Assembly: GCF_013823385.1 (NCBI RefSeq)
Contig: NZ_PNMA01000015.1
Location: forward strand, 1-64,000
Source of the DNA: Hyphomonas sp.
GTDB taxonomy: Bacteria; Pseudomonadota; Alphaproteobacteria; Caulobacterales; Hyphomonadaceae
Direction: 5' to 3'
Length of the DNA: 64,000 bases
Shown: one piece after another, positions 1-64,000 of the stretch
How the letters are laid out: each line of letters begins with the position of its first letter
How positions within the stretch are numbered: the stretch's first letter is position 1
Notes under the pieces: model-generated
The model's input: the letters and a program-made list of their open reading frames with translations, nothing else
Database searches by the model: none
Told to the model about the DNA's origin: nothing
Made by a program: the position numbers and the translations under genes

Positions 1-281
1 AGTTTGGAGTCTTCCGAGAAGATGACAGCGAGGTTTGGCGCAATATGACTTTCCCAGATGGGATTGTCCCAACTCGGTTTGACGGCTTTGGGTTTCTTGT
101 AGGCCCTCCAGTGGTCGCCGACATGGACGATGTGGACATGGCCCCATTTGCTGACCGAGATCAGGAGGGTCCTGAGTTCCTTGTCCTGACGTTTGAAGAT
201 CCAGCGCAGCTGCAGCCAGAGGTATGGCCAGAAGACTGGCAGCACATGGGCATAGAGGCGGGCGGCGATCTGGGGCGACAT
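1..281 (-). CDS. Hypothetical protein, C-terminus beyond window edge
   Basis: An open frame of 93 codons starts at an ATG at 281 (MSPQIAARLYAHVLPV) and runs off the left edge without a stop. The N-terminal third is rich in Trp, Tyr, Phe and Leu (FWPYLWLQLRW) and looks like an amphipathic or membrane-associated helix. It is followed by a basic stretch (KRQDKE) and a Trp/His-containing segment. A short inverted repeat (CGGAG-ctata-CTCCG) lies just upstream of the start. I do not recognise the family, and without the C-terminus no function can be proposed. Confidence 0.55.
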   Translation of the reverse strand, partial: MSPQIAARLYAHVLPVFWPYLWLQLRWIFKRQDKELRTLLISVSKWGHVHIVHVGDHWRAYKKPKAVKPSWDNPIWESHIAPNLAVIFSEDSK

Positions 282-708
282 GGGGCGGAGTATAGCTCCG
301 TTCCCGGAGGGGGTGGGAAAAGAAAGTTTTTTCTGCCTGTTTGCTGCAGGTTTGGCGGGAATTTTGTTGGATAGGGTGCGGATTTGCGGAGAGGGGCCCC
401 ACCCTATCCCTCCCCACCTCCGTGGGGAGGGGACCTGTTGCGTTGTTGGGTGAGGGTTGCTCTCCCAATGCACGATTTGCCCCCTCCCCATGGCTATGGG
501 GGCTGCGAGGAAAAGCAATCGCACCGCGATTACCCGAGCAGCGGGTGGGGTGGCTATCCGCTTGAAATGCCGTTGGAGGTTTTTCCGGAAAGCTCCAACG
601 GGACTCCAAAAAACTCCAACGGCATTCCTGCGCCCCTTCCGGGCAAAAGAAAACGGCGCGGGACTGATTGCTGTCCCGCGCCGCTGGCTTGAATGCTCTT
701 TGGCCGGA
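282..708. other. Gene-free region with G/C-rich palindromes
   Basis: This 427-bp stretch holds no gene I can support. It contains two G/C-rich hairpins: CCTCCCCAC/GTGGGGAGG at 409-430 and CCCCAT/ATGGGG at 486-501. These resemble the CCCTCTCCCC-type repeat at 17564-17687. A near-perfect long inverted repeat at 568-624 is listed separately. Plus-strand frames through here run antisense into the acyl-CoA synthetase and look like high-GC shadows. Confidence 0.6.
568..624. repeat. 17-bp inverted repeat, terminator-like
   Basis: The left arm (568-584, TGCCGTTGGAGG plus five T) and right arm (608-624, six A plus CTCCAACGGCA) are complementary with one mismatch. A third CTCCAACGG copy sits between them. 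On either strand this could fold into a GC-rich stem bordered by A/T tracts. It lies about 85 bp downstream of the acyl-CoA synthetase stop, so it may act as its terminator; that role is inferred. Confidence 0.5.
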
Positions 709-2256
709 TCAGACGATGCGGCTGTTCTTGTTGCCCCAGTAGCGGTCGCGGATGAGGCGTTTGTAGAGTTTTCCGGTCGGGTGGCGGGGGAGTTCGGGGT
801 CGAAGTCGATGCTCTTGGGGCATTTGAGCTTCGAGAGATTTGCCTGCGCGAAGGCCATCAGCTCGGCAGCCAGTTCTTCAGACGGCGCAATGCCCGGCAT
901 CGGCTGGACGACGGCCTTGACGGCCTCGCCGAAGTCTTCATCGGGCACGCCGATCACGGCGACATCGGCCACTTTCGGGTGGGTGATGAGGACGTTCTCG
1001 GTTTCCTGCGGATAGATGTTTACCCCGCCGGAGATGATCATGAAGGCCTTGCGGTCCGTCAGGTAGAGGAAGCCCTCTTCGTCCAGCTTGCCCACATCGC
1101 CCAGCGACGACCAGTCGGGATGTTTGGGGTTGAGGGCGGCTTTGTTCTTTTCCGGGTCGTTGTGATAGTTCGGCGGCGTGGTGCCGGAGAAATAGACCTG
1201 GCCTTCCTCACCGATGGGAAGCTCGTTGCCTTCCTCGTCGCAGATGTGGACCTTGCCATGGATGGCGCGGCCGACGGTGCCTTTGTGGGTCAGCCAGTCG
1301 GGGCTTTTCACATAGGTCATGCCGTTGCCTTCAGAGCCGGCATAGTATTCGTCGATGACCGGGCCCCACCAGGCAATCATCTGTTCCTTGACCGGCACCG
1401 GGCAGGGGGCGGCGGCGTGGATGGCGAAGGTCATGCTGGAGACGTCATATTTCTTGCGGACGTCTTCGGGCAGTTTCAGCATCTTCACGAACATGGTCGG
1501 CACGACCTGGGTGTGCGTGACCTTGTATTTCTCGACCGCTTTGAGGAATTCTTCCGGATCGAACTTTTCCATCACGATGACGGTGGAGCCGATGCGCGTG
1601 AAGGTCATGCACCAGCGCAGCGGCGCGGCATGGTAAAGCGGGGCAGGCGAGAGATAGACCGAGTCCGGATTGGCGCCGGACATGGCGCGAGCGATCTGGA
1701 CGAGGATGTTGTCGGCATCGATCGGCAGGTTCCGCTCCAGCGGCGGGCGGATGCCCTTCGGGCGGCCCGTGGTGCCGGAGGAGTAGAGCATGTCGGTGCC
1801 GGCCATTTCGTCGGCAACCGGCGTCTTCGGGAAGGGGGCGGCGTGGGCCTCCAGGGCCGTGAAGCCGGCAACTTCGCCGTCGATCGACCAGAGGTCGGTG
1901 AGGCCGGCGGCCCTGGCGGCTTCCAGGGCGACGCTTGCCTTGTTGGCGCCGGCGATGAGCAGTTTCGAGCCGGAATCCTCGATGATGTACTGAACTTCCG
2001 GGGCCGTGAGGCGCGAGGAGATGCAGACATAGTAAAGACCGGCGCGCTGGGCGCCCCAGCAGATTTCGAAATAGCGCGGCGAGTTTTCCGCAAAGATGGC
2101 GATGGTGTCGCCGGGCTGGCAGCCGGCGGCGCGCAGGGCGTGGGCGATCTGGTTGGAGCGCTCGTCCAGTTGGCGGAACGTGATCGTTTCGCCCGATCCG
2201 GCCATGATGATGGCGGGTTTGTCAGGGTGGGTCCGCGCGTGATGACAGGGGTGCAT
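709..2256 (-). CDS. Acyl-CoA synthetase (AMP-forming)
   Basis: A 515-residue ANL-superfamily enzyme that would activate a carboxylic acid to acyl-AMP and then acyl-CoA. The phosphate-binding loop is at about residues 157-170 (MLYSSGTTGRPKG), the DEYYAGSEG adenylate motif at about 302-310, and the hinge/A8 region YLTDRKAFMIISGG at about 398-411. The catalytic Lys lies in PTGKLYKR at about 493-500. I chose the ATG at 2256 because GGAGGAGA precedes it and the protein then begins with the expected domain; an upstream extension of the frame has no support. The chain length (fatty versus other acid) cannot be read from the sequence. It appears to be transcribed alone, since the next gene upstream is 180 bp away. 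Confidence 0.88.
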   Translation of the reverse strand: MHPCHHARTHPDKPAIIMAGSGETITFRQLDERSNQIAHALRAAGCQPGDTIAIFAENSPRYFEICWGAQRAGLYYVCISSRLTAPEVQYIIEDSGSKLLIAGANKASVALEAARAAGLTDLWSIDGEVAGFTALEAHAAPFPKTPVADEMAGTDMLYSSGTTGRPKGIRPPLERNLPIDADNILVQIARAMSGANPDSVYLSPAPLYHAAPLRWCMTFTRIGSTVIVMEKFDPEEFLKAVEKYKVTHTQVVPTMFVKMLKLPEDVRKKYDVSSMTFAIHAAAPCPVPVKEQMIAWWGPVIDEYYAGSEGNGMTYVKSPDWLTHKGTVGRAIHGKVHICDEEGNELPIGEEGQVYFSGTTPPNYHNDPEKNKAALNPKHPDWSSLGDVGKLDEEGFLYLTDRKAFMIISGGVNIYPQETENVLITHPKVADVAVIGVPDEDFGEAVKAVVQPMPGIAPSEELAAELMAFAQANLSKLKCPKSIDFDPELPRHPTGKLYKRLIRDRYWGNKNSRIV

Positions 2257-2402
2257 GACGTATCTCCTCCGGGTGTGAAGCCTCGGCGCCAGGGCGCCCG
2301 CTTCAGTCTCGCGGCGGACTTTAACGACCCTTAAGGGACTGTCCACGACTGACCTAACGAGAGGGCCTGCGATTCCAGTGTCTTACCGGCCGGAGGGGGC
2401 TG

Positions 2403-2424
2403 CCCGGCCCCTTGCGGGGCCGGG
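2403..2424 (-). terminator. GC-rich hairpin after the M28 peptidase gene
   Basis: A perfect 9-bp stem CCCGGCCCC/GGGGCCGGG with a TTGC loop lies 13 bp beyond the stop of the minus-strand peptidase gene. There is no clear T-tract, so intrinsic termination is only a reasonable guess. Confidence 0.45.
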
Positions 2425-2436
2425 TCGCGGAGAGGA

Positions 2437-4089
2437 TCAGGGCTCCATCGGGCCGTCGAACTGGCGGGCGAAGAAATCCTCCTTCCGCCAGAGGGGGCGC
2501 TGATCGGCATTGGCGAGGGCGAGCGCGATGCGCGCCTTGATGGCGGCAAAGCGGGCGGCGGCGTCAAAGTCGATCGAGTTGGTCATGTCGTCTGACGGGC
2601 GGTGGTAGTTGGTCGTCATGTGGCGGGCGAACTCTTCGGCGCCGCCATTTTCCCAGCCGGGGATGAGATAGACAGACGGAATGCCCGCTTCGACGAAGCG
2701 GAAATGGTCAGACCGGGTGAAGAGGCCCTGATCGGGGACGGGGTCCGGGCTGAGGGTGATGTCCATTTCGGCGGCGGCCTTTTCGACCGCGTCGAGGATG
2801 GTGGAGCGGGCGCCGCCGAAGACGACGAGATCGGTGAAGGGGTAGGTCAGGATCGGCATGTCGAGATTGACATTGGCGACGAGATTGCCCTTCGGCACGG
2901 TCGGGTTCTGGGCAAAATACTGCGCGCCGAGGAGGCCTTTTTCTTCAGCGGTGAGGGCGATGAACATGACCGAGCGCTTCATCGGCGGGCCGGCCTTCAG
3001 CATCCGGGCGGCTTCCAGAAGCGTGGCCGTGCCGCTGGCATTGTCGAGCGCGCCATTGTTGATCTGGTCGCCTTCGATGCCGCGCGTAATGCCGATATGG
3101 TCAAGATGGGCGGTCAGCACGATGACTTCGTTCTTGAGGACTGGGTCTGTGCCCTCGATCATGCCGATGACATTGGCCGATTGGACCTGATCGTGCGTTG
3201 AAGCCTGGGTGAGATGCACCGTATAAGGAAGGGCGAAGCCCTTGACATTGCCCCCTTCCGCTTCTGCCGCTTCAAGGATGGCGGGCCAGCTTTCGCCGGT
3301 GCCTTCAAACAGTTTCGCCGCGCTATCCATGGATACGGAGGCACCGGCCTTGATATTGGGCGCGCTGCTGAACGGGGCGCCGTCTGCGCCGATCCAGGTG
3401 AGGCTGGCGCCATCGAGGCGGCCTTCACGGATCAGACGCTCGAAGGGATAGACCCCGCGCGAGGTGGGCGTTTCCAGCGTGACGACGGCGATGGCGCCGC
3501 GCTCGGACGCGTTCATGAATTTGCGGCTTCCGTAGAAGGCGCGCTCCTCGCTCTGGATGCCTTTGGGCGTGCCCGAAAGCATCACGGCGACCTTGCTGTT
3601 GAGGTCGAGCCCGGCATAGTCATCCCGGCCAAGGTCCGGCGCCACGATGCCGAAGCCGACGAACACGGCTTCGCCGGTGACATCGGAATTGGGGGCGGAG
3701 AGGGAATTGCCCATGGCGTAATCCACATTCTCCGTGAACGGAACGGGCGCGCCGGTGGCGGTGCTCGTGACTTCCATCAGCCGGCCTGCGGGCGCGCGGA
3801 CAGAGCGCAGGAAGGTGATCGTCTGCATATAGCTGCCGGCGTCTCCGGCAGGCTTGAGGCCGATCTCGGCGAACTCGGCGGCGACATAATCGGCCGCCAG
3901 ATCAAAGCCGGGCGTGCCCGCTTCGCGGCCTTCCAGATCGTCGGAGGCCAGGAATTCCATATCGGCGCGGATGTTCTCCGCATTGGCCTCGGGCAACTCT
4001 GCCGGGGCGGGCGGCGGCGTGGCGGCGGGGGCGCAGGCCCCGAGCGTCAGGGCGGCAGCGAGGATCAAGCTGGGTAAAGTGCGGGACAT
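2437..4089 (-). CDS. M28 family metallopeptidase, lipoprotein with PA domain
   Basis: A 550-aa exported aminopeptidase. The N-terminus has a signal peptide ending in the lipobox LTLGAC, with the lipidated Cys at residue 19. A PA-like insert around residues 110-250 precedes the M28 zinc domain. The two-zinc ligand set of the family is visible in order: His in TAHLDHIG, Asp in GALDNASG, Glu pair in LTAEEKGLLG, Asp in NVNLDMP, and His in RSDHFRFVEAGIP. It probably acts in the periplasm or on the outer membrane, trimming peptides. The gene stands alone between two intergenic gaps. Which peptides it cleaves is not deducible. Confidence 0.9.
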   Translation of the reverse strand: MSRTLPSLILAAALTLGACAPAATPPPAPAELPEANAENIRADMEFLASDDLEGREAGTPGFDLAADYVAAEFAEIGLKPAGDAGSYMQTITFLRSVRAPAGRLMEVTSTATGAPVPFTENVDYAMGNSLSAPNSDVTGEAVFVGFGIVAPDLGRDDYAGLDLNSKVAVMLSGTPKGIQSEERAFYGSRKFMNASERGAIAVVTLETPTSRGVYPFERLIREGRLDGASLTWIGADGAPFSSAPNIKAGASVSMDSAAKLFEGTGESWPAILEAAEAEGGNVKGFALPYTVHLTQASTHDQVQSANVIGMIEGTDPVLKNEVIVLTAHLDHIGITRGIEGDQINNGALDNASGTATLLEAARMLKAGPPMKRSVMFIALTAEEKGLLGAQYFAQNPTVPKGNLVANVNLDMPILTYPFTDLVVFGGARSTILDAVEKAAAEMDITLSPDPVPDQGLFTRSDHFRFVEAGIPSVYLIPGWENGGAEEFARHMTTNYHRPSDDMTNSIDFDAAARFAAIKARIALALANADQRPLWRKEDFFARQFDGPMEP

Positions 4090-4121
4090 TCAGCAGTCTT
4101 TCTTGAAGTGAGGCGCCGGGA

Positions 4122-4703
4122 TCAGAATTCGCGTAGCCAGTAGTTCATGGGGTGGGTGAGGTCTGGACCGCCCGGCTCCGTAGGCCAAGCGAAATCCGTA
4201 ACGATGCCGGGAAGTTTGCGATAGCCGCGTTTCTGCCAGAAACTGTCAAGCGGGCTGTAATCTGCCGGGCGGCGCGGATGGTCTGACGGGCGGTCCACCG
4301 CGCAGAAGCAGGCGCGGGCATAGCCGCGTTCCCTTGCGTGCGCCTCACGCGCATCGAAGAAGGCATGGCCGAGGCCGCGCCCGCGGAAATCCGGCTTCAG
4401 CACGGATTCGCCGAAATAGAAGGTGCCCGCCAGATCAAAGCCTGCGTCTTTCAGCGGGGCGGCAAATTCGCCGTGATGCGCTTCCATTGCAGAGCCGGTG
4501 GCGCAGCCGACGATCTCGCCGTCTTCCTCGGCGGCGATGATGAAGGCGTCGCGCGCGGTTGCAAAGCTGCGCAGGTATTTCTGCTCGTAGTCTTCTGTGC
4601 CGGCATAGAGATAGGGGAAGGCGGCAAACACCTCGATGCGCAGCCGCGCCAGCGCCGGCAGCGCCCGTTCCAGATCCTCTCCTGTCAGGGGACGGACGAT
4701 CAT
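4122..4703 (-). CDS. GNAT family N-acetyltransferase
   Basis: A 193-aa GCN5-related acetyltransferase. The acetyl-CoA-binding motif A is visible as KPDFRGRGLGHAFFDAREAH in the second half, and the beginning (MIVRPLTGEDLERALPALARL) is a normal GNAT first strand and helix. I placed the start at 4703 because its ATG overlaps the TGA of the preceding SnoaL-like gene (ATGA), a typical translational-coupling arrangement. An in-frame ATG at 4721 would add six residues. The acetyl acceptor is unknown. Confidence 0.8.
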   Translation of the reverse strand: MIVRPLTGEDLERALPALARLRIEVFAAFPYLYAGTEDYEQKYLRSFATARDAFIIAAEEDGEIVGCATGSAMEAHHGEFAAPLKDAGFDLAGTFYFGESVLKPDFRGRGLGHAFFDAREAHARERGYARACFCAVDRPSDHPRRPADYSPLDSFWQKRGYRKLPGIVTDFAWPTEPGGPDLTHPMNYWLREF

Positions 4704-5101
4704 GAAACCTGACGGATCCATTCCTTGAGATTGTAATAGGTGGTGACGCGCTGGATCTCGCCATCCTTCACATCGAAGAAGGCGCCGGCGGGCAGGCGGT
4801 AGGTCTGGCCGCGCGCTTCGGGAAGACCCGCATCGGTTTTCTTGTAGACGCCGTTGACGATGAATTCGGCCGAGGCGCGGGTGCCGTCGGGCGAGGCCAT
4901 GACGACGATATCGGTCAGCGTCTCGTCATAGCAATCGTCCATATGGGCGATGAAGTCTGCAAAGGCGGCGCGCCCGCCGCGCTTGTCGCCCTCATTGACG
5001 AAATGGTTGATGTTTTCCGAGACGCAGCCCGCCATCCCGGCCCAGTCCTTGGCGTTGAAGGCGGCGTAATAGCGGCTGATGAGGTCGGTCGTCGTGGTCA
5101 T
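4700..5101 (-). CDS. SnoaL-like / NTF2-fold family protein
   Basis: A 133-aa single-domain protein with the layout of the ketosteroid-isomerase/SnoaL superfamily. It has an N-terminal helix of the type LISRYYAAFNAKDWAGM, a VNEGDKRGGRAAFADF segment, and a C-terminal sheet ending FDVKDGEIQRVTTYYNLKEW. These folds form small cavities and have many functions, so the reaction is not assigned. Its stop overlaps the start of the downstream GNAT gene, so the two are probably co-translated. Confidence 0.75.
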   Translation of the reverse strand: MTTTTDLISRYYAAFNAKDWAGMAGCVSENINHFVNEGDKRGGRAAFADFIAHMDDCYDETLTDIVVMASPDGTRASAEFIVNGVYKKTDAGLPEARGQTYRLPAGAFFDVKDGEIQRVTTYYNLKEWIRQVS

Positions 5102-5194
5102 TCGGGCGTTCCTGATGGAGGGGCAATTCAGCGGGCCGGTGGGGCAGGAGAATACCTATAGCCTCAAAATCCGCAGCGCAAACACCCTGCGGGC

Positions 5195-6670
5195 CTAGTC
5201 TTCCTCCCTGCGGCGCGGGGGATTGGCAGCTGCGCCGATGGAGGAGGTGGTTTCGCCCGAAACAGTGGCCGCCAGGGCAGAGGCTTCGGCTGTTTCCGCG
5301 TCTGGCACGCGCATGTCCCGTTCGCTGCGCCAGTTGCCGAAACGGTAAAGCACGATGGCGAGCAGCATGGTGACCACCATGCCGGCGGGGAAGCTGTACC
5401 AGATGGCGTCCGAACCGAGCCAGCCCTGGAGGCCATAGGCGAAGCCGAGGCGCACCGGGAACATGGAGATGAAGAGGATGATCAGCGGCCAGATGACCTG
5501 GCCATTGGCGCGCACCGTGGCGAACAGCACCATGGTGACGGCGAAGGGGATGAAGCCCCAGGTGGCAAGGCGGGCGATGTTCTGGCCGATGGCAACCGCG
5601 TCGCTGGCGCTGCCGAGGAAGATTGTCATCGCCGCCCGGTCGGTCAGCAGGAGCAGCACAACCAGCGCGCCGGTGAGGGCGAGGTTGAACAGGATGCCGG
5701 TGCGGGTGATCTGGTTCACCCGGTCCCAGCGGCCTGCGCCGATATTCTGGGCGGCCATGGCGCTGACAGCCGCGCCGATGGCCATGGCGGGCATCTGCAC
5801 ATAGGTCCAGAGCTGCTGGGTGGCGCCGAAGGCGGCGGTGGTGTCAACGCCCTGCCGGTTGACGAGGGACATCATGGCCAGCAGCGAGCCGGAGATGACG
5901 ATCATCTGCAGGCCCATGGGGAAGCCTTTGACGACCATCAGACGCAGGATGGAAAGATCGGGCTTCAGGTAAGCCAGTTCCGGCCCGCGCAGGCGCAGCG
6001 GCAGGTCGCGGCGGTAGATGTAGATCAGCATCGCGATGAGGCTGATATAGTTGGCAAGCGTCAGCGCGAGGGCCGAGCCGCCGATGCCGAGGCGCGGGAA
6101 AGGGCCGATGCCGAGGATGAGGAAAGGGTTCAGGGACGCGCAGACAACAACCGCCACCGCCATGAAGATCAGGGGCGTCATCGCGTCGCCCGCCCCGCGC
6201 AGGGCCATCATCAGCATCGTCATGATAAGGATGGGTGGCAGCGCGAGGAAGACGATCTGAAGAAACTGGATGGCGAGCGGCACGACCTCGGCTGGCGTTT
6301 CCAGCACGCCCAGCAGGGCCGGCGCGAGAAACCAGCCGGCAATGGCGAGGGCCGCCGAGATGGGCAGGAAGGTACCGATCACGGTGCCGACAACACGCCG
6401 GGCCGCGGTCACATCATTGCGGCCCATCGACTGGCCAATAAGGATGGTGGAGGCCATGCCGAAGCCGAAGACGAAAGCCGTCAGCAGGAAGACGACGAGG
6501 TTCCCGTTGGTGGTGGCGGCGACGGCGTCTTCGCCGAGGAGGCGGCCGACCCAGATCGTATCAATCGAGCCATTGGCCGATTGCAGGATGGAAGAGGCAA
6601 GCGTGGGGAGCGTGAAGGCGATCAGCGCCGGGCCGATGGGGCCCGTTGTGAGGTTGTTGCGCTTCTGCAT
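5195..6670 (-). CDS. MATE family efflux transporter
   Basis: A 491-aa polytopic inner-membrane protein with about 12 hydrophobic segments in two homologous halves. Family-typical stretches include TLASSILQSANGSIDTIWVG in the first helix pair and GATQQLWTYVQMPAMAIGAA in the second half. MATE proteins exchange Na+ or H+ for cationic drugs or metabolites. The start lies only 4 bp after the stop of the PyrC-like gene, so it is probably expressed from the pyrB transcript, which is unusual company for an exporter. The C-terminal ~35 residues are hydrophilic and end PPRRREED. The substrate is not predictable. Confidence 0.88.
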   Translation of the reverse strand: MQKRNNLTTGPIGPALIAFTLPTLASSILQSANGSIDTIWVGRLLGEDAVAATTNGNLVVFLLTAFVFGFGMASTILIGQSMGRNDVTAARRVVGTVIGTFLPISAALAIAGWFLAPALLGVLETPAEVVPLAIQFLQIVFLALPPILIMTMLMMALRGAGDAMTPLIFMAVAVVVCASLNPFLILGIGPFPRLGIGGSALALTLANYISLIAMLIYIYRRDLPLRLRGPELAYLKPDLSILRLMVVKGFPMGLQMIVISGSLLAMMSLVNRQGVDTTAAFGATQQLWTYVQMPAMAIGAAVSAMAAQNIGAGRWDRVNQITRTGILFNLALTGALVVLLLLTDRAAMTIFLGSASDAVAIGQNIARLATWGFIPFAVTMVLFATVRANGQVIWPLIILFISMFPVRLGFAYGLQGWLGSDAIWYSFPAGMVVTMLLAIVLYRFGNWRSERDMRVPDAETAEASALAATVSGETTSSIGAAANPPRRREED

Positions 6671-6674
6671 TCCC

Positions 6675-7955
6675 CTACCGCTTGAACACGCGCTCTCCGC
6701 CCACGAAGGTCTGCATCACGCGGCCCTGCAGGCGGCGGCCATCGAAGGGGGAGTTGGTGGAGCGGGAGAGAAGATCTTCCCGCTCGCAGAGCCAGGGCTT
6801 GCCGGGATTGAACAGGATGACGTCTGCCGGGGCATCCTTCGCCAGACGGCCCTGGGGCAGGCCGAGGATGGTGGCGGGGCCGAGGGTGACCGGGGCGATG
6901 GCTTCCAGCAGGGTGAGCGGGCCGTCATGATGCAGGTTCAGCAGCGCCGAAAGCACCGTCTCGAGGCCTGCGGCGCCGAAGGCCGCTTCGCCGAAGGGCA
7001 GGCGCTTTTCTTCCGGGGGCTGAGGATCATGGGCGGAGACGACGGCGTCGATCTCTCCGGCTTTGAGCGCTTCGATCAGGCCCTGACGGGTGGCCTCGTC
7101 GCGGAAGGGCGGGTTCACCTTGCAATAGGTGAGATAGTCGCCGACATCGCGCTCGTTGAAGAAGAGGGAGTGGGCGGCGGCCGTGGTGTACACTTTTGCG
7201 CCGCGCTTGCGGGCGGCGGTGGCGATTTCCAGCGTGCGGGCCGTGGAGACCTGATCGAGGATCAGCGTGCAGCCGGTCTGCTCGGCCAGCGTCACATCCC
7301 GCATCGCGCCGATCCATTCGGCCTCGGGCGGAATCCCCGAGAGGCCCGCGCGGGCGGCAAAAGCGCCGGCATTCATCACGCCGCTGCCGGTGAGCGCGCG
7401 CTCGTCGGGGCGGGACATGACGATGGCGCCGCGGCTGGCGGCATAGGCCATCGCGCGCTTCATGACCTGCGCATTGGCGACGGGAATGTCGCCATTGGTG
7501 AAGAGGATTGCGCCGGCGTCGGCCATCAGGCCAAGCTCGGCCATCGCTTCGCCGGCAAGGCCCACGGTGAGACCGCCGGCGGGATAGATGCGGGCTTTGG
7601 AAGTTTCGCGGGCACGCTCGGCGATGAACTGGACGAGCGCCACGTCATCGATCACGGGGCGCGTGTCGGGCATCACGACGAAGCTGGTGATGCCGCCGGA
7701 AAGGGCCGCGCGGGCGGCGGTTTCCAGTGTTTCCTTCTGCTCGTCGCCGGGCTCGCCGGTCTTGACGCGCATATCGATCAGGCCGGGGGCGAGGCAGAGG
7801 CCGGCCGCGTCGATGGTCGTTTCCACGCCGGGAAAGGCGGATTCGGCGCCTTCGCGGATGTCCTTTATCTTGCCGTCTTCGATGAGAATGGCGCCGGGGC
7901 TGTCAAGCTCCGTGGCCGGATCAAGCAGGCGCGCATTGATGATCTGCAGGCTCAT
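6675..7955 (-). CDS. pyrC: Inactive dihydroorotase-like protein (PyrC-prime/PyrX type)
   Basis: A 426-aa member of the dihydroorotase/amidohydrolase family ([10 protein letters not shown] at about 55-64, VMPDTRP at 94-100, [20 protein letters not shown] at about 320-339). The catalytic ligands are missing. The HxH that should follow LID is Arg63/Lys65, the substrate Arg of LREPG is Gly67, and the metal Asp of TDHAPH is replaced (SAHDPQ at about 307-312). The His-rich strand reads TAAAHSLFF. In pseudomonads an inactive DHO of this kind is a structural partner of aspartate transcarbamoylase. Its overlap with pyrB suggests the same role here. An active PyrC should exist elsewhere in the genome. 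Confidence 0.85.
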
Positions 7956-8899
7956 GACTTTCCTCCGGCGAGAAGGTGGAGGACAGCTTCGCGCACGGCG
8001 ACGCCCATTTCGACCTGCTGGGTGATGACCGAGCTGGGGCCGTCTGCAATGATGCTTTCGATCTCGACGCCGCGGTTCATCGGGCCGGGGTGCATCACGG
8101 TAGCGTTGGGCTTGGCGAGGGCGAGGCGGGCCTGGGTGAGGCCGAAATAGCGGAAATATTCGCGGCGGCTGGGGAGGAAGGAACCGTTCATGCGCTCCAG
8201 CTGCAGGCGGAGCATCATGACGACGTCTGCGCCTTTCAGCACCTTGTCGAAATCGGTGCCTGCGCTTTCGGCGCCCCAGGTGTCCGTGCCCGGAGGGATC
8301 AGCGTTCTGGGGCCGCAGAGATGCACGCGCGCGCCCATCAGGTGGAGCGCCATGGTTGTGGAGCGGGCAACGCGGCTATGGGCGAGGTCGCCGCAGATGA
8401 CGACTTTCAGGCCCTCGATGCGGCCTTTTACGCGGCGGATCGTGAGCAGGTCGAGCAGCGCTTGGGTCGGGTGTTCATGGGTGCCGTCGCCGGCATTGAT
8501 CACCGCGCAGTCGACCTTGCGGGAGAGGAGCTTTGCCCCGCCTGAGGCCGAATGGCGCACGACGAGGGCGTCCGGCTTCATGGCGTTGAGGGTCATCGCC
8601 GTGTCGATGAGGGTTTCGCCCTTCTTCACCGAGGAGTTGGCCACCGGCATCGAGACCACATCGGCGCCAAGGCGGCGGGCGGCGATCTCAAAACTCGACA
8701 TCGTGCGCGTGGAATTCTCGAAGAAGAGGTTTACCACCGTCTTGCCGGTCAGCACCGGATCGGGCCGGATGCCGGCGCGCGTCTTTTCGGCATAGCTGTC
8801 TGCAAGGTCGAGAATATGGGCGATATCGAGGGGATGAAGGCCTTCGATTCCGAGCAGATGCTCGTGGGTGAAGGTGTAGTCTGGCCTACGCGGCGCCAT
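7952..8899 (-). CDS. pyrB: Aspartate carbamoyltransferase catalytic subunit
   Basis: A 315-aa enzyme making N-carbamoyl-L-aspartate from carbamoyl phosphate and aspartate, the committed step of pyrimidine synthesis. The carbamoyl-phosphate loop is [15 protein letters not shown] (STRT present, with Met where many homologues have Arg after it). [12 protein letters not shown] and [12 protein letters not shown] are also clear. A GAGG precedes the ATG at 8899. The stop overlaps the ATG of the PyrC-like gene by 4 bp (ATGA), so the two products are probably made in matched amounts, consistent with a mixed ATCase/pseudo-DHO complex. No separate regulatory subunit (PyrI) is seen nearby. Confidence 0.95.
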
Positions 8900-8995
8900 C
8901 GGAATACCTCAGATTTGCGGCGGTGTAGGCGGGATTCTGAGGCAGGGCAAGCCTTTGGGGGACGTTACTTTGAGATGGGTATCTACCCATCCGGT

Positions 8996-9111
8996 CGTCA
9001 CCCTCGACGGGCTTTGCCCGTCTGAGGGCCCAGCTTCGAACGCCTTCGTGGGCGCAGCGGGTGAAGGCAGGAGATGGGCGCTCAGATGGCCTGCGGCCAT
9101 CGAGCGTGACG
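8996..9111. repeat. Family-1 two-armed palindromic repeat
   Basis: The left arm at 8996-9032 (starts CGTCACCCTCGA, ends CTGAGGGCCCA) and right arm at 9075-9111 (starts TGGGCGCTCAGA, ends CGAGCGTGACG) are inverted relatives. Each arm also folds into its own small hairpin (CGGGCtttGCCCG on the left, ATGGCctgcGGCCAT on the right). The same arm sequence occurs as the perfect 44-bp ends of the GIY-YIG cassette at 30591-31006. It lies between pyrB and the AEC transporter and contains no gene. Confidence 0.85.
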
Positions 9112-9154
9112 AAAACGAGAGAATTGGAAGACCTTTGGGCGCGCGGATTGACGG

Positions 9155-10081
9155 TCAAACCGCCCCCAGCCACAGGATCAGGGCCCAGGTGAGCGGCAGG
9201 GTGATGGCCGCCAGCAGCGTCTGCACGGCGATCAGGTTAGCCGCCAGCGTCGTGTCGCCGCCGAGTTCGCGGGCGAGGACGTAGGAGTTGGGGGCGGTCG
9301 AGGTGGCCGCGCAGAGAAGCGCGATGGCGAGCGGCAGGCCGCTGAGGCCGATCATCAGGCCGATGGCCAGGACGAGCGCGGGCATTCCCAGGAGGCGGAT
9401 GAGCGACCAGGTGAAGGTGCGCAGGCCCGCGCGGGTCAGGGCTTTGAGGTCTACGCCCGCCCCGGCGCTGAGAAGGCCGGTGGCGATGGCGGCGCTGGCG
9501 AGGATGCGCAGGGTTTCATCTATCGCGGCCGGAATCTCAATGTGGGCCGCAGCCAGGCCGATGCCGATGACGCAGGCGATGACCAGCGGATTGCGTGTCA
9601 TGGCGAGGAATGGCCGGGGTTTGGTGCCAGGCGGGCGCTCGGCATGGGCGGTGAGGGCGTAGACGGAGAGGACGTTTGCCGCCGGGATCATCACGGCGGC
9701 GGCAAGGCCTACAAGGGCGACGCCTTCATCGCCAAAGAGCGCGGCGCCGAGGGAGAGCGCGATGATCGTGTTCCAGCGGACGTTTGACTGGATGATCGTG
9801 CCGATGGCGGGGCGGCTGATCCCCGGCCAGCCATAGGCGGCGAGGCCGATGACGCCCATCAGGCATTGGGCGGCGATGAGGGTGACGACCATCTGCCAGG
9901 GCGCGGTGTCGAACTCGGCATTCGCCAGTGCGCGCACGATAAGGGCGGGCAGGAGCACAAGGAAGGAGAGCCGGTCGATCGAGCGGAAGGCTTCGGGCGC
10001 GATCCAGCGGCGGGTGGAGAGAAGTTGCCCGAGGGCAACGATCAGGATGACCGGCAGGAGCGCGATCAGGAAGGCGCTCAT
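9155..10081 (-). CDS. AEC family (auxin efflux carrier-like) transporter
   Basis: A 308-aa inner-membrane protein with about ten hydrophobic helices in two inverted halves. The start [18 protein letters not shown] and the polar segment [14 protein letters not shown] are of AEC/MFT type. Bacterial members export or exchange organic and amino acids; the substrate cannot be read here. The start ATG overlaps the stop of ruvX by 4 bp, so it is probably translated from the same message. Confidence 0.82.
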
Positions 10082-10533
10082 GGGCGCTGCTCCAGCCGCG
10101 AGAGGGCGTCCTGCAGGATGATCGCGGCGGCGGCGGCGTCGATCCCCGCTTCGCGGTGGCGGCGGGAGGCCCCGGCGGCGCGCAGGACGTCGCCCGCTTC
10201 GGCGGAGGAATAGCGCTCGTCCTGAAAGGCGACGGGCAGGTCTCGCACCTTCAGGAGGCTGGAGACGAGCGTGCGGACGGATTGGGCGCGGGGGCCCATG
10301 CTGCCATCGACATTCAGCGGCAGGCCTACGACGAGGCCAACGGCTTCGCGCTGGTCGTAGATCTGGAAGAGGCGCTCGAGCGCGGGGGCGAGCTTTTTCT
10401 TGAGGATCGTCTCTACGGGCGAGGCCATCATGCGGATGCGGTCGGTGGCGGCAACGCCAATCGTGGCGGTTCCGGGGTCGATGCCCAGAAGAACGCCCTC
10501 GCGGGGCAGGTCGAAGAGATCCACCACAGCCAT
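10078..10533 (-). CDS. ruvX: RuvX/YqgF family Holliday junction resolvase-like protein
   Basis: A 151-aa RNase H-fold protein. [18 protein letters not shown] at about residues 17-34 is the first strand with the catalytic Asp. [15 protein letters not shown] and the terminal [15 protein letters not shown] (last acidic residue) complete the family pattern. YqgF proteins are implicated in 16S rRNA 5-prime processing and pre-rRNA decay, and some cut branched DNA. It is transcribed divergently from gatC across a 90-bp gap and overlaps the downstream AEC transporter gene. Confidence 0.88.
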
Positions 10534-10622
10534 GTTCGCTGCGTCCCTTACAGCCTTGATGGGCCTCTGCCTATGGCGTATGGGGCGGGGATTATCAGGA
10601 AGTCTCTTCAGGAATCCGGCCC

Positions 10623-10910
10623 ATGAGCGTTACCCGCGACGATGTCCGCAAAGTTGCCCGCCTGTCCCGCATTGCGGTGCCGGAAGAGCGGCTGGACGAG
10701 CTGGCCGGTGAACTCAATGGCATCCTCGGCTGGATCGACCAGCTGAATGAAGTGGATGTCGAGGGTGTGGAGCCGCTGACCTCGGTGGTGGAGACCAAGC
10801 TGCCGATGCGCGAGGACGTGGTGACGGATGGCAACATCCAGGACCAGGTGCTGGCCAACGCTCCGCGCAGCGAGCACGGGTTTTTTGTGGTGCCGAAGGC
10901 TGTGGAATAA
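10623..10910 (+). CDS. gatC: Asp/Glu-tRNA amidotransferase subunit C
   Basis: A 95-aa subunit that wraps around GatA in the GatCAB complex. The opening [20 protein letters not shown] and the [20 protein letters not shown] helix-turn segment are diagnostic. An AGGA lies about 9 bases before the ATG. GatCAB converts Asp-tRNA(Asn) and/or Glu-tRNA(Gln) to the amide form. Here gatC is separated from gatA by about 2.6 kb containing three genes on the opposite strand, rather than forming a compact operon. Confidence 0.93.
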
Positions 10911-11012
10911 GACGCCGAATAAGACCGGCTGCCCGCCTTACATTCCGCGCAGTTGTGCATCACATTGGTTTGAAGGGGCGATTCTTGCCCCGGTCACTGA
11001 AAGTGCGAACCG

Positions 11013-11144
11013 ATGGCCAAGGGTCAAATGAAATCCAAAAAGGAAATCCGCAAACCGAAAGCGGAAAAGCCCAAGGCGAAGCCGGGTGGCCAGCCTGTTG
11101 CTGCGCCGGGCGCGATCAAGGGGCTGGAGCATCTGAAGCGCTAA
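11013..11144 (+). CDS. Small lysine-rich protein (43 aa)
   Basis: A 43-codon frame begins MAKGQMKSKKEIRKPKAEKP and ends IKGLEHLKR, so it is strongly basic and low in hydrophobic residues. Very similar short Lys-rich proteins beginning M-(A/S/P)-KGQ are, from memory, common in proteobacteria without an assigned role; I cannot name a family. It follows gatC on the same strand and ends just before a palindromic repeat. It could bind nucleic acid, but that is inferred from charge alone. Confidence 0.65.
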   Translation: MAKGQMKSKKEIRKPKAEKPKAKPGGQPVAAPGAIKGLEHLKR

Positions 11145-11196
11145 GGCGTTTCGGGGCGCTCTTCGCCACTCTCAATTTGAAAGAACGACCTGCGCG

Positions 11197-11289
11197 CGTC
11201 ACCCCGGAATTGCCGAAGGCAATGTCCAGGGTCCAGAATTGTGGCAGGTCTGGGTCCCGGTCTTCGCCTGCGGCGAAACCGGGATGACG
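11197..11289. repeat. Family-2 two-armed palindromic repeat
   Basis: Left arm 11197-11236 (CGTCACCCCGGAATTGCCG...) and right arm 11250-11289 (CTGGGTCCCGG...CCGGGATGACG) are inverted relatives. Each has its own hairpin (ATTGCCgaaGGCAAT on the left, TTCGCCtgcGGCGAA on the right). The same element recurs at 41083-41178 and in a minimal form at 40896-40925. It lies between the 43-aa gene and the convergent oxidoreductase gene. Confidence 0.8.
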
Positions 11290-11318
11290 AAAGCTGGGAG
11301 GGCCGGTTAGCCTTCTGC

Positions 11319-12458
11319 TTATTTGCTCGGATTGATCAGATACTTCGTGCCCGTGGCCTTGGCGTTGTAGGCGTGGAGGGTGTCGAGATCGAGCGCTTCG
11401 GCGAGCGAGATTTCGGCGGTGTAGTGGCTGGCGAAGGTGGTGGTCAGTTCGTCCATGACGCGCTGGCGCATCTTGGCGCGCACTTCGGCGCCGGCCTTCT
11501 GCAGGAAGGGTGTGAGCAGGTAGCCGGAAAGGTTCCAGGCAAAGCCGACGCCGGGGGGCACCGTGGTCGGCGACATGTCGAGCCGGCCGTAGATGTAGAC
11601 CTGCGTTTCCTGGCCCGAGCCGTAGCGGCTGAACTCTTTCATCTTGCGGCTGGCGGCTGCTTCCATGGCGATCAGCAGCTGGCCGGCGAGCGGGCCGCCG
11701 CCGATGGCGTCGAAGCCAAGCGTGGTGTCGGTCTCGGCAAGCGCGGTGATCAGTTCTTCCATGAAGTTCGGTGAGGTCGAATCGATGACGTATTTCGCGC
11801 CGAGGCCTTTCAGCAGATCGGCCTGTTCCTGCTTGCGGACGATGTTGACCAGCGGGACGTTATCCTTCTGGCAGATCTTCACCAGCATCTGGCCCAGGTT
11901 TGAGGCGGCCGCTGTGTGGACGATGCCCTTGCGGCCTTCCATGCGCATCGTCTCCACGAAGGAGAGCGCCGTCAGCGGGTTGACGAAGCAGGAGGCGCCG
12001 TCGCGCGAGGTGGCGCCGGCGGGAAGCTCCATCACCTGGGCGACGTTCAGCATCCGGTACTGGGCGTACATCTCGCCGCCGAGGCCGGTGACGCGCTTGC
12101 CCAGAAGGGCCTGCGCTGCGGGCGAGGAACCGGCTTTAACGACAAGCCCGGCGCCTTCATTGCCGGCGGGCATGGACAGGTCGAGCCGCGCTGCCATGGC
12201 GCGCAGGGCCGCCTGGGGCACATCGGCGGTGATGACCGGGCGGTCTTTGGTGCCCGATGCCTGGGCGGTGCGCATGTCGGCGCCCCCGACGAGGAGGCCG
12301 AGATCAGACGGGTTGATCGGGGTGGCTTCCACCTGGATCACCACATCATCCGGGCCGGGCTCAGGCACGGCGACTTCGGCGAGCGACAGCTCCAGCTTGC
12401 CGTCTTTGGTGACAAGGCTGCGCAGTTGCAGGCCGGTTGCGGGAACGGTCTGGCTCAT
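11319..12458 (-). CDS. MDR-superfamily zinc-type alcohol dehydrogenase/quinone reductase-like oxidoreductase
   Basis: A 379-aa medium-chain dehydrogenase/reductase. The N-terminal GroES-like part carries VIQVEATPINPSDLGLLVG, typical of the quinone-oxidoreductase branch. A Rossmann NAD(P)-binding segment follows near GIVHTAAASNLGQMLVKICQ. The structural and catalytic zinc Cys clusters of classical alcohol dehydrogenases are not evident, so a zinc-independent reductase is more likely. The ATG at 12458 follows GGAGGAAT; a longer frame from 12512 has no such site. The substrate is unknown. Confidence 0.82.
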   Translation of the reverse strand: MSQTVPATGLQLRSLVTKDGKLELSLAEVAVPEPGPDDVVIQVEATPINPSDLGLLVGGADMRTAQASGTKDRPVITADVPQAALRAMAARLDLSMPAGNEGAGLVVKAGSSPAAQALLGKRVTGLGGEMYAQYRMLNVAQVMELPAGATSRDGASCFVNPLTALSFVETMRMEGRKGIVHTAAASNLGQMLVKICQKDNVPLVNIVRKQEQADLLKGLGAKYVIDSTSPNFMEELITALAETDTTLGFDAIGGGPLAGQLLIAMEAAASRKMKEFSRYGSGQETQVYIYGRLDMSPTTVPPGVGFAWNLSGYLLTPFLQKAGAEVRAKMRQRVMDELTTTFASHYTAEISLAEALDLDTLHAYNAKATGTKYLINPSK

Positions 12459-12508
12459 GGGGGATTCCTCCAATTTTATATCTGGGTCGAGGGAGCCTGC
12501 TGCGCCGC

Positions 12509-12895
12509 TCAAAGCGCCTCGTCAGCAAAGTCCTCGTAATCAATCAGGATTTCATCGCCCGCTTTGAGGGCGACACGCGAGGTCAGGGTGACGGTTTCTG
12601 CTTCGGCGTCAACGTAGAAGTCTGCGTTTGCGTCCGGGCTGTGGTTGCACATGGATATCTTGCCGAAGGCCACGGCGGCCCGCATGGCGCCGTCTTCTGC
12701 GCGCTCATCGACATAGAAGACGTAGTGGTAGACGCGTGTGGTCTTCAGCCGCTCGGTGTCTTCATGGGACAGGATGAGCAGCGGATAGACGCCAAGCAGC
12801 GCGCCGGCCGGTATGTCGGTTGAAGCAAACAATCCGCGTCCGTGAAGGGGCGAGGTTTTGACCTCGACGCGCGCGCCCCCTGATGATGTGGCCAT
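12509..12895 (-). CDS. SET domain-containing protein
   Basis: A compact protein of about 128 aa (134 if a GTG at 12913 is used) made almost only of a SET domain. Motifs visible: SPLHGRGLFASTDIPAGALLG at the start (written here in two halves by fold: SPLHGRGLF then ASTDIPAGA), the SAM/active-site SMCNHSPDANADF, and the closing ALKAGDEILIDYEDF with the catalytic Tyr. SET enzymes methylate protein lysines. Small bacterial versions exist but their targets are mostly unknown. It lies next to the MDR oxidoreductase gene on the same strand. Confidence 0.82.
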   Translation of the reverse strand: MATSSGGARVEVKTSPLHGRGLFASTDIPAGALLGVYPLLILSHEDTERLKTTRVYHYVFYVDERAEDGAMRAAVAFGKISMCNHSPDANADFYVDAEAETVTLTSRVALKAGDEILIDYEDFADEAL

Positions 12896-12949
12896 GGGCG
12901 GGGTGTCTAGCACGCCCGGAGGCAGCCGCCATCCGGGGGCCGGGGAAAA

Positions 12950-13384
12950 TTATTCAGGCTCGGTTTCGGCGGCAGGTTCCGCGGGCTTTTCAGCTTTCGG
13001 GTCCCATTTGCGGATTTCCCGGATGTGGCAGCGCTGGGGGCCCATGCCGGTGCCGCCGGGGCTGTAGCCGACAATGATCGCATCGCTTTTGGTCAGGCAT
13101 CCAGTGGCGGAATCGATGCCAATGCTCTGGGCGTATTCCAGGTCCGTGCAGGCGCCGAACACTTCGACCAGATACGAATCGCGCCCTTCGCGCAGGACGA
13201 CGGTGTTGCGGGTGTTGTTGCTGAAGCCGTCAATGCTGGATGCAAAGCAGATGCGGTCCACCGGCTCGCCAAGGCGCGGGTCATCGGCATAGGCGGCGAT
13301 GCCCTGGGGTTTTGCTGTGCCCGGCGCCGACTGGCAGGCGGCCAGCAGGGCGGTGGTGAAAATGAGGGCGGCGGATCTCAGCAT
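12950..13384 (-). CDS. DUF6491-like lipoprotein
   Basis: A 144-aa exported protein starting MLRSAALIFTTALLAACQSA with a clear lipobox (LLAAC). GGAG lies upstream of the ATG at 13384. The mature part has a RICFASSIDGFSNNTRNTVV segment, a YLVEVFGACTDLEYAQSIGI segment and further Cys residues (GCLTKSD, PQRCHIREI), resembling the DUF6491 pattern. It is probably anchored in a periplasmic leaflet. The function is unknown. It is transcribed divergently from gatA. Confidence 0.7.
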   Translation of the reverse strand: MLRSAALIFTTALLAACQSAPGTAKPQGIAAYADDPRLGEPVDRICFASSIDGFSNNTRNTVVLREGRDSYLVEVFGACTDLEYAQSIGIDSATGCLTKSDAIIVGYSPGGTGMGPQRCHIREIRKWDPKAEKPAEPAAETEPE

Positions 13385-13521
13385 GGGGAACTCCAGGAGC
13401 AGGTGAGCCTTGAGGCACACTGTGCACCCGGCCCGGAACCGCAGCAAGCGGCCTCACGGACACTTGAACTTTTGGGCATTGGGGCCTAGCAGGCGGGGGT
13501 TATTATCCATGGGATTTCCCG

Positions 13522-14994
13522 ATGACCGACCTGACCGACCTGACCCTCGCCGCCGCGCTGGATGGGCTGAAATCCAAGCAGTTTTCCTCGGTGGAGATCA
13601 CGCAGGCCTTCCTGTCGGCCATGGAAAAGGCCCGCATCCTCAATGCCTATGTCGTCGAAACGCCGGAAAAGGCGCTGGAAATGGCGAAAGCCTCCGACGC
13701 CCGGATCGCCAATGGCGAGGGCGGCAGGCTGGAAGGCGCGCCGCTGGGCATCAAGGATCTCTATTGCACCAAGGGCGTTCGCACGACCGCCTGCTCGAAC
13801 ATCCTGGGCGAGTTCACGCCCACTTATGAGTCGACCGTCACCCAGAACCTCTGGGACGAAGGCGCCGTCATGCTGGGCAAGCTCAACATGGACGAGTTCG
13901 CCATGGGCTCGTCCAACGAGACCTCGCGCTTTGGCCCCCCGATCAACCCCTGGCGCCGCAAGGGCGACAATGCCGGGCTGACCCCGGGCGGCTCCTCGGG
14001 CGGCTCGGCCGCGGCCGTTTCGGGCAATCTCTGCCTCGCGGCGACGGCATCTGACACCGGCGGCTCGATCCGCCAGCCAGCTTCCTTCACCGGCACGGTG
14101 GGCATCAAGCCGACCTATGGCCGCGCCAGCCGCTATGGCATGGTGGCGTTTGCCTCCTCGCTCGATCAGGCCGGGCCGATTGCCAAGACGGTGGATGACA
14201 GCGCGCTGCTGCTGGAGATCATGTGCAGCCATGATCCCAAGGATTCCACCTCGCTGAACATCGAGACGCCGGACTGGCGCGCCGATGTGCGCAAGGGCGT
14301 AAAAGGCATGAAGATCGGCATTCCGAAGGAATACCGCATCGAGGGGCTCTCGGAAGAGATCGACGCCCTCTGGCAGCAGGGCATTGCCTGGCTCAAAGCT
14401 GCAGGCGCCGAGATCGTCGACATCTCTCTGCCACACACGAAATATGCCCTGCCAGCCTATTACATCGTCGCCCCGGCGGAAGCCTCGTCCAACCTCGCCC
14501 GTTATGACGGCATGCGCTACGGCGCGCGCGTTGAGGGCAACAACCTGACGGGCACCTATGAGGCGACCCGCGCTGGCGGCTTCGGCAAGGAAGTGCAGCG
14601 CCGCCTGATGATCGGCACCTATGTGCTCTCCTCTGGTTACTATGACGCCTATTACCTCCGGGCACAGAAAGTCCGCACGCGCATCTTCCAGGATTTCGTG
14701 GATGCGTTCGAGCAGTGCGACGCGATCCTGACGCCGGCCTGCCCGTCGCCTGCCTTTGCGTTCGGCGAGAAATCGGGCGATCCGATCGAGATGTATCTCA
14801 ATGACGTGTTCACCGTGACGGCAAACCTTGCGGGTCTGCCGGGGATTGCGGTGCCTGCCGGCCTTTCGGCCAATGGGCTGCCGCTGGGTCTGCAGGTGAT
14901 CGGCAAGGCGCTGGACGAGAGCGCCTGCTTCCGCGTCGGCGGCGCGCTGGAAGAAGCAGCCGGCTTTGTGGCCAAGCCGGAGCGCTGGTGGTAA
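13522..14994 (+). CDS. gatA: Asp/Glu-tRNA amidotransferase subunit A
   Basis: A 490-aa amidase-signature enzyme that hydrolyses glutamine and passes ammonia to GatB. The Ser-cisSer-Lys triad can be read directly: Lys78 in PLGIKDLYC, Ser158 in [12 protein letters not shown] and nucleophile Ser182 in [12 protein letters not shown]. The C-terminal part keeps [19 protein letters not shown]. The length is standard. It is followed 10 bp later by a small membrane-protein gene. It functions with gatC (10.6 kb) and gatB (16 kb) in this window. Confidence 0.96.
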
Positions 14995-15004
14995 TATCGG
15001 GCGT

Positions 15005-15496
15005 ATGACCCGATTTCTCATCATTTTTGCCATCACGCTGGGTATTTCCTTCGCTCTGATGGCCAGCGTGCTTACCCAGAATGGTTACAGCATGTTTGCC
15101 CCCGAAATGCAGACGATGATCGCTGTCTGCATTGCTGTCGCGCTGTATGTGGCGTGGCGGATTTCCAATGTCCTGCGCCGCCGGCAGGAAGATGCCGTTC
15201 CCGGCGCGGAAGGCAGCAAGAAGCCGGCGCTCGCCCTGGGGCTCGGCTCGCTGACCGGTGGAAAAAGCCGCGCCCTGCGGGAGCGGGAAGCGCGCGTGGC
15301 CGCAAGGCGCCGCCGCCTTATCCAGGAAGGCAAGCTGCAGGAAGAAGAGCCCGCCGCTCCCGAGCCTCCCCTCGCCGCCGAACCAGCCCCCCCGGCTGAA
15401 GCGCCCACGCGCGCAGCCTCCACCGCCACCATGAAGGAAAAGATGGCGGCGCGCGCCGAGCGTGTCAGGCGGGCGCGGGAAGAGGGGAAGATCTAG
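15005..15496 (+). CDS. Hypothetical membrane protein with basic coiled tail
   Basis: A 163-aa protein with two N-terminal membrane helices (FLIIFAITLGISFALMASV and MIAVCIAVALYVAWRI). These are followed by a hydrophilic, Arg/Ala/Glu-rich cytoplasmic tail containing LREREARVAARRRRLIQEGK and a Pro-rich linker. The ATG at 15005 follows gatA by 10 bp, so it is probably co-transcribed. I do not recognise a family. The last 32 bp overlap the convergent gene at 15465-15863. Confidence 0.65.
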   Translation: MTRFLIIFAITLGISFALMASVLTQNGYSMFAPEMQTMIAVCIAVALYVAWRISNVLRRRQEDAVPGAEGSKKPALALGLGSLTGGKSRALREREARVAARRRRLIQEGKLQEEEPAAPEPPLAAEPAPPAEAPTRAASTATMKEKMAARAERVRRAREEGKI

Positions 15497-15863
15497 GCGG
15501 GCGAGAGACGGGTTTGGCCTTCGCCGGCGTAACCGGCGCTTTCGTGCCCCCGCCGGGGCGGTCTTCATCATCGTTGTCGCTCTGCGGGGCTTCCGCCTCG
15601 GCCCGGTTGCGGTCGGTGATCTGCGAGAGATAGACGCCCGCCCCGATCAGCCCGCCAATCGGCCCGAACTGCAGCAGCATGGCGGCCACGAACACGAAGG
15701 GCACATTCAGCTCCAGATGGCTGAACATCAGAAAGATGCCCGCCACCAGAGCCGCCCCCAGCGCCAGGCCGCAGGCGAAGCCAGCCACAATATGCTTGAG
15801 AAAGCCGCGCGCGATGGGCCGTTCCTCAGCCTTGGCGCCATCGAGGATCATCTTGAACAGCAT
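15465..15863 (-). CDS. Hypothetical two-helix membrane protein
   Basis: A 132-aa protein with two central membrane helices (HIVAGFACGLALGAALVAGIF and FVFVAAMLLQFGPIGGLIGA), an N-terminal amphipathic segment (MLFKMILDGAKAEERPIARG), and a disordered Pro/Lys/Ala-rich C-terminus after DNDDEDRPGGG. It is transcribed towards, and overlaps by 32 bp, the membrane-protein gene downstream of gatA. The family is not recognised. Confidence 0.62.
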   Translation of the reverse strand: MLFKMILDGAKAEERPIARGFLKHIVAGFACGLALGAALVAGIFLMFSHLELNVPFVFVAAMLLQFGPIGGLIGAGVYLSQITDRNRAEAEAPQSDNDDEDRPGGGTKAPVTPAKAKPVSRPPRSSPLPAPA

Positions 15864-16039
15864 GGCCGTGCTGGCTCCTTGTGCCCCTCAGCTGATTTTG
15901 CGCCATCTGCCGCCAATTTGAAGCCCTTTTTTTGCAGCCTTGCAAAGGCAGGCGAGGTGCGGTGTCAGCGTGTCTCGACAGGGCCAGCCGGCGAGGGTTA
16001 GAAGGGCGCCTTAATTGCAGGTATTGATTGAGAGAAGCG

Positions 16040-17548
16040 ATGACCGAGCGCACCCCCTACCGCATCAAAGGCGAAACCGGCGACTGGGAAGTCGTCATGG
16101 GGCTCGAAATCCACGCCCAGGTGGCCTCGAATGCCAAGCTTTTCTCGGGCGCCTCGACCACCTTTGGCGCTGACCCCAACTGCAACGTCTCGCTGGTGGA
16201 TGCCGCGATGCCGGGCATGCTGCCGGTGATCAACAGGTTCTGCGTGGAGCAGGCGATCCGCACCGGCCTGGGCCTGAAGGCCAAGATCAACACCTACAGC
16301 CGCTTCGACCGGAAGAACTATTTCTACCCCGACCTGCCGCAAGGCTACCAGATCAGCCAGTTCGCCCACCCCATCGTGGGCGAAGGCGAGATTGATGTGG
16401 ATGTCGAAGTGCCCGGCAAGGAAGACTATTCCTTCCCCTGCCGCATCGAGCGCCTGCATCTTGAACAGGACGCGGGCAAGTCGATCCATGACATGGACCC
16501 CAACTCCACCTATGTGGACCTCAACCGTTCGGGCGTCGCGCTGATGGAGATCGTCTCCAAGCCGGACGTGCGCTCGCCCGCTGAGGCCGCCGCCTATGTG
16601 AAAAAGCTGCGCGCCATCGTCATTGCGCTGGGCACCTGCGACGGCGACATGGAGAAGGGCAATCTGCGGGCGGACGTGAACGTTTCCGTCTGCCGCCCCG
16701 GCCAGTATGAGAAGTTCCGCGAGACGGGCGATTTCAGCCATCTGGGCACGCGCTGCGAACTGAAGAACATGAACTCCTACCGCTTCATCCAGCAGGCCAT
16801 CGAATATGAGGCCCGCCGCCAGATCGAGATCATCGAGAATGGTGGCAAGGTGGATCAGGAAACCCGCCTCTTCGATCCGGTGAAGGGCGAGACCCGCTCC
16901 ATGCGCTCGAAGGAAGACGCGCATGACTATCGCTATTTTCCGGACCCGGATCTTTTACCTCTTGAGTTCGAGCAGGCCTGGATCGAGGAAATCCGGGCCT
17001 CGCTGCCGGAACTGCCAGACCAGAAGCGCGCGCGCTTCGAGAAAGACTATGGCCTCTCCCGCTATGATGCCGGTGTGCTGACATCGGACGCCGACAAGGC
17101 CGCTTTCTTCGAGGAAGCCGCCAAAGGGCGCGACGCGAAACTCACCGCCAACTGGGTGACGCAGGAACTGTTCGGCTATCTGAACAAGGAAGGCCTTGAA
17201 CTTTCCCAGAGCCCGGTTTCGGCATCCTCGCTGGGCGGGCTGATCGAGCTGATCTCGAACGACACGATCAGCGGCAAGATCGCCAAGGATGTCTTTGCCC
17301 GGATGATTGCGGGTGAGGGCGAGGCAGCGGCCATCGTCGAGAAGCATGGCCTCAAACAGGTCACCGATACCGGCGCGATTGAAAAGGTTGTTGACGAGAT
17401 CATCGCCGCAAACCCCGATCAGGTCGCCAAGGTGAAGGACAAGCCGCAGACCCTCGGCTGGTTCGTTGGCCAGGTGATGAAAGCCTCGGGCGGCAAGGCC
17501 AATCCGAAGGCCGTGAACGACATCCTGAAGGCGAAGCTGGGGATCTGA
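16040..17548 (+). CDS. gatB: Asp/Glu-tRNA amidotransferase subunit B
   Basis: A 502-aa GatB that phosphorylates the misacylated aminoacyl-tRNA and uses ammonia from GatA to amidate it. Evidence: [20 protein letters not shown] near the start, the cradle segment [20 protein letters not shown], and the C-terminal YqeY-like tail ending [19 protein letters not shown] chose the ATG at 16040 because GAGAGAAG lies directly upstream; an in-frame TTG at 16028 is less likely. A 150-bp GC-rich repeat region follows. Confidence 0.96.
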
Positions 17549-17563
17549 TTGCCCGCTCCTTGA

Positions 17564-17687
17564 ACCCCTCTCCCCTTGGGGGGAGGGGCAGGGGTGAGGG
17601 GGCGAGGCAAATTACAACTTATCCGCTTATAGCCGGAGAGGGCGCGCCCCTCACCCCCACCCCCCTCTCCCCAAAGGGGCGAGGGGG
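17564..17687. repeat. Family-4 G/C-rich inverted repeat (CCCTCTCCCC type)
   Basis: Left arm 17564-17602 and right arm 17645-17687 are C-rich/G-rich inverted relatives around a 42-bp A/T-richer centre. Each arm contains CCCTCTCCCC followed by GGGGAGGGG or an equivalent. It sits between convergent gatB and the HIT gene and may end both transcripts, but no T-tract is evident. The hairpins at 409-501 look related. Confidence 0.65.
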
Positions 17688-17700
17688 CTAAAAGTACTGT

Positions 17701-18135
17701 TCAAATCGCCGCGCGGATCTTTGCGGCCACCGGTTCCAGCTCTTCCGGCTTTGCCATGGCGCCCGTGCCATGGCGGCCGAGTTCGCGGCCTTCCCACATC
17801 GGGATGATGTGGAAGTGCAGATGGAACACCGTCTGGCCCGCCGGGGCGCCGTTGAACTGGATCACGCGCAGGCCGTCCGGCTTCAGCCCCCATTCCACCG
17901 CCTTGGCCACCCGCTGCACGCGCAGCATGTAGCTGCCGAGATAATCGGGCGGCATGTCGAGGAAATTGCGGGCCTGAACGCCTTTGGGGATCACCAGCGT
18001 ATGCCCTTCGCTTTGGGGAAACACATCCATGAAGGCGAGGGCGACATCATCCTCGAAGACCTTCATGCTCGGCATGTCGCCGCGCAGGATTTTGGCAAAG
18101 ATGTTGTCGGGATCGTAGGCTGCGTGAAGGGTCAT
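17701..18135 (-). CDS. HIT family nucleotide-binding protein
   Basis: A 144-aa histidine-triad protein, MTLHAAYDPDNIFAKILRGD at the start and the triad VFHLHFHIIP (H-x-H-x-H) in the C-terminal third. HIT hydrolases cleave nucleoside phosphoramidates or adenylated substrates. The ATG at 18135 overlaps the TGA of the upstream gene (ATGA), which decides the start over a longer frame. It ends a run of coupled minus-strand genes beginning at 20595. Confidence 0.92.
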   Translation of the reverse strand: MTLHAAYDPDNIFAKILRGDMPSMKVFEDDVALAFMDVFPQSEGHTLVIPKGVQARNFLDMPPDYLGSYMLRVQRVAKAVEWGLKPDGLRVIQFNGAPAGQTVFHLHFHIIPMWEGRELGRHGTGAMAKPEELEPVAAKIRAAI

Positions 18136-18695
18136 GCGCTCTGCTTCTGCCTTGCTCTCTGATTCAGGAACCGGCGTGCAAGAAACACGAAAACAGATAG
18201 AGGGACAAGGAAGTAAGCTGCGGCGAATATTTGCGCGAGCGCGAGTGCCAGCCAATCTATCCAGTTGAAGTGCAAGGGTATGAGCGACCAGTCAAAGCCG
18301 TAGATTTTTGCATCGGCGGACACTCTGAGACCCCCCGCGATCAGGGCAGGGATGACGATCAGCGGCAGATAGGCCAAGCCGGTATAGTAGGCGAGAAGGA
18401 TGTAGTAGCGAAGCCGTTTTGGTTTCAGCGGGTAGTCTTCCAGTTTTGGGAACTCGGCCGACAGGCGGTCTTCAGCGCTCTCGGCGTATTCGATGATCGC
18501 CCGCCTGGCGTCGTCGAACTGACCGGCGGGCACCAGAACGCCGACACCGCCCAATGCCTGAAGCGCGCCCCAGTCGATCATTGCATGATGCCAGTTTTCC
18601 AGACTCGCTGGAATGCCCGCATCATTCAGCAGGGCGCACACAATCGCCGCTTCCTCCGCGCTTGCGCATCGTCTGATAATGACTGCCCCGCTCAT
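18132..18695 (-). CDS. DUF2007-like protein with two membrane helices
   Basis: A 187-aa protein. The first ~75 residues (VIIRRCASAEEAAIVCALLN, then GIPASLENWHH and GVGVLVPAGQFDDARRAI) match the DUF2007/putative signal-transducing pattern, a small alpha-beta domain. Two to three membrane helices follow (YYILLAYYTGLAYLPLIVIP, then WLALALAQIFAAAYFLVPLS). It overlaps the FemAB-like gene upstream (ATGA) and the HIT gene downstream. Its role is unknown; it is probably a membrane-tethered small-molecule or partner sensor. Confidence 0.65.
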   Translation of the reverse strand: MSGAVIIRRCASAEEAAIVCALLNDAGIPASLENWHHAMIDWGALQALGGVGVLVPAGQFDDARRAIIEYAESAEDRLSAEFPKLEDYPLKPKRLRYYILLAYYTGLAYLPLIVIPALIAGGLRVSADAKIYGFDWSLIPLHFNWIDWLALALAQIFAAAYFLVPLSVFVFLARRFLNQRARQKQSA

Positions 18696-19849
18696 TCCCC
18701 TTTCTTAAACGGCGTTCTCTCTTTCAGGTAGCCGAAATCTTCGTCAACCGCCGCCCGTTCGCGCTGCAGGTAATCAGCCACCGCGTCGCGGAAGCCGGGA
18801 TGGGCGATCCAGTGGGCCGAGCGGGTGAGGACGGGGCCATAGCCGCGCGCGAGCTTGTGGCCGCCCTGCGCCCCGGCCTCCACCGTTTTGAGACCGTGCG
18901 CGATGGCGTAGTCGATGGCCTGGTAATAGCAGGTTTCGAAATGCAGCATGGGCCGCCCGTCCAGCGTGCCCCAATAGCGGCCATAGAGCGTGTCCGAGCC
19001 GACAAGGTTCATCGCGCCGGCAATGATGCGGCCTTCCTCGCAGGCGAAGATGAAGAGGAGGTCGTCAGCCATCCGTTCCCGGAGCATCGAGAAGGATTTC
19101 CGCGTGAGATAAGGCGAGCCCCATTTGCGGCTGCCGGTGTCCATGTAGAACTCGAAGAAGATGTCGAGATGGTCTTCGGTGATCTCGCTGCCGCGCACAT
19201 GCTGGAAGGTTAGACCGGCCTGCGCCTTGGCGCGCTCCTTGCGGAGGTTCTTGCGTTTCTCGGAGGAAAGGGTGGCGAGGAAATCGTCAAATGATCCGTA
19301 TCCGTCATTCTGCCAGTGGAACTGCTGGTCGGTGCGGATCAGGAGGCCTGCCGCTTCAAGGAAGGGCGCTTCGGTCTCTTCGATGAAATTGATGTGCATC
19401 GAGGACACGCCTGTCTGCTCGGCCAGTTGCAGCGCCCCGTCCAGCAGGGCGGCGTGATAGGCGTTGGCGTCCGGCCCCACCAGCAGGCGGCGTCCGGTTA
19501 CCGGGGTAAATGGCACGGCGCAGAGCAGTTTGGGGTAATACTCCCCGCCCGCCCGCTCCCAGGCTTCCGCCCAGCTCTGGTCGAAGACAAACTCGCCGCG
19601 CGAATGATATTTGAACCACATCGGCATGGCCGCCCGCAGGCGCCCATTGCCGTCGCGCACGAGGATATGCGCGCCGCGCCAGCCGGTGCGCGGGGTAGCC
19701 GCGCCGGAGCTTTCCATCGCTTCGAGGAATTCCCAGGTCAGGAACGGGTCGTAAGGCACGCCCGGCGGATTGGCGACGCCATTCCATTCGGCCGGATCAA
19801 TGCCGGCGAGGGTGGAAACAGAGCTGATCTGGGGGAGGGCGGCGTCCAT
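18692..19849 (-). CDS. FemAB-like GNAT protein (peptidogalycan-biosynthesis family, DUF482)
   Basis: A 385-aa protein of the FemAB-like branch of the GNAT fold. Recognisable parts are DPFLTWEFLEAMESSG near the N-terminus, SSEKRKNLRKERAKAQAG in the middle, and the C-terminal acetyl/aminoacyl-transferase portion YGRYWGTLDGRPMLHFETCY and VEAGAQGGHKLARGY. Family members are predicted to modify peptidoglycan or other amines; the true reaction is not established. I place the start at the ATG at 19849 rather than a TTG at 19858. The stop overlaps the next gene. Confidence 0.8.
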   Translation of the reverse strand: MDAALPQISSVSTLAGIDPAEWNGVANPPGVPYDPFLTWEFLEAMESSGAATPRTGWRGAHILVRDGNGRLRAAMPMWFKYHSRGEFVFDQSWAEAWERAGGEYYPKLLCAVPFTPVTGRRLLVGPDANAYHAALLDGALQLAEQTGVSSMHINFIEETEAPFLEAAGLLIRTDQQFHWQNDGYGSFDDFLATLSSEKRKNLRKERAKAQAGLTFQHVRGSEITEDHLDIFFEFYMDTGSRKWGSPYLTRKSFSMLRERMADDLLFIFACEEGRIIAGAMNLVGSDTLYGRYWGTLDGRPMLHFETCYYQAIDYAIAHGLKTVEAGAQGGHKLARGYGPVLTRSAHWIAHPGFRDAVADYLQRERAAVDEDFGYLKERTPFKKGE

Positions 19850-19860
19850 GGCCCTCAAAT

Positions 19861-20595
19861 CTAGGGCGCGATCGCGCCCAGCGCCAGCGCCGGGCTGAAG
19901 TGTTCAAAGATCAGGGCAGGCTGGTGGGGCTTGAGGGCGGCAAGATCCGCCTGCGTGCGCACGGTCCAGACCACGAAGGGCATATCCTCCCCCTCAAGCG
20001 CGGCCGCAGCGCGGGCAGCATCGGTATGGTGGACGGCGAGATAGTCGATCCCGTCGGCGATGGCCGCTTCGGCGAAGGCATCGAAATAGGCCTCGCCATA
20101 CTGGGCGCTTGGCGCAATCAGCTGCCCGCGCATCAGGCCTTCGGGTAGCGCGCGCACGGCAATGTCGGAAAAGCTCATCGCTGCGGCGAGGCCCGGCCAC
20201 TCCAGCAGGCGCTGGCCGACCCTGAGGGCAAAGGCGGCCGGATCGGTGCCCCCGTCGATCTTCATTTCCGCCAGCATCGGCAGATGCTGCGGCCAGAGGG
20301 AGAGCAGATCCTCGAAGGAGGGCAGAGGCTCATCCCCGCCATTCAGCCGGTGGCCGCGCAGAGTGGCGGCTGGCAGGGCTTCAAACGTGCCCGCAGCGCC
20401 GGTCATCCGTTCCAGCGCCGCGTCATGGAACACCATCACCTCGCCATCGGCAGAGGGGCGCAGGTCAAATTCGATGCCGAGGCCGGCTTCCGCCGCTGCC
20501 CTGAAGCTGCCGAGGGAATTCTCCGGCAGGCCGTCCTTCGTCCAGAGGCCGCGATGGGCGTAGGCGAAGTCCTTCAGGGCAAAGCGGCGGGCCAT
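19861..20595 (-). CDS. Glycerophosphodiester phosphodiesterase
   Basis: A 244-aa GDPD-fold enzyme. The signature FAYAHRGLWTKDGLPENSLG carries the catalytic His and the Asn/Glu metal ligands, followed by IEFDLRPSADGEVMVFHDAA with the second His. Later AEMKID and AVHHTDAA complete the barrel. It cleaves glycerophosphodiesters to sn-glycerol-3-phosphate and an alcohol. No signal peptide is seen, so it acts in the cytoplasm. It lies 5 bp after the RidA gene, hence a probable operon. Confidence 0.88.
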   Translation of the reverse strand: MARRFALKDFAYAHRGLWTKDGLPENSLGSFRAAAEAGLGIEFDLRPSADGEVMVFHDAALERMTGAAGTFEALPAATLRGHRLNGGDEPLPSFEDLLSLWPQHLPMLAEMKIDGGTDPAAFALRVGQRLLEWPGLAAAMSFSDIAVRALPEGLMRGQLIAPSAQYGEAYFDAFAEAAIADGIDYLAVHHTDAARAAAALEGEDMPFVVWTVRTQADLAALKPHQPALIFEHFSPALALGAIAP

Positions 20596-20600
20596 CGGGA

Positions 20601-21062
20601 TCAGGCGATCTCGAAGATGGCGTCGACTTCCACCGCCACGCCAAGCGGCAGGGTGGGGCAGGCAACAGCCGAGCGGGCATGGGCGCCGACTTCCGGGCCG
20701 AACACATCCACCATCAGGTCCGAGCAGCCATTCACCACCTGCGGGATGTCCACAAAAGAGGGCGCCGCATTGACGAAGCCGCCAAGCTTCACGACGCGCT
20801 TGATGCGCGAAAGCTCGCCCACGGCGGCCTTGGCCTGGGCGATCAGGTTGATGCCGCAGATGCGGGCGGCCTGCTGGCCGGCAGAGAGTTCCATATTCTC
20901 GCCGAGGCGGCCCATGATGCGGCCCTCGGCCGTGGCCGAAACCTGGCCGGAGACGAACAGCATGTTGCCGGTGATGACGAAGGGCACATAGGTGGCGACC
21001 GGCTTCATCGGCGTCGGCAGGGCAATGCCGAGGGCATCAAGACGGGCTTCGGGGGTGGACAT
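20601..21062 (-). CDS. RidA family protein
   Basis: A 153-aa member of the YjgF/RidA/UK114 family, in the longer branch beginning with a predicted LDALGIALPTPMKPVATYVP stretch. FVSGQVSATAEGRIMGRLGE and the C-terminal segment ACPTLPLGVAVEVDAIFEIA are family hallmarks. The usual enamine/imine-deaminase Arg of RidA is not at the expected C-terminal spot (LPLGVAVEVD contains none), so it may belong to a non-deaminase subgroup. It is first in the run 20601-17701. Confidence 0.85.
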   Translation of the reverse strand: MSTPEARLDALGIALPTPMKPVATYVPFVITGNMLFVSGQVSATAEGRIMGRLGENMELSAGQQAARICGINLIAQAKAAVGELSRIKRVVKLGGFVNAAPSFVDIPQVVNGCSDLMVDVFGPEVGAHARSAVACPTLPLGVAVEVDAIFEIA

Positions 21063-21117
21063 GGGGGCTACTCCTGTAATGCGTTCGCGCCCGTCCTAGC
21101 CTGCCGTGGCGGCAGAG

Positions 21118-22392
21118 TCAGCCCTCAGGCTTGCGGATGTGTTTTGCGGCTCTGCCGGTGACGACCGCCCCGGCGCCGAACTTGGCGCGGGCCTTGTCGG
21201 AGGCGCGCTCGGCGGCGGCGCGTTTGGCGATCTTGGGGTCGATCAGATCGGCCGCATCTGCGCGGTAGGTGGAAAGGTCGGACAGGCCGACGCCGATCAG
21301 CCGGTATTTTACCCGGCCGGTCACCTCCTTCAGGAGCAGAGGCCGCGCCGCCCGGAACACTTCCTGGGCGAGCTGGGTGGGCTCTGCCAGCGAGAGGCGC
21401 CGCGTCAGCGGGTGGAAGTCCGCCGTCTTCAGCTTCAGCGTCACCACGCGGCCGGAGACGCCTTCCGCCTTTGCCCGGTCGGCCGTTTTCACGCTGAGGC
21501 GCCAGAGATGATCCTCCAGGATGCTCAGATCGGCGGTATCCTCGAAGAAGGTCGTCTCGCTGGAGACCGATTTGCGGTCCTCATGCGGGTTCACTTTCCG
21601 GTTGTCCTGGCCATGGGCGCAGCGTTTCAGCCAGTCGCCGGTTTCGCCATAGCGCCGGATCAGGCTTTTCAGGTCCGCCTTCTGGATGTCTTCAATGGTG
21701 TAAAAGCCGTCCTTGGCGAGGGATTCGGCGAATTTCGGGCCGACCCCGTGCAGGAAGCTGACGGGGTGGGGCGCAAGAAAGGCTTCGGCCTCCTCCGGCG
21801 CGATGATGGCAAAGCCGCGCGGCTTGTCGAGTTCGCTGGCGGTCTTGGCGAGGAATTTGTTGGACGATAGGCCGACCGAGACGGTCACGCCCACCTCCCG
21901 CTCCACATTCTTCGCCAGCCGGGCAAGGCTGGCGGCGGGCGGGGCGCCATGCAGGCGCTCGGTTCCGGCAAGATCCAGATAGGCTTCGTCGATGGAAACC
22001 TGCTGCACCAGGGGGGTGAGATGATCCATCTCGGCCCGAATCGCTTTGGCCGCTTCCCGGTATTTCCGGAAATCCGGCGGTACGACGACCGCGTCCGGGC
22101 AGAGTTTCAGCGCCTTGAACATCGGCATGGCTGACCGGACGCCATAGAGGCGGGCGATGTAGCAGCAGGTGGTCACCACCCCCCGCTGGCCACCGCCGAC
22201 GATCAGCGGCTTGTCCTTGAGCGTTGGATTATCTCGCTTTTCCACAGTGGCGTAGAAGGCGTCACAGTCCACATGCGCAATCGAGAGGCTGAACAGGGCC
22301 GGATGGGTCACGATCCTGCGGCTGCCACAGGCAGGGCAGGCCGTGAGGCCGGCCTCGCTCCGGTGCTGACAATCGCGGCAAAGACTCGACAT
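21118..22392 (-). CDS. dinB: DNA polymerase IV with N-terminal zinc ribbon
   Basis: A 424-aa Y-family translesion polymerase. Catalytic acidic motifs are visible: SIAHVDCDAFYATVEKRDNP and QQVSIDEAYLDL, with the little-finger domain following DRKSVSSETTFFEDTADL. The ATG at 22392 adds an N-terminal CxxC-CxxC element (CRDCQHRSEAGLTACPACGS) before the polymerase, probably a zinc ribbon. It is divergent from divK across 138 bp. The C-terminus is basic (RAKFGAGAVVTGRAAKHIRK). Confidence 0.92.
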   Translation of the reverse strand: MSSLCRDCQHRSEAGLTACPACGSRRIVTHPALFSLSIAHVDCDAFYATVEKRDNPTLKDKPLIVGGGQRGVVTTCCYIARLYGVRSAMPMFKALKLCPDAVVVPPDFRKYREAAKAIRAEMDHLTPLVQQVSIDEAYLDLAGTERLHGAPPAASLARLAKNVEREVGVTVSVGLSSNKFLAKTASELDKPRGFAIIAPEEAEAFLAPHPVSFLHGVGPKFAESLAKDGFYTIEDIQKADLKSLIRRYGETGDWLKRCAHGQDNRKVNPHEDRKSVSSETTFFEDTADLSILEDHLWRLSVKTADRAKAEGVSGRVVTLKLKTADFHPLTRRLSLAEPTQLAQEVFRAARPLLLKEVTGRVKYRLIGVGLSDLSTYRADAADLIDPKIAKRAAAERASDKARAKFGAGAVVTGRAAKHIRKPEG

Positions 22393-22530
22393 GACAGAGC
22401 TGTTCCTGCCATGTTCCGGGGTCTGCCGCAAACAGGCCCTGCCGCAGGCGTAAAGGCGCGTTAACAATTTGCAGTATAGCTGAAGCTGGCGCCCCCGCGC
22501 CCGTGCGAATCGTCAACTAATCGGAAACCG

Positions 22531-22923
22531 ATGGTCAAGAAGCGATCCGGAAAGGTGCTTGTTGTTGAGGACAATGAACTCAACATGCGCCTCTTTTGCG
22601 ACCTGTTGGGCGCATACGGATTCACGACCTTCCAGTGCCGTGACGGCGCCAAGGCGGTCGAGATCGCGCGGAAAGAGCTTCCTGACCTCATCATCATGGA
22701 CATCCAGCTGCCGGAAGTGTCGGGTCTCGACATCACCCGCTGGCTGAAGGACGACAAGAAGGTCGCCCATATTCCCGTCCTCGCCGTCACCGCCTTTGCC
22801 ATGCGCGCCGACGAGCAGCGGGTGCGCGAAGCGGGCTGTGAGGGCTATCTCTCCAAGCCGATCCAGATCGCCTCTTTCATTCGCGCCGTGGAAGCGCTGA
22901 TGCCGAAAGAGCCGGCAGAATGA
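22531..22923 (+). CDS. divK: Single-domain response regulator DivK
   Basis: A 130-aa stand-alone receiver. The acidic pocket is VVEDNELN, the phospho-acceptor is Asp57 in LIIMDIQLPEVSG, and the switch residues and Lys are in VTAFAM and LSKPIQ. In Caulobacter, DivK is phosphorylated by PleC/DivJ and acts through DivL to control CtrA and cell polarity. The immediate overlap with pleD (ATGA) is the typical divK-pleD arrangement and supports the assignment. The product has no output domain. Confidence 0.95.
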   Translation: MVKKRSGKVLVVEDNELNMRLFCDLLGAYGFTTFQCRDGAKAVEIARKELPDLIIMDIQLPEVSGLDITRWLKDDKKVAHIPVLAVTAFAMRADEQRVREAGCEGYLSKPIQIASFIRAVEALMPKEPAE

Positions 22924-24287
22924 CTGCCCGCATCCTCGTCGTCGATGATATCGAGGCGAACCGGCGTCTGCTGCAGGCAAAGCTGGAAGCGCAGTATCAT
23001 ACCGTACTCCTCGCCGAGAATGGCCCCCAGGCGCTGGAAGTTACCCGCCGCGAGCATCCCGAGATCATCCTGCTGGACGTTATGATGCCCGGCATGGACG
23101 GTTATGAGGTGTGCCAGCGGCTGAAGGCAGACCCGGCGACCTCCTATATTCCTGTCGTCATGGTCACCGCGCTCAGCGAGCTCGAAGACCGGGTGAGGGG
23201 GCTGGACGCCGGCGCGGAAGACTTCCTCACCAAGCCGGTGGACGATTTCCTGCTCAATTCCCGCATCACGGCGCTGATGCGCTACAACACCGTGGCGTCC
23301 GAACTGCGCCAGCGGGAGGCAAGCGGCCTGCGCTCCGGCGCCATGGAAGAGGTAAGCCGCGAAGAGATCGACCGGCCCTCCCGCATCTTCATCGTGGATG
23401 ACGACGCCCGTTCCTCCGGGCGCCTCGCCAACACCCTGCGCGCGCAGGGCCACATGGCCACGACGCTGATGGAAGCAGGCGACATGGGCGAGCTTGCGTC
23501 CGAGCGCGTCGATGTCCTGATCCTGTCGCTGTTTGCCCGCAGCTTCGATCCCCTGAAGATGATCGCGCATTTCAAGACGAACCCGGTGACGCGGTCCATT
23601 TCGCTCATTCTGATCTGTGATCCGCATGACAAGGCGAAGGCCCTGCGCGGGCTTGAGATCGGCGCCAGCGACATGATCACCATCCCGATTGACCGGCAGG
23701 AGCTGGCCGCCCGCATCCGCACCCAGACGCGCCGCACCCGCTATATCGACATCCTGCGCCAGCGCGTGGACCGGGGGCTGGAGCTGTCGGTCATCGACCA
23801 GCTGACCGGCCTGCACAACCGGCGCTACATGAACGGCCAGCTTGAGCAGTTCATGCAACGCGCCGTGCGCGGCAACCAGCCCCTGTCGCTGATGATGACC
23901 GACATCGACCATTTCAAGGCGGTCAACGATACCCACGGCCACCAGGCCGGAGATGATGTGTTGCGCGAGATCGGCAAACGCCTGCGCGCGAATGTCCGGC
24001 CCACCGATGTCGTGTGCCGGACGGGCGGGGAAGAGTTTGTCGTGCTGATGCCCAACACGCCGGGCGATCTGGCCTGCGCCGCCGCCGAGCGTATCCGCAA
24101 GGCAGTGGCCGCAGAGGCGTTTCCGGTTCTGGGCGGCACAAAGGATCTTCGCATCACTGTCAGCGCCGGCGTCTCCACGCTCCAGGGCGCGGGCGACACC
24201 GCCGACGACCTGATGCACCGGGCCGATACGGCGCTCTACCAGGCCAAGACGGGCGGGCGGAACCGGGTGGAGAGCATCGCCGCCTGA
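22920..24287 (+). CDS. pleD: Diguanylate cyclase response regulator PleD
   Basis: A 455-aa protein with two receiver domains and a GGDEF domain, the PleD architecture. REC1 carries the acceptor Asp53 (LLDVMMPGMDG). REC2 (about 154-270) lacks an acceptor Asp in the equivalent strand (LILSLFARS) and is an adaptor. The active site GGEEF is at 369-373, preceded by an inhibitory I-site RPTD at 360-363, exactly five residues upstream. It makes c-di-GMP when phosphorylated, driving the motile-to-sessile transition, and is product-inhibited through the I-site. It is coupled to divK. Confidence 0.96.
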   Translation: MTARILVVDDIEANRRLLQAKLEAQYHTVLLAENGPQALEVTRREHPEIILLDVMMPGMDGYEVCQRLKADPATSYIPVVMVTALSELEDRVRGLDAGAEDFLTKPVDDFLLNSRITALMRYNTVASELRQREASGLRSGAMEEVSREEIDRPSRIFIVDDDARSSGRLANTLRAQGHMATTLMEAGDMGELASERVDVLILSLFARSFDPLKMIAHFKTNPVTRSISLILICDPHDKAKALRGLEIGASDMITIPIDRQELAARIRTQTRRTRYIDILRQRVDRGLELSVIDQLTGLHNRRYMNGQLEQFMQRAVRGNQPLSLMMTDIDHFKAVNDTHGHQAGDDVLREIGKRLRANVRPTDVVCRTGGEEFVVLMPNTPGDLACAAAERIRKAVAAEAFPVLGGTKDLRITVSAGVSTLQGAGDTADDLMHRADTALYQAKTGGRNRVESIAA

Positions 24288-24350
24288 TTGACTTTGCGGC
24301 ACCGCAGGCCCACAGCGGCTGACCAGCCGTGAGGGAGCCTATTCGCGCTC

Positions 24351-25577
24351 ATGTCAGATCGTTTCGAAGCGTTCCGGTTTCCGTCCTACACGCGGTATTT
24401 CATCTCTCGCTTCTTCACGTCCTTTTCCACGCAGGTGCTGTCGGTCGCCATCGGCTGGCAGATCTATGACGAGACGCGCAATCCCATCTGGCTTGGCTGG
24501 ATCGGGCTGGTGCAGTTCCTGCCGGCGCTTGGGCTGGTGGTCGTGACCGGGAATGTGGCCGATCGGGTGGGGCGCCGCCTTGTGATGGCGAGCTCCATGC
24601 TGCTGATGATGGCCTGCGCCGCGGCGATCCTTTACCTTGCCCTGACGGGCCAGTTCGCGCCGGTTCCGGTGCTGAGCGTGCTCACCGTCTTCGGCGTCGC
24701 GCGGGCCTTCTACGGGCCTGCCTCGTCCAGCCTTGTGGCCAATCTGGTGCCCAAGGAAGCGTTTCCTAATGCCGTGGGCTGGATGTCTTCCTCCTGGCAG
24801 CTGGCCTCCATTGCCGGGCCTGTGGCGGGCGGCCTGCTGGCGGGCATCTCCCCGGCCTTTGCCTATGGCACTGCGATGAGCCTGCTGACCGTGGGCGCCG
24901 TTCTTATCCTGACCCTTCCCAAGCCCGACCAGAGGATCGAGCGGACGCCCACGACGCTGTCAACGCTGCTGGGGGGCTTCAGCTATATCTGGAAGGAGAA
25001 GATCGTGCTGGGCGCGATCACGCTGGACCTGTTCGCGGTGCTGCTGGGCGGGGCTGTGGCGCTGCTGCCGGTATATGCGCGGGATATTCTGGATGTGGGG
25101 GAAGCCGGGCTCGGCCTGCTGCGGGCCGCGCCGGGGGTGGGGGCGATCGCCGCCATCGTGCTGATCACGGCGTTCCCGATCCGCGACTATGCCGGCTGGA
25201 TCCTGCTGGTATCGGTGGCGCTGTTTGGCCTGGCGACAGCCGTATTTGGCGCGTCTACGCTCGCCTGGCTGTCAATTTTGGCGTTGATGCTGGTGGGCGC
25301 CTTTGACATGGTGTCGGTCTATATCCGCGATATTCTCGTGCAGATCTGGACGCCCGATCAGGTGCGGGGGCGGGTGAATGCGGTGAACTCGATCTTTGTG
25401 GGGGCTTCCAACGAGTTGGGGGAAACCCGGGCGGGGTTTATGGCGGCGGCGCTGGGGCCCGTGTTTACCGTGGTGGCGGGGGGAATCGCGGCGGTGGGCG
25501 TGGCGGGGCTTTCGGCCTTCCTGTTCCCCAAGCTGCGGGACGCGCGCAAGCTGCATGACGGGCGGCCGGAGGCTTGA
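24351..25577 (+). CDS. MFS transporter (EntS/MFS_3-like)
   Basis: A 408-aa major facilitator with about 12 membrane helices. The start YTRYFISRFFTSFSTQVLSV and loop GNVADRVGRRLVMASSMLLM (the MFS D-x3-GRR motif between helices 2 and 3) are typical of the EntS-like exporter group. Later TPDQVRGRVNAVNSIFVGAS is the equivalent motif of the second half. The substrate is unknown. It is transcribed from 63 bp beyond pleD and ends at the hairpin shared with rpmG. Confidence 0.86.
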   Translation: MSDRFEAFRFPSYTRYFISRFFTSFSTQVLSVAIGWQIYDETRNPIWLGWIGLVQFLPALGLVVVTGNVADRVGRRLVMASSMLLMMACAAAILYLALTGQFAPVPVLSVLTVFGVARAFYGPASSSLVANLVPKEAFPNAVGWMSSSWQLASIAGPVAGGLLAGISPAFAYGTAMSLLTVGAVLILTLPKPDQRIERTPTTLSTLLGGFSYIWKEKIVLGAITLDLFAVLLGGAVALLPVYARDILDVGEAGLGLLRAAPGVGAIAAIVLITAFPIRDYAGWILLVSVALFGLATAVFGASTLAWLSILALMLVGAFDMVSVYIRDILVQIWTPDQVRGRVNAVNSIFVGASNELGETRAGFMAAALGPVFTVVAGGIAAVGVAGLSAFLFPKLRDARKLHDGRPEA

Positions 25578-25590
25578 AACCTCAAGAAAA

Positions 25591-25614
25591 AACCCGCGCC
25601 GGAAAGCGCGGGTT
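25591..25614. terminator. Bidirectional terminator between MFS gene and rpmG
   Basis: A perfect 9-bp stem AACCCGCGC/GCGCGGGTT with loop CGGAAA lies between two convergent genes. It is preceded by an A-run on the plus strand and followed by TTCTTT, so it can act in both directions as a rho-independent terminator. Confidence 0.82.
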
Positions 25615-25643
25615 CTTTGAAAAGTTCCTGAAGGAACAAGACC

Positions 25644-25811
25644 TTACTTGATCTTGCCTTCTTTGAACTCGACATGCTTCTTCGCGATCGGGTCATACTT
25701 CCGCTGGACCATTTTCTCGGTCATCGTGCGCGGGTTCTTCTTCGTCACATAGAAAAAGCCGGTATCAGCCGTCGAGTTGAGGCGGATTTTGATGGTTGCG
25801 GGTTTGGCCAT
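25644..25811 (-). CDS. rpmG: 50S ribosomal protein L33
   Basis: A 55-residue ribosomal protein beginning [20 protein letters not shown] and ending [10 protein letters not shown]. The [14 protein letters not shown] and [13 protein letters not shown] segments are those of L33 from alphaproteobacteria. It lacks the CxxC pairs, so it is the zinc-independent form. The gene is short and easily missed. It converges on the MFS gene at the hairpin just downstream, and the 10-bp GGACA array lies upstream. Confidence 0.93.
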
Positions 25812-25912
25812 GTCGCGGCCCTTCTGAGTCAGGGTTGAATCCGGAAAACGCGCTTAATGGCGAGGGTTCCGGGTGAAGTCAAGCGCCAGACACGGTCAGG
25901 CCTGTGCCAATT

Positions 25913-25967
25913 CGCGGACAGTTCCGGACAAATCCGGACAGTTCGTGACAAATCCGGACACTTCCGG
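25913..25967. repeat. 10-bp-spaced GGACA array (locus 1)
   Basis: Five (G/T)GACA units end at 25920, 25930, 25940, 25950 and 25960, exactly 10 bp apart, with alternating GTTCC and AATCC spacers. A partial sixth unit follows. A similar array in opposite orientation occurs at 42687-42721. It lies in the 158-bp gap between the NUDIX stop and rpmG start, so it could be upstream regulatory sequence for rpmG. The units are too short for CRISPR. Confidence 0.85.
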
Positions 25968-25969
25968 CG

Positions 25970-26695
25970 TCACAGGCGGTCAGTCTGGTGCCCTGTGCGG
26001 GTCCAGCGCAGGAAGGGCGGGCTGTGCGCGTCCTGGGGCCGGGCGAGCCGCTCGGCAATCTCTCCCAGCATGAAGCGGGTGACCGAGGGCAGGTCGAGCT
26101 TCATGGCGTCCGCCAGCGTCACCCATTGCAGGTCAGACAGCTCTGCCCCGTCTACCGGGGGGCGCTCGTCGATCAGGGCGAGTTCGGCCTCGGCCATGAA
26201 GAAGCGGGCGTCAAACCGCCGGGGCCGGTAAGGCGGGGTCACCGCGCGGCCGATGAAGGTGAGCGGGGCAAGATTGGGCACCACGTCCAGCCTGTGGAAA
26301 TCCTCCCAGCCGATGGGGCAGGTGTCCGGCATCTCGGCCGAGCGCCCGACGATCAGGCCGGTTTCCTCGAAAGTCTCGCGGATGGCGGTCAGCGCCATGG
26401 CGCGGGGCAGGCGGCGCGATTGCAGCCGCAGCTTCTGCTCCACATCCGGGCGCAGCTCCTGCCAGGCAAGGGCCTTGCCGTCATGCGGGTCAACCCGTCC
26501 GCCGGGGAAGACGTATTTGTCCGGCATGAAGGCATTGGTGCCCGCGCGCTTGCCCATCAGCACGCGGGGCTGGGCCTGATCGCGGCGCACGAGGATCAGC
26601 GTCGCTGCATCCTTCGGGCGCGGGCTCGGTTTGCCCTTGATGACGACGTCGCCGTCTTCTTCCTTGTCGAACGCAGATTTGAGCATACCGGACAT
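25970..26695 (-). CDS. NUDIX hydrolase
   Basis: A 241-aa NUDIX protein. The first part of the box is FPGGRVDPHDGK; the core AIRETFEETGLIVG comes after an insertion of about 30 residues, as in NUDT19-like and related bacterial members. An N-terminal ~35-residue basic region (VVIKGKPSPRPKDAA) precedes the fold. NUDIX enzymes hydrolyse nucleoside diphosphates linked to another group; the substrate is not assignable. It lies between rpmG and a low-GC hypothetical gene downstream of rnr. Confidence 0.86.
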   Translation of the reverse strand: MSGMLKSAFDKEEDGDVVIKGKPSPRPKDAATLILVRRDQAQPRVLMGKRAGTNAFMPDKYVFPGGRVDPHDGKALAWQELRPDVEQKLRLQSRRLPRAMALTAIRETFEETGLIVGRSAEMPDTCPIGWEDFHRLDVVPNLAPLTFIGRAVTPPYRPRRFDARFFMAEAELALIDERPPVDGAELSDLQWVTLADAMKLDLPSVTRFMLGEIAERLARPQDAHSPPFLRWTRTGHQTDRL

Positions 26696-26837
26696 GTGGT
26701 GATCTTAAAGACGAATCGCGGCCTCTGAAACCATGACGTTGGGGGAAGTTTCGCCCGCCGCGTCGCAATACGTGGAATGGGCAAGGCGATCGCGATGCTG
26801 TGCGTGCCATCTTCACGGATACGGGCAGGTGAAAAGA

Positions 26838-27326
26838 TCAGTAAACGATCAACCGGCCTTCAGGGAATTTGCCCTCCCATCCACAGGGAATATGGCCCCT
26901 TAGATACCAACTGCCCAGTGCGCCGAAAAAGCCCGGCGGATCAAATTCAGAAAACTCATTTTCTATCCCCCAATGCAGAATGTCCCATCGTACGCATGCC
27001 TCAATAACCTTGAAGCTGGGATCATTCCGGAACGGCTCAATCTTGCGTTCTATCAACGGCAAAATGATGGGCTTCAGGAGATCAACCGGTTCATTCCACC
27101 TCCTGTAATCGGACCAGGACTTTCTCTGAATTGCCTCGCGGATTTGATTGGCCGCTTCCAGCGTCACATCTTCCCAGTAAGGATTGTTTATGGATTCTGC
27201 AAAGTCGTTCGGGTCTCGCGCAGCTTTCACTGAGCGATCATTGATGGCGTCTCCCAGGCGAGAAAACCATTCCTGCGCTTCAAGCTCCAAAAGCCATTCA
27301 TGAGTCGCAGGCTTCAGCTTGGCCAT
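26838..27326 (-). CDS. Hypothetical protein, lower GC than neighbours
   Basis: A 162-aa acidic protein, Trp-rich (EWFSRLG, PYWEDVTLEAANQIREAI, YRRWNEPVDLL, VRWDILHWG, SWYLRGHIPCGWEGKF), with no signal peptide or membrane helix. I do not recognise the family. The base composition is visibly A/T-richer than rnr or the NUDIX gene on either side, suggesting relatively recent acquisition. It lies in the same direction as rnr, 42 bp after its stop. Small Trp-rich acidic proteins of this kind can be immunity or anti-toxin partners, but nothing adjacent supports that. Confidence 0.6.
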   Translation of the reverse strand: MAKLKPATHEWLLELEAQEWFSRLGDAINDRSVKAARDPNDFAESINNPYWEDVTLEAANQIREAIQRKSWSDYRRWNEPVDLLKPIILPLIERKIEPFRNDPSFKVIEACVRWDILHWGIENEFSEFDPPGFFGALGSWYLRGHIPCGWEGKFPEGRLIVY

Positions 27327-27368
27327 ATCTGTTCACCTGATTTGATCGGCCTCTAATTCCAGTACCAA

Positions 27369-29660
27369 TTACTTCCGCTTGGGCTTGCCCTTCTTGGGCA
27401 GCGTGCGCTTGTCGAATTTCGGCTTGCCTCTGCGGGGTGGGCCGCCGCCGCCTCCGCCGCTGCGGCTGCGCGGGCCGCCCCGCTCGCGCGTGATGGCCTG
27501 GCGGGCGGCATGGCGGCCAGGCGGGGCAGGCAGCGGTTCTGACAGCATCTCCAGCAGCAGCCCGCCCTGAAGCGGCGTCACTTCCCGCAGCTTTACACGG
27601 ACGATCTGACCGATGGAGAAAGTCTTGCCCGACCCGCGCGCATAGACGGCCACGGCCGCCGCATCATGTATCCAGTAGTCTTCCGAGATCGAGGAGATCG
27701 GCACAAAGCCATCGGCGCCCGACCCTGCCAGCGACACAAACAGGCCCGCCGGAGTGACGCCCGTTATGCGGCCATCAAATTCGGCGCCCACGCGGTCTGA
27801 CAGGAAGATCGCCAGATAGCGGTCGGTCGCGTCGCGCTCGGCGGCCATCGAGCGGCGTTCGGTCATCGAGATGTGTTCGGCGATTTCCTCAAGGCGCACG
27901 GCGGCGCGCTCGGAGAGGCCATCGGGGCCGAAATCATGTGCGCGGATCAGCGCGCGGTGGACGACAAGGTCTGCATACCGCCGGATGGGCGAGGTGAAGT
28001 GGGCATATTTGGGAAGGTTGAGGCCAAAGTGGCCGAGGTTTTCTTCCGAATAGATCGCCTGGGCCTGCGTGCGCAGGACCATCTGGGAGATCATGCCTTC
28101 ATAATCCCCGCCGCGTATCTCTGCCAGCAGCCGGTTGAACTTGTGCGTCTGCGGACGTTCCCCGATATTCCATTTCATGTCGAGCGTCTGCAGGAACTCG
28201 GCAAAGGCCGCCACTTTCGCGTCCGACGGCGTATCATGCACGCGGTACATGACCGGGCTGTTCTTCTGCTCCAGCGTTTCGGCCGCGGCGACGTTTGCCT
28301 GGATCATGAATTCTTCGATCAGGCGGTGGGCATCAAGGCGCACTTTGGTGGTGATGCCGTCAAGTTCGCCTTCGGGCGTAAACATGATCCGGCGCTCGGG
28401 CATGTCGAGGTCGAGCGGGCTGCGGATGTCGCGCGCCTTGGAGACGGCCGCATAGGCGCCCCAGAGCGGCTTCAGCACCGTTTCCAGAAGCTCGGCCGCC
28501 CTGCCTTCGGGATGGCCGTCGATGGCGGTTTGCGCCTCCTCATAGGAGAGCTTGGCCGCCGACCGCATGGTGGCGCGCAGGAAGCGGTGGCGCTTCTTGT
28601 GGCCGTCCTTTGAGAAGATCATCTCCACGGCGAGGCACGGCCGGTCTTCATTCTCGCGCAGCGAGCAGGCGTCCGCCGAGAGTTCAAACGGCAGCATGGG
28701 GACGACCCGGTCCGGGAAATAGGTCGAGTTGCCGCGCTTTTCCGCTTCGCGGTCGAGCGCCGAACCCTCGGTGACATAGGCGGCGACATCGGCAATCGCG
28801 ACGATCACCTTCCAGCCGCCATCTTCCAGTTCCTCGGCCCAGACGGCGTCGTCATGGTCGCGGGCGTCATGCGGGTCGATGGTGATGAGGGGGGTACCCC
28901 GAAGGTCCGTTCGCGGAACGTCGGCGGGTTCCTTCTCGCGCGCTTCCTTCAGGGCGGCTTCGGGGAAGTCTACCGGAATGTCATGCGCATAGATGGCGAT
29001 GAGGCTCGCCGAGCGGGCGTCGGTGATGTGGCCGATCACCTCTTTCACCACGCCCAGCGGCGGGCCCATCTGGCGGCGGCCCTGGGGCTTGGGCTCGGCC
29101 ACGACGAGATCGCCATCCTTGGCGCCCTTGCGGTCGCCTTCCTGGATCAGCAGCTCGCGGCGTTCCTTGCGGCTCGCCGGAAGGATGCGGCCGCCGCGCG
29201 GGGCGTGTTCATAGAGGCCGACGATGCGGTCGCTGAGGCGCTTTTCCAAGAGCGTGATGACATAGGCGCGCCATTCGCCATTGTCGCGCTGGGCAATCTT
29301 GCAGACAGCCCGGTCGCCCTTGGCAGGCGCGCGGCCACGGCTTTTGCCGGAGGGGCCGCCATAGACCAGCTCTGGCCCGAAGAGGCCGCTATCGCCAACG
29401 CATTGGCCGAGGAGATCGCCGTCTTTGGTGAGGCGGGTGAATTCGACAAGGCCCGACGGCGGGGGCCGGTCGGCCTGGGCGAAGCTGCGCTTGCCGGTGC
29501 GCTCCAGCTTGCCTTCTTCCTCAAGCTCCTTGAGCACATCGCGCAGGATGGCCCGCTCGTGACCCTTCACTTTCAGGCCCCGGGCGATATCGGCTTTGGT
29601 GGTGGCGCCTGGATTTTCCCTCAGGAAATCAAGGACAGTCTGTCTATCTGGAAAACTCAT
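27369..29660 (-). CDS. rnr: Ribonuclease R
   Basis: A 763-aa 3-to-5 exoribonuclease. Order: N-terminal winged-helix/HTH (FPDRQTVLDFLRENPGATTK), cold-shock-like domains, RNB catalytic domain with LITIDPHDARDHDDAVWAEE supplying the Asp cluster, then a C-terminal S1 domain (GAEFDGRITGVTPAGLFVSL) and a Lys/Arg/Gly-rich tail ending KKGKPKRK. It degrades structured RNA and takes part in rRNA quality control. The ATG at 29660 gives the proper HTH start; a frame from 29690 has no support. topA is upstream, separated by accessory genes. Confidence 0.95.
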   Translation of the reverse strand: MSFPDRQTVLDFLRENPGATTKADIARGLKVKGHERAILRDVLKELEEEGKLERTGKRSFAQADRPPPSGLVEFTRLTKDGDLLGQCVGDSGLFGPELVYGGPSGKSRGRAPAKGDRAVCKIAQRDNGEWRAYVITLLEKRLSDRIVGLYEHAPRGGRILPASRKERRELLIQEGDRKGAKDGDLVVAEPKPQGRRQMGPPLGVVKEVIGHITDARSASLIAIYAHDIPVDFPEAALKEAREKEPADVPRTDLRGTPLITIDPHDARDHDDAVWAEELEDGGWKVIVAIADVAAYVTEGSALDREAEKRGNSTYFPDRVVPMLPFELSADACSLRENEDRPCLAVEMIFSKDGHKKRHRFLRATMRSAAKLSYEEAQTAIDGHPEGRAAELLETVLKPLWGAYAAVSKARDIRSPLDLDMPERRIMFTPEGELDGITTKVRLDAHRLIEEFMIQANVAAAETLEQKNSPVMYRVHDTPSDAKVAAFAEFLQTLDMKWNIGERPQTHKFNRLLAEIRGGDYEGMISQMVLRTQAQAIYSEENLGHFGLNLPKYAHFTSPIRRYADLVVHRALIRAHDFGPDGLSERAAVRLEEIAEHISMTERRSMAAERDATDRYLAIFLSDRVGAEFDGRITGVTPAGLFVSLAGSGADGFVPISSISEDYWIHDAAAVAVYARGSGKTFSIGQIVRVKLREVTPLQGGLLLEMLSEPLPAPPGRHAARQAITRERGGPRSRSGGGGGGPPRRGKPKFDKRTLPKKGKPKRK

Positions 29661-29719
29661 GACGCCGCATATAGTGTAATTCGGGCGCAATTGCGCGGGA
29701 ATTTATGCGCAACGCCCTT

Positions 29720-30085
29720 TCAACCCACCAGCTGCACCAGTATTGCCGTGCTGGCCCCATCGCTATTGGTGGTCAGGCGTACCAGCCGGGCAGCGATGAA
29801 CACGCACTGGCCGGGAACGATCACGGTCTCGACCGTCTCGGCCTCGTCAAAATCCGGATCCCCGGAGAGGATCACCGCATTCGCGGCGCCGCTGCCGGCA
29901 TGGCACACCTGCAGCACCGGGGTGGAGAGAACCTGCACGCCCTGGGGCAGGGGCTGGCCAATCAGGACGGGCACGACCTCCCTTCCCTTGGCGGTGACCC
30001 GGATGGGCGGGGGCACCTGGGCAAGCGCGGCAAGGGGCAGGGCCAGGAGGGCGGCCAGGGTTGCCAGAAGGATTTTCCGGAGCAT
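29720..30085 (-). CDS. Secreted two-cysteine hypothetical protein (paralogue A)
   Basis: A 121-aa protein with a cleavable signal peptide (MLRKILLATLAALLALPLAA, then LAQ). The mature part is all-beta looking: VTAKGREVVPVLIGQPLP, then VLQVCHAGSG and VPGQCVFIAARLVRL, with just two Cys that could form a disulfide. The C-terminal half resembles the gene at 30150-30488 (VCHAGSG versus ICYRSGA; PGQCVFIA versus PGRCGFFA), so these two adjacent genes are probably an old tandem duplication. No family is recognised. Confidence 0.65.
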   Translation of the reverse strand: MLRKILLATLAALLALPLAALAQVPPPIRVTAKGREVVPVLIGQPLPQGVQVLSTPVLQVCHAGSGAANAVILSGDPDFDEAETVETVIVPGQCVFIAARLVRLTTNSDGASTAILVQLVG

Positions 30086-30149
30086 GATCGTTTGATGTCC
30101 CCACGGTTCGTTGTGGCCGAGCTTGCTTGAGGCAGCGGCGGTGTCAATC

Positions 30150-30488
30150 TCAGCGCAGCAGCGTGACCGAGGCGCGCAGGGTGCCCACGCCCTTCCAGAC
30201 GGCAAGATCTATCTGATCGCCGGCGAAGAAACCGCACCGGCCGGGCGGCAGCAGCTGCGTGCGCGCGCCGATATGTACGCTGAGGGTTTCCGGGGCGGGG
30301 GTGGACGCGCCGCTGCGATAGCAGATGCGGAAGACCGGCAATGTGCCCGCCGCCGCCATCTCCGGCGCGGCGAGGAAAACGGTCTCGCTTACCTTTTCAC
30401 GGACGTAGATTTCCATCTCATAGGGGCTGTCTACGCTGGCGGGCGCGCCCATCAGGGCGATGGCGGAGAACAGGGCGGGCAAGGGCAT
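30150..30488 (-). CDS. Secreted two-cysteine hypothetical protein (paralogue B)
   Basis: A 112-aa predicted exported protein beginning MPLPALFSAIALMGAPASVD, a short signal peptide. The mature sequence includes VFRICYRSGAS, a PPGRCGFFAGDQIDLAVW segment and the end GTLRASVTLLR. Position and spacing of its two Cys match paralogue A at 29720-30085, 64 bp downstream on the same strand. Both probably act outside the cytoplasm. Function and partner are unknown. The start has only a weak ribosome-binding site. Confidence 0.6.
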   Translation of the reverse strand: MPLPALFSAIALMGAPASVDSPYEMEIYVREKVSETVFLAAPEMAAAGTLPVFRICYRSGASTPAPETLSVHIGARTQLLPPGRCGFFAGDQIDLAVWKGVGTLRASVTLLR

Positions 30489-30590
30489 GGTCGGCGGCCT
30501 CCGGTCACTTTCCTCCGCATAGGGACAGAGGGGAGATGAAGGGAGGGTGAATGACTATTCTTATGGAGACTGCTGTGTTTGAGGAAACGT

Positions 30591-31006
30591 CAGGAGATGG
30601 GCCCTCAGATGGCCTGCGGCCATCGAGGGTGACGAAATCTGATGGCTTAGCCGGTGATTTCAAACCACAGGTCTTTCCAGTCCGGGTTCTGCTGTTCGAT
30701 CAGATTGATCTTGTTCTGACGGCGGTAAACCTTGATTGATTTCTCGCGACGAATGGCCTCGGAGATTTCGTCATGGGTTTCAAACCAGACCAGCCGGGTG
30801 CATCCCCACTTCTTCGAGAAACCTTCAAAGATCCCCTCTCTATGCTGCCAGATCCTTTGCACGAGATTTGAGGTAACGCCTGTATAGAGCGTGCCGTTCT
30901 TGCGGTTTGCGGTGATGTAGACGGCAATAATCCGGTCTTCGTTTGCCACGCCCTCGCCCCTTCGTCACCCTCGATGGCCGCAGGCCATCTGAGGGCCCAT
31001 CTCCTG
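30591..31006. mobile_element. GIY-YIG cassette with 44-bp perfect terminal inverted repeats
   Basis: The 44 bases at 30591-30634 (CAGGAGATGGGCCCTCAGAT... to GTGACG) are the exact reverse complement of 30963-31006. Between the arms is a single gene, with 12 bp on one side (stop) and 13 bp on the other (start). Each arm contains a hairpin (ATGGCctgcGGCCAT). I found no obvious target duplication: flanks are GAGGAAACGT and CGGAACGGCC. Diverged arms occur at 8996-9111, 40175-40290 and 41010-41050. It looks like a minimal mobile or once-mobile unit; transposition is inferred. Confidence 0.7.
30647..30949 (-). CDS. GIY-YIG nuclease family protein
   Basis: A 100-aa protein that is essentially one GIY-YIG domain. 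It opens with IIAVYITANRKNGTLYTGVT (the VYI...LYTGVT pair standing for GIY...YIG). It continues with the conserved SNLVQRIWQHREG Arg/His segment, and HDEISEAIRREKSIKVYRRQ carrying the Glu metal ligand, ending LNLIEQQNPDW-like (here INLIEQQNPDW). The start is a GTG at 30949. Stand-alone versions of this group (UPF0213/COG2827-like) are uncharacterised. Because it sits tightly between 44-bp inverted repeats, it may be the enzyme that mobilises or processes them. Confidence 0.85.
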   Translation of the reverse strand: MANEDRIIAVYITANRKNGTLYTGVTSNLVQRIWQHREGIFEGFSKKWGCTRLVWFETHDEISEAIRREKSIKVYRRQNKINLIEQQNPDWKDLWFEITG

Positions 31007-31018
31007 CGGAACGGCCGA

Positions 31019-31408
31019 TCAATCCACTATCGGTTTGAAAATCTTTTGGCTAGGGTACTTAGACCTATTGTGGTGTACCCTAATGCGGCATCTGATCACT
31101 TGATCTGAAATCTCATGAGCATCGACCGGATGCTCGAATGATTGTCCGGGAAGCAGAGAACTTTTTGTGTGAGAGCTCAGTACCCACACTAAGGGTGTAT
31201 GAAACTTTGAAGGCGTCTTTTCACCTTTCAACGTCCATTCGAAATCAATATCGAATAGTTGAATTGGAGCGGTATGATCATTTCTAATTCTGATCCACTG
31301 CCTCCCGTCATGTGGGAGGCAATCAATTACTTCAATGGTACAAGGATTTTGCCGAAGCGCGGTCCAAATCCTGTAGAGCAGCGGTGCCGGATTTGGAATA
31401 TCCACCAT
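31019..31408 (-). CDS. Hypothetical protein coupled to topA
   Basis: A 129-aa protein with no recognised domain. It starts MVDIPNPAPLLYRIWTALRQ, continues with a beta-rich middle (WIRIRNDHTAPIQLFDIDFE) and ends RSKYPSQKIFKPIVD. Its ribosome-binding site AAGGAG is formed by the last codons of topA, whose stop is 4 bp upstream of the ATG, so expression is probably coupled to topA. A/T content is visibly higher than in topA, which suggests it is a recent neighbour. The GIY-YIG cassette lies just downstream. Confidence 0.6.
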   Translation of the reverse strand: MVDIPNPAPLLYRIWTALRQNPCTIEVIDCLPHDGRQWIRIRNDHTAPIQLFDIDFEWTLKGEKTPSKFHTPLVWVLSSHTKSSLLPGQSFEHPVDAHEISDQVIRCRIRVHHNRSKYPSQKIFKPIVD

Positions 31409-31412
31409 CTGC

Positions 31413-33992
31413 CTACTCCTTCTTCGCAGCCTTCTTCTTCGGGGCCGCTTTCTTCGCAGCCGGCTTTTTCGCGGCGGCCTTCTTGGCGGGCGCTTTCTTC
31501 TTCGCGGTGCCGCCCTTGGCGTTTACAAGTTCGATGGCCTGCTCAAGCGTCACGGCATCCGGCGTGATTTCCTTGGGCAGGGTGGCGTTGACCTTGCCCC
31601 ATTTCACGTAAGGCCCGTAGCGGCCTTCGAACACTTCGATGGCGCCGCCGTCAGGGTGATCGCCGAGGGATTTGAGGGCGGTGGCCCCGCCGCGGGCGGA
31701 GCCGCGGGCTTTCTTGTCCTCGATCAGCGCGACGGCATGGTTGACGCCGATGGTGAACACGTCGCGCGGGTCTTTGAGGTTCGCATAGGTCTTGCCATGC
31801 TGAACATAGGGCCCGAAGCGGCCGAAATTGGCGAGGATCATCTCGCCATCTTCCGGATGGGGGCCGACTTCACGCGGCAGCATCAGCAGCTCAACGGCGC
31901 GCGCCAGGGTGAAGCCGTCCAGATTGTCCTTGTCCGCCTTGGTCAGCGAGGCGCGCTTGGGCTTCTCGCCGTTTGCCATCTCCACATAGGGGCCGAAGCG
32001 GCCGGATTTGAGGAAGATGGTTTCGCCCGTATCCGGATGAACGCCAAGCTCGTTGCCATCGGGGCTGATGGCGGCGCTTTCTCCGCCCTCGGAGGAAAAC
32101 TGGCGGGTGTATTTGCACTCGGGGTGGCGCGAGCAGCCGACAAAGGCGCCGAACTTGCCGAGCTTCATCGACAGCTCACCCTCCTTGCAGAGCGGGCATT
32201 GGCGCGGCTTTTCAACCGGGTTGCCTTCGGCGTCCGTGCGCGGGAACACGTAAGCGCCCAGCGCCTCGTTCAGCGCGTCAAGCACGGCCGAGACGCGCAG
32301 ATCCTTGGTGCCGTCGATATCGGCAGCAAACTGCTGCCAGAATTCGCGCAGGAAAGCTTTCCAGTCGAGCTTGCCATCGGAGATCACGTCGAGCTTTTCT
32401 TCCAGGCCTGCGGTGAAGTCATACTCCACATAGCGGCTGAAGAAGTTCTCGAGGAAGGCGGTGACCAGCCGGCCTTTATCCTCCGGCACCAGCGCCTTGC
32501 CCTCGATGCGGACATAGCCCCGGTCTTCCAGGGTGGAGAGGGTGGAGGCGTAGGTCGAGGGGCGGCCGATGCCGAGTTCCTCAAGCCGCTTGACCAGCGA
32601 GGCTTCGGTATAGCGCGGGGGCGGCTGGGTGAAGGACTGGTTGGCGTCCGCCTTCAGAAGGTCAGGATGCTGACCTTCGGCCATCTTCGGCAGGCGGCCT
32701 TCGGCGTCGTCATCATCCTCGCCGGCGTCGTGGCCTTCGGTGTAGAGCTTGATATAGCCATCAAACACGACGACCTGGCCGGTGGCGCGCAGGCCCGCGC
32801 GCTTGTCCTTCGAGGTGAGGTCGATGGTTGTGCGCTCGAACAGCGCCGCTTCCATCTGCGAGGCCACAGCCCGGCGCCAGACCAGCGTGTAGAGCTTCTT
32901 CAGGTCGCCGTCGCCATGATAATCTTCCGGGCGCAGATTGAAATCGGTCGGGCGCACGGCCTCGTGGGCCTCCTGCGCATTCTTGGCCTTGGAGGAATAG
33001 CGGCGCGTGTTTTCCGGCAGATAGCGCGCGCCGTAATTGGACTGGATCATCGCGCGGGCGGCCACATAGGCCTCCTCGGCCATGTTGACGCCGTCGGTCC
33101 GCATATAGGTGATGCGGCCTTCCTCGTAGAGCTTCTGGGCGGCCTGCATCGTGCGCTTGGCGGAGAAGCCGAGCTTGCGGCTGGCTTCCTGCTGCAGGGT
33201 GGAGGTGATGAAGGGCGGCGGCGGGTTGCGCTTGACGGGCTTTGCCTCAACCGAGGTGACGGAATAGCCGCCGACCTTGACGATCTCCAGCGCGCGGTCG
33301 GCGTCGCCCTTGTTGCCGAGGGTGAACTTCTTCAGCGTCTCGCCATCGAGCGAATGCAGCCGGGCCTCGAAATGCGAGCCATCGGGCGCACGCAGCTCGG
33401 CGGCGATGTTCCAGTATTCCTGCGGCCGGAACATCTCGATCTCGTTCTCGCGGTCGCACACGATGCGCAGGGCAACCGACTGCACCCGGCCGGCCGAGCG
33501 CGAGCCCGGCAGCTTGCGCCAGAGAACCGGGGAGAGATTGAAGCCGACCAGATAGTCCAGCGCCCGGCGGGCGAGGTAGGCATCGACCAGTTCCTCGTCC
33601 AGCTTGCGCGGGTTTTCCATGGCCTGGGTCACCGCGCTCTTGGTGATCGCGTTGAACACCACGCGCTCGACCGCCATGTCCTTTTTCAGGGCCCGGCGCT
33701 TCTTCAGCGCCTCGATCAGGTGCCAGGAGATGGCCTCGCCCTCGCGGTCAGGGTCGGTCGCCAGGATCAGCGTATCGGCGTCCTTCAGGGCGTTGGCGAT
33801 GTCGGAGATGCGTTTGGCGGACTTGGCATCGGCTTCCCAGACCATTTCAAAGTCGTTTTCGGGGTCAACCGAGCCGTTTTTCGACGGCAGATCCCGGATA
33901 TGCCCGTACGAAGCGAGGACTTTATAGTCCTTGCCCAGGTACTTGTTGATCGTTTTGGCCTTTGCCGGAGACTCGACGACGACAAGTTTCAT
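31413..33992 (-). CDS. topA: DNA topoisomerase I
   Basis: An 859-aa type IA topoisomerase that relaxes negative supercoils. The TOPRIM domain opens the protein (MKLVVVESPAKAKTINKYLG); the active Tyr is in ITYMRTDGVNMAEEA; then IGRPSTYASTLSTLEDRGYV. The C-terminal zinc/ribbon repeats start at CPLCKEGELSMKLGKFGAFV and are followed by further repeats without Cys (SGRFGPYVE, NFGRFGPYVQ, EGRYGPYVK). An Ala/Lys-rich tail follows (KKKAPAKKAAAKKPAAKKAA), probably binding DNA or RNAP. The ATG at 33992 matches the family start and follows AGAGGTGG. Confidence 0.96.
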   Translation of the reverse strand: MKLVVVESPAKAKTINKYLGKDYKVLASYGHIRDLPSKNGSVDPENDFEMVWEADAKSAKRISDIANALKDADTLILATDPDREGEAISWHLIEALKKRRALKKDMAVERVVFNAITKSAVTQAMENPRKLDEELVDAYLARRALDYLVGFNLSPVLWRKLPGSRSAGRVQSVALRIVCDRENEIEMFRPQEYWNIAAELRAPDGSHFEARLHSLDGETLKKFTLGNKGDADRALEIVKVGGYSVTSVEAKPVKRNPPPPFITSTLQQEASRKLGFSAKRTMQAAQKLYEEGRITYMRTDGVNMAEEAYVAARAMIQSNYGARYLPENTRRYSSKAKNAQEAHEAVRPTDFNLRPEDYHGDGDLKKLYTLVWRRAVASQMEAALFERTTIDLTSKDKRAGLRATGQVVVFDGYIKLYTEGHDAGEDDDDAEGRLPKMAEGQHPDLLKADANQSFTQPPPRYTEASLVKRLEELGIGRPSTYASTLSTLEDRGYVRIEGKALVPEDKGRLVTAFLENFFSRYVEYDFTAGLEEKLDVISDGKLDWKAFLREFWQQFAADIDGTKDLRVSAVLDALNEALGAYVFPRTDAEGNPVEKPRQCPLCKEGELSMKLGKFGAFVGCSRHPECKYTRQFSSEGGESAAISPDGNELGVHPDTGETIFLKSGRFGPYVEMANGEKPKRASLTKADKDNLDGFTLARAVELLMLPREVGPHPEDGEMILANFGRFGPYVQHGKTYANLKDPRDVFTIGVNHAVALIEDKKARGSARGGATALKSLGDHPDGGAIEVFEGRYGPYVKWGKVNATLPKEITPDAVTLEQAIELVNAKGGTAKKKAPAKKAAAKKPAAKKAAPKKKAAKKE

Positions 33993-34064
33993 GCGGGGGG
34001 TCCACCTCTTCAAGGGCGGCAGAGATGGTCTGCCACGGCAGGGGCTGTCAAGGCCGGGACAGCG

Positions 34065-35186
34065 TCAACCGTCTTCGCGGTAGGCGATGAAGGCCAGGCT
34101 GGCGAACAGGAAGAACAGCGGCGGAGCCCATGCCGCCACGGCCGCAGGCGCGGCGCCGGTTGCCCCCAGGCTGGAGGAAAATTGCGTGAAAAAATAAAGC
34201 CCAATGGCCGCCATGACGCCTGTTGCAAGCAGCCGGGAAGTGCCCCCCAGACGCTGCAGGCGCAGGCAGGCGAGCGCCCCGATCAGGGCCATTGCCGTAA
34301 ACAGGATCGGTGTCGCCGTCAGGGTGAACCAGCGCATCGAATAGCGCGAAGTGTCCAGTCCTGCGGCACGTGTTTCATAAATGAAGCGGGGCAATTCCCA
34401 GAAACCGATCGTGTTGGGCGTGGCAAATTCGTCCAGCAGGCGCACCGCGTCCAGCGAGGTCGGGATGGCCAGCGTGGCGCGGCGTTCCGGCACCTGGTTG
34501 GGCAGGTTCTCGACCAGATTCTCCAGCTGCCAGAAGCCATCGTTCAGAACCGCCCGCTGGGCGTCGATCCGGCGCACAAAGGCAAAGTCATTGGTCGGCT
34601 GGCGCCCATTATAAAGACGCTGTTCCTCGATGATCTTCACGCCGGTCAGTGTCCGGCCGCCATCTTCGACCCGGCGCGCATGGATCACATACTGGCTGGT
34701 ATCGTCGCCCTGACGCAGCCAGATGCCGGTTTCGGCAACCGAAACAGTGCCCCGGCCGATGTTCAGCAGCCGGGCCCGTTCGGCCTCGAAAGACTGGGTA
34801 AGGCTCGCCGCAAACGGGTTCAGCACCATCGAGGAGAACAGGCCCAGCACCACGCCCAGCACGATGACCGGCGTCAGGAACCGCCAGGCCGACAGGCCGC
34901 TTGCCCGGATGATCGAGAGTTCGGACCGCCGGTTCAGCCGGGTGAAGGCCATCATCGTGGCGGCCAGCAGCGCAAAGGGCAGGGTCTGCTCGACAATCAT
35001 CGGCAGTTTCATGGCCGACAGGCGCAGCGCATCAAGCAGCGTGATCTCCACATCGCTGCCGATGGTGCGCAACTGCTCCACAACGTCGATCATCACGATC
35101 GCCAGCAGCAGGATGCCGAGCACCAGAACGAGGCCGGAGATGCATTCGCGCAGGATATAGCGCTGGATGCGGGAAAACACGGGCAT
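34065..35186 (-). CDS. lptG: LPS export permease LptG
   Basis: A 373-aa inner-membrane permease of the LptB2FG complex that extracts lipopolysaccharide for transport to the outer membrane. N-terminal helix IQRYILRECISGLVLVLGIL, the cytoplasmic coupling region FALLAATMMAFTRLNRRSEL-SIIRASG (shown in part), a periplasmic beta domain in the middle and three C-terminal helices match YjgP/YjgQ proteins. Its ATG overlaps the lptF stop (TGATG), indicating a lptF-lptG operon. Confidence 0.92.
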   Translation of the reverse strand: MPVFSRIQRYILRECISGLVLVLGILLLAIVMIDVVEQLRTIGSDVEITLLDALRLSAMKLPMIVEQTLPFALLAATMMAFTRLNRRSELSIIRASGLSAWRFLTPVIVLGVVLGLFSSMVLNPFAASLTQSFEAERARLLNIGRGTVSVAETGIWLRQGDDTSQYVIHARRVEDGGRTLTGVKIIEEQRLYNGRQPTNDFAFVRRIDAQRAVLNDGFWQLENLVENLPNQVPERRATLAIPTSLDAVRLLDEFATPNTIGFWELPRFIYETRAAGLDTSRYSMRWFTLTATPILFTAMALIGALACLRLQRLGGTSRLLATGVMAAIGLYFFTQFSSSLGATGAAPAAVAAWAPPLFFLFASLAFIAYREDG

Positions 35187-36325
35187 CAGGCGCGCGCTCC
35201 GGGTATGTATCCGGACGGAGGGGCAATCCTCTGCTTGCGCCCGATGCGGGCGCCGCGGCTGAAATAGATCCAGCCCAGCATCAGGCCAGCCAGGAGCGGC
35301 ACCGCCCAGAGCGCGATATTGAGGGCCGGGTCATCCGCCGCCGCCGATTGCAGCGCCAGATGCACCACCAGCACGAAGATCGCCCCGCCGGTCGCGATGC
35401 CGATCCGCTTGCTGTAGCCCTGGCGGCTGAAATCCCCGCCCAGAACGGCAAAGATCGCCAGCAGCGCCATGACGATGTTGAGCAGCGGCGAGGTGAGGCG
35501 CGCATTGGCCTCGGCCAGGAAGGTGTCGGCCTCCTTGCTCTCGAAATAGTTCTTCCGGTCCACGAACAGCAGTTCGAAGAGGAATTTGTCCGATGCCTTG
35601 AGCACCAGTTCGGAATCTTCCTTCATGAAGTCCGTCAGGTCGAACATGTACTGGTCGAATTCCAGCACCGAGAGCTGCTGGTTGGCGTCCAGCTGCTGGC
35701 TGAGCGCGTCGCGCAGGAGGAGGGTGGGGTGCCCGTCGACCGTCACCAGCGCCGCCGACCGGGCCAGGATATCGGTCGGATAGTCAGGATCGGTCATGTC
35801 CGAGATCAGAACGCCGCGCAATTCCCCGCCCACCTGATCGCGCGCGTAGAATGTGAGCCGTTCGCCATTGGAGGTGAACTGTCCGGCCCGGAACAGGGCG
35901 GCGGCAAGATCGGCCCGTGCATCGGCCACCGCCTCGCGCATCGCCCGCTGGGACATCGGCTGAACCCACAGGTTCACCGACATGTGCGCCAGCATGCAGA
36001 CCACCGCCAGCCGCATCACCGGCGAGGCTATCTGCCAGCGCGTCATCCCGGCGGCCTGCGCCACCACGATTTCGGAATCCTTGTGTATCCGGTTGAGCGA
36101 CCATACCCCGGCCACGAACAAAGCCAGCGGCAACAGCAGGGCAATCACCTGCGGCGAGCCGAGCATGACGATATAGAAATAGGTGAGCGCCGACTGCCGG
36201 TTTTCCAGGATCACATCGGTACGGGACAATCCCTGCGCCAGCAGCGCGACCATCACGAGGCTGCCCACGATGATCAGCACGGCCTGCAGGACCTGCCGGA
36301 AGAGGTGCAGCTGGATCTTGGTCAT
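35186..36325 (-). CDS. lptF: LPS export permease LptF
   Basis: A 379-aa partner permease of LptG. It has an N-terminal helix LFRQVLQAVLIIVGSLVMVA, a GSPQVIALLLPLALFVAGVW helix pair, the cytoplasmic DSEIVVAQAAGMTRWQIASP coupling loop, a periplasmic domain rich in ARDQVGGELRGVLISDMTD-type strands, and a C-terminal three-helix bundle. It is first in the lptF-lptG pair and divergent from the chemoreceptor gene. In many proteobacteria lptF is divergent from pepA; here a 2.2-kb segment separates them. Confidence 0.92.
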   Translation of the reverse strand: MTKIQLHLFRQVLQAVLIIVGSLVMVALLAQGLSRTDVILENRQSALTYFYIVMLGSPQVIALLLPLALFVAGVWSLNRIHKDSEIVVAQAAGMTRWQIASPVMRLAVVCMLAHMSVNLWVQPMSQRAMREAVADARADLAAALFRAGQFTSNGERLTFYARDQVGGELRGVLISDMTDPDYPTDILARSAALVTVDGHPTLLLRDALSQQLDANQQLSVLEFDQYMFDLTDFMKEDSELVLKASDKFLFELLFVDRKNYFESKEADTFLAEANARLTSPLLNIVMALLAIFAVLGGDFSRQGYSKRIGIATGGAIFVLVVHLALQSAAADDPALNIALWAVPLLAGLMLGWIYFSRGARIGRKQRIAPPSGYIPGARA

Positions 36326-36368
36326 AAGTGGGGCGCGGGCACTCTAGCGTCCAGAAATCGAACCGGAA

Positions 36369-36449
36369 TTGGCAGCATTTCTCTAGCTAACGAGTTGCGC
36401 TTGGCGCGTCGATGCCTAGTTTCCGCTCGGGCCGGAGTTTCCGCACATG
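36369..36449 (+). promoter_or_regulatory. Copy A of 81-bp promoter/leader shared with pepA
   Basis: 68 of 81 positions match 38611-38691, ending in both cases exactly at an ATG. The conserved block contains CTAACGAGTTGCGCTTGGCG and, 16 bp after TTGCGC, TAGTTT, a plausible -35/-10 pair, then a GGAG ribosome-binding site 9 bp before the ATG. Copy A no longer leads into a pepA-like gene. The promoter function is inferred from conservation and spacing. Confidence 0.6.
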
Positions 36450-36497
36450 GCGCGCCGTTTATCCGCGCTGCCTTGGCGCCGCCGCAGCCATTCCTGC

Positions 36498-36512
36498 TTA
36501 ATTCATTCGTAA
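36498..36512. promoter_or_regulatory. Possible CtrA-binding site
   Basis: TTAA-N7-GTAA (TTAATTCATTCGTAA) differs by one base from the CtrA consensus TTAA-N7-TTAA and lies about 240 bp upstream of the chemoreceptor start. CtrA controls motility and chemotaxis genes in Caulobacterales and DivK/PleD-pathway genes are in this window. One near-match is weak evidence. Confidence 0.3.
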
Positions 36513-36754
36513 ACGTTCTGGTGGATGGTCCTTAGTTAACCATGGGTTTTGCCTGCGGCGCAGGGAATCATGGATGCTGGGGGCAACAGGGCAGTGGCTA
36601 GCGCTAGGCTGGATGCAACGGGACGCGAGCGGAGCTCTCCGGCTCGGCACCAGGCCGTGCGCGCTATGACCGCCATCGCCGCGATCGGCGCCTGCATCGC
36701 CATCGAGTTTTTTCTGGCCAGGGCAATTCTGGAAGCGGGTTTTCCGCCCATCGC

Positions 36755-38518
36755 ATGGTGCATAGGGAGTTGATAGTGTTCGGCACGTTGAAAACAGCCT
36801 CTACCCCGACCCTTTTCCTCCTCTATTCCTTCTTCCATGTGCCCATTGGGGCCGGCGCGGCCCTGTTGGCCGGCGCTCCGGTATTGCTGCTGATTGCCGG
36901 GTCTCTGGGGATCGCCATGATTTCGGTGATCGCGCGCTATGTGATCCAGGGGCAGGTTGGCTCGGTCGTCATGGGCGTCACCATCATGGCCCAGGCGGCC
37001 CTTCTGGTGTTGGCCCTGAGCGGCCATCCGTGGCAGATCGACGCGCATATGTACTTCTTCGCGGCGCTTGCCCTGCTGAGCGGTTTCCGGATGCTCACCG
37101 TCATCCTCGCGGCGGCGGCATTCGTTGCGGTTCACCATATCGTGCTCAACTTTGCCGCCTCCGATTTCATCTATCCCGGCGGTTCGAGCTTTGGCCGTCT
37201 GGCGATGCACGCCATCATCCTGGCTGTGGAAACCGCCGGGCTTTGCTTCGTGGTCCGCTCGGTTCAGGTCTATGCTGCAGCGGCCGATCAGCGCCAGCGA
37301 GACGCCGAACTTGCGCGCGCCGAGATCGAGCGGGAGTCCGAGAAACTTAAAGTCACGCTGGCAGACCTTGAAACGGCGCGCCTCAAGACCGCCGAGGCCC
37401 AGCAAAAGGAAGCCACCGCCCGCGCTGAAATCGAGCGGGAAGCCACTGCGCTCAAGAAGACGCTTGAAGATCTCGAAGCCGCGCGCAATTCCCAGGCCGC
37501 CGCAGAAGCCAAGGCCGCCAGCCAAAGGAAGCTCGCCGAAGCCGAAAGCGAGCGTGTGCGCGCCGAACAGGCGGAGATCGTGGAAGCGCTGGCCGAAGGA
37601 CTGGGCGCGCTTTCCGCCGGCAATCTGACCTGCGAAATCGAGCGCCCCTTCGCCGCCAGCTATGAGGAACTCCGCCGGAACTTCAACGCAACCGTCGTCA
37701 ACCTTCGCACCCTGCTGAAAGACATTCAGGGCGTTGTCCACGGCGTGGAAAGCGGTGTGCGGGAGATTGCCGGGGCGGCCGAGAACCTCTCGGCGCGAAC
37801 CGAACGCCAGGCTGCCGCCTTGAGCGAAACCGCCTCGGCCATCGGTCAGATCAATTCCAACTTGCGCAATTCTGCCGATCAGGCGGGCCAGACCAAGATG
37901 GTTGTGGAAAGCGCCCGTCAGGAGGCCGACGATGGCGGCGCGGTCGCGCGCTCTGCCGTCCAGGCAATGGAAGACATCTCCGCTTCGGCCCTGAAAATCC
38001 AGAGCATTACCAATGTGATTGACGAGATTGCCTTCCAGACAAACCTGCTGGCGCTGAATGCCGGGGTTGAGGCTGCCCGCGCCGGGGAAGCCGGCAGAGG
38101 GTTTGCGGTGGTTGCCACCGAAGTCCGCGCGCTTGCCCAGCGATCGGCTGACGCCGCCAAGGAAATCGAAGCGCTGATCAAGACCTCCACCAACCAGGTC
38201 GGCAGCGGGGTCGCTCTGGTTGCCCAGACAGGGGACGCCTTCAAGCAGATCTCCGCCAAGGTTTCCGAAATCAGTGACCTGGTCAGCGATATCTATGCCG
38301 TCTCGAAACAGCAGGCGGCGTCCTTCGGCGAGATCAACTCGGCCGTCGGTGAAATGGATGCCTCGACCCAGCAGAATGCGGCCATGGTGGAAGAAACCAC
38401 GGCGGCCACCCACACGCTGTCGCGCGAAGCCCAGCATCTGGCCGAACTCATCTCCCGATTCTCCGTCGAGGCCCGCCGCAGCCCCGCGCTGGTCGTTCCG
38501 GGCCGGAAGGCCAGCTAG
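36755..38518 (+). CDS. Methyl-accepting chemotaxis protein with multi-helix membrane sensor
   Basis: A 587-aa chemoreceptor. Residues about 15-185 form six or so membrane helices (LLYSFFHVPIGAGAALLAGA, then HPWQIDAHMYFFAALALLSG, FVAVHHIVLNFAASDFIYPG) instead of the usual two helices around a periplasmic domain. Then come a coiled-coil linker (ERESEKLKVTLADLETARLK), a HAMP-like segment near 270-325 and the signalling domain with the conserved hairpin tip DEIAFQTNLLALNAGVEAAR. The ligand may be membrane-borne or hydrophobic. It lies between two copies of an 81-bp leader, consistent with insertion next to pepA. Confidence 0.9.
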   Translation: MVHRELIVFGTLKTASTPTLFLLYSFFHVPIGAGAALLAGAPVLLLIAGSLGIAMISVIARYVIQGQVGSVVMGVTIMAQAALLVLALSGHPWQIDAHMYFFAALALLSGFRMLTVILAAAAFVAVHHIVLNFAASDFIYPGGSSFGRLAMHAIILAVETAGLCFVVRSVQVYAAAADQRQRDAELARAEIERESEKLKVTLADLETARLKTAEAQQKEATARAEIEREATALKKTLEDLEAARNSQAAAEAKAASQRKLAEAESERVRAEQAEIVEALAEGLGALSAGNLTCEIERPFAASYEELRRNFNATVVNLRTLLKDIQGVVHGVESGVREIAGAAENLSARTERQAAALSETASAIGQINSNLRNSADQAGQTKMVVESARQEADDGGAVARSAVQAMEDISASALKIQSITNVIDEIAFQTNLLALNAGVEAARAGEAGRGFAVVATEVRALAQRSADAAKEIEALIKTSTNQVGSGVALVAQTGDAFKQISAKVSEISDLVSDIYAVSKQQAASFGEINSAVGEMDASTQQNAAMVEETTAATHTLSREAQHLAELISRFSVEARRSPALVVPGRKAS

Positions 38519-38610
38519 GAACGTCAGGGGCCGGCCCGCCGCCGCCCTGACAGAGCCTGCGCGCGGCAGACCGGCGCAGTTCGCACCCGCGTTCTGAAAA
38601 CGACACAGTA

Positions 38611-38691
38611 TTGGCAGTTGTTTACTCGCTAACGAGTTGCGCTTGGCGCGCCGATGCTTAGTTTCCGCTCCAAACGGAGTTTCCACACATG
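38611..38691 (+). promoter_or_regulatory. Copy B of 81-bp promoter/leader, upstream of pepA
   Basis: This is the functional-position copy: it ends at the pepA ATG (38689-38691) with GGAG 9 bp upstream. TTGCGC and TAGTTT are 16 bp apart, a candidate promoter giving a very short leader. It is 68/81 identical to 36369-36449 in the same orientation. Confidence 0.6.
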
Positions 38692-40155
38692 AAGATTACA
38701 TTCGCAGAAGCCGCAAAGGCCGACATCGCCGCCTTCATCGCCGATGAAGGGGCAGGTCTGCCGGGCAGCGCAGAAGCGCTCGACAAGGCCGCAGGCGGCC
38801 TGATCGCCGAAGCCATCGAGGGCGGCCGATTCGATGGCAAGGTTGGCCAGCAGGTGGCGGTTGTGCTGCCCAAGGGCTCGGACGCGCGCCGCGCCGTCGT
38901 GCTGGGCGGCGGCAAGCCGAAGAAGCGCGATGCCCGCGCGCTGGAGAATATCGGCGCCCATTTCATTAAGGCATTTGCCTCCTCCGGCTTCAAATCTGCC
39001 TCCATCACGGTCCACACTGCGGAAGAAGCCGCCCGCGTCGCTGCCGGCGCCAAGCTCGCCGCCTACCGCTTCGATACCTACTTCACCAAGCTCAAATCCG
39101 ACCAGAAGCCCAGCCTTTCGACCCTCACCATCGTGTGTGACGATCCCAAGGCCGCCAAGGCTGCCTACGCCCTGCTCGATGCCGCCACCGACGGCACCTA
39201 TCTGGCGCGTGACCTCGTCAACATGCCGCCCAACGACCTTCACCCGGAAAGCTTCGCGGAGAAGATCAAGGAACTCGCCGATCTCGGCGTGGAAGTGGAA
39301 GTGCTCGGCGAGAAGCAGATGGCCAAGCTCGGCATGGGTGCCCTCCTCGGCGTCGGTCAGGGCTCGGTCAAGGAAAGCCAGCTCGGCATCATGAAATGGA
39401 ATGGCGGCAAGCCGGGCGAAGACCCCGTCATCCTCGTCGGCAAGGGCGTCTGCTTTGACACCGGCGGCGTCTCGCTTAAGCCCGGCCCCGGCATGGAAGA
39501 AATGCGCGGCGATATGGGCGGCGCGGCGGCCGTCACCGGCACGATGCGCGCCCTGGCCCAGGCGAAAGCCAAGGTCAACGTCGTCGGCCTCATCGGCCTT
39601 GTCGAGAACATGCCCGATGGCAACGCCATCCGCCCCGGCGACATTCTCCGCTCGGCATCCGGCCAGACCATCGAAGTCCAGAACACCGATGCCGAAGGCC
39701 GCCTCGTCCTGTGTGACGTGCTCTGGTACGCGCAGGAAAACTTCAAGCCGAAAGCCATCGTGGATCTTGCCACGCTGACCGGCGCGATCGTCATCTCCCT
39801 CGGCCACCATCATGCCGGTCTCTTCACCAACTCCGACGATCTGGCAGATGAGCTGACCAAGGCGGGCCTTGCCGAAGGCGAGCGCGTCTGGCGCCTGCCG
39901 ATGGGCTCGGAATATGACTCGCTGATCAAGTCGAAGTTTGCCGATATGCGCAATATTGGCGGCCGCGCGGCCGGCTCGATCACGGCGGCCCAGTTCCTCA
40001 AGCGCTTCATCAAGGACGGCGTCCGCTGGGCCCACCTCGACATCGCCGGCGTCGCCTGGGTCGAAGGCGACAAAGCCCCGACCGACCCCAGCTGGGCGTC
40101 AGGCTACGGCCCGCGCCTGCTCAGCCGGTGGATTGTGGATAATTACGAAGCGTAG
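38689..40155 (+). CDS. pepA: Leucyl aminopeptidase
   Basis: A 488-aa M17 cytosol aminopeptidase that removes N-terminal residues with two divalent metal ions. The C-terminal catalytic domain carries VGKGVCFDTGGVSLKPGPGM (Lys/Asp ligands), EMRGDMGGAAAVTGTMRAL and NTDAEGRLVLCDVLWYA, the diagnostic M17 signature. The N-terminal ~180 residues form the hexamer-stabilising domain. It is followed by holC, as in many proteobacteria. The direct repeat just upstream indicates a rearranged promoter region. Confidence 0.96.
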   Translation: MKITFAEAAKADIAAFIADEGAGLPGSAEALDKAAGGLIAEAIEGGRFDGKVGQQVAVVLPKGSDARRAVVLGGGKPKKRDARALENIGAHFIKAFASSGFKSASITVHTAEEAARVAAGAKLAAYRFDTYFTKLKSDQKPSLSTLTIVCDDPKAAKAAYALLDAATDGTYLARDLVNMPPNDLHPESFAEKIKELADLGVEVEVLGEKQMAKLGMGALLGVGQGSVKESQLGIMKWNGGKPGEDPVILVGKGVCFDTGGVSLKPGPGMEEMRGDMGGAAAVTGTMRALAQAKAKVNVVGLIGLVENMPDGNAIRPGDILRSASGQTIEVQNTDAEGRLVLCDVLWYAQENFKPKAIVDLATLTGAIVISLGHHHAGLFTNSDDLADELTKAGLAEGERVWRLPMGSEYDSLIKSKFADMRNIGGRAAGSITAAQFLKRFIKDGVRWAHLDIAGVAWVEGDKAPTDPSWASGYGPRLLSRWIVDNYEA

Positions 40156-40174
40156 TTCCCACGCGCTCGCTGCT

Positions 40175-40290
40175 CGTCACCCTCGACGGGCAATGCCCGT
40201 CTGAGGGCCCATCTCCAGACCTCTCCGTTTGCGAAAGCGGAAGGGGCAGGAGATGGGCGCTCAGATGGCTTTCAGCCATCGAGCGTGACG
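40175..40290. repeat. Family-1 two-armed palindromic repeat
   Basis: Left arm 40175-40216 (CGTCACCCTCGACGGGCAAT...CATCTCC) and right arm 40249-40290 (GGAGATGGGCGCTCAGATGG...GTGACG) are inverted relatives; arms match the ends of the GIY-YIG cassette. Between them are only 32 bp with an internal hairpin (TTTGCgaaaGC...). It lies between pepA and holC, within the 222-bp gap. Confidence 0.85.
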
Positions 40291-40330
40291 ACCGATAGGT
40301 TCCTTTATCCAGTCAGGCCGCTTGCAACCC

Positions 40331-40363
40331 TTGCTCTTCCTGAGCAAAGTCGAAGGACAAGAG
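40331..40363. repeat. Partial family-3 repeat arm before holC
   Basis: TTGCTCTTCCTGAGCAAAGT followed by CGAAGGACAAGAGG resembles one arm of the inverted repeat at 45801-45884 (CTCATCCTGAGCGAAGTCGA). It reaches into the GAGGAG that precedes the proposed holC start. Confidence 0.5.
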
Positions 40364-40377
40364 GAGCCGCGCAGAGA

Positions 40378-40851
40378 GTGTCCCAGCCTGCCCCCCCCGA
40401 ATGGTGGTTCTACCATCTCTCGCGCACGGCGCTGGAGGAGGCGGCCGCGCCGCTGCTGCAGAAATGCCTTGAGGCCGGCTGGCGCGTGCTGGCCGTTTCT
40501 CCGCGGGCGGAGCGTCTGGCAAAGCTGGATGCCGTGCTCTGGACGTTTGATGACGCTTCCTTCCTGCCCCATGGCCAGGCCGATGCACCGGGGCTCGATG
40601 TCGCCCGCCAGCCGGTGCTGCTCTCAGCCAAGCTCTCCAACGCCAACAGCGCCGAGGCGCTGATGCTCATGGACGGCGTGGAGGCCCCGGTGGACGCCGC
40701 CTTCAAGCGCTGCATGGTGATGTTCGAGGACTCCGACACCGGCACCCGCAACAAGGCCCGCGCCCAGTTCAAGGCGGCGAAAGACGCCGGCCTCGTCACC
40801 CGCTATTTTCAGCAGACGGATCGTGGCGGCTGGAAAGAGGCGGGGGTTTAG
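40378..40851 (+). CDS. holC: DNA polymerase III chi subunit
   Basis: A 157-aa protein of HolC type. EWWFYHLSRTALEEAAAPLL near the start is the characteristic first strand and helix, followed by WRVLAVSPRAERLAKLDAVL, WTFDDASFLPHGQA and QPVLLSAKL. Chi links the clamp loader to SSB at the replication fork. I chose a GTG at 40378, 11 bp after GAGGAG, giving a length like the family. A longer frame from a GTG at 40285 would start inside the family-1 repeat. Following pepA is a conserved gene order. Confidence 0.88.
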   Translation: MSQPAPPEWWFYHLSRTALEEAAAPLLQKCLEAGWRVLAVSPRAERLAKLDAVLWTFDDASFLPHGQADAPGLDVARQPVLLSAKLSNANSAEALMLMDGVEAPVDAAFKRCMVMFEDSDTGTRNKARAQFKAAKDAGLVTRYFQQTDRGGWKEAGV

Positions 40852-40895
40852 TCTTCTTCAAACCCTTCGTAGTCGATCTTCCAAACCCCATCCCC

Positions 40896-40925
40896 TTGTC
40901 ATCCCGGCGAAAGCCGGGATGACAA
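40896..40925. repeat. Minimal family-2 hairpin
   Basis: TTGTCATCCCGGC/GCCGGGATGACAA forms a perfect 13-bp stem with a GAAA loop just after holC. It is a compact form of the GTCATCCCGG repeat arms at 11197-11289 and 41083-41178. It could also terminate holC transcription. Confidence 0.75.
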
Positions 40926-41009
40926 AACGGGAGGTCAGGACAAGTGAGCCGCGTAGCCGTAGGGTGGGTTGAGCGCCGCGATACCCACGAACGCAAACTC
41001 CTCCGTGGT

Positions 41010-41050
41010 CGTCACCCTCGACCGGCAAAGCCGGTCTGAGGGCCCATCTC
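41010..41050. repeat. Single family-1 repeat arm
   Basis: CGTCACCCTCGACCGGCAAA...CTGAGGGCCCATCTC matches the left arm of the family-1 elements, with its own hairpin ACCGGCaaaGCCGGT, but there is no partner right arm nearby. It directly precedes a family-2 element. Confidence 0.75.
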
Positions 41051-41082
41051 CCGCCCGCTCCAATATCGCAGCAATAGTTTGT

Positions 41083-41178
41083 CGTCATCCCGGTTTCGCC
41101 GCAGGCGAAGACCGGGACCCAGTTTCAGTCAATGCTTCTGGGCCCCGGACATTTGCTCTCGCAAATTCCGGGGTGACG
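41083..41178. repeat. Family-2 two-armed palindromic repeat
   Basis: Left arm 41083-41122 (CGTCATCCCGGTTTCGCCGC...GACCCAG) and right arm 41138-41178 (CTGGGCCCCGG...CCGGGGTGACG) are inverted relatives, and the left arm matches the right arm of 11197-11289. Each arm contains its own hairpin. Confidence 0.8.
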
Positions 41179-41240
41179 AAACGGAAAGTGGTTGTCCGGG
41201 AATCAGGTAATCCGTATCCTGACTCAAAATCAAGTTTTGG

Positions 41241-41699
41241 CTAACCGCCAAGCCGCTTCTCAAGGCGCCGCTCGCTCTCTCCCGTGTTGACCGGGGCGTA
41301 TCCGCAGGCGAGATAAAAGTTCAGTGCCGTTCTCGTGCTTTCAAGGAAGCAACACCCAAGCCCCCGTTCGGAAGCGCCGCGCTCCATGTGGGTGAGCAAC
41401 TTCTTGCTGATGCCGGCAAACCGCGCGTCCGGTTCAACATAGTTCAGCATCACTTCGCCAGCAGTGCTGATCATGCCCACGCCGAGGATGAGGCCGTCCT
41501 GCTCCGCCACGAAGACCAGCCGGTCGGCCCGCCCCAGCCAGTCATGCCATGAAGCTTCGGTCTTGTTCGCGAGCCAGCTTTCGAGGGCCTCGGGATCATC
41601 TCCGTGATCGGCGCGGCAAAGCTCGGTGATCGAGCGGCGCAGGGTTTGGATCGCCGCTTCGGCGTCTTCCGGTTTTCCGCTGCGTATTTCCGCGGCCAT
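41241..41699 (-). CDS. GNAT family N-acetyltransferase
   Basis: A 152-aa single GNAT domain. It starts [20 protein letters not shown]; the central strand [20 protein letters not shown] precedes a motif-A variant in which the glycine loop reads [20 protein letters not shown]; it closes [20 protein letters not shown]. The acceptor is unknown. Nine bp separate it from the PhnA-like gene on the same strand, so they are probably co-expressed. Confidence 0.82.
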
Positions 41700-41708
41700 C
41701 GACCCCCC

Positions 41709-42047
41709 TCACCCCTTCTTCACAAACTCCGACTTCAATCCCATCGCGCCGACGCCGTCGATCTTGCAGTCGATGTCATGATCCCCTTCCACGAGGCGGA
41801 TGTTCTTCACCTTGGTGCCGCGCTTTACGACGAGGGACGAGCCCTTCACCTTCAGATCCTTGATCACCGTCACCGTGTCGCCATCGGCCAGCACATTGCC
41901 AACCGAGTCCTTGACCACCTTGGGCCCGTCTTCGGCGGCCGCTTCGCCCGGCGCCCATTCATGCGCGCATTCGGGGCAGACCAGCAGGGCGCCGTCTTCA
42001 TAGGTGAGGGTGGAGCCGCATTTCGGGCAGGGGGGAAGGTCGCTCAT
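41709..42047 (-). CDS. PhnA/YjdM-like zinc-ribbon protein
   Basis: A 112-aa protein with an N-terminal zinc ribbon ([20 protein letters not shown], i.e. two CxxC pairs) and a C-terminal SH3-like PhnA domain ([40 protein letters not shown], ending [11 protein letters not shown]). Despite the historic name it is not shown to act in phosphonate metabolism. It is divergent from ndk across about 150 bp. Confidence 0.88.
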
Positions 42048-42200
42048 GGGAAGGGGGCTTTCAAACGGAGGGGCCTCAACGCCCCTAATCCCCGGCGGGC
42101 GTCCCCGCAACCCCCGGTATGTCCCCGCTTGCCCCGGCGGCCGGGCGCCGCTATAGGCCGCGCACATCCCCGGAAACAACACGAGACGACAGGAAGCCCC

Positions 42201-42623
42201 ATGGCCGCGCAGCGCACCTTTTCCATCATCAAGCCCGACGCCACCGAGCGTAACCTCACCGGCGCCATCAATGCCGTGATCGAGAAAGCCGGCCTGCGCA
42301 TCGTCGGCCAGCGCCGCATCCAGATGACGCGCGCCCAGGCCGAGCGTTTCTACGCCGTCCACTCGGCCCGCCCCTTCTTCGGCGAGCTGGTTGACTTCAT
42401 GACCTCCGGCCCGGTCGTCGTGCAGGTCCTCGAAGGCGAAGACGCCGTCGCGAAATACCGCGAAGTGATGGGTGCCACCAATCCGGCCGACGCGGCCGAA
42501 GGCACCATCCGCAAGCTGTTCGCCAAGTCGATCGGCGAGAACTCGGTCCACGGGTCGGACTCGGCCGAGAACGCGGCCCTCGAGATCGCCCAGTTCTTCT
42601 CGGAAGCTGACATCACCGCCTGA
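42201..42623 (+). CDS. ndk: Nucleoside diphosphate kinase
   Basis: A 140-aa enzyme that transfers the gamma phosphate of ATP to NDPs through a phospho-His. [20 protein letters not shown] opens the protein and [20 protein letters not shown] contains the active-site His. The length is typical of the hexameric/tetrameric bacterial form. AGGAAG lies upstream of the ATG at 42201 and a strong hairpin follows the stop, so it appears to be a single-gene transcript. Confidence 0.97.
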
Positions 42624-42652
42624 GCGGCGCGCCTCCGGGCGCTGACATCCAG

Positions 42653-42685
42653 CCGGAGGCCGGGCCCGCCCGCCTCCGGTTTTTT
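42653..42685 (+). terminator. Rho-independent terminator of ndk
   Basis: CCGGAGGC (42653-42660) pairs with GCCTCCGG (42672-42679) across an 11-base loop and is followed by six T, 30 bp after the ndk stop. Confidence 0.88.
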
Positions 42686-42686
42686 G

Positions 42687-42721
42687 TGTCCGGAAGTGTC
42701 CGAAACTGTCCGGATTTGTCC
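42687..42721. repeat. 10-bp-spaced GGACA array (locus 2, reverse orientation)
   Basis: TGTCC units start at 42687, 42697, 42707 and 42717, exactly 10 bp apart, which is the reverse complement of the GGACA array at 25913-25967 with the same A/T and GTT spacers. It begins right after the T-run of the ndk terminator, in the gap before the convergent DUF1003 gene. Confidence 0.82.
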
Positions 42722-42775
42722 ATGAAATGACCGGGCCTGACCCTGAAATGCCCGCCGTTGGCCCGGTTCTGGCGC

Positions 42776-43489
42776 CTATTTGCGGGGATCAGCGCCGTGC
42801 GCAGCTTCTTCGAGCAGCTCGATCTGGAGCCTCTGGATCGAGGCCAGCCTTTCCCACTGGCGGTGCAGGTGGAGGTCCAGCTTCTCGTGCAGGTGCCGGA
42901 TTTCCAGCTCCGCCTTGAGGTTCACCTTATAGTCGTTCTCCGAGCGCAGCCGGTCCTTCGCCTCCTGCCGGCGCTGGCTCATCATGATGATAGGCGCCTG
43001 CAAGGCCGCAATGCAGGAGAGCACCAAATTCAATAAAATGAAGGGGTAAGGGTCAAAACTGCCTAGGAGGAATCCGGTGGCATTCACCAGCATCCATAAT
43101 ACCAGGATGAAGCAGAACAGCAGGATGAACGTCCACGAACCGCCAAACCGCGCGACGGCATCGGCCGCCCGCTCGCCAAAGCTGCGCGCTTCATCCCAGC
43201 CCGCATCCGGCTCGTCGGCCACCAGCGTGCCCGTTTCCAGGCTGTACAGCACCTGCTCATCCAGCGCGGTCAGCTCTCCGCGTTCTTTTTCCAGCAATTG
43301 TTCCAGAAACAGACGCCGCATCCGCGCAATATCGGGCAGGCAGACATGCTGGTCCGGCTGGATGCCGGGCAGCTGCGATTGCAGCGCCGCCTTGGTGCCC
43401 CGTGTGGTGTCACTTACACGCCGGACCTCGGCGGGCGGGAAGGTCTTGTCACAGACAGCGCAGGTAACTTCGCCAGTATCCGAAGCCAT
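42776..43489 (-). CDS. DUF1003 membrane protein
   Basis: A 237-aa protein. The N-terminus has a CxxC ([15 protein letters not shown]) and a further Cys, perhaps a metal site. It then has two membrane helices ([20 protein letters not shown] and [20 protein letters not shown]) and the DUF1003 hallmark [20 protein letters not shown]. It ends with a C-terminal amphipathic helix ([20 protein letters not shown]). Its function is unknown. It is convergent with ndk and divergent from the DUF883-like/holin-like pair. Confidence 0.88.
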
Positions 43490-43594
43490 CAGCTTCTCCC
43501 GTTCAGAGTAAAATTGGCCGGTTAACCTTCATCCAAAAACAATAAAAATCTGATATTGAGAAGGCCGGAAGTAAATTGTCAGGTAGTCTCTCCC

Positions 43595-43933
43595 ATGTCC
43601 AAAGCGCCGAAAAATACCGAAGTAAAACAAGGCTCCGAAGATCTGGAGGCCCGCCTCGTCACGCTGCGTGCCGAGATTGACGAGATCATGGCCGCGCTTG
43701 CCGACAAGGCGCAGGCTGAGGCCGAAGAAGCCGCGCACTCTGTTGCAGACACTGCAGAAGACATCGGCGAGGAAGTCCTCAAGGAAGCCCGCCGCGCCCT
43801 GAAACAGATCCACAAGCAGGCCTCCTCTCTGGAGAAAACGCTGGGCGTGCAGACGCGCGCCAATCCCCTGCAGACCCTGGCCATTGCCTTTGGCGCCGGC
43901 TTCATCGTTTCGCTGCTGATGACCCGCCGCTGA
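43595..43933 (+). CDS. DUF883/ElaB-like membrane-anchored protein
   Basis: A 112-aa protein with a long charged coiled helix (DLEARLVTLRAEIDEIMAAL, then EEAAHSVADTAEDIGEEVLK) and a C-terminal membrane helix ending in a dibasic tail (LAIAFGAGFIVSLLMTRR), as in the ElaB/YqjD/DUF883 group that can tether ribosomes to the membrane. The start ATG at 43595 is preceded by only a weak ribosome-binding site. It overlaps the holin-X-like gene by 1 base (TGATG). Confidence 0.75.
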   Translation: MSKAPKNTEVKQGSEDLEARLVTLRAEIDEIMAALADKAQAEAEEAAHSVADTAEDIGEEVLKEARRALKQIHKQASSLEKTLGVQTRANPLQTLAIAFGAGFIVSLLMTRR

Positions 43934-44352
43934 TGCTGTCTTTCCTGTCGTCATTGCTGCAGAGCCAAGTCGAGGACAAGGTGAACCAGGGCATCCGGGG
44001 CCTTGGCACCGCTGCTCTGGTCGGCCTGCTGCTTCTGACAGCCTATGTGGCGGCCGTGGCGGCGCTGGCGCTGTTCCTGGCCGAGCGGATGAGCCCCTGG
44101 GCCGCCGCAGCCTTCATGGCGCTCGGCTTTGCCCTGATGGCGGGCACGATCCTGCTGGTCATGTCGATGAAGCACGACGCGGACAAACGCGCCGAAGAAG
44201 CCGCCGCCAAGGCCCGGCAGGACGCGCAACAACAGATGCTCTCGGCCCTCACGGGCGGGGAGGGCGGCGGCAAGCAGGCGATGGTGATCGCCGCGATTGC
44301 CGGCCTGGTGCTCTCCAGCCTGCTCGGCAAGGGCGACGGCGACGAAGACTAG
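43933..44352 (+). CDS. Holin-X-like (superfamily III) membrane protein
   Basis: A 139-aa protein with two adjacent membrane helices (ALVGLLLLTAYVAAVAALAL and PWAAAAFMALGFALMAGTIL) and a third helix near the C-terminus (QAMVIAAIAGLVLSSLLG). It is similar in layout to the putative phage holin superfamily III/YqjE proteins, usually found with DUF883-like partners. Despite the family name, no phage genes are near. Probably co-translated with the upstream gene; a membrane-stress or shaping role is inferred, not shown. Confidence 0.7.
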   Translation: MLSFLSSLLQSQVEDKVNQGIRGLGTAALVGLLLLTAYVAAVAALALFLAERMSPWAAAAFMALGFALMAGTILLVMSMKHDADKRAEEAAAKARQDAQQQMLSALTGGEGGGKQAMVIAAIAGLVLSSLLGKGDGDED

Positions 44353-45362
44353 TCCGCGCCGACCTTTACCACCCGCCGCCCGGTATTCTCGCCCCTGAAC
44401 AGACCGCAGAAGGCGTCCGGCATCGCCGCGATGCCCTCAAACCGCTCCTCCTGGATTTTCAGCGCGCCGGTTGCGATCATTTTCGCCATGGTTTCAAGCG
44501 CTTGCGGGAAGCCGCGCGCGAAGTCGAACACGACCAGCCCCTGCATGTTCACCCGGTGGGTGATGAAGGGTTTGGTATTGACGATGCCCGGCGTTTCCTC
44601 GGGCGTGAGGTTGTAATCGGCCACCTGTCCGGAGATGCAGATGCGGCCACCCATGGCCATCAGCGGCAGCACGCGGTTGACCATCGCATTGCCGACATTG
44701 TCGAACAGGATGTCGGCGCCCTTTGGAAACTCAGCAGCGATGGCGGCGGAGAGGTCAGGCGCGGTCTTGTAATTGATGGCGGCATCAAAGCCCGCTTCAC
44801 GGGTGAGCCAGCTGCATTTCTCGTCACTTCCGGCCACGCCAACCACCTTTGACGCGCCCCAGGCTTTGGCGAGCTGTCCTGCTGTGGCGCCTACAGGGCC
44901 CGCTGCGGAGGTGACGAGAACCGCGTCGCCTTCCTTGAAGCGCGCGACGTCCTTCAGGCCAAACCAGGCCGTCAGGCCCGGCACGCCGAGAACACCGATC
45001 CAGGCAGACAGGGGAACGCCCGGCACATCGGCAATCCTGCCGATGAAGCCTTTGCCGGACTGGAGCGAGTGGGTCTTCCAGCCACCGGCGCAGAACACCT
45101 TGGTGCCCACGGGCCAATCGGGATGATTGGAAACGTCGATCACGCCCACGCTGAACCCGTCGATGGGTTTGCCGAGCGGCAGCGCGGCGGCGTAGCTGTC
45201 GCCGCCCGAAAGGCGCGAGCGGGTGCCGGGATCCACCGAGCACCAGACATGCGCCACGCGGAACTGGCCGTCCTTGGGCTCCGGCAAGGGCAGGGTTTCA
45301 AGGCGGAAGTCGGAAGGTTTCGGGGCGCCCTCGCAATACTGGGCCAGCACGATCTGCTGCAT
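44349..45362 (-). CDS. NADP-dependent MDR oxidoreductase (CurA/PTGR-like)
   Basis: A 338-aa zinc-independent medium-chain reductase. LPLPEPKDGQFRVAHVWCSVDP near the start (here split: LPLPEPKDGQF, VWCSVDP), the NADPH segment VLVTSAAGPVGATAGQLAKA and VGVAGSDEKCSWLTREAGFD, and the end MPDAFCGLFRGENTGRRVVK are typical of CurA/prostaglandin-reductase-like enzymes that reduce activated C=C bonds. I used the ATG at 45362 rather than 45380. It converges on the holin-X-like gene with a 4-bp overlap. Confidence 0.88.
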   Translation of the reverse strand: MQQIVLAQYCEGAPKPSDFRLETLPLPEPKDGQFRVAHVWCSVDPGTRSRLSGGDSYAAALPLGKPIDGFSVGVIDVSNHPDWPVGTKVFCAGGWKTHSLQSGKGFIGRIADVPGVPLSAWIGVLGVPGLTAWFGLKDVARFKEGDAVLVTSAAGPVGATAGQLAKAWGASKVVGVAGSDEKCSWLTREAGFDAAINYKTAPDLSAAIAAEFPKGADILFDNVGNAMVNRVLPLMAMGGRICISGQVADYNLTPEETPGIVNTKPFITHRVNMQGLVVFDFARGFPQALETMAKMIATGALKIQEERFEGIAAMPDAFCGLFRGENTGRRVVKVGAD

Positions 45363-45376
45363 GGTATCGGCGCTCC

Positions 45377-45691
45377 TCAAGGATCTTCTCCTGGCTTCGT
45401 TGTGAACAGGTCAGACCATTCGGGATGTTTGGCATACTGGCCGCGAACATAGGGGCAGACGGGCACAATCTTGAAGCCCGTCTTGCGCGCATCTTCCAGC
45501 ATGAAGTTCAGAAGCGCGCCCGCGACGCCGCGTCCGCCCATGGCTTCGGGAACGCGGGTGTGATTTGCGCTGATGATGCCGGGGCGGGGATAGGTGAATT
45601 CGATTTCGCCTTCAGCAGGGATGCCCTCGATGCGGGCGACATAGCGTCCTTTCTGCGGGCCATCCTCACGTGTGATTACGATGTCGCTCAA
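45377..45691 (-). CDS. Small GNAT (YjdJ/COG2388-like) protein
   Basis: About 104 aa, a mini-GNAT consisting mainly of strands and motif A: EIEFTYPRPGIISANHTRVP, then GRGVAGALLNFMLEDARKTG, ending CPYVRGQYAKHPEWSDLF. The CPY...HPEW...L signature is that of the YjdJ/NATD1 group. The best start is a TTG at 45691 placed behind GGGAGGG; an in-frame ATG at 45718 is possible. It lies directly upstream of the CurA-like gene. Confidence 0.8.
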   Translation of the reverse strand: MSDIVITREDGPQKGRYVARIEGIPAEGEIEFTYPRPGIISANHTRVPEAMGGRGVAGALLNFMLEDARKTGFKIVPVCPYVRGQYAKHPEWSDLFTTKPGEDP

Positions 45692-45800
45692 TTGACCCTC
45701 CCTGTGCCGTAAAGCCATGCGGTGAACCCGCACTGGTTGTGCTTCGGGGATAGCGGGTGGGGGCAGAAGTGTCCACAAGGGCGCGTCGGCGCATCGGACG

Positions 45801-45884
45801 GCTCATCCTGAGCGAAGTCGAAGGACGAGCCGGGGCAGGGAGCAGCTCTGCTTGGCCCATCCTTCGACTTCGCTCAGGATGAGC
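45801..45884. repeat. Family-3 inverted repeat
   Basis: 45801-45825 and 45860-45884 are a perfect 25-bp inverted repeat (outer end GCTCATCCTGAGCGAAGTCG) with a 34-bp centre. This type of Asp/Glu-codon-like palindrome is frequent in alphaproteobacterial gaps. It lies between the GNAT and purN genes; a partial extra arm (TTCTACTTCGCTCAGATGAG) follows at 45885-45904. Confidence 0.85.
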
Positions 45885-45928
45885 TTCTACTTCGCTCAGA
45901 TGAGCGTTGCTTGTGGTGGCCTGGTGTT

Positions 45929-46513
45929 TCAGGGCCGCAGACGCGCGCAGGCAATCGCCAGGGCGCGGGGGTAGAGCCTGTGTTCCTCCGGCAGCAGGCG
46001 GGCGGCGAGGCTGTCGGCGGTATCGCCCGGCAGGATGGGGATGGCGGCCTGGGCGATGATCTCGCCCTCATCCACGCCTGCGCTGACCCAATGCACGGTG
46101 CAGCCGGCTTCGGCATCGCCCGCATCGATGGCGCGCTGATGGGTATCGAGACCCTTGTATTTGGGCAGCAGGGAGGGGTGGATGTTGATCATCCGGCCTT
46201 CCCAGCGGCTGACGAACCAGGGCGTCAGCACGCGCATGAAACCGGCGAGCGCGATGATCTCGATGCCGGCATCGGTCAGCGCCTTGTCGAGTTCGCGCTC
46301 GAAGGCTTCACGGTCCTTGCCATAGAGCTTGTGGTCGATGGCGAGGGTGGGGATACCGGCGCTGGCAGCGGTTTCGAGGCCTTTGGCTTCCGGGCGATTG
46401 GAGAGGACCAGCTTGGGCATTGCTGGAAAGGCCGGGTCTTCGGCAGCCTTCAGCAGCGCCTCCATATTGGAGCCGCGCCCTGAAATCAGGATCGCCAGTT
46501 TGAGGCGGTTCAT
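45929..46513 (-). CDS. purN: Phosphoribosylglycinamide formyltransferase
   Basis: A 194-aa GAR transformylase using 10-formyl-THF in purine synthesis. LKLAILISGRGSNMEALLKA at the start, and the formyl-folate/active-site segment MINIHPSLLPKYKGLDTHQR with the catalytic Asn and His, then GCTVHWVSAGVDEGEIIAQA with the Asp. It is downstream of purM with an ATGA overlap, forming a purM-purN operon. Confidence 0.95.
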   Translation of the reverse strand: MNRLKLAILISGRGSNMEALLKAAEDPAFPAMPKLVLSNRPEAKGLETAASAGIPTLAIDHKLYGKDREAFERELDKALTDAGIEIIALAGFMRVLTPWFVSRWEGRMINIHPSLLPKYKGLDTHQRAIDAGDAEAGCTVHWVSAGVDEGEIIAQAAIPILPGDTADSLAARLLPEEHRLYPRALAIACARLRP

Positions 46514-47538
46514 GCGCTGGCGAGCTCGCCGACCACACGCGGGTCTTCACCGGCAGCTTTCAGCTCGGCCATCACGGCATCTGCCTCTTCCGGCGCCACC
46601 GCGAGGACGAGCCCGATGCCCATATTGAAGGTGCGGTGCATCTCTTCCAGGTCCACCTGTCCGGCATCCTGCAGCCATTGGAATACCGGCGGGGGCGTCC
46701 AGGTAGCGCGGTCGATGCGGGGGATCAGCTCATCAGGGCACATGCGGGGGGTGTTCTCGGTAAGGCCGCCGCCGGTGATATGGGCGAGGCCTTTCAGCTT
46801 TCCGGCGCGGATCAGCGGCATGACGATGGGGGCGTAAAGCCGCGTCGGCGTCAGCAGCGCTTCGCCGAGGGTTTCGGAGTTCGAGAAAGGCGAGGGGCCG
46901 CCATAGAAGAGGCCCTCGCGCTCCACGATGCGGCGGATCAGCGAATAGCCGTTGGAGTGGGGGCCGGAAGAGGCGATGCCGATCAGCACGTCGCCCGGTT
47001 GCATGTCGCCCATGCGGGGGAGCACTCTGGCGCGGTCCACGGCGCCGACGACGAAACCGGCCAGATCATAATGGCCGGGCGGGTACATGCCGGGCATTTC
47101 AGCGGTTTCGCCGCCCACCAGGGCGCAGCCCGACCGGCGGCAGCCTTCGGCGATGCCCGCGATGACAGCTTCCGCGATGCCGCCCTCAAGCTTTCCGGTG
47201 GCAAAATAGTCGAGGAAGAACAGCGGCTCGGCGCCTTGAGCGAGCACATCATTGGCGCACATGGCCACAAGGTCGATGCCGACGGTGTTGTGGATGCCGG
47301 TCTCGAAGGCCAGCATCAGCTTGGTGCCAACGCCGTCTGTGCCCGAGACGAGGATGGGATCGTCATAGCCGGCGGCCTTCAGATCGAAGAGGGCGCCAAA
47401 GCCGCCTAGGCCGCCCATCACGCCGGCGCGGGCGGTGGCCTTGGCCATCGGAGAAATTGCATCGACGAGACGTTCGCCTGCCTCAATATCGACACCAGCA
47501 TCACGATAAGAGAGAGGCGTCTTGGACGGAGTGTTCAT
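46510..47538 (-). CDS. purM: Phosphoribosylformylglycinamidine cyclo-ligase (AIR synthetase)
   Basis: A 342-aa PurM that closes the imidazole ring of AIR with ATP. LSYRDAGVDIEAGERLVDAI opens the protein; VSGTDGVGTKLMLAFE contains the Gly/Lys-rich ATP region; CALVGGETAEMPGMYPPGHY and LAHITGGGLTENTPRM are standard. It is divergent from a DUF2066 gene across 144 bp, and overlaps purN downstream. Confidence 0.96.
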   Translation of the reverse strand: MNTPSKTPLSYRDAGVDIEAGERLVDAISPMAKATARAGVMGGLGGFGALFDLKAAGYDDPILVSGTDGVGTKLMLAFETGIHNTVGIDLVAMCANDVLAQGAEPLFFLDYFATGKLEGGIAEAVIAGIAEGCRRSGCALVGGETAEMPGMYPPGHYDLAGFVVGAVDRARVLPRMGDMQPGDVLIGIASSGPHSNGYSLIRRIVEREGLFYGGPSPFSNSETLGEALLTPTRLYAPIVMPLIRAGKLKGLAHITGGGLTENTPRMCPDELIPRIDRATWTPPPVFQWLQDAGQVDLEEMHRTFNMGIGLVLAVAPEEADAVMAELKAAGEDPRVVGELASA

Positions 47539-47682
47539 CGGATTCTAGCCCCTCAGTTTGCCTGAATCGGCGCGTTAGCATGAGGAAGGCCCAAGTTCCA
47601 GTGAAGCTTCGGAAGTGAAGCAGCAGGTTCCCGCAGCCCGGATGGGTTGTTAGAAGGGTAACCGACAAGGAGTTTAACCACG

Positions 47683-48702
47683 ATGATTCGATGGGTACTT
47701 GCCGCCGCGTTCCTGATTTTTGCCGCAACGCCGCTGGCTTTCGCTGACGTCCGCGACGTCTACACGATCCGCGATATTGAGGTGGATCAGCAGGCGGCAA
47801 CCGTGATCGAAGCGCGCGAAGCGGCGATGTCGTCGGCCCGCGCGGCGGCCGCGCGCGCCCTCATCAACAAGATTACGCTGGCGTCGGACCGGAACGCGGC
47901 CGGCGGCATCCCGATCGATGGCGCGCTCGCTGCCCGCATGACGGCTGCGGTCGACGTTCAGGAAGAGACGGCAGGCGCTGGCCGGTATCGTGGCAAGCTG
48001 GCGGTCGTTCTGAACCCGCAGATCGTGCGGGCGCATCTGGACTCCCTCAAAGTGCCCTACCTGGACGCCCAGGCGCCGCTGGCGCTGATGGTGCCGGTAA
48101 CGTCCAACGCTGCTTCGGCGGATCTCTGGCGCCAGGCTTTCGGGGAGCGCAACAATGGCGCGCTCGTGCCTTACGTGACCGCTGTGGGCAATTTCTATAC
48201 GGCTTACAGCGCCTGGCCGGAAATTTCGGCCGAAGCGACGCCGGTAAACGCCCGCCGGGCGCTGATTGCCGACCTGCAGGGGCGTGAAGGCGCCTGGCGC
48301 GTGGTGGTCTCCTCGGTGACGGCTGTGGGCAACGAGCCGGTTGGCGCGACGCCGCCGGTGGCGACGCTGGCAGATGCGGCGAAAGCTGTCTCGACCCTGC
48401 TGGGCGAAAGCTGGAAAGAGGCCTCCATCGTCCGCGATGGCAGCCGCACCAGCGTAGAGGTCTCGGTACGTTACACCTCGCTTGCCGAGTGGAATACGCT
48501 GCGCGGGGCGCTGGCGCGCTCGCCGCTGGTGTCGGATTTCCGCACCAAGGCTGTGGCGCGCGAAGGCGCGCTAGTGTCGTTCGCCTATGCCGGCGATGAA
48601 AACCGACTGCGCAGCGATCTGGTTCAGCGCGGTGTCAGCATCAGCCGGGAAGAGGGCAAGCTGACGCTTCGTTCGGCTGTTTCAACGACCGGTATCCAGT
48701 GA
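47683..48702 (+). CDS. DUF2066 domain-containing exported protein
   Basis: A 339-aa protein with a signal peptide (MIRWVLAAAFLIFAATPLAF) and a mature domain starting VYTIRDIEVDQQAATVIEAR, the DUF2066 pattern. AAGGAG lies upstream of the ATG. The gene is located between purM and the hda-like gene, a conserved neighbourhood in proteobacteria, yet the role of DUF2066 is unknown. The stop overlaps the next start by 4 bp. It likely acts in the periplasm. Confidence 0.85.
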   Translation: MIRWVLAAAFLIFAATPLAFADVRDVYTIRDIEVDQQAATVIEAREAAMSSARAAAARALINKITLASDRNAAGGIPIDGALAARMTAAVDVQEETAGAGRYRGKLAVVLNPQIVRAHLDSLKVPYLDAQAPLALMVPVTSNAASADLWRQAFGERNNGALVPYVTAVGNFYTAYSAWPEISAEATPVNARRALIADLQGREGAWRVVVSSVTAVGNEPVGATPPVATLADAAKAVSTLLGESWKEASIVRDGSRTSVEVSVRYTSLAEWNTLRGALARSPLVSDFRTKAVAREGALVSFAYAGDENRLRSDLVQRGVSISREEGKLTLRSAVSTTGIQ

Positions 48703-49430
48703 CATCTGACCCCAACGGACCGCAGGACAGTCCGGCCCAGCCCCTGCTTTCCTTCCCCCCGCCGGAGGCGCATTGGGACGGGCTGGTTCGCGGCGCGCCC
48801 AATGATGTGGCTGCCGGGCTGGCCAGCCGGCCGGAGGCCTGGGCAACCCATGCCCTCTGCGTGACCGGCCCGGCCTTCTGCGGGCTGAGCTATCTGGCGC
48901 GGGCCTGGGCGGCGCGGTTTGGCGGGCAGTATGTGACGGCGGCGGAGTTCAATACGCTGAAGCTGGGCGCGCTGGACGCGCTGGCGGCAGGCTATGCCGC
49001 GCTCGACGATGCCGATCTGATCGTGGCCAAACGGGACGAGCAGTTTCTATCATTCTACAACATGGTCGGCGCCAAGGGCGGGCGGCTTCTGCTGGTGGCT
49101 CATTCCGGGCCGGCCGCCTGGCGGACGGGCATTGCCGACCTGCGCTCGCGGCTCAACTCCATGCCGGTGGCCGAAATCAGCCAGCCGGACGAGGATCACC
49201 TCCGGGCGCGGCTTCGGGCCGCAGCGGCGCAGCGCTTCATGAAACTGTCGCCGGAGACGGTCAATTACCTCGTGCCCCGTATTGACCTTTCCTATGAGGC
49301 GATTGAGACCCTGATGGACAGGCTCAGCGGGGCAGTGAGCATGGCCGGGAAGGCACCGGGGCTGGCACTTGCCCGCGCGGTGCTTGAAGGTTTGGATGAA
49401 CACGGCGAAGAAGATGAGGGCGCTGGCTGA
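48699..49430 (+). CDS. hdaA: HdaA-like DnaA-related protein with degenerate nucleotide-binding motifs
   Basis: A 243-aa member of the DnaA/Hda family by position (after DUF2066, before ppk) and layout (N-terminal QPLLSFPPPEAHW clamp-binding-like stretch, C-terminal lid KLSPETVNYLVPRIDLSYEA). The Walker A region reads TGPAFCGLSYLARAW, without the GKS/T Lys, and Walker B reads DADLIVAKRDEQF rather than an LIxDD type. The Box VII-type Arg segment (IADLRSRL) is kept. Normal Hda binds ADP and, with the sliding clamp, inactivates DnaA-ATP. This copy probably does not bind nucleotide in the usual way. Confidence 0.8.
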   Translation: MTSDPNGPQDSPAQPLLSFPPPEAHWDGLVRGAPNDVAAGLASRPEAWATHALCVTGPAFCGLSYLARAWAARFGGQYVTAAEFNTLKLGALDALAAGYAALDDADLIVAKRDEQFLSFYNMVGAKGGRLLLVAHSGPAAWRTGIADLRSRLNSMPVAEISQPDEDHLRARLRAAAAQRFMKLSPETVNYLVPRIDLSYEAIETLMDRLSGAVSMAGKAPGLALARAVLEGLDEHGEEDEGAG

Positions 49431-49458
49431 ATGCCGGGCGCCGGAGCAGGGGTGACCG

Positions 49459-51636
49459 ATGCCGGACGGGCAACAACAGCGCGCAATCAGACAGATCATG
49501 GCCTCGCCGCAGAGATTCCTGAACCGGGAGCTTTCCTGGCTTCAGTTCAACCAGCGTGTGCTGGACGAGGCGGATAACCCCGCCCATCCGCTGCTGGAGC
49601 GGCTGCGCTTTCTGTCGATCTCGGCGAGCAACCTCGATGAGTTCGACATGGTGCGCTATGCCGGCCTGCGTGAGCAGGTGCGCGCGGGCGTGACGCGGCC
49701 AAGCCAGGATGGGCTGACCCCGGCTCAGCAGGTGGCCGAAATCGAGACGGCGGCGCTGCGCCTGATCGCGGCGCAGCTTGAGCAGTGGCGCAAGCTGAAG
49801 GCCGAGATGGCCGGGCAGGGCATTTTCGTGCTTGAGCCCAAAGAGCTGACCCGCAAGGAGCGGGCGGAGCTGGAGGACTATTTCAATACCAATATCTTCC
49901 CGATCCTGACGCCGCTGGCCGTGGACCCGGCGCACCCGTTTCCGTTCATTCCCAATCTCGGTTTCACCATCGCCTTCGATCTTGAGTCAGAAACGGGCGG
50001 TGAGGGGCAGGTGGGCATTGTGCCAATGCCGACTTTCGTGCGCCGGTTCATCCGCCTGCAGACGGGCACGAAACCGGGCATCCGCTTCATCGCGCTGGAG
50101 GATGTGATCGGGATGTTCCTGGGGACGCTGTTTCCCGGCTTCAAGGAGGTTGGGCGCTGCCTCTTCCGCATCGTGCGTGACAGCGATATCGAGATTGAGG
50201 AAGAGTCCGAAGACCTTATCCGGGAATTCGAAGTGTTGCTGAAGCAGCGTCGGCGGGGACGGATTGTCCGCCTGCGGATGCAGGCGAGCGCGCCGGAGAA
50301 GCTGCGCGAATTCATCATGCGCGAAATGGGTGCGGAGCCCTCGGATATTGTTCTCTATGACGGCATTCTCGGCATGGCGCGCCTTTCCGAGTTGATCGTC
50401 GATGATCGGCCCGAATTGCTGTTCCCGGCTTATGAGCCGCGTTATCCCGAGCGCATCCGCGAGATGGGTGGGGACATCTTCGCGGCTGTCCGTGCGAAGG
50501 ATATTCTGGTCCATCACCCTTTCGAGAGCTTCGATGTGGTAGTGGAGTTTGTGCGCCAGGCGGCGGCAGACCCGCAGGTGGTGGCCATCAAGCAGACGCT
50601 TTACCGCACGACGGTCAATTCTCCCATCGTGGGCGCGCTGATCGAGGCGGCCGAGTCCGGCAAGACCGTGACAGCGCTGGTGGAGATCAAGGCGCGCTTC
50701 GATGAGGAGGCGAACCTGCGGCTGGCGCGCGATCTGGAGCGCGCCGGTGTGCAGGTGGTTTACGGCTTCATCGAATACAAGACGCACGCCAAGGTCTCGC
50801 TTGTGGTGCGCCGCGAGGGCAATGATCTTCGGACGTACACGCACTATGGAACGGGAAACTATCACCCGACCAACGCCCGTATCTATACGGATCTTTCCCT
50901 GTTCACGGCAGATCAGGCCCTGGGGCGGGATGCCAACCGGCTGTTCAACTATGTGACAGCCTATCGGGAGCCGCCGGAAGTGGCGCCGCCGTTTGAGGTG
51001 ATCGGTATGTCGCCGGTGACGCTCAAGAAGCAGCTGATCGAGATGGTCGAGGCGGAGGCGGTGGCGGCCCGAAAAGGCAAACCAAGCGGTGTCTGGGCAA
51101 AGATGAACAGCCTGGTCGATCCGGACGTGATCGATGCGCTCTACAAGGCAAGCCAGGCGGGCGTTCCGATTGTTCTGGTGGTGCGGGGTATCTGCTGCCT
51201 GCGGCCCGGCATTCCCGGCGTGTCGGAGAATATCACGGTGAAGAGCATCGTCGGCCGTTTCCTGGAGCATTCACGCATCCTCTGCTTTGCCAATGGCGAA
51301 GCGCTGCCTTCGGCGAATGCGAAGGTGTTCATGTCCTCGGCGGACTGGATGCCGCGTAACCTGATGCGCCGGGTGGAAGTGCTGGTGCCGCTGACGAATC
51401 CCACCGTTCATCGGCAGGTGCTCAACCAGATCATGGTTGCCAATCTCAACGATGAGCGCCAGACGTGGCTGATGCACTCGGACGGCACTTATGAGCGGTT
51501 CCCGGTGTCGTCACCTGAAACCGCCTTCACAGCGCACGGATATTTCATGGACAATCCCAGCCTATCGGGACGCGGCAGCGCGCTGGAGGTCAGCCTTCCG
51601 CCGCGCCTCTCCTATCGCGAGATCCAGCCTAAATGA
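49459..51636 (+). CDS. ppk: Polyphosphate kinase
   Basis: A 725-aa PPK1 that makes polyphosphate reversibly from ATP. FLNRELSWLQFNQRVLDEAD starts the N domain. The first phospholipase-D-like core has the Arg/His region VHHPFESFDVVVEFVRQAAA-like (here DILVHHPFESFDVV), and the second has RTYTHYGTGNYHPTNARIYT with the phospho-His. The C-terminal domain includes ANAKVFMSSADWMPRNLMRR. The ATG at 49459 is used; an in-frame ATG at 49498 is possible. It is coupled to ppx by an ATGA overlap. Confidence 0.96.
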   Translation: MPDGQQQRAIRQIMASPQRFLNRELSWLQFNQRVLDEADNPAHPLLERLRFLSISASNLDEFDMVRYAGLREQVRAGVTRPSQDGLTPAQQVAEIETAALRLIAAQLEQWRKLKAEMAGQGIFVLEPKELTRKERAELEDYFNTNIFPILTPLAVDPAHPFPFIPNLGFTIAFDLESETGGEGQVGIVPMPTFVRRFIRLQTGTKPGIRFIALEDVIGMFLGTLFPGFKEVGRCLFRIVRDSDIEIEEESEDLIREFEVLLKQRRRGRIVRLRMQASAPEKLREFIMREMGAEPSDIVLYDGILGMARLSELIVDDRPELLFPAYEPRYPERIREMGGDIFAAVRAKDILVHHPFESFDVVVEFVRQAAADPQVVAIKQTLYRTTVNSPIVGALIEAAESGKTVTALVEIKARFDEEANLRLARDLERAGVQVVYGFIEYKTHAKVSLVVRREGNDLRTYTHYGTGNYHPTNARIYTDLSLFTADQALGRDANRLFNYVTAYREPPEVAPPFEVIGMSPVTLKKQLIEMVEAEAVAARKGKPSGVWAKMNSLVDPDVIDALYKASQAGVPIVLVVRGICCLRPGIPGVSENITVKSIVGRFLEHSRILCFANGEALPSANAKVFMSSADWMPRNLMRRVEVLVPLTNPTVHRQVLNQIMVANLNDERQTWLMHSDGTYERFPVSSPETAFTAHGYFMDNPSLSGRGSALEVSLPPRLSYREIQPK

Positions 51637-53120
51637 GTTTCCCCAAGTCCAGGCTCGCGGGCGTAATTGATATCGGATCGAACTCGGTGCGCCTTGTGAT
51701 CTGCGAGGTCATGGGGGCCTCGATCCTGCAGACCTTCAATGAAAAGGTGATGGCAGGCCTCGGAGAAGGCATGCCGAAGACGGGCCATCTCTCACCCAAG
51801 GGCGTTGAAGCTGCGTTGCAGGCACTCAGCCGTTACCGCGCGATCCTGCGTGCGCTGAATGTCGAGACGTATCAGGCCGTCGCGACGGCTGCCGTGCGGA
51901 TGGCGGGCGATGGCGAGGCTTTCCTCAAACAGGCTGGCAAGGTGCTTGGCCGGCCTGTCCGTCTGCTCAGCGGCGAGGACGAGGCGCGGCTTTCCGCGCG
52001 CGGCGTAGATCTCAGCATTCACAATCCTGTGGGCCTGATCGGCGATCTCGGCGGCTCCAGCCTCGAACTCAAGCGCATCGGTCTGGAGAAGGGCCCGAAA
52101 AACGGGGAGAGCCTGATGCTGGGGCCATTGGCGCTGGGCGATATCGTTAACGACCCCAAGGAACTGCGCAAACGTGTGCGCGATGCGCTCAAGGCCAGCC
52201 ATGTGATCAAGGGCGCCAAGGGACGGTTTTATGCCGTGGGCGGGGCCTGGCGCGCATTTGGCCGGCTCGTGATGGAGATGGACAGATATCCGCTTCACGT
52301 GCTGCAGGGGTTTCAGATCAATGAGGGGCAGGTGGCACGGGCCGCCAAGCTTTGCTTCGACTCGCTGACCAACCCGGCCGCCCGCCAGCAGATCGAGATA
52401 ATCGACAAGAAGCGCGCGAAGCATTTCCCCATGGCCGCTGTTCTGCTGGAGGAAATCCTGGCCGTCAGCGCGCTGGAGGGCGTGACGATTTCTGCCGCAG
52501 GTGTGCGGGAAGGCGTGCTGCATGACCTTCTGGGTATGAGCCTGGATGATCCGTTGACGGATGGCATCATCGCGTATGCGCGGCTGGACCACAACCAGAT
52601 TGCCTTCGGGCGTGCGTTGCACGATTTCATCTCGCCGGCGCTGGTTCCTCAGAACGATCTTTTCGGATCACCGGCTGCTGACATCCGTATAGAGATGGCT
52701 GCTTGCATGATGGCTGACAGTGCGGGACGGTTCCATCCCGATCACCGCGCCGAGATGGCCTATGACCAGGCGCTGCGGGCGCCATACCTGGGCGTGACGC
52801 ATCCAGAGCGCGCGATGATCGCTCATGCCATCGGCTGCCGCTATGAGAAGGACTTCAGGCGCCCCGCGGAGCATGTGGCGCTGACGACAGAGCAGCAGGC
52901 CGAACGGGCAAAACAGATTGGCTTGCTTATGCGGCTTGGCGCCGTGTTTTCCGGCCGCTCGGGCCCCATCCTGCAGCGCGCTTCGCTTCGCCGCGAAGGA
53001 GATGTCCTAGCGCTGGAGGTTCACCGCAAGGACGCCAACCTCATTTCAGAAACGGTCGAGCGGCGCCTGTCACAGGCAGCAGGTATGCTGCGCCTGAAAT
53101 CCACAACCGTGGTGCGCTGA
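51633..53120 (+). CDS. ppx: Ppx/GppA family phosphatase (exopolyphosphatase)
   Basis: A 495-aa ASKHA-fold enzyme. AGVIDIGSNSVRLVICEVMG is the phosphate-1 motif, the catalytic Glu lies near RLLSGEDEARLSARG, and LIGDLGGSSLELKRIGLEKG is phosphate-2. A C-terminal HD-like domain follows. It degrades polyphosphate or pppGpp. Co-translation with ppk (ATGA) indicates coordinated polyP synthesis and breakdown. It ends 7 bp from the convergent rnd stop. Confidence 0.93.
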   Translation: MSFPKSRLAGVIDIGSNSVRLVICEVMGASILQTFNEKVMAGLGEGMPKTGHLSPKGVEAALQALSRYRAILRALNVETYQAVATAAVRMAGDGEAFLKQAGKVLGRPVRLLSGEDEARLSARGVDLSIHNPVGLIGDLGGSSLELKRIGLEKGPKNGESLMLGPLALGDIVNDPKELRKRVRDALKASHVIKGAKGRFYAVGGAWRAFGRLVMEMDRYPLHVLQGFQINEGQVARAAKLCFDSLTNPAARQQIEIIDKKRAKHFPMAAVLLEEILAVSALEGVTISAAGVREGVLHDLLGMSLDDPLTDGIIAYARLDHNQIAFGRALHDFISPALVPQNDLFGSPAADIRIEMAACMMADSAGRFHPDHRAEMAYDQALRAPYLGVTHPERAMIAHAIGCRYEKDFRRPAEHVALTTEQQAERAKQIGLLMRLGAVFSGRSGPILQRASLRREGDVLALEVHRKDANLISETVERRLSQAAGMLRLKSTTVVR

Positions 53121-53127
53121 GCGCGCC

Positions 53128-54294
53128 TTAAACGTCGAACAGACGAACCTGGCCACCAGCGAAGGACACAGCAAGCTTGCCTGACAGCAGAGCGATGGCC
53201 CGCTTGCCGAACATGTCATAGCGCCAGCCGGTCATGGCCGGGATGTCTTCGCTGGTTTCGCCGCGGGCGATCCGGTCGATGTCGCTGGAGTTGGCGATGA
53301 GGCGGGGGACGACATTGTGTTCGTCCGAGACATGCTTGAGCAGCACTTTCAGCAGCTCGGGCGCACCTGCCGGGATCTGCGGGTTCTGCACCGGGCGTGT
53401 CAGCTCGGGCGCAAAGGCATCGGGATTGGCGAGCGCTTCCTTGATGGCCTCGATCAGGCCCTGGCCATGCTTGGAGCGGATGAAGCCGTTTGGCACAGCG
53501 CGCAGCTGGTTGAAGTCTTCTTCGGTGCGCGGTTTCTGGGCGGCGATTTCCTGGATGGCGTCGTCCTTGAGGATGCGGCGGCGGGGCTTGTCGAGTTCCT
53601 GGGCGGTGCGTTCGCGCCAGGCGGCGACGGCGACGACGATGGCGGCATAGTCCTTCTTGGGCATGCGCAGTTTTAGGCGCTGCCAGGCATTCATCGGGTC
53701 GGTGTCATAGGTGGCCGGGTCTTCGAGTTCGGCCATCTCCTCGCGCACCCAATTGAGGCGGTCGGTCTTTTCCAGCTCGTCGCGCATCTTCTGATAGGCG
53801 TCTCGCAGGTGGGTCACGTCCCCGAGCGCATAAACGAGTTGTTTCTGGCTGAGTGGGCGGCGCATCCAGTCAGTAAACTGGCTGGACTTGTCGATATGCT
53901 TGCGCAGGACGCGCTGGATCAGGTTGTCGTAGGAAATCGAATCGCCAAAGCCGAGCGCCATGGCGGCAACCTGGGTATCGAAGACCGGGCCGGGGGGATG
54001 GCCGATCAGGCGGTTGAAGATTTCGATATCCTGCCGGGCGGCGTGGAACACCTTCGTCTGCCGGTCGGAGGCGATCAGATCCAGAAAGGGTCGGATATCG
54101 AGATCTTCCGCCCTGGGGTCGATCAGGCCCTCGACGCCGGGGGCGGAGGCCTGGATCAGGCAGAGTTCCGGCCAGTAAGTCGTCTCCCGGTGGAACTCGG
54201 TGTCCACGCAGACGAAGTCGGATTCGGCGAGGGCGCCGCACAGATCTTCCAGTGCGGACTGCTCTGTGATGGGGGTCAGGGTGTTGTCAGTCAT
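53128..54294 (-). CDS. rnd: Ribonuclease D
   Basis: A 388-aa DEDD-type 3-to-5 exonuclease in tRNA 3-prime maturation. Exo [18 protein letters not shown]; Exo [22 protein letters not shown]; Exo [19 protein letters not shown] with Tyr and Asp of the DEDDy type. HRDC-like domains follow ([20 protein letters not shown]). It is divergent from aspS across 98 bp. Confidence 0.94.
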
Positions 54295-54392
54295 CGCTTC
54301 AGCGCTTATCGCACCAACTTGACAAAGGCGAGGGGGTCTGTGCCCTACGCCGCTTCTTTCTGATTCAAGCGATTTTCCGGAGATTTCGCCCG

Positions 54393-56216
54393 ATGCATGC
54401 CTATCGCACCCATACCTGCGGCGAGCTGCGCAAATCCCATGTGGGAGAAACCGTAAAGATTTCAGGCTGGCTGCACCGCCGCCGGGATCATGGTGGGGTC
54501 ATGTTCATCGACCTGCGCGATCATTACGGCCTCACACAGATTGTTTTCAATCCGGGCTCGCCGGGCTTTGCCACGGTTGAACGCCTGCGCGCGGAAAGCG
54601 TCATTACGGTTGAAGGCAAGGTGGTTGCCCGCGATGCCGAGCTGGTGAACGCAAACCTTGCCACGGGCGAGATCGAAGTGGTGGGCGGGGAAGTCTCGGT
54701 TCAGTCCGAAGCGGCCGAGCTGCCGATGCCGGTATTCGGGGACCACTCCTATCCGGAAGAAATCCGCCTCAAGCACCGCTATCTGGATCTGCGCCGCGAG
54801 CAGCTGCACAAGAACATGATCCTGCGCAGCCAGGTGATCTCCAGCCTGCGCCGCCGCATGGTCGAGCAGGGCTTCACCGAATACCAGACGCCGATCCTCA
54901 CCGCTTCCAGCCCGGAAGGCGCGCGTGACTTCCTGGTGCCGAGCCGCCTGCACCCCGGCGAATTCTACGCCCTCCCGCAGGCGCCCCAGCAGTTCAAGCA
55001 GCTGCTGATGGTGTCGGGCTTCGACCGCTACTTCCAGATTGCGCCCTGCTTCCGGGATGAGGATGCCCGCGCGGACCGCTCACCCGGCGAGTTCTACCAG
55101 CTCGATATCGAGATGAGCTTCGTGACGCAGGAAGACGTTTTCAACGCTATTGAGCCTGTCATGCGCGGCGTGTTCGAGGAGTTTGCTGACTGGGAAGGCA
55201 AGGGGCGCACCGTGCCGGCTGGCCCGTTCCCGCACATTCCCTATGCCGAAGCGATGCTGAAATACGGCGTCGACAAGCCGGACCTGCGCAACCCGATCAT
55301 CTGCTCGGATGTTTCCGACATCGTGACGCGCGATGACGTAACCCTCGCCGTGTTCAAGAAGATCGTGGCCGGCGGCGGTATCGTGCGCGCCATTCCGGCG
55401 CCGAACTCAGGCGAGCAGCCCCGTTCCTTCTTTGACAAGATGGATGCCTGGGCGAAGAAGGAAATGCAGGCGCCGGGCCTCGGCTATATGCGTTTCGTGG
55501 AAGAGAATGGCCAGCTGGCCGCGACCGGCCCGATTGCGAAGTTCTTTGAGCCGGCTGCGCTCGCCGCGCTGGCAGAACGCGCCGGTATCAAGGCGGGCGA
55601 CGCGCTCTTCTTCTCTGCCGGCGACAAGACTGCCGCCGTGAAGCTGCAGGGCCAGGCCCGTATCCGCATTGGCGAAGAGCTGGGCATCATCGAGCCGGGC
55701 GTGTTCCGCTTCTGCTGGATTGTCGATTTCCCGATGTATGAATGGGACGAAGACAACAAGAAGGTGGACTTCAGCCACAACCCCTTCTCGATGCCCCAGG
55801 GCGGCATGGAGGCGCTGCTCAGCGCTGATACGGTTGAGAAACAGCTCGCCCTCAAGGCGTTCCAGTATGACATCGTGTGCAACGGTGTGGAGCTCTCCTC
55901 AGGCGCCATCCGGAACCATCGCCCGGATGTGATGCTGAAGGCCTTTGAGCTGGCTGGCTATGGCCCGGAAGTGGTGGAAGCGAAGTTCGGCGGCATGCTG
56001 AACGCCTTTCGCTATGGCGCCCCGCCACATGGCGGCATTGCGCCCGGCGTGGACCGCATCGTCATGCTGCTGGCCGAGACCGACTCGCTGCGCGACGTGA
56101 TCCTCTTCCCCATGAACCAGCAGGCCCGCGACCTGCTGATGGGCGCGCCGAGCCCGGTGGACGAGCGCCAGCTGAAGGAACTCAACATCCGCCTCGCGCC
56201 GGTGGTGAAGGCGTAA
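54393..56216 (+). CDS. aspS: Aspartyl-tRNA synthetase
   Basis: A 607-aa bacterial-type class IIb synthetase. The N-terminal OB fold ([20 protein letters not shown]) is followed by motif 2 ([20 protein letters not shown]), the bacterial insertion domain, and motif 3 ([20 protein letters not shown]). It charges tRNA(Asp). Because gatCAB is also present and no AsnRS was seen in the window, it may be a non-discriminating AspRS feeding Asn-tRNA synthesis; this is inferred. A strong hairpin follows the gene. Confidence 0.97.
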
Positions 56217-56245
56217 GCCTCTCCTCGAGCCTTGCGATCAAAAGC

Positions 56246-56275
56246 AAACCGCCGGGTGATGAGCCCGGCGGTTTT
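56246..56275 (+). terminator. Terminator downstream of aspS
   Basis: AAACCGCCGGG and CCCGGCGGTTTT form a 10-bp stem with a 7-base loop (TGATGAG) and a short T-run, 30 bp after the aspS stop and 26 bp before the convergent pentapeptide gene, so it can serve both. Confidence 0.82.
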
Positions 56276-56301
56276 GATTCGGGGCAGTGATCGGGGGCGG
56301 A

Positions 56302-57024
56302 TCAGTCCTCAGCTTGGATGAGGGACACGTCGCACATGGGCAGGCTCATATTTGCCGGCAGGCGGGTTGTGAGCGAGCCGCAGGCGCCGGAAAAGTCTGC
56401 CGTAGAGGCGCCGGTGATGCCGGTCAGGTCCGCGCCCGGCAGGCGGGCATCGCGGAAGGAGGCGTTGGACACGTCTGCCCCGGCGAAGCTGGCGTCGGTG
56501 AGGTTTGCGCCGTTGAAGATGGTGCCGCGGAGATTGGCCCTGTCCATTACGGTGTCGGTGCAGTTGGCGCCCGAGAGGTCTGCCGTTTCAAGACGGGCAA
56601 AGAGCAGCGTGGCGCCTTCGAAATTCACGCCGATGAGGCGGGCCTTTTCGAGGTTTGCGCCCTGCATGCGCGCGCGGCGGAAATCAGCGCCGGAAGCGAG
56701 CACATCCTGCATGCGGGCATTGTTGAACACGGCATCGGCCAGCCGGCCGCTGGTGAGGTCTGCCCCGCGCAGGTCGGCGCCGGTGACATTGGCCTTCTGC
56801 ATGTTGACGGCCGTGGCGCGCACGCCGCGCATGAAGGCGTAATCGAAGCGGGCGCCGGAATAGTTGGCGCCGTTCAGCGTCCACCCAGCAAGGTTGCGCC
56901 CGGAGAGATCACAATCGGCACAGGCCCCAATATAGCTGGGAGACCACGCAACGGGTTGGCCCTGGGCCAGAGCCGTACTGGCAAACGCAGCCGTCATGAG
57001 ACCGGCCAGAGAGATAAGACGCAT
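56302..57024 (-). CDS. Exported pentapeptide-repeat protein
   Basis: About 240 aa: a signal peptide (MRLISLAGLMTAAFASTALA) followed by many A(D/N)LxX-type repeats, for example DLSGRNLAGWTLNGANYSGA, ANVTGADLRGADLTSGRLAD and ANLEKARLIGVNFEGATLLF, forming a right-handed quadrilateral beta helix. Two Cys flank the N-terminal cap (GACADCDLSG) and another pair is near the C-terminus. Secreted versions have unknown roles. The ATG at 57024 gives the cleanest signal peptide; an ATG at 57039 adds five residues. A direct-repeat/palindrome candidate operator lies upstream. Confidence 0.82.
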   Translation of the reverse strand: MRLISLAGLMTAAFASTALAQGQPVAWSPSYIGACADCDLSGRNLAGWTLNGANYSGARFDYAFMRGVRATAVNMQKANVTGADLRGADLTSGRLADAVFNNARMQDVLASGADFRRARMQGANLEKARLIGVNFEGATLLFARLETADLSGANCTDTVMDRANLRGTIFNGANLTDASFAGADVSNASFRDARLPGADLTGITGASTADFSGACGSLTTRLPANMSLPMCDVSLIQAED

Positions 57025-57106
57025 TTGTGGCGCGAACATATGACTTGGATAATGGCAATTCTGAAAAGTCTAAACTGAACAAACAGTAAGAAGTGTAAAA
57101 GGCGCG

Positions 57107-57138
57107 TAACTGTTGCACGCCTGCAATAACTCTTGCAC
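57107..57138. promoter_or_regulatory. Direct repeats with internal palindrome upstream of pentapeptide gene
   Basis: TAACTGTTGCAC (57107-57118) and TAACTCTTGCAC (57127-57138) are spaced 20 bp start to start, and TTGCA-cgcc-TGCAA (57113-57126) makes a small inverted repeat within. The position, in the gap before the minus-strand pentapeptide gene, suits an operator; there is no evidence for the protein that would bind. Confidence 0.35.
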
Positions 57139-57201
57139 CGGCCGCAGGGTTAATTGCCCGCTCACAGGGGCAATCTGAGGCCAGCCACTCGCGCGGCAGG
57201 A

Positions 57202-59454
57202 TTATTGCGTGGCTCTGCTTTCCTCGCCACAGGTGTCGCAGGCATGGTGTCCGCCAGGGCCCGCTTCAAAAAGGGTAAAGCTTCCACAGGCCGGGCACGC
57301 CTGGGCGAGATAGGCCGGTGTCAGGTCAATCGTGCCGTCTTCGCCCTCTTCGGGTTCTCCGGCCGCCTTTTCGGCCCGCCGCTTGTTCAGAATCACGATG
57401 TTGTCCGGCAGCTGGCCGCGCGAAAAGCCGCGAGAGATGATCTGGGCGGCTTCGGTGGTGAAGGCAGCCGTCTGCGCGCCGCGTGTGGCGTCGCCCGCGC
57501 CCCGGCCGAGGCCGTCATGGGTGACATCGGCTTCGGCAAGATCATCCCGGCCAAGATAGGAGAGGGCAAGTTCGCGGAAGATATAGTCGAGGATGGAGGT
57601 CGCCTTGGTGATCCGGTCATTGCCGGTCACTTCACCGGCCGGCTCGAACCGGGTGAACACGAAGGCGTCGGCATACTCTTCCAGCGGCACGCCATATTGC
57701 AGGCCGAGCGAGACGGAGATGGCGAAATTGTTCATCAGGCTGCGGAAGGCGGCGCCTTCCTTGTGCATGTCGATGAAGATTTCGCCGAGGCTGCCATCAT
57801 CGAATTCGCCGGTGTGGAGATACACCTTATGCCCGCCAACGGTGGCCTTCTGGATGTAGCCCTTGCGGCGATCCGGAAGGCGCGTGCGGCGGACGGGCGG
57901 GCCTTGTTCGGTGAGCACCGGCAGGGCGGGCAGAGCGTCGGCATCCTCGGCGAGTTCCTCAGCGAGGGAGAGGATCTGTTCCATGCGCTCCCGCACGTCT
58001 TGCGAGGGCGGGGTGCGGTGACCGGTCAGCAGGACGGAGAGGTCCGCCGCCATGGCTGCCTCCGCCATGGCCAGCCCTTCCTGGGCGGGTACGCGCAGCA
58101 TGGTCATGCCGTTGAGGGCGCGGGCGGCCGCCGAAGTGAAGCGCAGCTCGGCATCCATCGAGACGTTCAGCGAGAAGCCGGCATTGGCAAGGCCCTTGCC
58201 GGCAATGTCTTCGACCGCGCCGTCTATGGCAGCTTCTGCGGCGGCGATGTCCTTCTTGGAGAAACCGACAGCGGAGAGCAGCGCGCGGCCATCGGAGTCG
58301 AAACGCTCGGGCGAGAGGCGCAGGTCGTTCGTGATGATTTCGTCCCCCAGCACCCAGCGGGAGAAGGCGGCGTTGAGCGGCAGGCCATCGCCGATGGCGC
58401 GGGTGACGCGCTCGATGGCGTCGTCCGTGAAGCCGCGATCGCGCAGCCTGGAGCGGCCAAGGGCGGCGTCGAGATCCTGCTCCCCAGCGGCAGCGAGGCG
58501 GCTGAGCAGGAGAGGCAGCTGCTCGGGCGCGCGGCGGGCAAGGCCGAGGCGGGCGGCGCGGCCAAGGGAAGGTGATTCCTCGCCATAGGCGAGCACGGTG
58601 CGGACCGGGGCAGCGCCTTCGCTTTCACAGTCTGGCAGGATGCCGCCCAGATCGCTCAGCGGCAGGATGGCCACCTGGCAGCCACGCCGGCCGGCCGCCT
58701 TGATGGCCTCCAGGCCAAGCACGCGGGCATGAGCGGCGGGCAGGGCAGCGCCGGTGGCCGCGCTGCGAACCAGCGCGGTGAGCGCGGCGCCGGCCGCGAT
58801 GCCGGCTTCGGAGGCATAGTCGAGCCCGAGGGACATGACCGCTGCGCCGAGCCCGGCGATGACGAGCACCCCATCTGGCAGCGAGCGGGCAGCGGCGTCA
58901 GCTGCGCCCATGAGATAGTCTGCCTCCAGCCCGCCGGGGCCGATGGCGGCGGCCACATCGATCACGCGGCAGCGGGTCGCCGCGTCGGGCAGGGGCGCGC
59001 GGGCGAGATGGATTTCTGCGCCTTCGTCCAGCACGGCATCGAGGGCAGCGCGGACGGCCGCGTCGAGATGGCCGGTTTCAAACATGCCGGGGCGGGGCGA
59101 GGGCGTGCTTACGGCCGCTGCGCGCAGGGCGGCTGCAGTTTTCTGGATACCGCCTGGCTGGCGGAGGGCCTCTTCCAGCACATCCTGCGGCAGGCCGGCG
59201 GCAATGGCTTCGGCAAGCTCGGCATTGCGGGGCGCGTCCCCGAGGCGTTCCAGCATTTCGGCGGTTGCCAGCTGGGACACACCCAGAAGATTTGAGGCAG
59301 ACCAAGCCGCCCGCACCTGTTCCAGAGCGGCCGGCGTCAGCGGCTGAAGCGCGCGCCCGGCAGAGCGGGAAATGTCCCGCATCCTTACCTCGCGGGAGAC
59401 CAGACCGTCTGCTTCTGCTGCCTCGAGGATTTCCGAATGCGATTTTGCCGCCAT
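57202..59454 (-). CDS. Degenerate class II ribonucleotide reductase (NrdJ) paralogue with TSCPD domain
   Basis: A 750-aa protein. Residues 527-640 form the TSCPD domain found at the C-terminus of B12-dependent NrdJ ([20 protein letters not shown], then [40 protein letters not shown]). After it comes a zinc ribbon (Cys720, 723, 739, 742). Upstream, patches still follow the NrdJ barrel: [20 protein letters not shown] (204-223), [13 protein letters not shown] (361-373), [19 protein letters not shown] (392-410). However, the catalytic NPCxE loop and other redox Cys are absent; outside the ribbon there are only Cys162, 259 and 276. It is therefore probably non-catalytic. Its role is unknown; a regulator or assembly partner of real NrdJ is possible. 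Confidence 0.75.
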
Positions 59455-59660
59455 CTGTCCCGTGCTCCTGCCGAATCAGTCCTGGTCAGGGTGCCCGCTT
59501 GCCCCCCTTGCGGCAACCGCTTTTAAGGCGCTCGAAGCAGTGGATTGCCTGCAATCACGGGGCCCGCGCGCCCAGGGCGCATTGCCTGCCTGCCATGGAT
59601 GGATTAATCGCCCCGGCAACGCCATATTGCGGCCATCAAACACGGTCAGGAAAGCCTCAG

Positions 59661-60053
59661 ATGCTGAAGCAGATATTCACCTGGTGGAGCGGAAACACCG
59701 TCGGAGCCGCCTTCGACATCAAGCGGCGTTCGGCCTTTGTCGGCACCGATGAATACGGCAATCGCTATTTCGAGGAGAAGAAGCCCTCGCTCGAAGGCCG
59801 CCGCCGCCGGTATGTGATGTATCACGGGCTGGCGGAGCCCTCGAAAGTGCCCGCGGACTGGCATGGCTGGCTGCACCACACGCTGGACGCGCCGCCCACC
59901 AAGATGCCGCTGGAGCGCCGCGAGTGGGAGACCGACCACACGCCCAACATGACCGGCACGCCCTATGCTGTGAAGCCGAAGGGCGCCATGTCCAGCAAGC
60001 GGGAGCGTCAGCGCTCCGACTCCGATTACGAGGCCTGGACTCCGGATGCGTGA
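59661..60053 (+). CDS. NDUFA12-like Complex I accessory subunit
   Basis: A 130-aa protein. IFTWWSGNTVGAAFDIKRRS and FVGTDEYGNRYFEEK, then RRYVMYHGLAEPSKVPADWH and GWLHHTLDAPP, are the NDUFA12/B17.2 family pattern. In alphaproteobacteria it is a supernumerary subunit of NADH:ubiquinone oxidoreductase, as in mitochondria. The C-terminus is basic and polar. It overlaps mlaD by 8 bp; the ndufa12-mlaD-DUF2155 order is common in this class. Confidence 0.92.
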   Translation: MLKQIFTWWSGNTVGAAFDIKRRSAFVGTDEYGNRYFEEKKPSLEGRRRRYVMYHGLAEPSKVPADWHGWLHHTLDAPPTKMPLERREWETDHTPNMTGTPYAVKPKGAMSSKRERQRSDSDYEAWTPDA

Positions 60054-60594
60054 ATCGTTTTTCGAAACCCTGATTGGGGCCGTGGTCGTCGGTCTCGCCG
60101 GCTTCTTCCTCTGGTTCGCGCTGGCACGGGGGGGCGATTCGAGCGGCCTGGGCGCCAACCAGTATGAAGTGACCGCACGCTTCAACAGCGTGTCAGGCAT
60201 TTCGCGTGGATCGGATGTTCGGATCGCAGGCGTGAAAGCTGGTGTTGTGAAGTCCATTGAGGGTGACCCGCAGACGTTTGAAGCGGTGCTCAAGCTCGCG
60301 CTGGATTCGAAGTGGGAGCTGCCCGACGATACCGATGCGCGGATTTCCACGGATGGCCTGCTTGGCGGCGCCTATATCGCGCTCGAGCCCGGCGCGGGCT
60401 TTGACAACATCGCGCAGGACGGCACAGGCGAAATCCAGTTCACGCGCGGCAGCGTTGACCTGCTGACCTTGTTTGCATCCTTCGCATCGGGCGGTGGTGG
60501 CAGCAGCAATAGCGGCGCGTCGTCTTCTTCGGCCGGGGAGGACCTTGGCCCTGTTGATCCCCCCGAAGTTCCCTCTGATGGAGCTGTTGAATGA
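60046..60594 (+). CDS. mlaD: MlaD, MCE-domain lipid transport component
   Basis: A 182-aa protein with a single N-terminal membrane anchor (ETLIGAVVVGLAGFFLWFAL). An MCE domain follows at about residues 39-115 (YEVTARFNSVSGISRGSDVR, IAGVKAGVVKSIEGDPQTFE, then DTDARISTDGLLGGAYIALE). A Ser/Gly-rich C-terminus follows (GGGGSSNSGASSSSAGEDLG). MlaD forms a hexameric ring in the periplasm that moves phospholipids between membranes. Other Mla genes are not in the window. The start overlaps the previous gene and the stop overlaps the next. Confidence 0.9.
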   Translation: MRESFFETLIGAVVVGLAGFFLWFALARGGDSSGLGANQYEVTARFNSVSGISRGSDVRIAGVKAGVVKSIEGDPQTFEAVLKLALDSKWELPDDTDARISTDGLLGGAYIALEPGAGFDNIAQDGTGEIQFTRGSVDLLTLFASFASGGGGSSNSGASSSSAGEDLGPVDPPEVPSDGAVE

Positions 60595-61142
60595 AAATTG
60601 CTTCGCGCCTTCTGGCAGCTACCGGTCTTGCCGTAGTGGTGGCTCTGACCGCTTCGGCGAGCACGATGGCGCAGAAAAACCAGGCAACCCTGCGCGCGCT
60701 CGACAAGATTACCGGGCGCTCGACGGATATCGTTGTGAAGGTGGGCGAGCCGGTAACTTTCGGATCGCTCCGGGTGGAGCTGAAAACCTGCTACCAGGCG
60801 CCACCTGAGGAAGTGCCCGAAAGCGCCGCCTTCCTGCGGATCACCTCGACCCAGCCGGTTGCGGTAGAGACGATGGAAGCCGTGGCCGCCAAGGACGCGC
60901 CTGCGGCGGCGGCCCAGAACCCCAAGCTGTTTTCAGGCTGGATGTATGCGTCCTCGCCCGGTCTCAATGCCCTGGAGCATCCGGTCTATGATATCTGGGT
61001 GATCCGCTGCACGGCGCCCGAACCGGTGAAGCTGCCGGAGCGGGTGACCATCCCGGAGAGCGTGGAGCCGCTGTATGACGACATCCCGGCCGGCGTGACG
61101 GAAACGGAAACCCCGCCGGACGAGGACATCCCGATCGACTGA
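60591..61142 (+). CDS. DUF2155 domain-containing exported protein
   Basis: A 183-aa protein with a signal peptide (IASRLLAATGLAVVVALTAS) and a conserved core: LRALDKITGRSTDIVVKVGE, then FGSLRVELKTCYQAPPEE, FSGWMYASSPGLNALEHPVY and DIWVIRCTAPE, with two Cys likely disulfide-bonded. DUF2155 proteins follow mlaD in many alphaproteobacteria, so a link to envelope lipids is plausible but unproven. The acidic C-terminal tail overlaps the convergent aat gene by 157 bp. Confidence 0.87.
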   Translation: MKIASRLLAATGLAVVVALTASASTMAQKNQATLRALDKITGRSTDIVVKVGEPVTFGSLRVELKTCYQAPPEEVPESAAFLRITSTQPVAVETMEAVAAKDAPAAAAQNPKLFSGWMYASSPGLNALEHPVYDIWVIRCTAPEPVKLPERVTIPESVEPLYDDIPAGVTETETPPDEDIPID

Positions 61143-61762
61143 TCGGGTGACGGCTCCGGCGAGCCCCCATGAAATTCTGCATCGACTTTCAGCGCCGCCT
61201 TGAGGCGGGCTTTGAACGCGTCGCGGCTGATCTCGATCAGGCCGAACTGCACGAGATGCGGATTGTGGAATTGCGCGTCCAGCAGGACATAGCCCCGGTC
61301 TATCAGCCGGGCGACCAGATGCACCAGCGCGATCTTTGACGCGTCTGTGGCGCGCGAGAACATGCTCTCGCCAAAGAAGGCGCCGCCGAGGGCAACGCCG
61401 TAAAGCCCGCCGACAAGTTCGTCCCCCTCCCAGCACTCAACCGAATGGGCAAAGCCCTGCCGGTGCAGCGCGCTATAGAGGTTTACGATCGGGGAGTTGA
61501 TCCAGGTATTCGGGCGGTTGTCATGCGGCTCGCCGCAGGCTTCGACGACGCGGGTGAAGGCGGTGTCGAAACTCACCCGGAACGGGTCCTGGCAGACCCG
61601 GCGTTTCAGGCGTTTGGGGATATGGAAGGCGTCCAGCGGCAGGATGCCCCGGAAATCCGGATCGACCAGGAAGAGACGCGGATCATCCCGCGAGTCCGCC
61701 ATGGGGAATACGCCCCGGCGATAGCAGGCAAGCAGGTCTTCAGGGCCGAAACGGGCGGACAT
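60986..61762 (-). CDS. aat: Leucyl/phenylalanyl-tRNA--protein transferase
   Basis: A 258-aa enzyme that adds Leu or Phe to N-terminal Arg/Lys of proteins (N-end rule). FGPEDLLACYRRGVFPMADS, WINSPIVNLYSALHRQGFAH, VECWEGDELVGGLYGVALGG, FFGESMFSR and LLDAQFHNPHLVQFGLIEIS are the family motifs. Residues after about 207 (Ser/Gly-rich, SSSGGVSVSVTPAGMSSYSG) lie antisense inside the DUF2155 gene and have no counterpart in the usual protein; they look like a readthrough extension after loss of the original stop. Confidence 0.9.
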   Translation of the reverse strand: MSARFGPEDLLACYRRGVFPMADSRDDPRLFLVDPDFRGILPLDAFHIPKRLKRRVCQDPFRVSFDTAFTRVVEACGEPHDNRPNTWINSPIVNLYSALHRQGFAHSVECWEGDELVGGLYGVALGGAFFGESMFSRATDASKIALVHLVARLIDRGYVLLDAQFHNPHLVQFGLIEISRDAFKARLKAALKVDAEFHGGSPEPSPDQSIGMSSSGGVSVSVTPAGMSSYSGSTLSGMVTRSGSFTGSGAVQRITQIS

Positions 61763-61819
61763 AGACTTGAGATATGGGTTGCGCCGCGTTGACTGTAAAC
61801 GCGGCGCAATGGCGGGAGC

Positions 61820-63193
61820 CTATTCGCTCGGCTGAAGCTTGTTTTCAGCGAGGAACTTCTCAAGCCAGTGGATATTGTAATCCCCGGCCTGAACATCGTC
61901 GTTTTCCACAAGGCGGCGGTGCAGATCGAGCGTCGTGTGGACGCCGCCGACCACCATTTCCTGCAGCGCGCGCTTGAGGCGCATGAGGCATTCGCGGCGC
62001 GTGCGGCCGTGAACGATCAGCTTTCCGATCAGCGAGTCGTAATGCGGCGGGATGCGGTAACCGGCATAGGCGGCGCTATCGAGGCGCACATCCGGCCCGC
62101 CCGGCGCATGGAACTCGGTGATGAGGCCTGGCGAGGGAACAAAGGTTTCCGGATGCTCGGCATTGATGCGGCACTCGATGGCATGGCCGACGAGCATCAC
62201 ATCTTCCTGGCGGAAGGAAAGCGCCTTGCCCTCGGCAATGCGGATCTGCTCGCGCACCAGATCGATGCCGGTGATCATCTCGGTGACGGGATGTTCCACC
62301 TGCAGACGGGTGTTCATTTCGATGAAATAGAATTTGCCGTCTTCGTAGAGAAACTCGATTGTCCCAGCGCCGCGATACCCGAGCTTCTGCATGGCTCGGG
62401 CGCAAATTCCGCCGATCTCTTCGCGCTGCACCTGGTTCAGGGCCGGCGAGGGGGCTTCCTCGAAGACTTTCTGGTTGCGGCGTTGGAGGGAACAGTCGCG
62501 TTCCCAGAGATGGGCGACGTTGCCGTGCGTGTCGGCGATCACCTGGATTTCGATATGGCGCGGGCCCTGGAGGTATTTCTCCAGGTAGACGGCGTCGTCC
62601 CCGAAGGCGGCCTTGGCTTCGGTCTTGGCTGTTTTTACCGCGTTTTCGAGGTCAGCCTCGGTCATCGCCAGCTTCATGCCGCGGCCACCGCCGCCGGCAG
62701 AGGCCTTCACAAGCACCGGGAAGCCGATTTTCTTGGCGGCTTTCTTCGCTTCGGCGATGGTTTCGACCGCGCCATCAGAGCCCGGCACGCAGGGCACGCC
62801 GGCCTCGATCATGGCCTGTTTGGCGGCGATCTTGTCGCCCATCACGCGGATATGCTCCGCCGTCGGGCCAATGAAGGCGATGCCGTGAGCCTCGACCATT
62901 TCGGCAAACTGGGCGTTTTCCGACAGGAAGCCATAGCCGGGGTGAATCGCGTCAGCGCCTGTGATTTCAGCAGCGGCGAGAATGCGCGACTTCTTCAGAT
63001 AGCTTTCCGAAGAGGGCGCCGGGCCGATGCAGACGCTTTCGTCTGCCAGGCGCACGGCCATGGCATCACGGTCTGCCTCGGAGTGAACGACGACGGTGGA
63101 AAGGCCCATTTCCTTGCAGGCGCGGTGGATTCGCAGGGCGATTTCACCGCGATTGGCGATCAGGACCTTCTGGATGGGACGGGGAGCCGACAT
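61820..63193 (-). CDS. accC: Biotin carboxylase of acetyl-CoA carboxylase
   Basis: A 457-aa ATP-grasp enzyme carboxylating biotin on Acc[21 protein letters not shown] at the start, the Gly-rich loop [20 protein letters not shown], and [20 protein letters not shown] with the metal/catalytic Glu and Arg. Standard length. It is co-directional with accB, 1 bp apart, so they form an accB-accC operon for malonyl-CoA synthesis. Confidence 0.96.
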
Positions 63194-63194
63194 G

Positions 63195-63671
63195 CTACTC
63201 GATCAGGACCAGGGCTTCGCCAAATTCGACCGGCTGGGCGTTCTCGACATAGATTGCCTTCACGGTGCCGGCGCGGTCTGCCTCGACGGGGTTGAACGTC
63301 TTCATGGCTTCGATGAGCATGAGCGTATCGCCCTTCTTCACCTTGTCGCCGATGGTGATGTAAGCCTTGGAATTCGGATCGGGAGAAAGGTAAACCGTTC
63401 CAACCATTGGAGATTTCACGGCGTTATCTGAAGCTGCAGCTGCTGCGGGCGCCGCGCCTGCGGCCGCCGGAGCGGCTATGGCGGGCTGAGACGGCATCGC
63501 GGCTTGAGCCGGGGCCGCCACAGTCTGGACGACAGTAGCAGGGGCAGGTTTCGACACGCGGACCCGGAGGCCCTCATGCTCGACTTCCAGCTCACCCAGA
63601 TCGGCTTCCCGCAGGATTGCAGCCAGTTCCCGGATCAGGCCGGTGTCCAGCTTGTTCTTGGCAGTACTCAT
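63195..63671 (-). CDS. accB: Biotin carboxyl carrier protein of acetyl-CoA carboxylase
   Basis: A 158-aa carrier. An N-terminal dimerisation/assembly segment ([20 protein letters not shown]), an Ala/Pro-rich flexible linker (about 42-80), and the C-terminal biotinyl domain with Lys124 in [15 protein letters not shown] as the biotinylation site. It acts with AccC. It lies 4 bp downstream of aroQ and 1 bp before accC. Confidence 0.95.
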
Positions 63672-63675
63672 AATT

Positions 63676-64000
63676 TTAGCTCCTAGCCTCTCCCGATAGC
63701 CTCAGGGCCGCGCTCAGCGCGAGTTCATATCCATAGGCACCTAGCCCGGCAATTGTACCAACTGCAACAGGCGCCACGTAATTGACATGCCGGAACGCCT
63801 CGCGCGCAGCGGGGTTCGACAGGTGCACTTCGATCAGCGGAATCTTCAGCGTTTTCAAGGCGTCATGCAGGGCGATGGACGTGTGCGTGTAGGCGGCTGC
63901 ATTGAGGATCAGAGCCCGGCCCTCACGGGCGGCCTCCTGCACCCAGGACACGAGCTCACCTTCAGAATTCGTCTGACGCGCGACTATTGCCACGTCGCCT
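63676..64000 (-). CDS. aroQ: 3-dehydroquinate dehydratase type II, N-terminus beyond window
   Basis: About 108 residues of the C-terminal part of Aro[21 protein letters not shown], then [20 protein letters not shown] (Asn/Tyr/His region), [18 protein letters not shown] and [20 protein letters not shown] are the type II hallmarks. An ATG at 63993 is internal; the real start is past the right edge. It makes 3-dehydroshikimate in the shikimate pathway, and is followed by accB, as in other alphaproteobacteria. Confidence 0.92.

Follow-up and report, generated by a model that had tools for sequence, protein, structure and literature searches.

The window analysed is a stretch of 64,000 nucleotides of a Hyphomonas genome (G000), and carries at 30591-31006 one short gene set between two inverted repeats. 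The gene (30647-30949, minus strand; 100 codons, GTG start) encodes a GIY-YIG nuclease, the protein matching the Pfam GIY-YIG domain PF01541 (E 1.1e-13), no other Pfam domain and no NCBIfam family. The left arm (30591-30636, plus strand) is a REP-like hairpin with its CGTC tag toward the gene; the right arm (30961-31006, minus strand), found by inverted-repeat search, is the exact reverse complement of the left. The arms measure 46 nt each, are 100% complementary and lie 324 nt apart, a space holding the GIY-YIG gene only. A 100-codon GIY-YIG gene inside exact inverted arms had been described in a sequence-only reading of this DNA, and is confirmed by the ORF, the PF01541 match and the inverted-repeat search. 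The arms, read there as 44 bp, are exact as claimed but 46 nt long, and the gaps between gene and arms, given as 12-13 bp, are 10 and 11 bp.

Each arm is made up, in order, of CGTC, CCCTC-GATGGCC, the loop, GGCCATC-T-GAGGG and CCCA. CGTC at one end and a CCA-type tail (CGTCACCC...GGGCCCA) are the ends that define CGTC REPs. As single-stranded DNA the left arm folds into a 13-pair bulged stem with a 3-nt loop (-12.7 kcal/mol, z -3.6), in agreement with the sequence-only reading, where each arm was noted to fold on its own. Among the 28 distinct 37-nt arms collected from family loci, two of which look like chance matches, six stem pairs show changes of both partners, each pair in 7 to 13 arms. 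Such compensatory changes indicate that the hairpin itself is under selection. Rfam returned no match in the window at the gathering cut-off, and the arms therefore match no curated RNA family.

Residues Y11, Y22, R32, E69 and N88 of the protein are invariant in 34 homologues, and are presumably the catalytic positions of the GIY-YIG superfamily, to which domain and conserved residues both assign the protein. The dN/dS ratio is 0.02-0.21 where computable, dS being often saturated. Among proteins of solved structure, UPF0213 (PDB 1zg2, E 1.4e-10) and UvrC are the closest in sequence; small UPF0213 GIY-YIG proteins are similar in size and domain, and distant in sequence.

Gene-less copies and occupancy of orthologous sites

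Three matches to the arm with at most 3 mismatches occur in the window, and none in 100 shuffles. Arms without the gene, previously noticed at three other places in the window, are real, and correspond to two doublets (8995-9113 and 40174-40291), each made up of two inverted arms around a spacer with tags outward, and to a single arm of the same family, found by genome-wide arm search at 41009-41051 (minus strand). Both doublets fold as single strands into a cloverleaf (z -4.7 for 8995-9113, z -9.5 for 40174-40291), in which the tags pair with each other, the two arms form hairpins, and the tails CCCATCTCC/GGAGATGGG make with the spacer a further stem; the predicted structure is therefore a four-way junction.

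At E <= 6.1e-4 the arm is found at 50 places in the genome (4.18 Mb, 172 contigs), 40 of them paired in 20 inverted gene-less doublets, as in REPINs, two being the cassette arms and eight single; two of the eight turned out to be doublets with a weaker partner. Partners start 72-77 nt apart in 14/20 doublets and 78-123 nt apart in the others. Tags point outward in the eight doublets inspected by sequence, and in the 19 detected by a loose regular expression (a strict one detected none). This is the head-head order that prevails among CGTC REPs, and is opposite to that of the cassette, where tags point inward. The flanks of eight doublets differ, and the idea that the arm copies are one copy assembled repeatedly was rejected. 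On contigs C7, C30, C47 and C54, arms lie no more than about 210 bp from an end; these repeats apparently interrupt the assembly, and copy numbers are hence lower bounds.

The genome contains three GIY-YIG paralogues of this type, all of them flanked by REPs. Paralogue L002 is flanked by inverted arms of 43 nt that belong to another family (GTCATCCCGG...CCGGGACCCAG), the pattern of which has 26 exact matches in the genome; pattern search located elements of this second family in the window at 11250-11288 (minus strand) and 41084-41122 (plus strand). Paralogue L003 is flanked by doublets of a third kind.

Seven genomes were aligned at the cassette site, located on the topA side. The cassette is present in G000, G040 and G029, and missing in G034, G030, G022 and G015, that is in 4/6 relatives compared. 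An insertion fixed at the same site in all relatives, which the sequence-only reading had named as fatal to its proposal, is thus not what is found. Seventeen close homologues fall into 11 site groups, an upper bound because the flanks are short (1.5 kb at most), instead of sharing the single conserved site typical of homing endonucleases. Occupancy varies for gene-less doublets as well, three of the four queried having been aligned. The 8995-9113 site is filled in G022, G029 and G040 (in the last by a different arm sequence), and G015 and G030 have no insertion there, G034 having been left out since its flanks are 1019 bp apart. At 40174-40291, G034 and G029 carry the doublet, which is missing in G015, G030 and G040. 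The third doublet (C1:124577-124696) is found in G034 and G029, its site being empty in G022, G015, G030 and G040. The G022 orthologue of the 40174 doublet (L290) retains a single arm, as if the doublet had collapsed through deletion between its arms.

In both cassette and doublet alignments, 20-45 bp outside the arms are probably also part of the insert. The outer flank of the left cassette arm (30554-30590, about 37 bp) is missing in empty-site relatives, and hence probably arrived with the insertion. Putative target duplications are CTATTCT on the left and CTACTCCT on the right of the cassette, and CTAGC at the third doublet; both assignments are tentative. Classical IS and MITE elements have a DDE transposase and short target duplications; here the GIY-YIG gene is the only one between the arms, and CTATTCCT and CTAGC are only possible duplications. 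The adjacent segment 31007-31410, about 400 bp located between the cassette and topA and spanning a 129-aa ORF (31019-31408, minus strand), is missing in the cassette carriers G040 and G029 as in empty-site relatives, and is for this reason probably a separate insertion.

Repeats flanking GIY-YIG genes and the protein tree

Homologues were detected by protein search in 61/101 genomes, including G000 and its relatives. At E <= 1e-14, 121 of 124 matches were retained, the three others being partial. A mirrored repeat (score >= 34, within 300 bp of the gene) flanks 71/121 homologues, 3/3 in G000 and 68/118 in the relatives, as opposed to 0/74 ORFs of similar size and 0/893 positions (Fisher p 2e-20) in controls drawn from 19 stretches of 20 kb of the relatives' genomes only. 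Mirrored arms are missing at 50/121 homologues, and the expectation that all copies of the gene be flanked by arms is not upheld. Strictly typed REPs are found on at least one side of 127/188 homologues and at 91/893 control positions; on both sides, the strict pattern occurs at 3/893 control positions.

The best 80 of 188 loci, many from MAGs, were taken from a scan of species genomes. They derive from Alpha-, Beta-, Gamma- and Zetaproteobacteria, Patescibacteria, Elusimicrobia, Kapaibacterium, Zixiibacteriota and others. All but one (L269, too short at a contig end) could be tested, and 13 were already in the relatives set; 43 of the 66 new loci carry the mirrored repeat and 23 do not. The mirrored repeats of these loci mostly have the form GTCA-stem-loop-stem-CCA, and in other phyla the stems are compact. 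In a sample of the phylum, 23/30 loci were new, the other seven belonging to the relatives set (one of the 23, L326, duplicates the stretch of L232 from the species scan); 17/23 have the mirrored repeat, 6/23 lack it. Of five replicons chosen from 31 plasmid records, four feature the repeat (Novosphingobium pNL2, a Neisseria gonorrhoeae record, Azospirillum lipoferum, Sinorhizobium meliloti pSymB); the same test was negative for the Rhizobium tumorigenes replicon. Two N. gonorrhoeae records filed as plasmids (L351) are about 2.17 Mb long, the size of a chromosome.

The association between this gene and REPs is specific, and we regard it as close to proven. At 74 loci with REPs typed on both sides, tags are directed out/out in 41, in/in in 17, and are mixed in 16. 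At L056 and L352 the gene is flanked by two whole doublets instead of single arms, so that what moves may not always be the same unit. In L352, on an A. lipoferum 4B plasmid, the gene sits between sufB and sufC with one REP doublet on each side.

Flanking REPs were sorted by tag into GTC, GCTC, GCAG and ACTC classes, labels that derive from our own pattern, and compared with a tree of 188 proteins (121 + 80, minus the 13 in common). A label was assigned to 139/188 rows; the 49 unlabelled rows are excluded from the counts. GCAG and ACTC are the noisiest classes, and L054, L221 and L225, which look mislabelled, were retained. The tree was built by a quick method and leaves 84/185 inner branches open. 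Tags change eight times on it, as opposed to 31 times on average upon full shuffling (lowest value 27 in 300 shuffles). When labels are exchanged only between paralogues within a genome (more than one tag occurs in 13 genomes), the mean is 21.5 and the minimum 13, with 0/1000 shuffles as low as eight. Four changes are counted in the 74 rows with the same tag on both sides (shuffled mean 15.5), and four in the 124 rows bearing GTC or GCTC (16.2). One clade of 34 proteins, devoid of GTC rows, hosts 7/9 GCAG and 14/17 GCTC rows; the six ACTC rows fall in a separate clade of ten. Within the GTC group (94 rows), arm and protein similarity are correlated (Mantel r 0.45, maximum of 999 permutations 0.12), kinship being left in. 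Flanking repeats thus track the clade of the enzyme, as cognate repeats track RAYT clades. The idea of a GIY-YIG system acting on hairpin ends is supported in part: the association is strong, and the covariation of protein and tag argues for recognition of the hairpin.

Gene content and repeat number

In 398 genomes of the phylum, the gene resides in 25/41 genomes having at least three exact CGTC-1 copies and in 80/357 others (odds ratio 5.4, p 8e-7); when at least ten copies are required, in 12/17 and 93/381, respectively. Among genomes of the family, the median copy number of the arm pattern is 4 in 17 genomes carrying the near homologue (match at E <= 1e-41) and 1 in 44 genomes without it (p 3e-4).

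Five of the 17 genomes with at least ten CGTC-1 copies lack the gene (G136, 39 copies; G261, 46; G152 and G252, 15 each; G415, 10), and ten copies of the arm pattern were found in each of G034 and G003. In five of these seven genomes, GIY-YIG frames are UvrC-sized only; G003 and G415 have each one extra short GIY-YIG gene, outside the family searched. Arms in genomes without the gene, which the sequence-only reading had named as counting against its proposal, do therefore occur, G034 having ten of them and only a UvrC-sized GIY-YIG frame. G034 doublets are found at both alignable sites in common with relatives bearing the gene, and may thus be inherited remnants. Inherited remnants, loss of the gene, incomplete assemblies or another enzyme could each account for REP-rich genomes devoid of the gene. 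Some genomes, such as G002 (1), G008 (1) and G046 (0), bear the gene and almost no arm copies.

Relation to known elements and possible mechanism

CGTC REPs are a widespread superfamily, found mostly in Alphaproteobacteria, arranged as head-head dimers, and inclusive of Neisseria dRS3 and Rickettsia RPE-4/RPE-6 elements; they are said to 'apparently lack a dedicated transposase', and in that survey, which looked at transposase genes, no RAYT gene flanked by CGTC REPs is reported (Di Nocera 2013, PMC3733652). A text search of the same source did not retrieve the word GIY-YIG. The window arms are like CGTC REPs in the CGTC tag, CCA tail and order of dimers, and the flanks of homologues in other genomes are compact repeats of the same form. 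They differ in having a 13-pair bulged stem and a 3-nt loop, the stem of CGTC REPs being described in the same text as 8-9 bp long and the loop as 4-5 nt, and are termed REP-like because of the longer stem. Given this resemblance, the findings bear on the question left in 2013 (PMC3733652), and the GIY-YIG gene is a natural candidate for the dedicated enzyme of CGTC REPs. A literature search, the scope of which stopped short of preprints and most subscription journals, yielded, among the papers listed, no report linking GIY-YIG genes with REPs.

RAYT/REPIN systems are alike in several respects: one small gene flanked by cognate hairpin repeats, intergenic location, multi-copy gene-less inverted doublets, an enzyme clade matched to the repeat tag. 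The differences lie in the enzyme, there an HuH Y1 transposase and here an unrelated GIY-YIG protein, and in the tag, GTAG there, and CGTC (or GCTC, GCAG, ACTC) here. GIY-YIG enzymes hydrolyse DNA without a covalent intermediate, and the tyrosine-DNA intermediate of RAYTs is not expected. Free-standing GIY-YIG homing endonucleases also are selfish nuclease genes, REP ends, many sites and gene-less derivatives setting the present family apart from them. In Penelope-like elements a GIY-YIG endonuclease serves a mobile element alongside a reverse transcriptase; in the cassette the arms are 324 nt apart, which leaves space for the nuclease gene only.

We think it likely that the cassette is an autonomous mobile element with hairpin ends, its sole gene coding for a small GIY-YIG nuclease, comparable to RAYT/REPIN systems with an unrelated enzyme. 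We infer that the nuclease drives mobility. Gene-less pairs of inverted arms, with some 30 bp of spacer between them, would be non-autonomous, REPIN- or MITE-like copies. The enzyme would recognise the tag plus the hairpin, most likely in a single-stranded or extruded doublet, and the four-way junction formed by the doublet is a candidate substrate, of the type cut by Slx1, a GIY-YIG enzyme that cleaves such junctions. Cleavage might release a copy, or initiate copying into further intergenic sites. Since GIY-YIG enzymes hydrolyse DNA with no covalent intermediate, joining would be carried out by host repair.

Mobilisation of these REPs in trans by RAYT (HuH) transposases is scarcely credible. 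Y1-family matches were detected in several REP-rich genomes of other classes, five of them in G187, for example, and in 5/5 REP-rich genomes devoid of the GIY-YIG gene, some being fragmentary, with stops or under the cut-off. Matches to PF01797, the HuH Y1 domain of RAYTs, are missing in G000, where the enzyme encoded by the cassette matches PF01541 only, as in G029, G009, G049, G479 and G126; G040 has one, under the cut-off. The 2013 survey, as said, reports no RAYT gene with CGTC REPs at its flanks (PMC3733652). If an enzyme of another kind spread the REPs, the GIY-YIG gene might be a passenger hopping between them by homologous recombination, with no role in mobilisation. REPs lacking the gene, genes lacking mirrored arms, and whole doublets around the gene, as in L056 and in L352 of Azospirillum, fit this view. 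A passenger would not be expected to agree with its clade in REP tag, yet the agreement withstands shuffling within genomes; none of the small control genes has such flanks, and no Y1 enzyme is detected in G000. We hold this explanation to be unlikely.

Somewhat more doubtful is the view that the nuclease is a domesticated resolvase, cutting cruciforms formed by the doublets and limiting or repairing REPs with no mobilising role. It agrees with the four-way fold of two doublets, with the purifying selection acting on the gene, and with the presence of the junction resolvase Slx1 in the GIY-YIG superfamily. A controller should lower the number of REPs, which is higher where the gene is present; gene and arms moreover behave as a cassette, as judged from differing sites, empty sites and the copy between sufB and sufC. 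Homing is a classical activity of GIY-YIG nucleases, and a model of group I intron endonucleases is weakly matched by 7/34 homologues (best E 0.0015). A free-standing homing gene invading cleaved alleles, with arms that are incidental, is nonetheless very improbable: the close homologues are scattered over up to 11 site groups, a search of 50,697 phage records gave no match to the protein at E 1e-8, and homing would not account for the many sites where the same ends occur without the gene.

The reading of the cassette as a mobile element driven by its GIY-YIG nuclease could be extended, tentatively and at somewhat less than even odds, to an ancient, separate class of prokaryotic transposition. 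Its only enzyme would be a free-standing GIY-YIG nuclease, some 100 residues long, that would read the REP tag and cut the cloverleaf or four-way junction of the doublet, and the class would have given rise to CGTC, GCTC, GCAG and ACTC REPs, Neisseria dRS3 included, across many phyla. In that case unrelated enzymes, two at least, would underlie the evolution of REP-like selfish populations, and so small a nuclease, whose hairpin tag differs by clade, would be of biochemical interest. A specific gene can now be proposed for CGTC REPs, and a likely role for genes whose annotation goes no further than 'GIY-YIG nuclease family protein'. Matched pairs of gene and repeat differ in tag within one genome, which makes the question of the enzyme directly testable.

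Other inverted pairs reside in the window. One, at 566-626, is made up of 19-nt arms separated by a 23-nt loop. Another, at 45801-45884, has 31-nt arms (GCTCATCCTGAGCGAAGTCGAAGG...) that are 94% complementary, and looks like a doublet of the GCTC-tagged REP kind. Of the two short GIY-YIG genes found outside the searched family, that of G415 (L360) has no mirrored repeat. The gene of G003 (L361, 978-1202) does have one in its flanks, of the CTCATCCTGAGC type, and the link with REPs may thus extend to more distant GIY-YIG genes, through repeats of the kind seen at 45801-45884.
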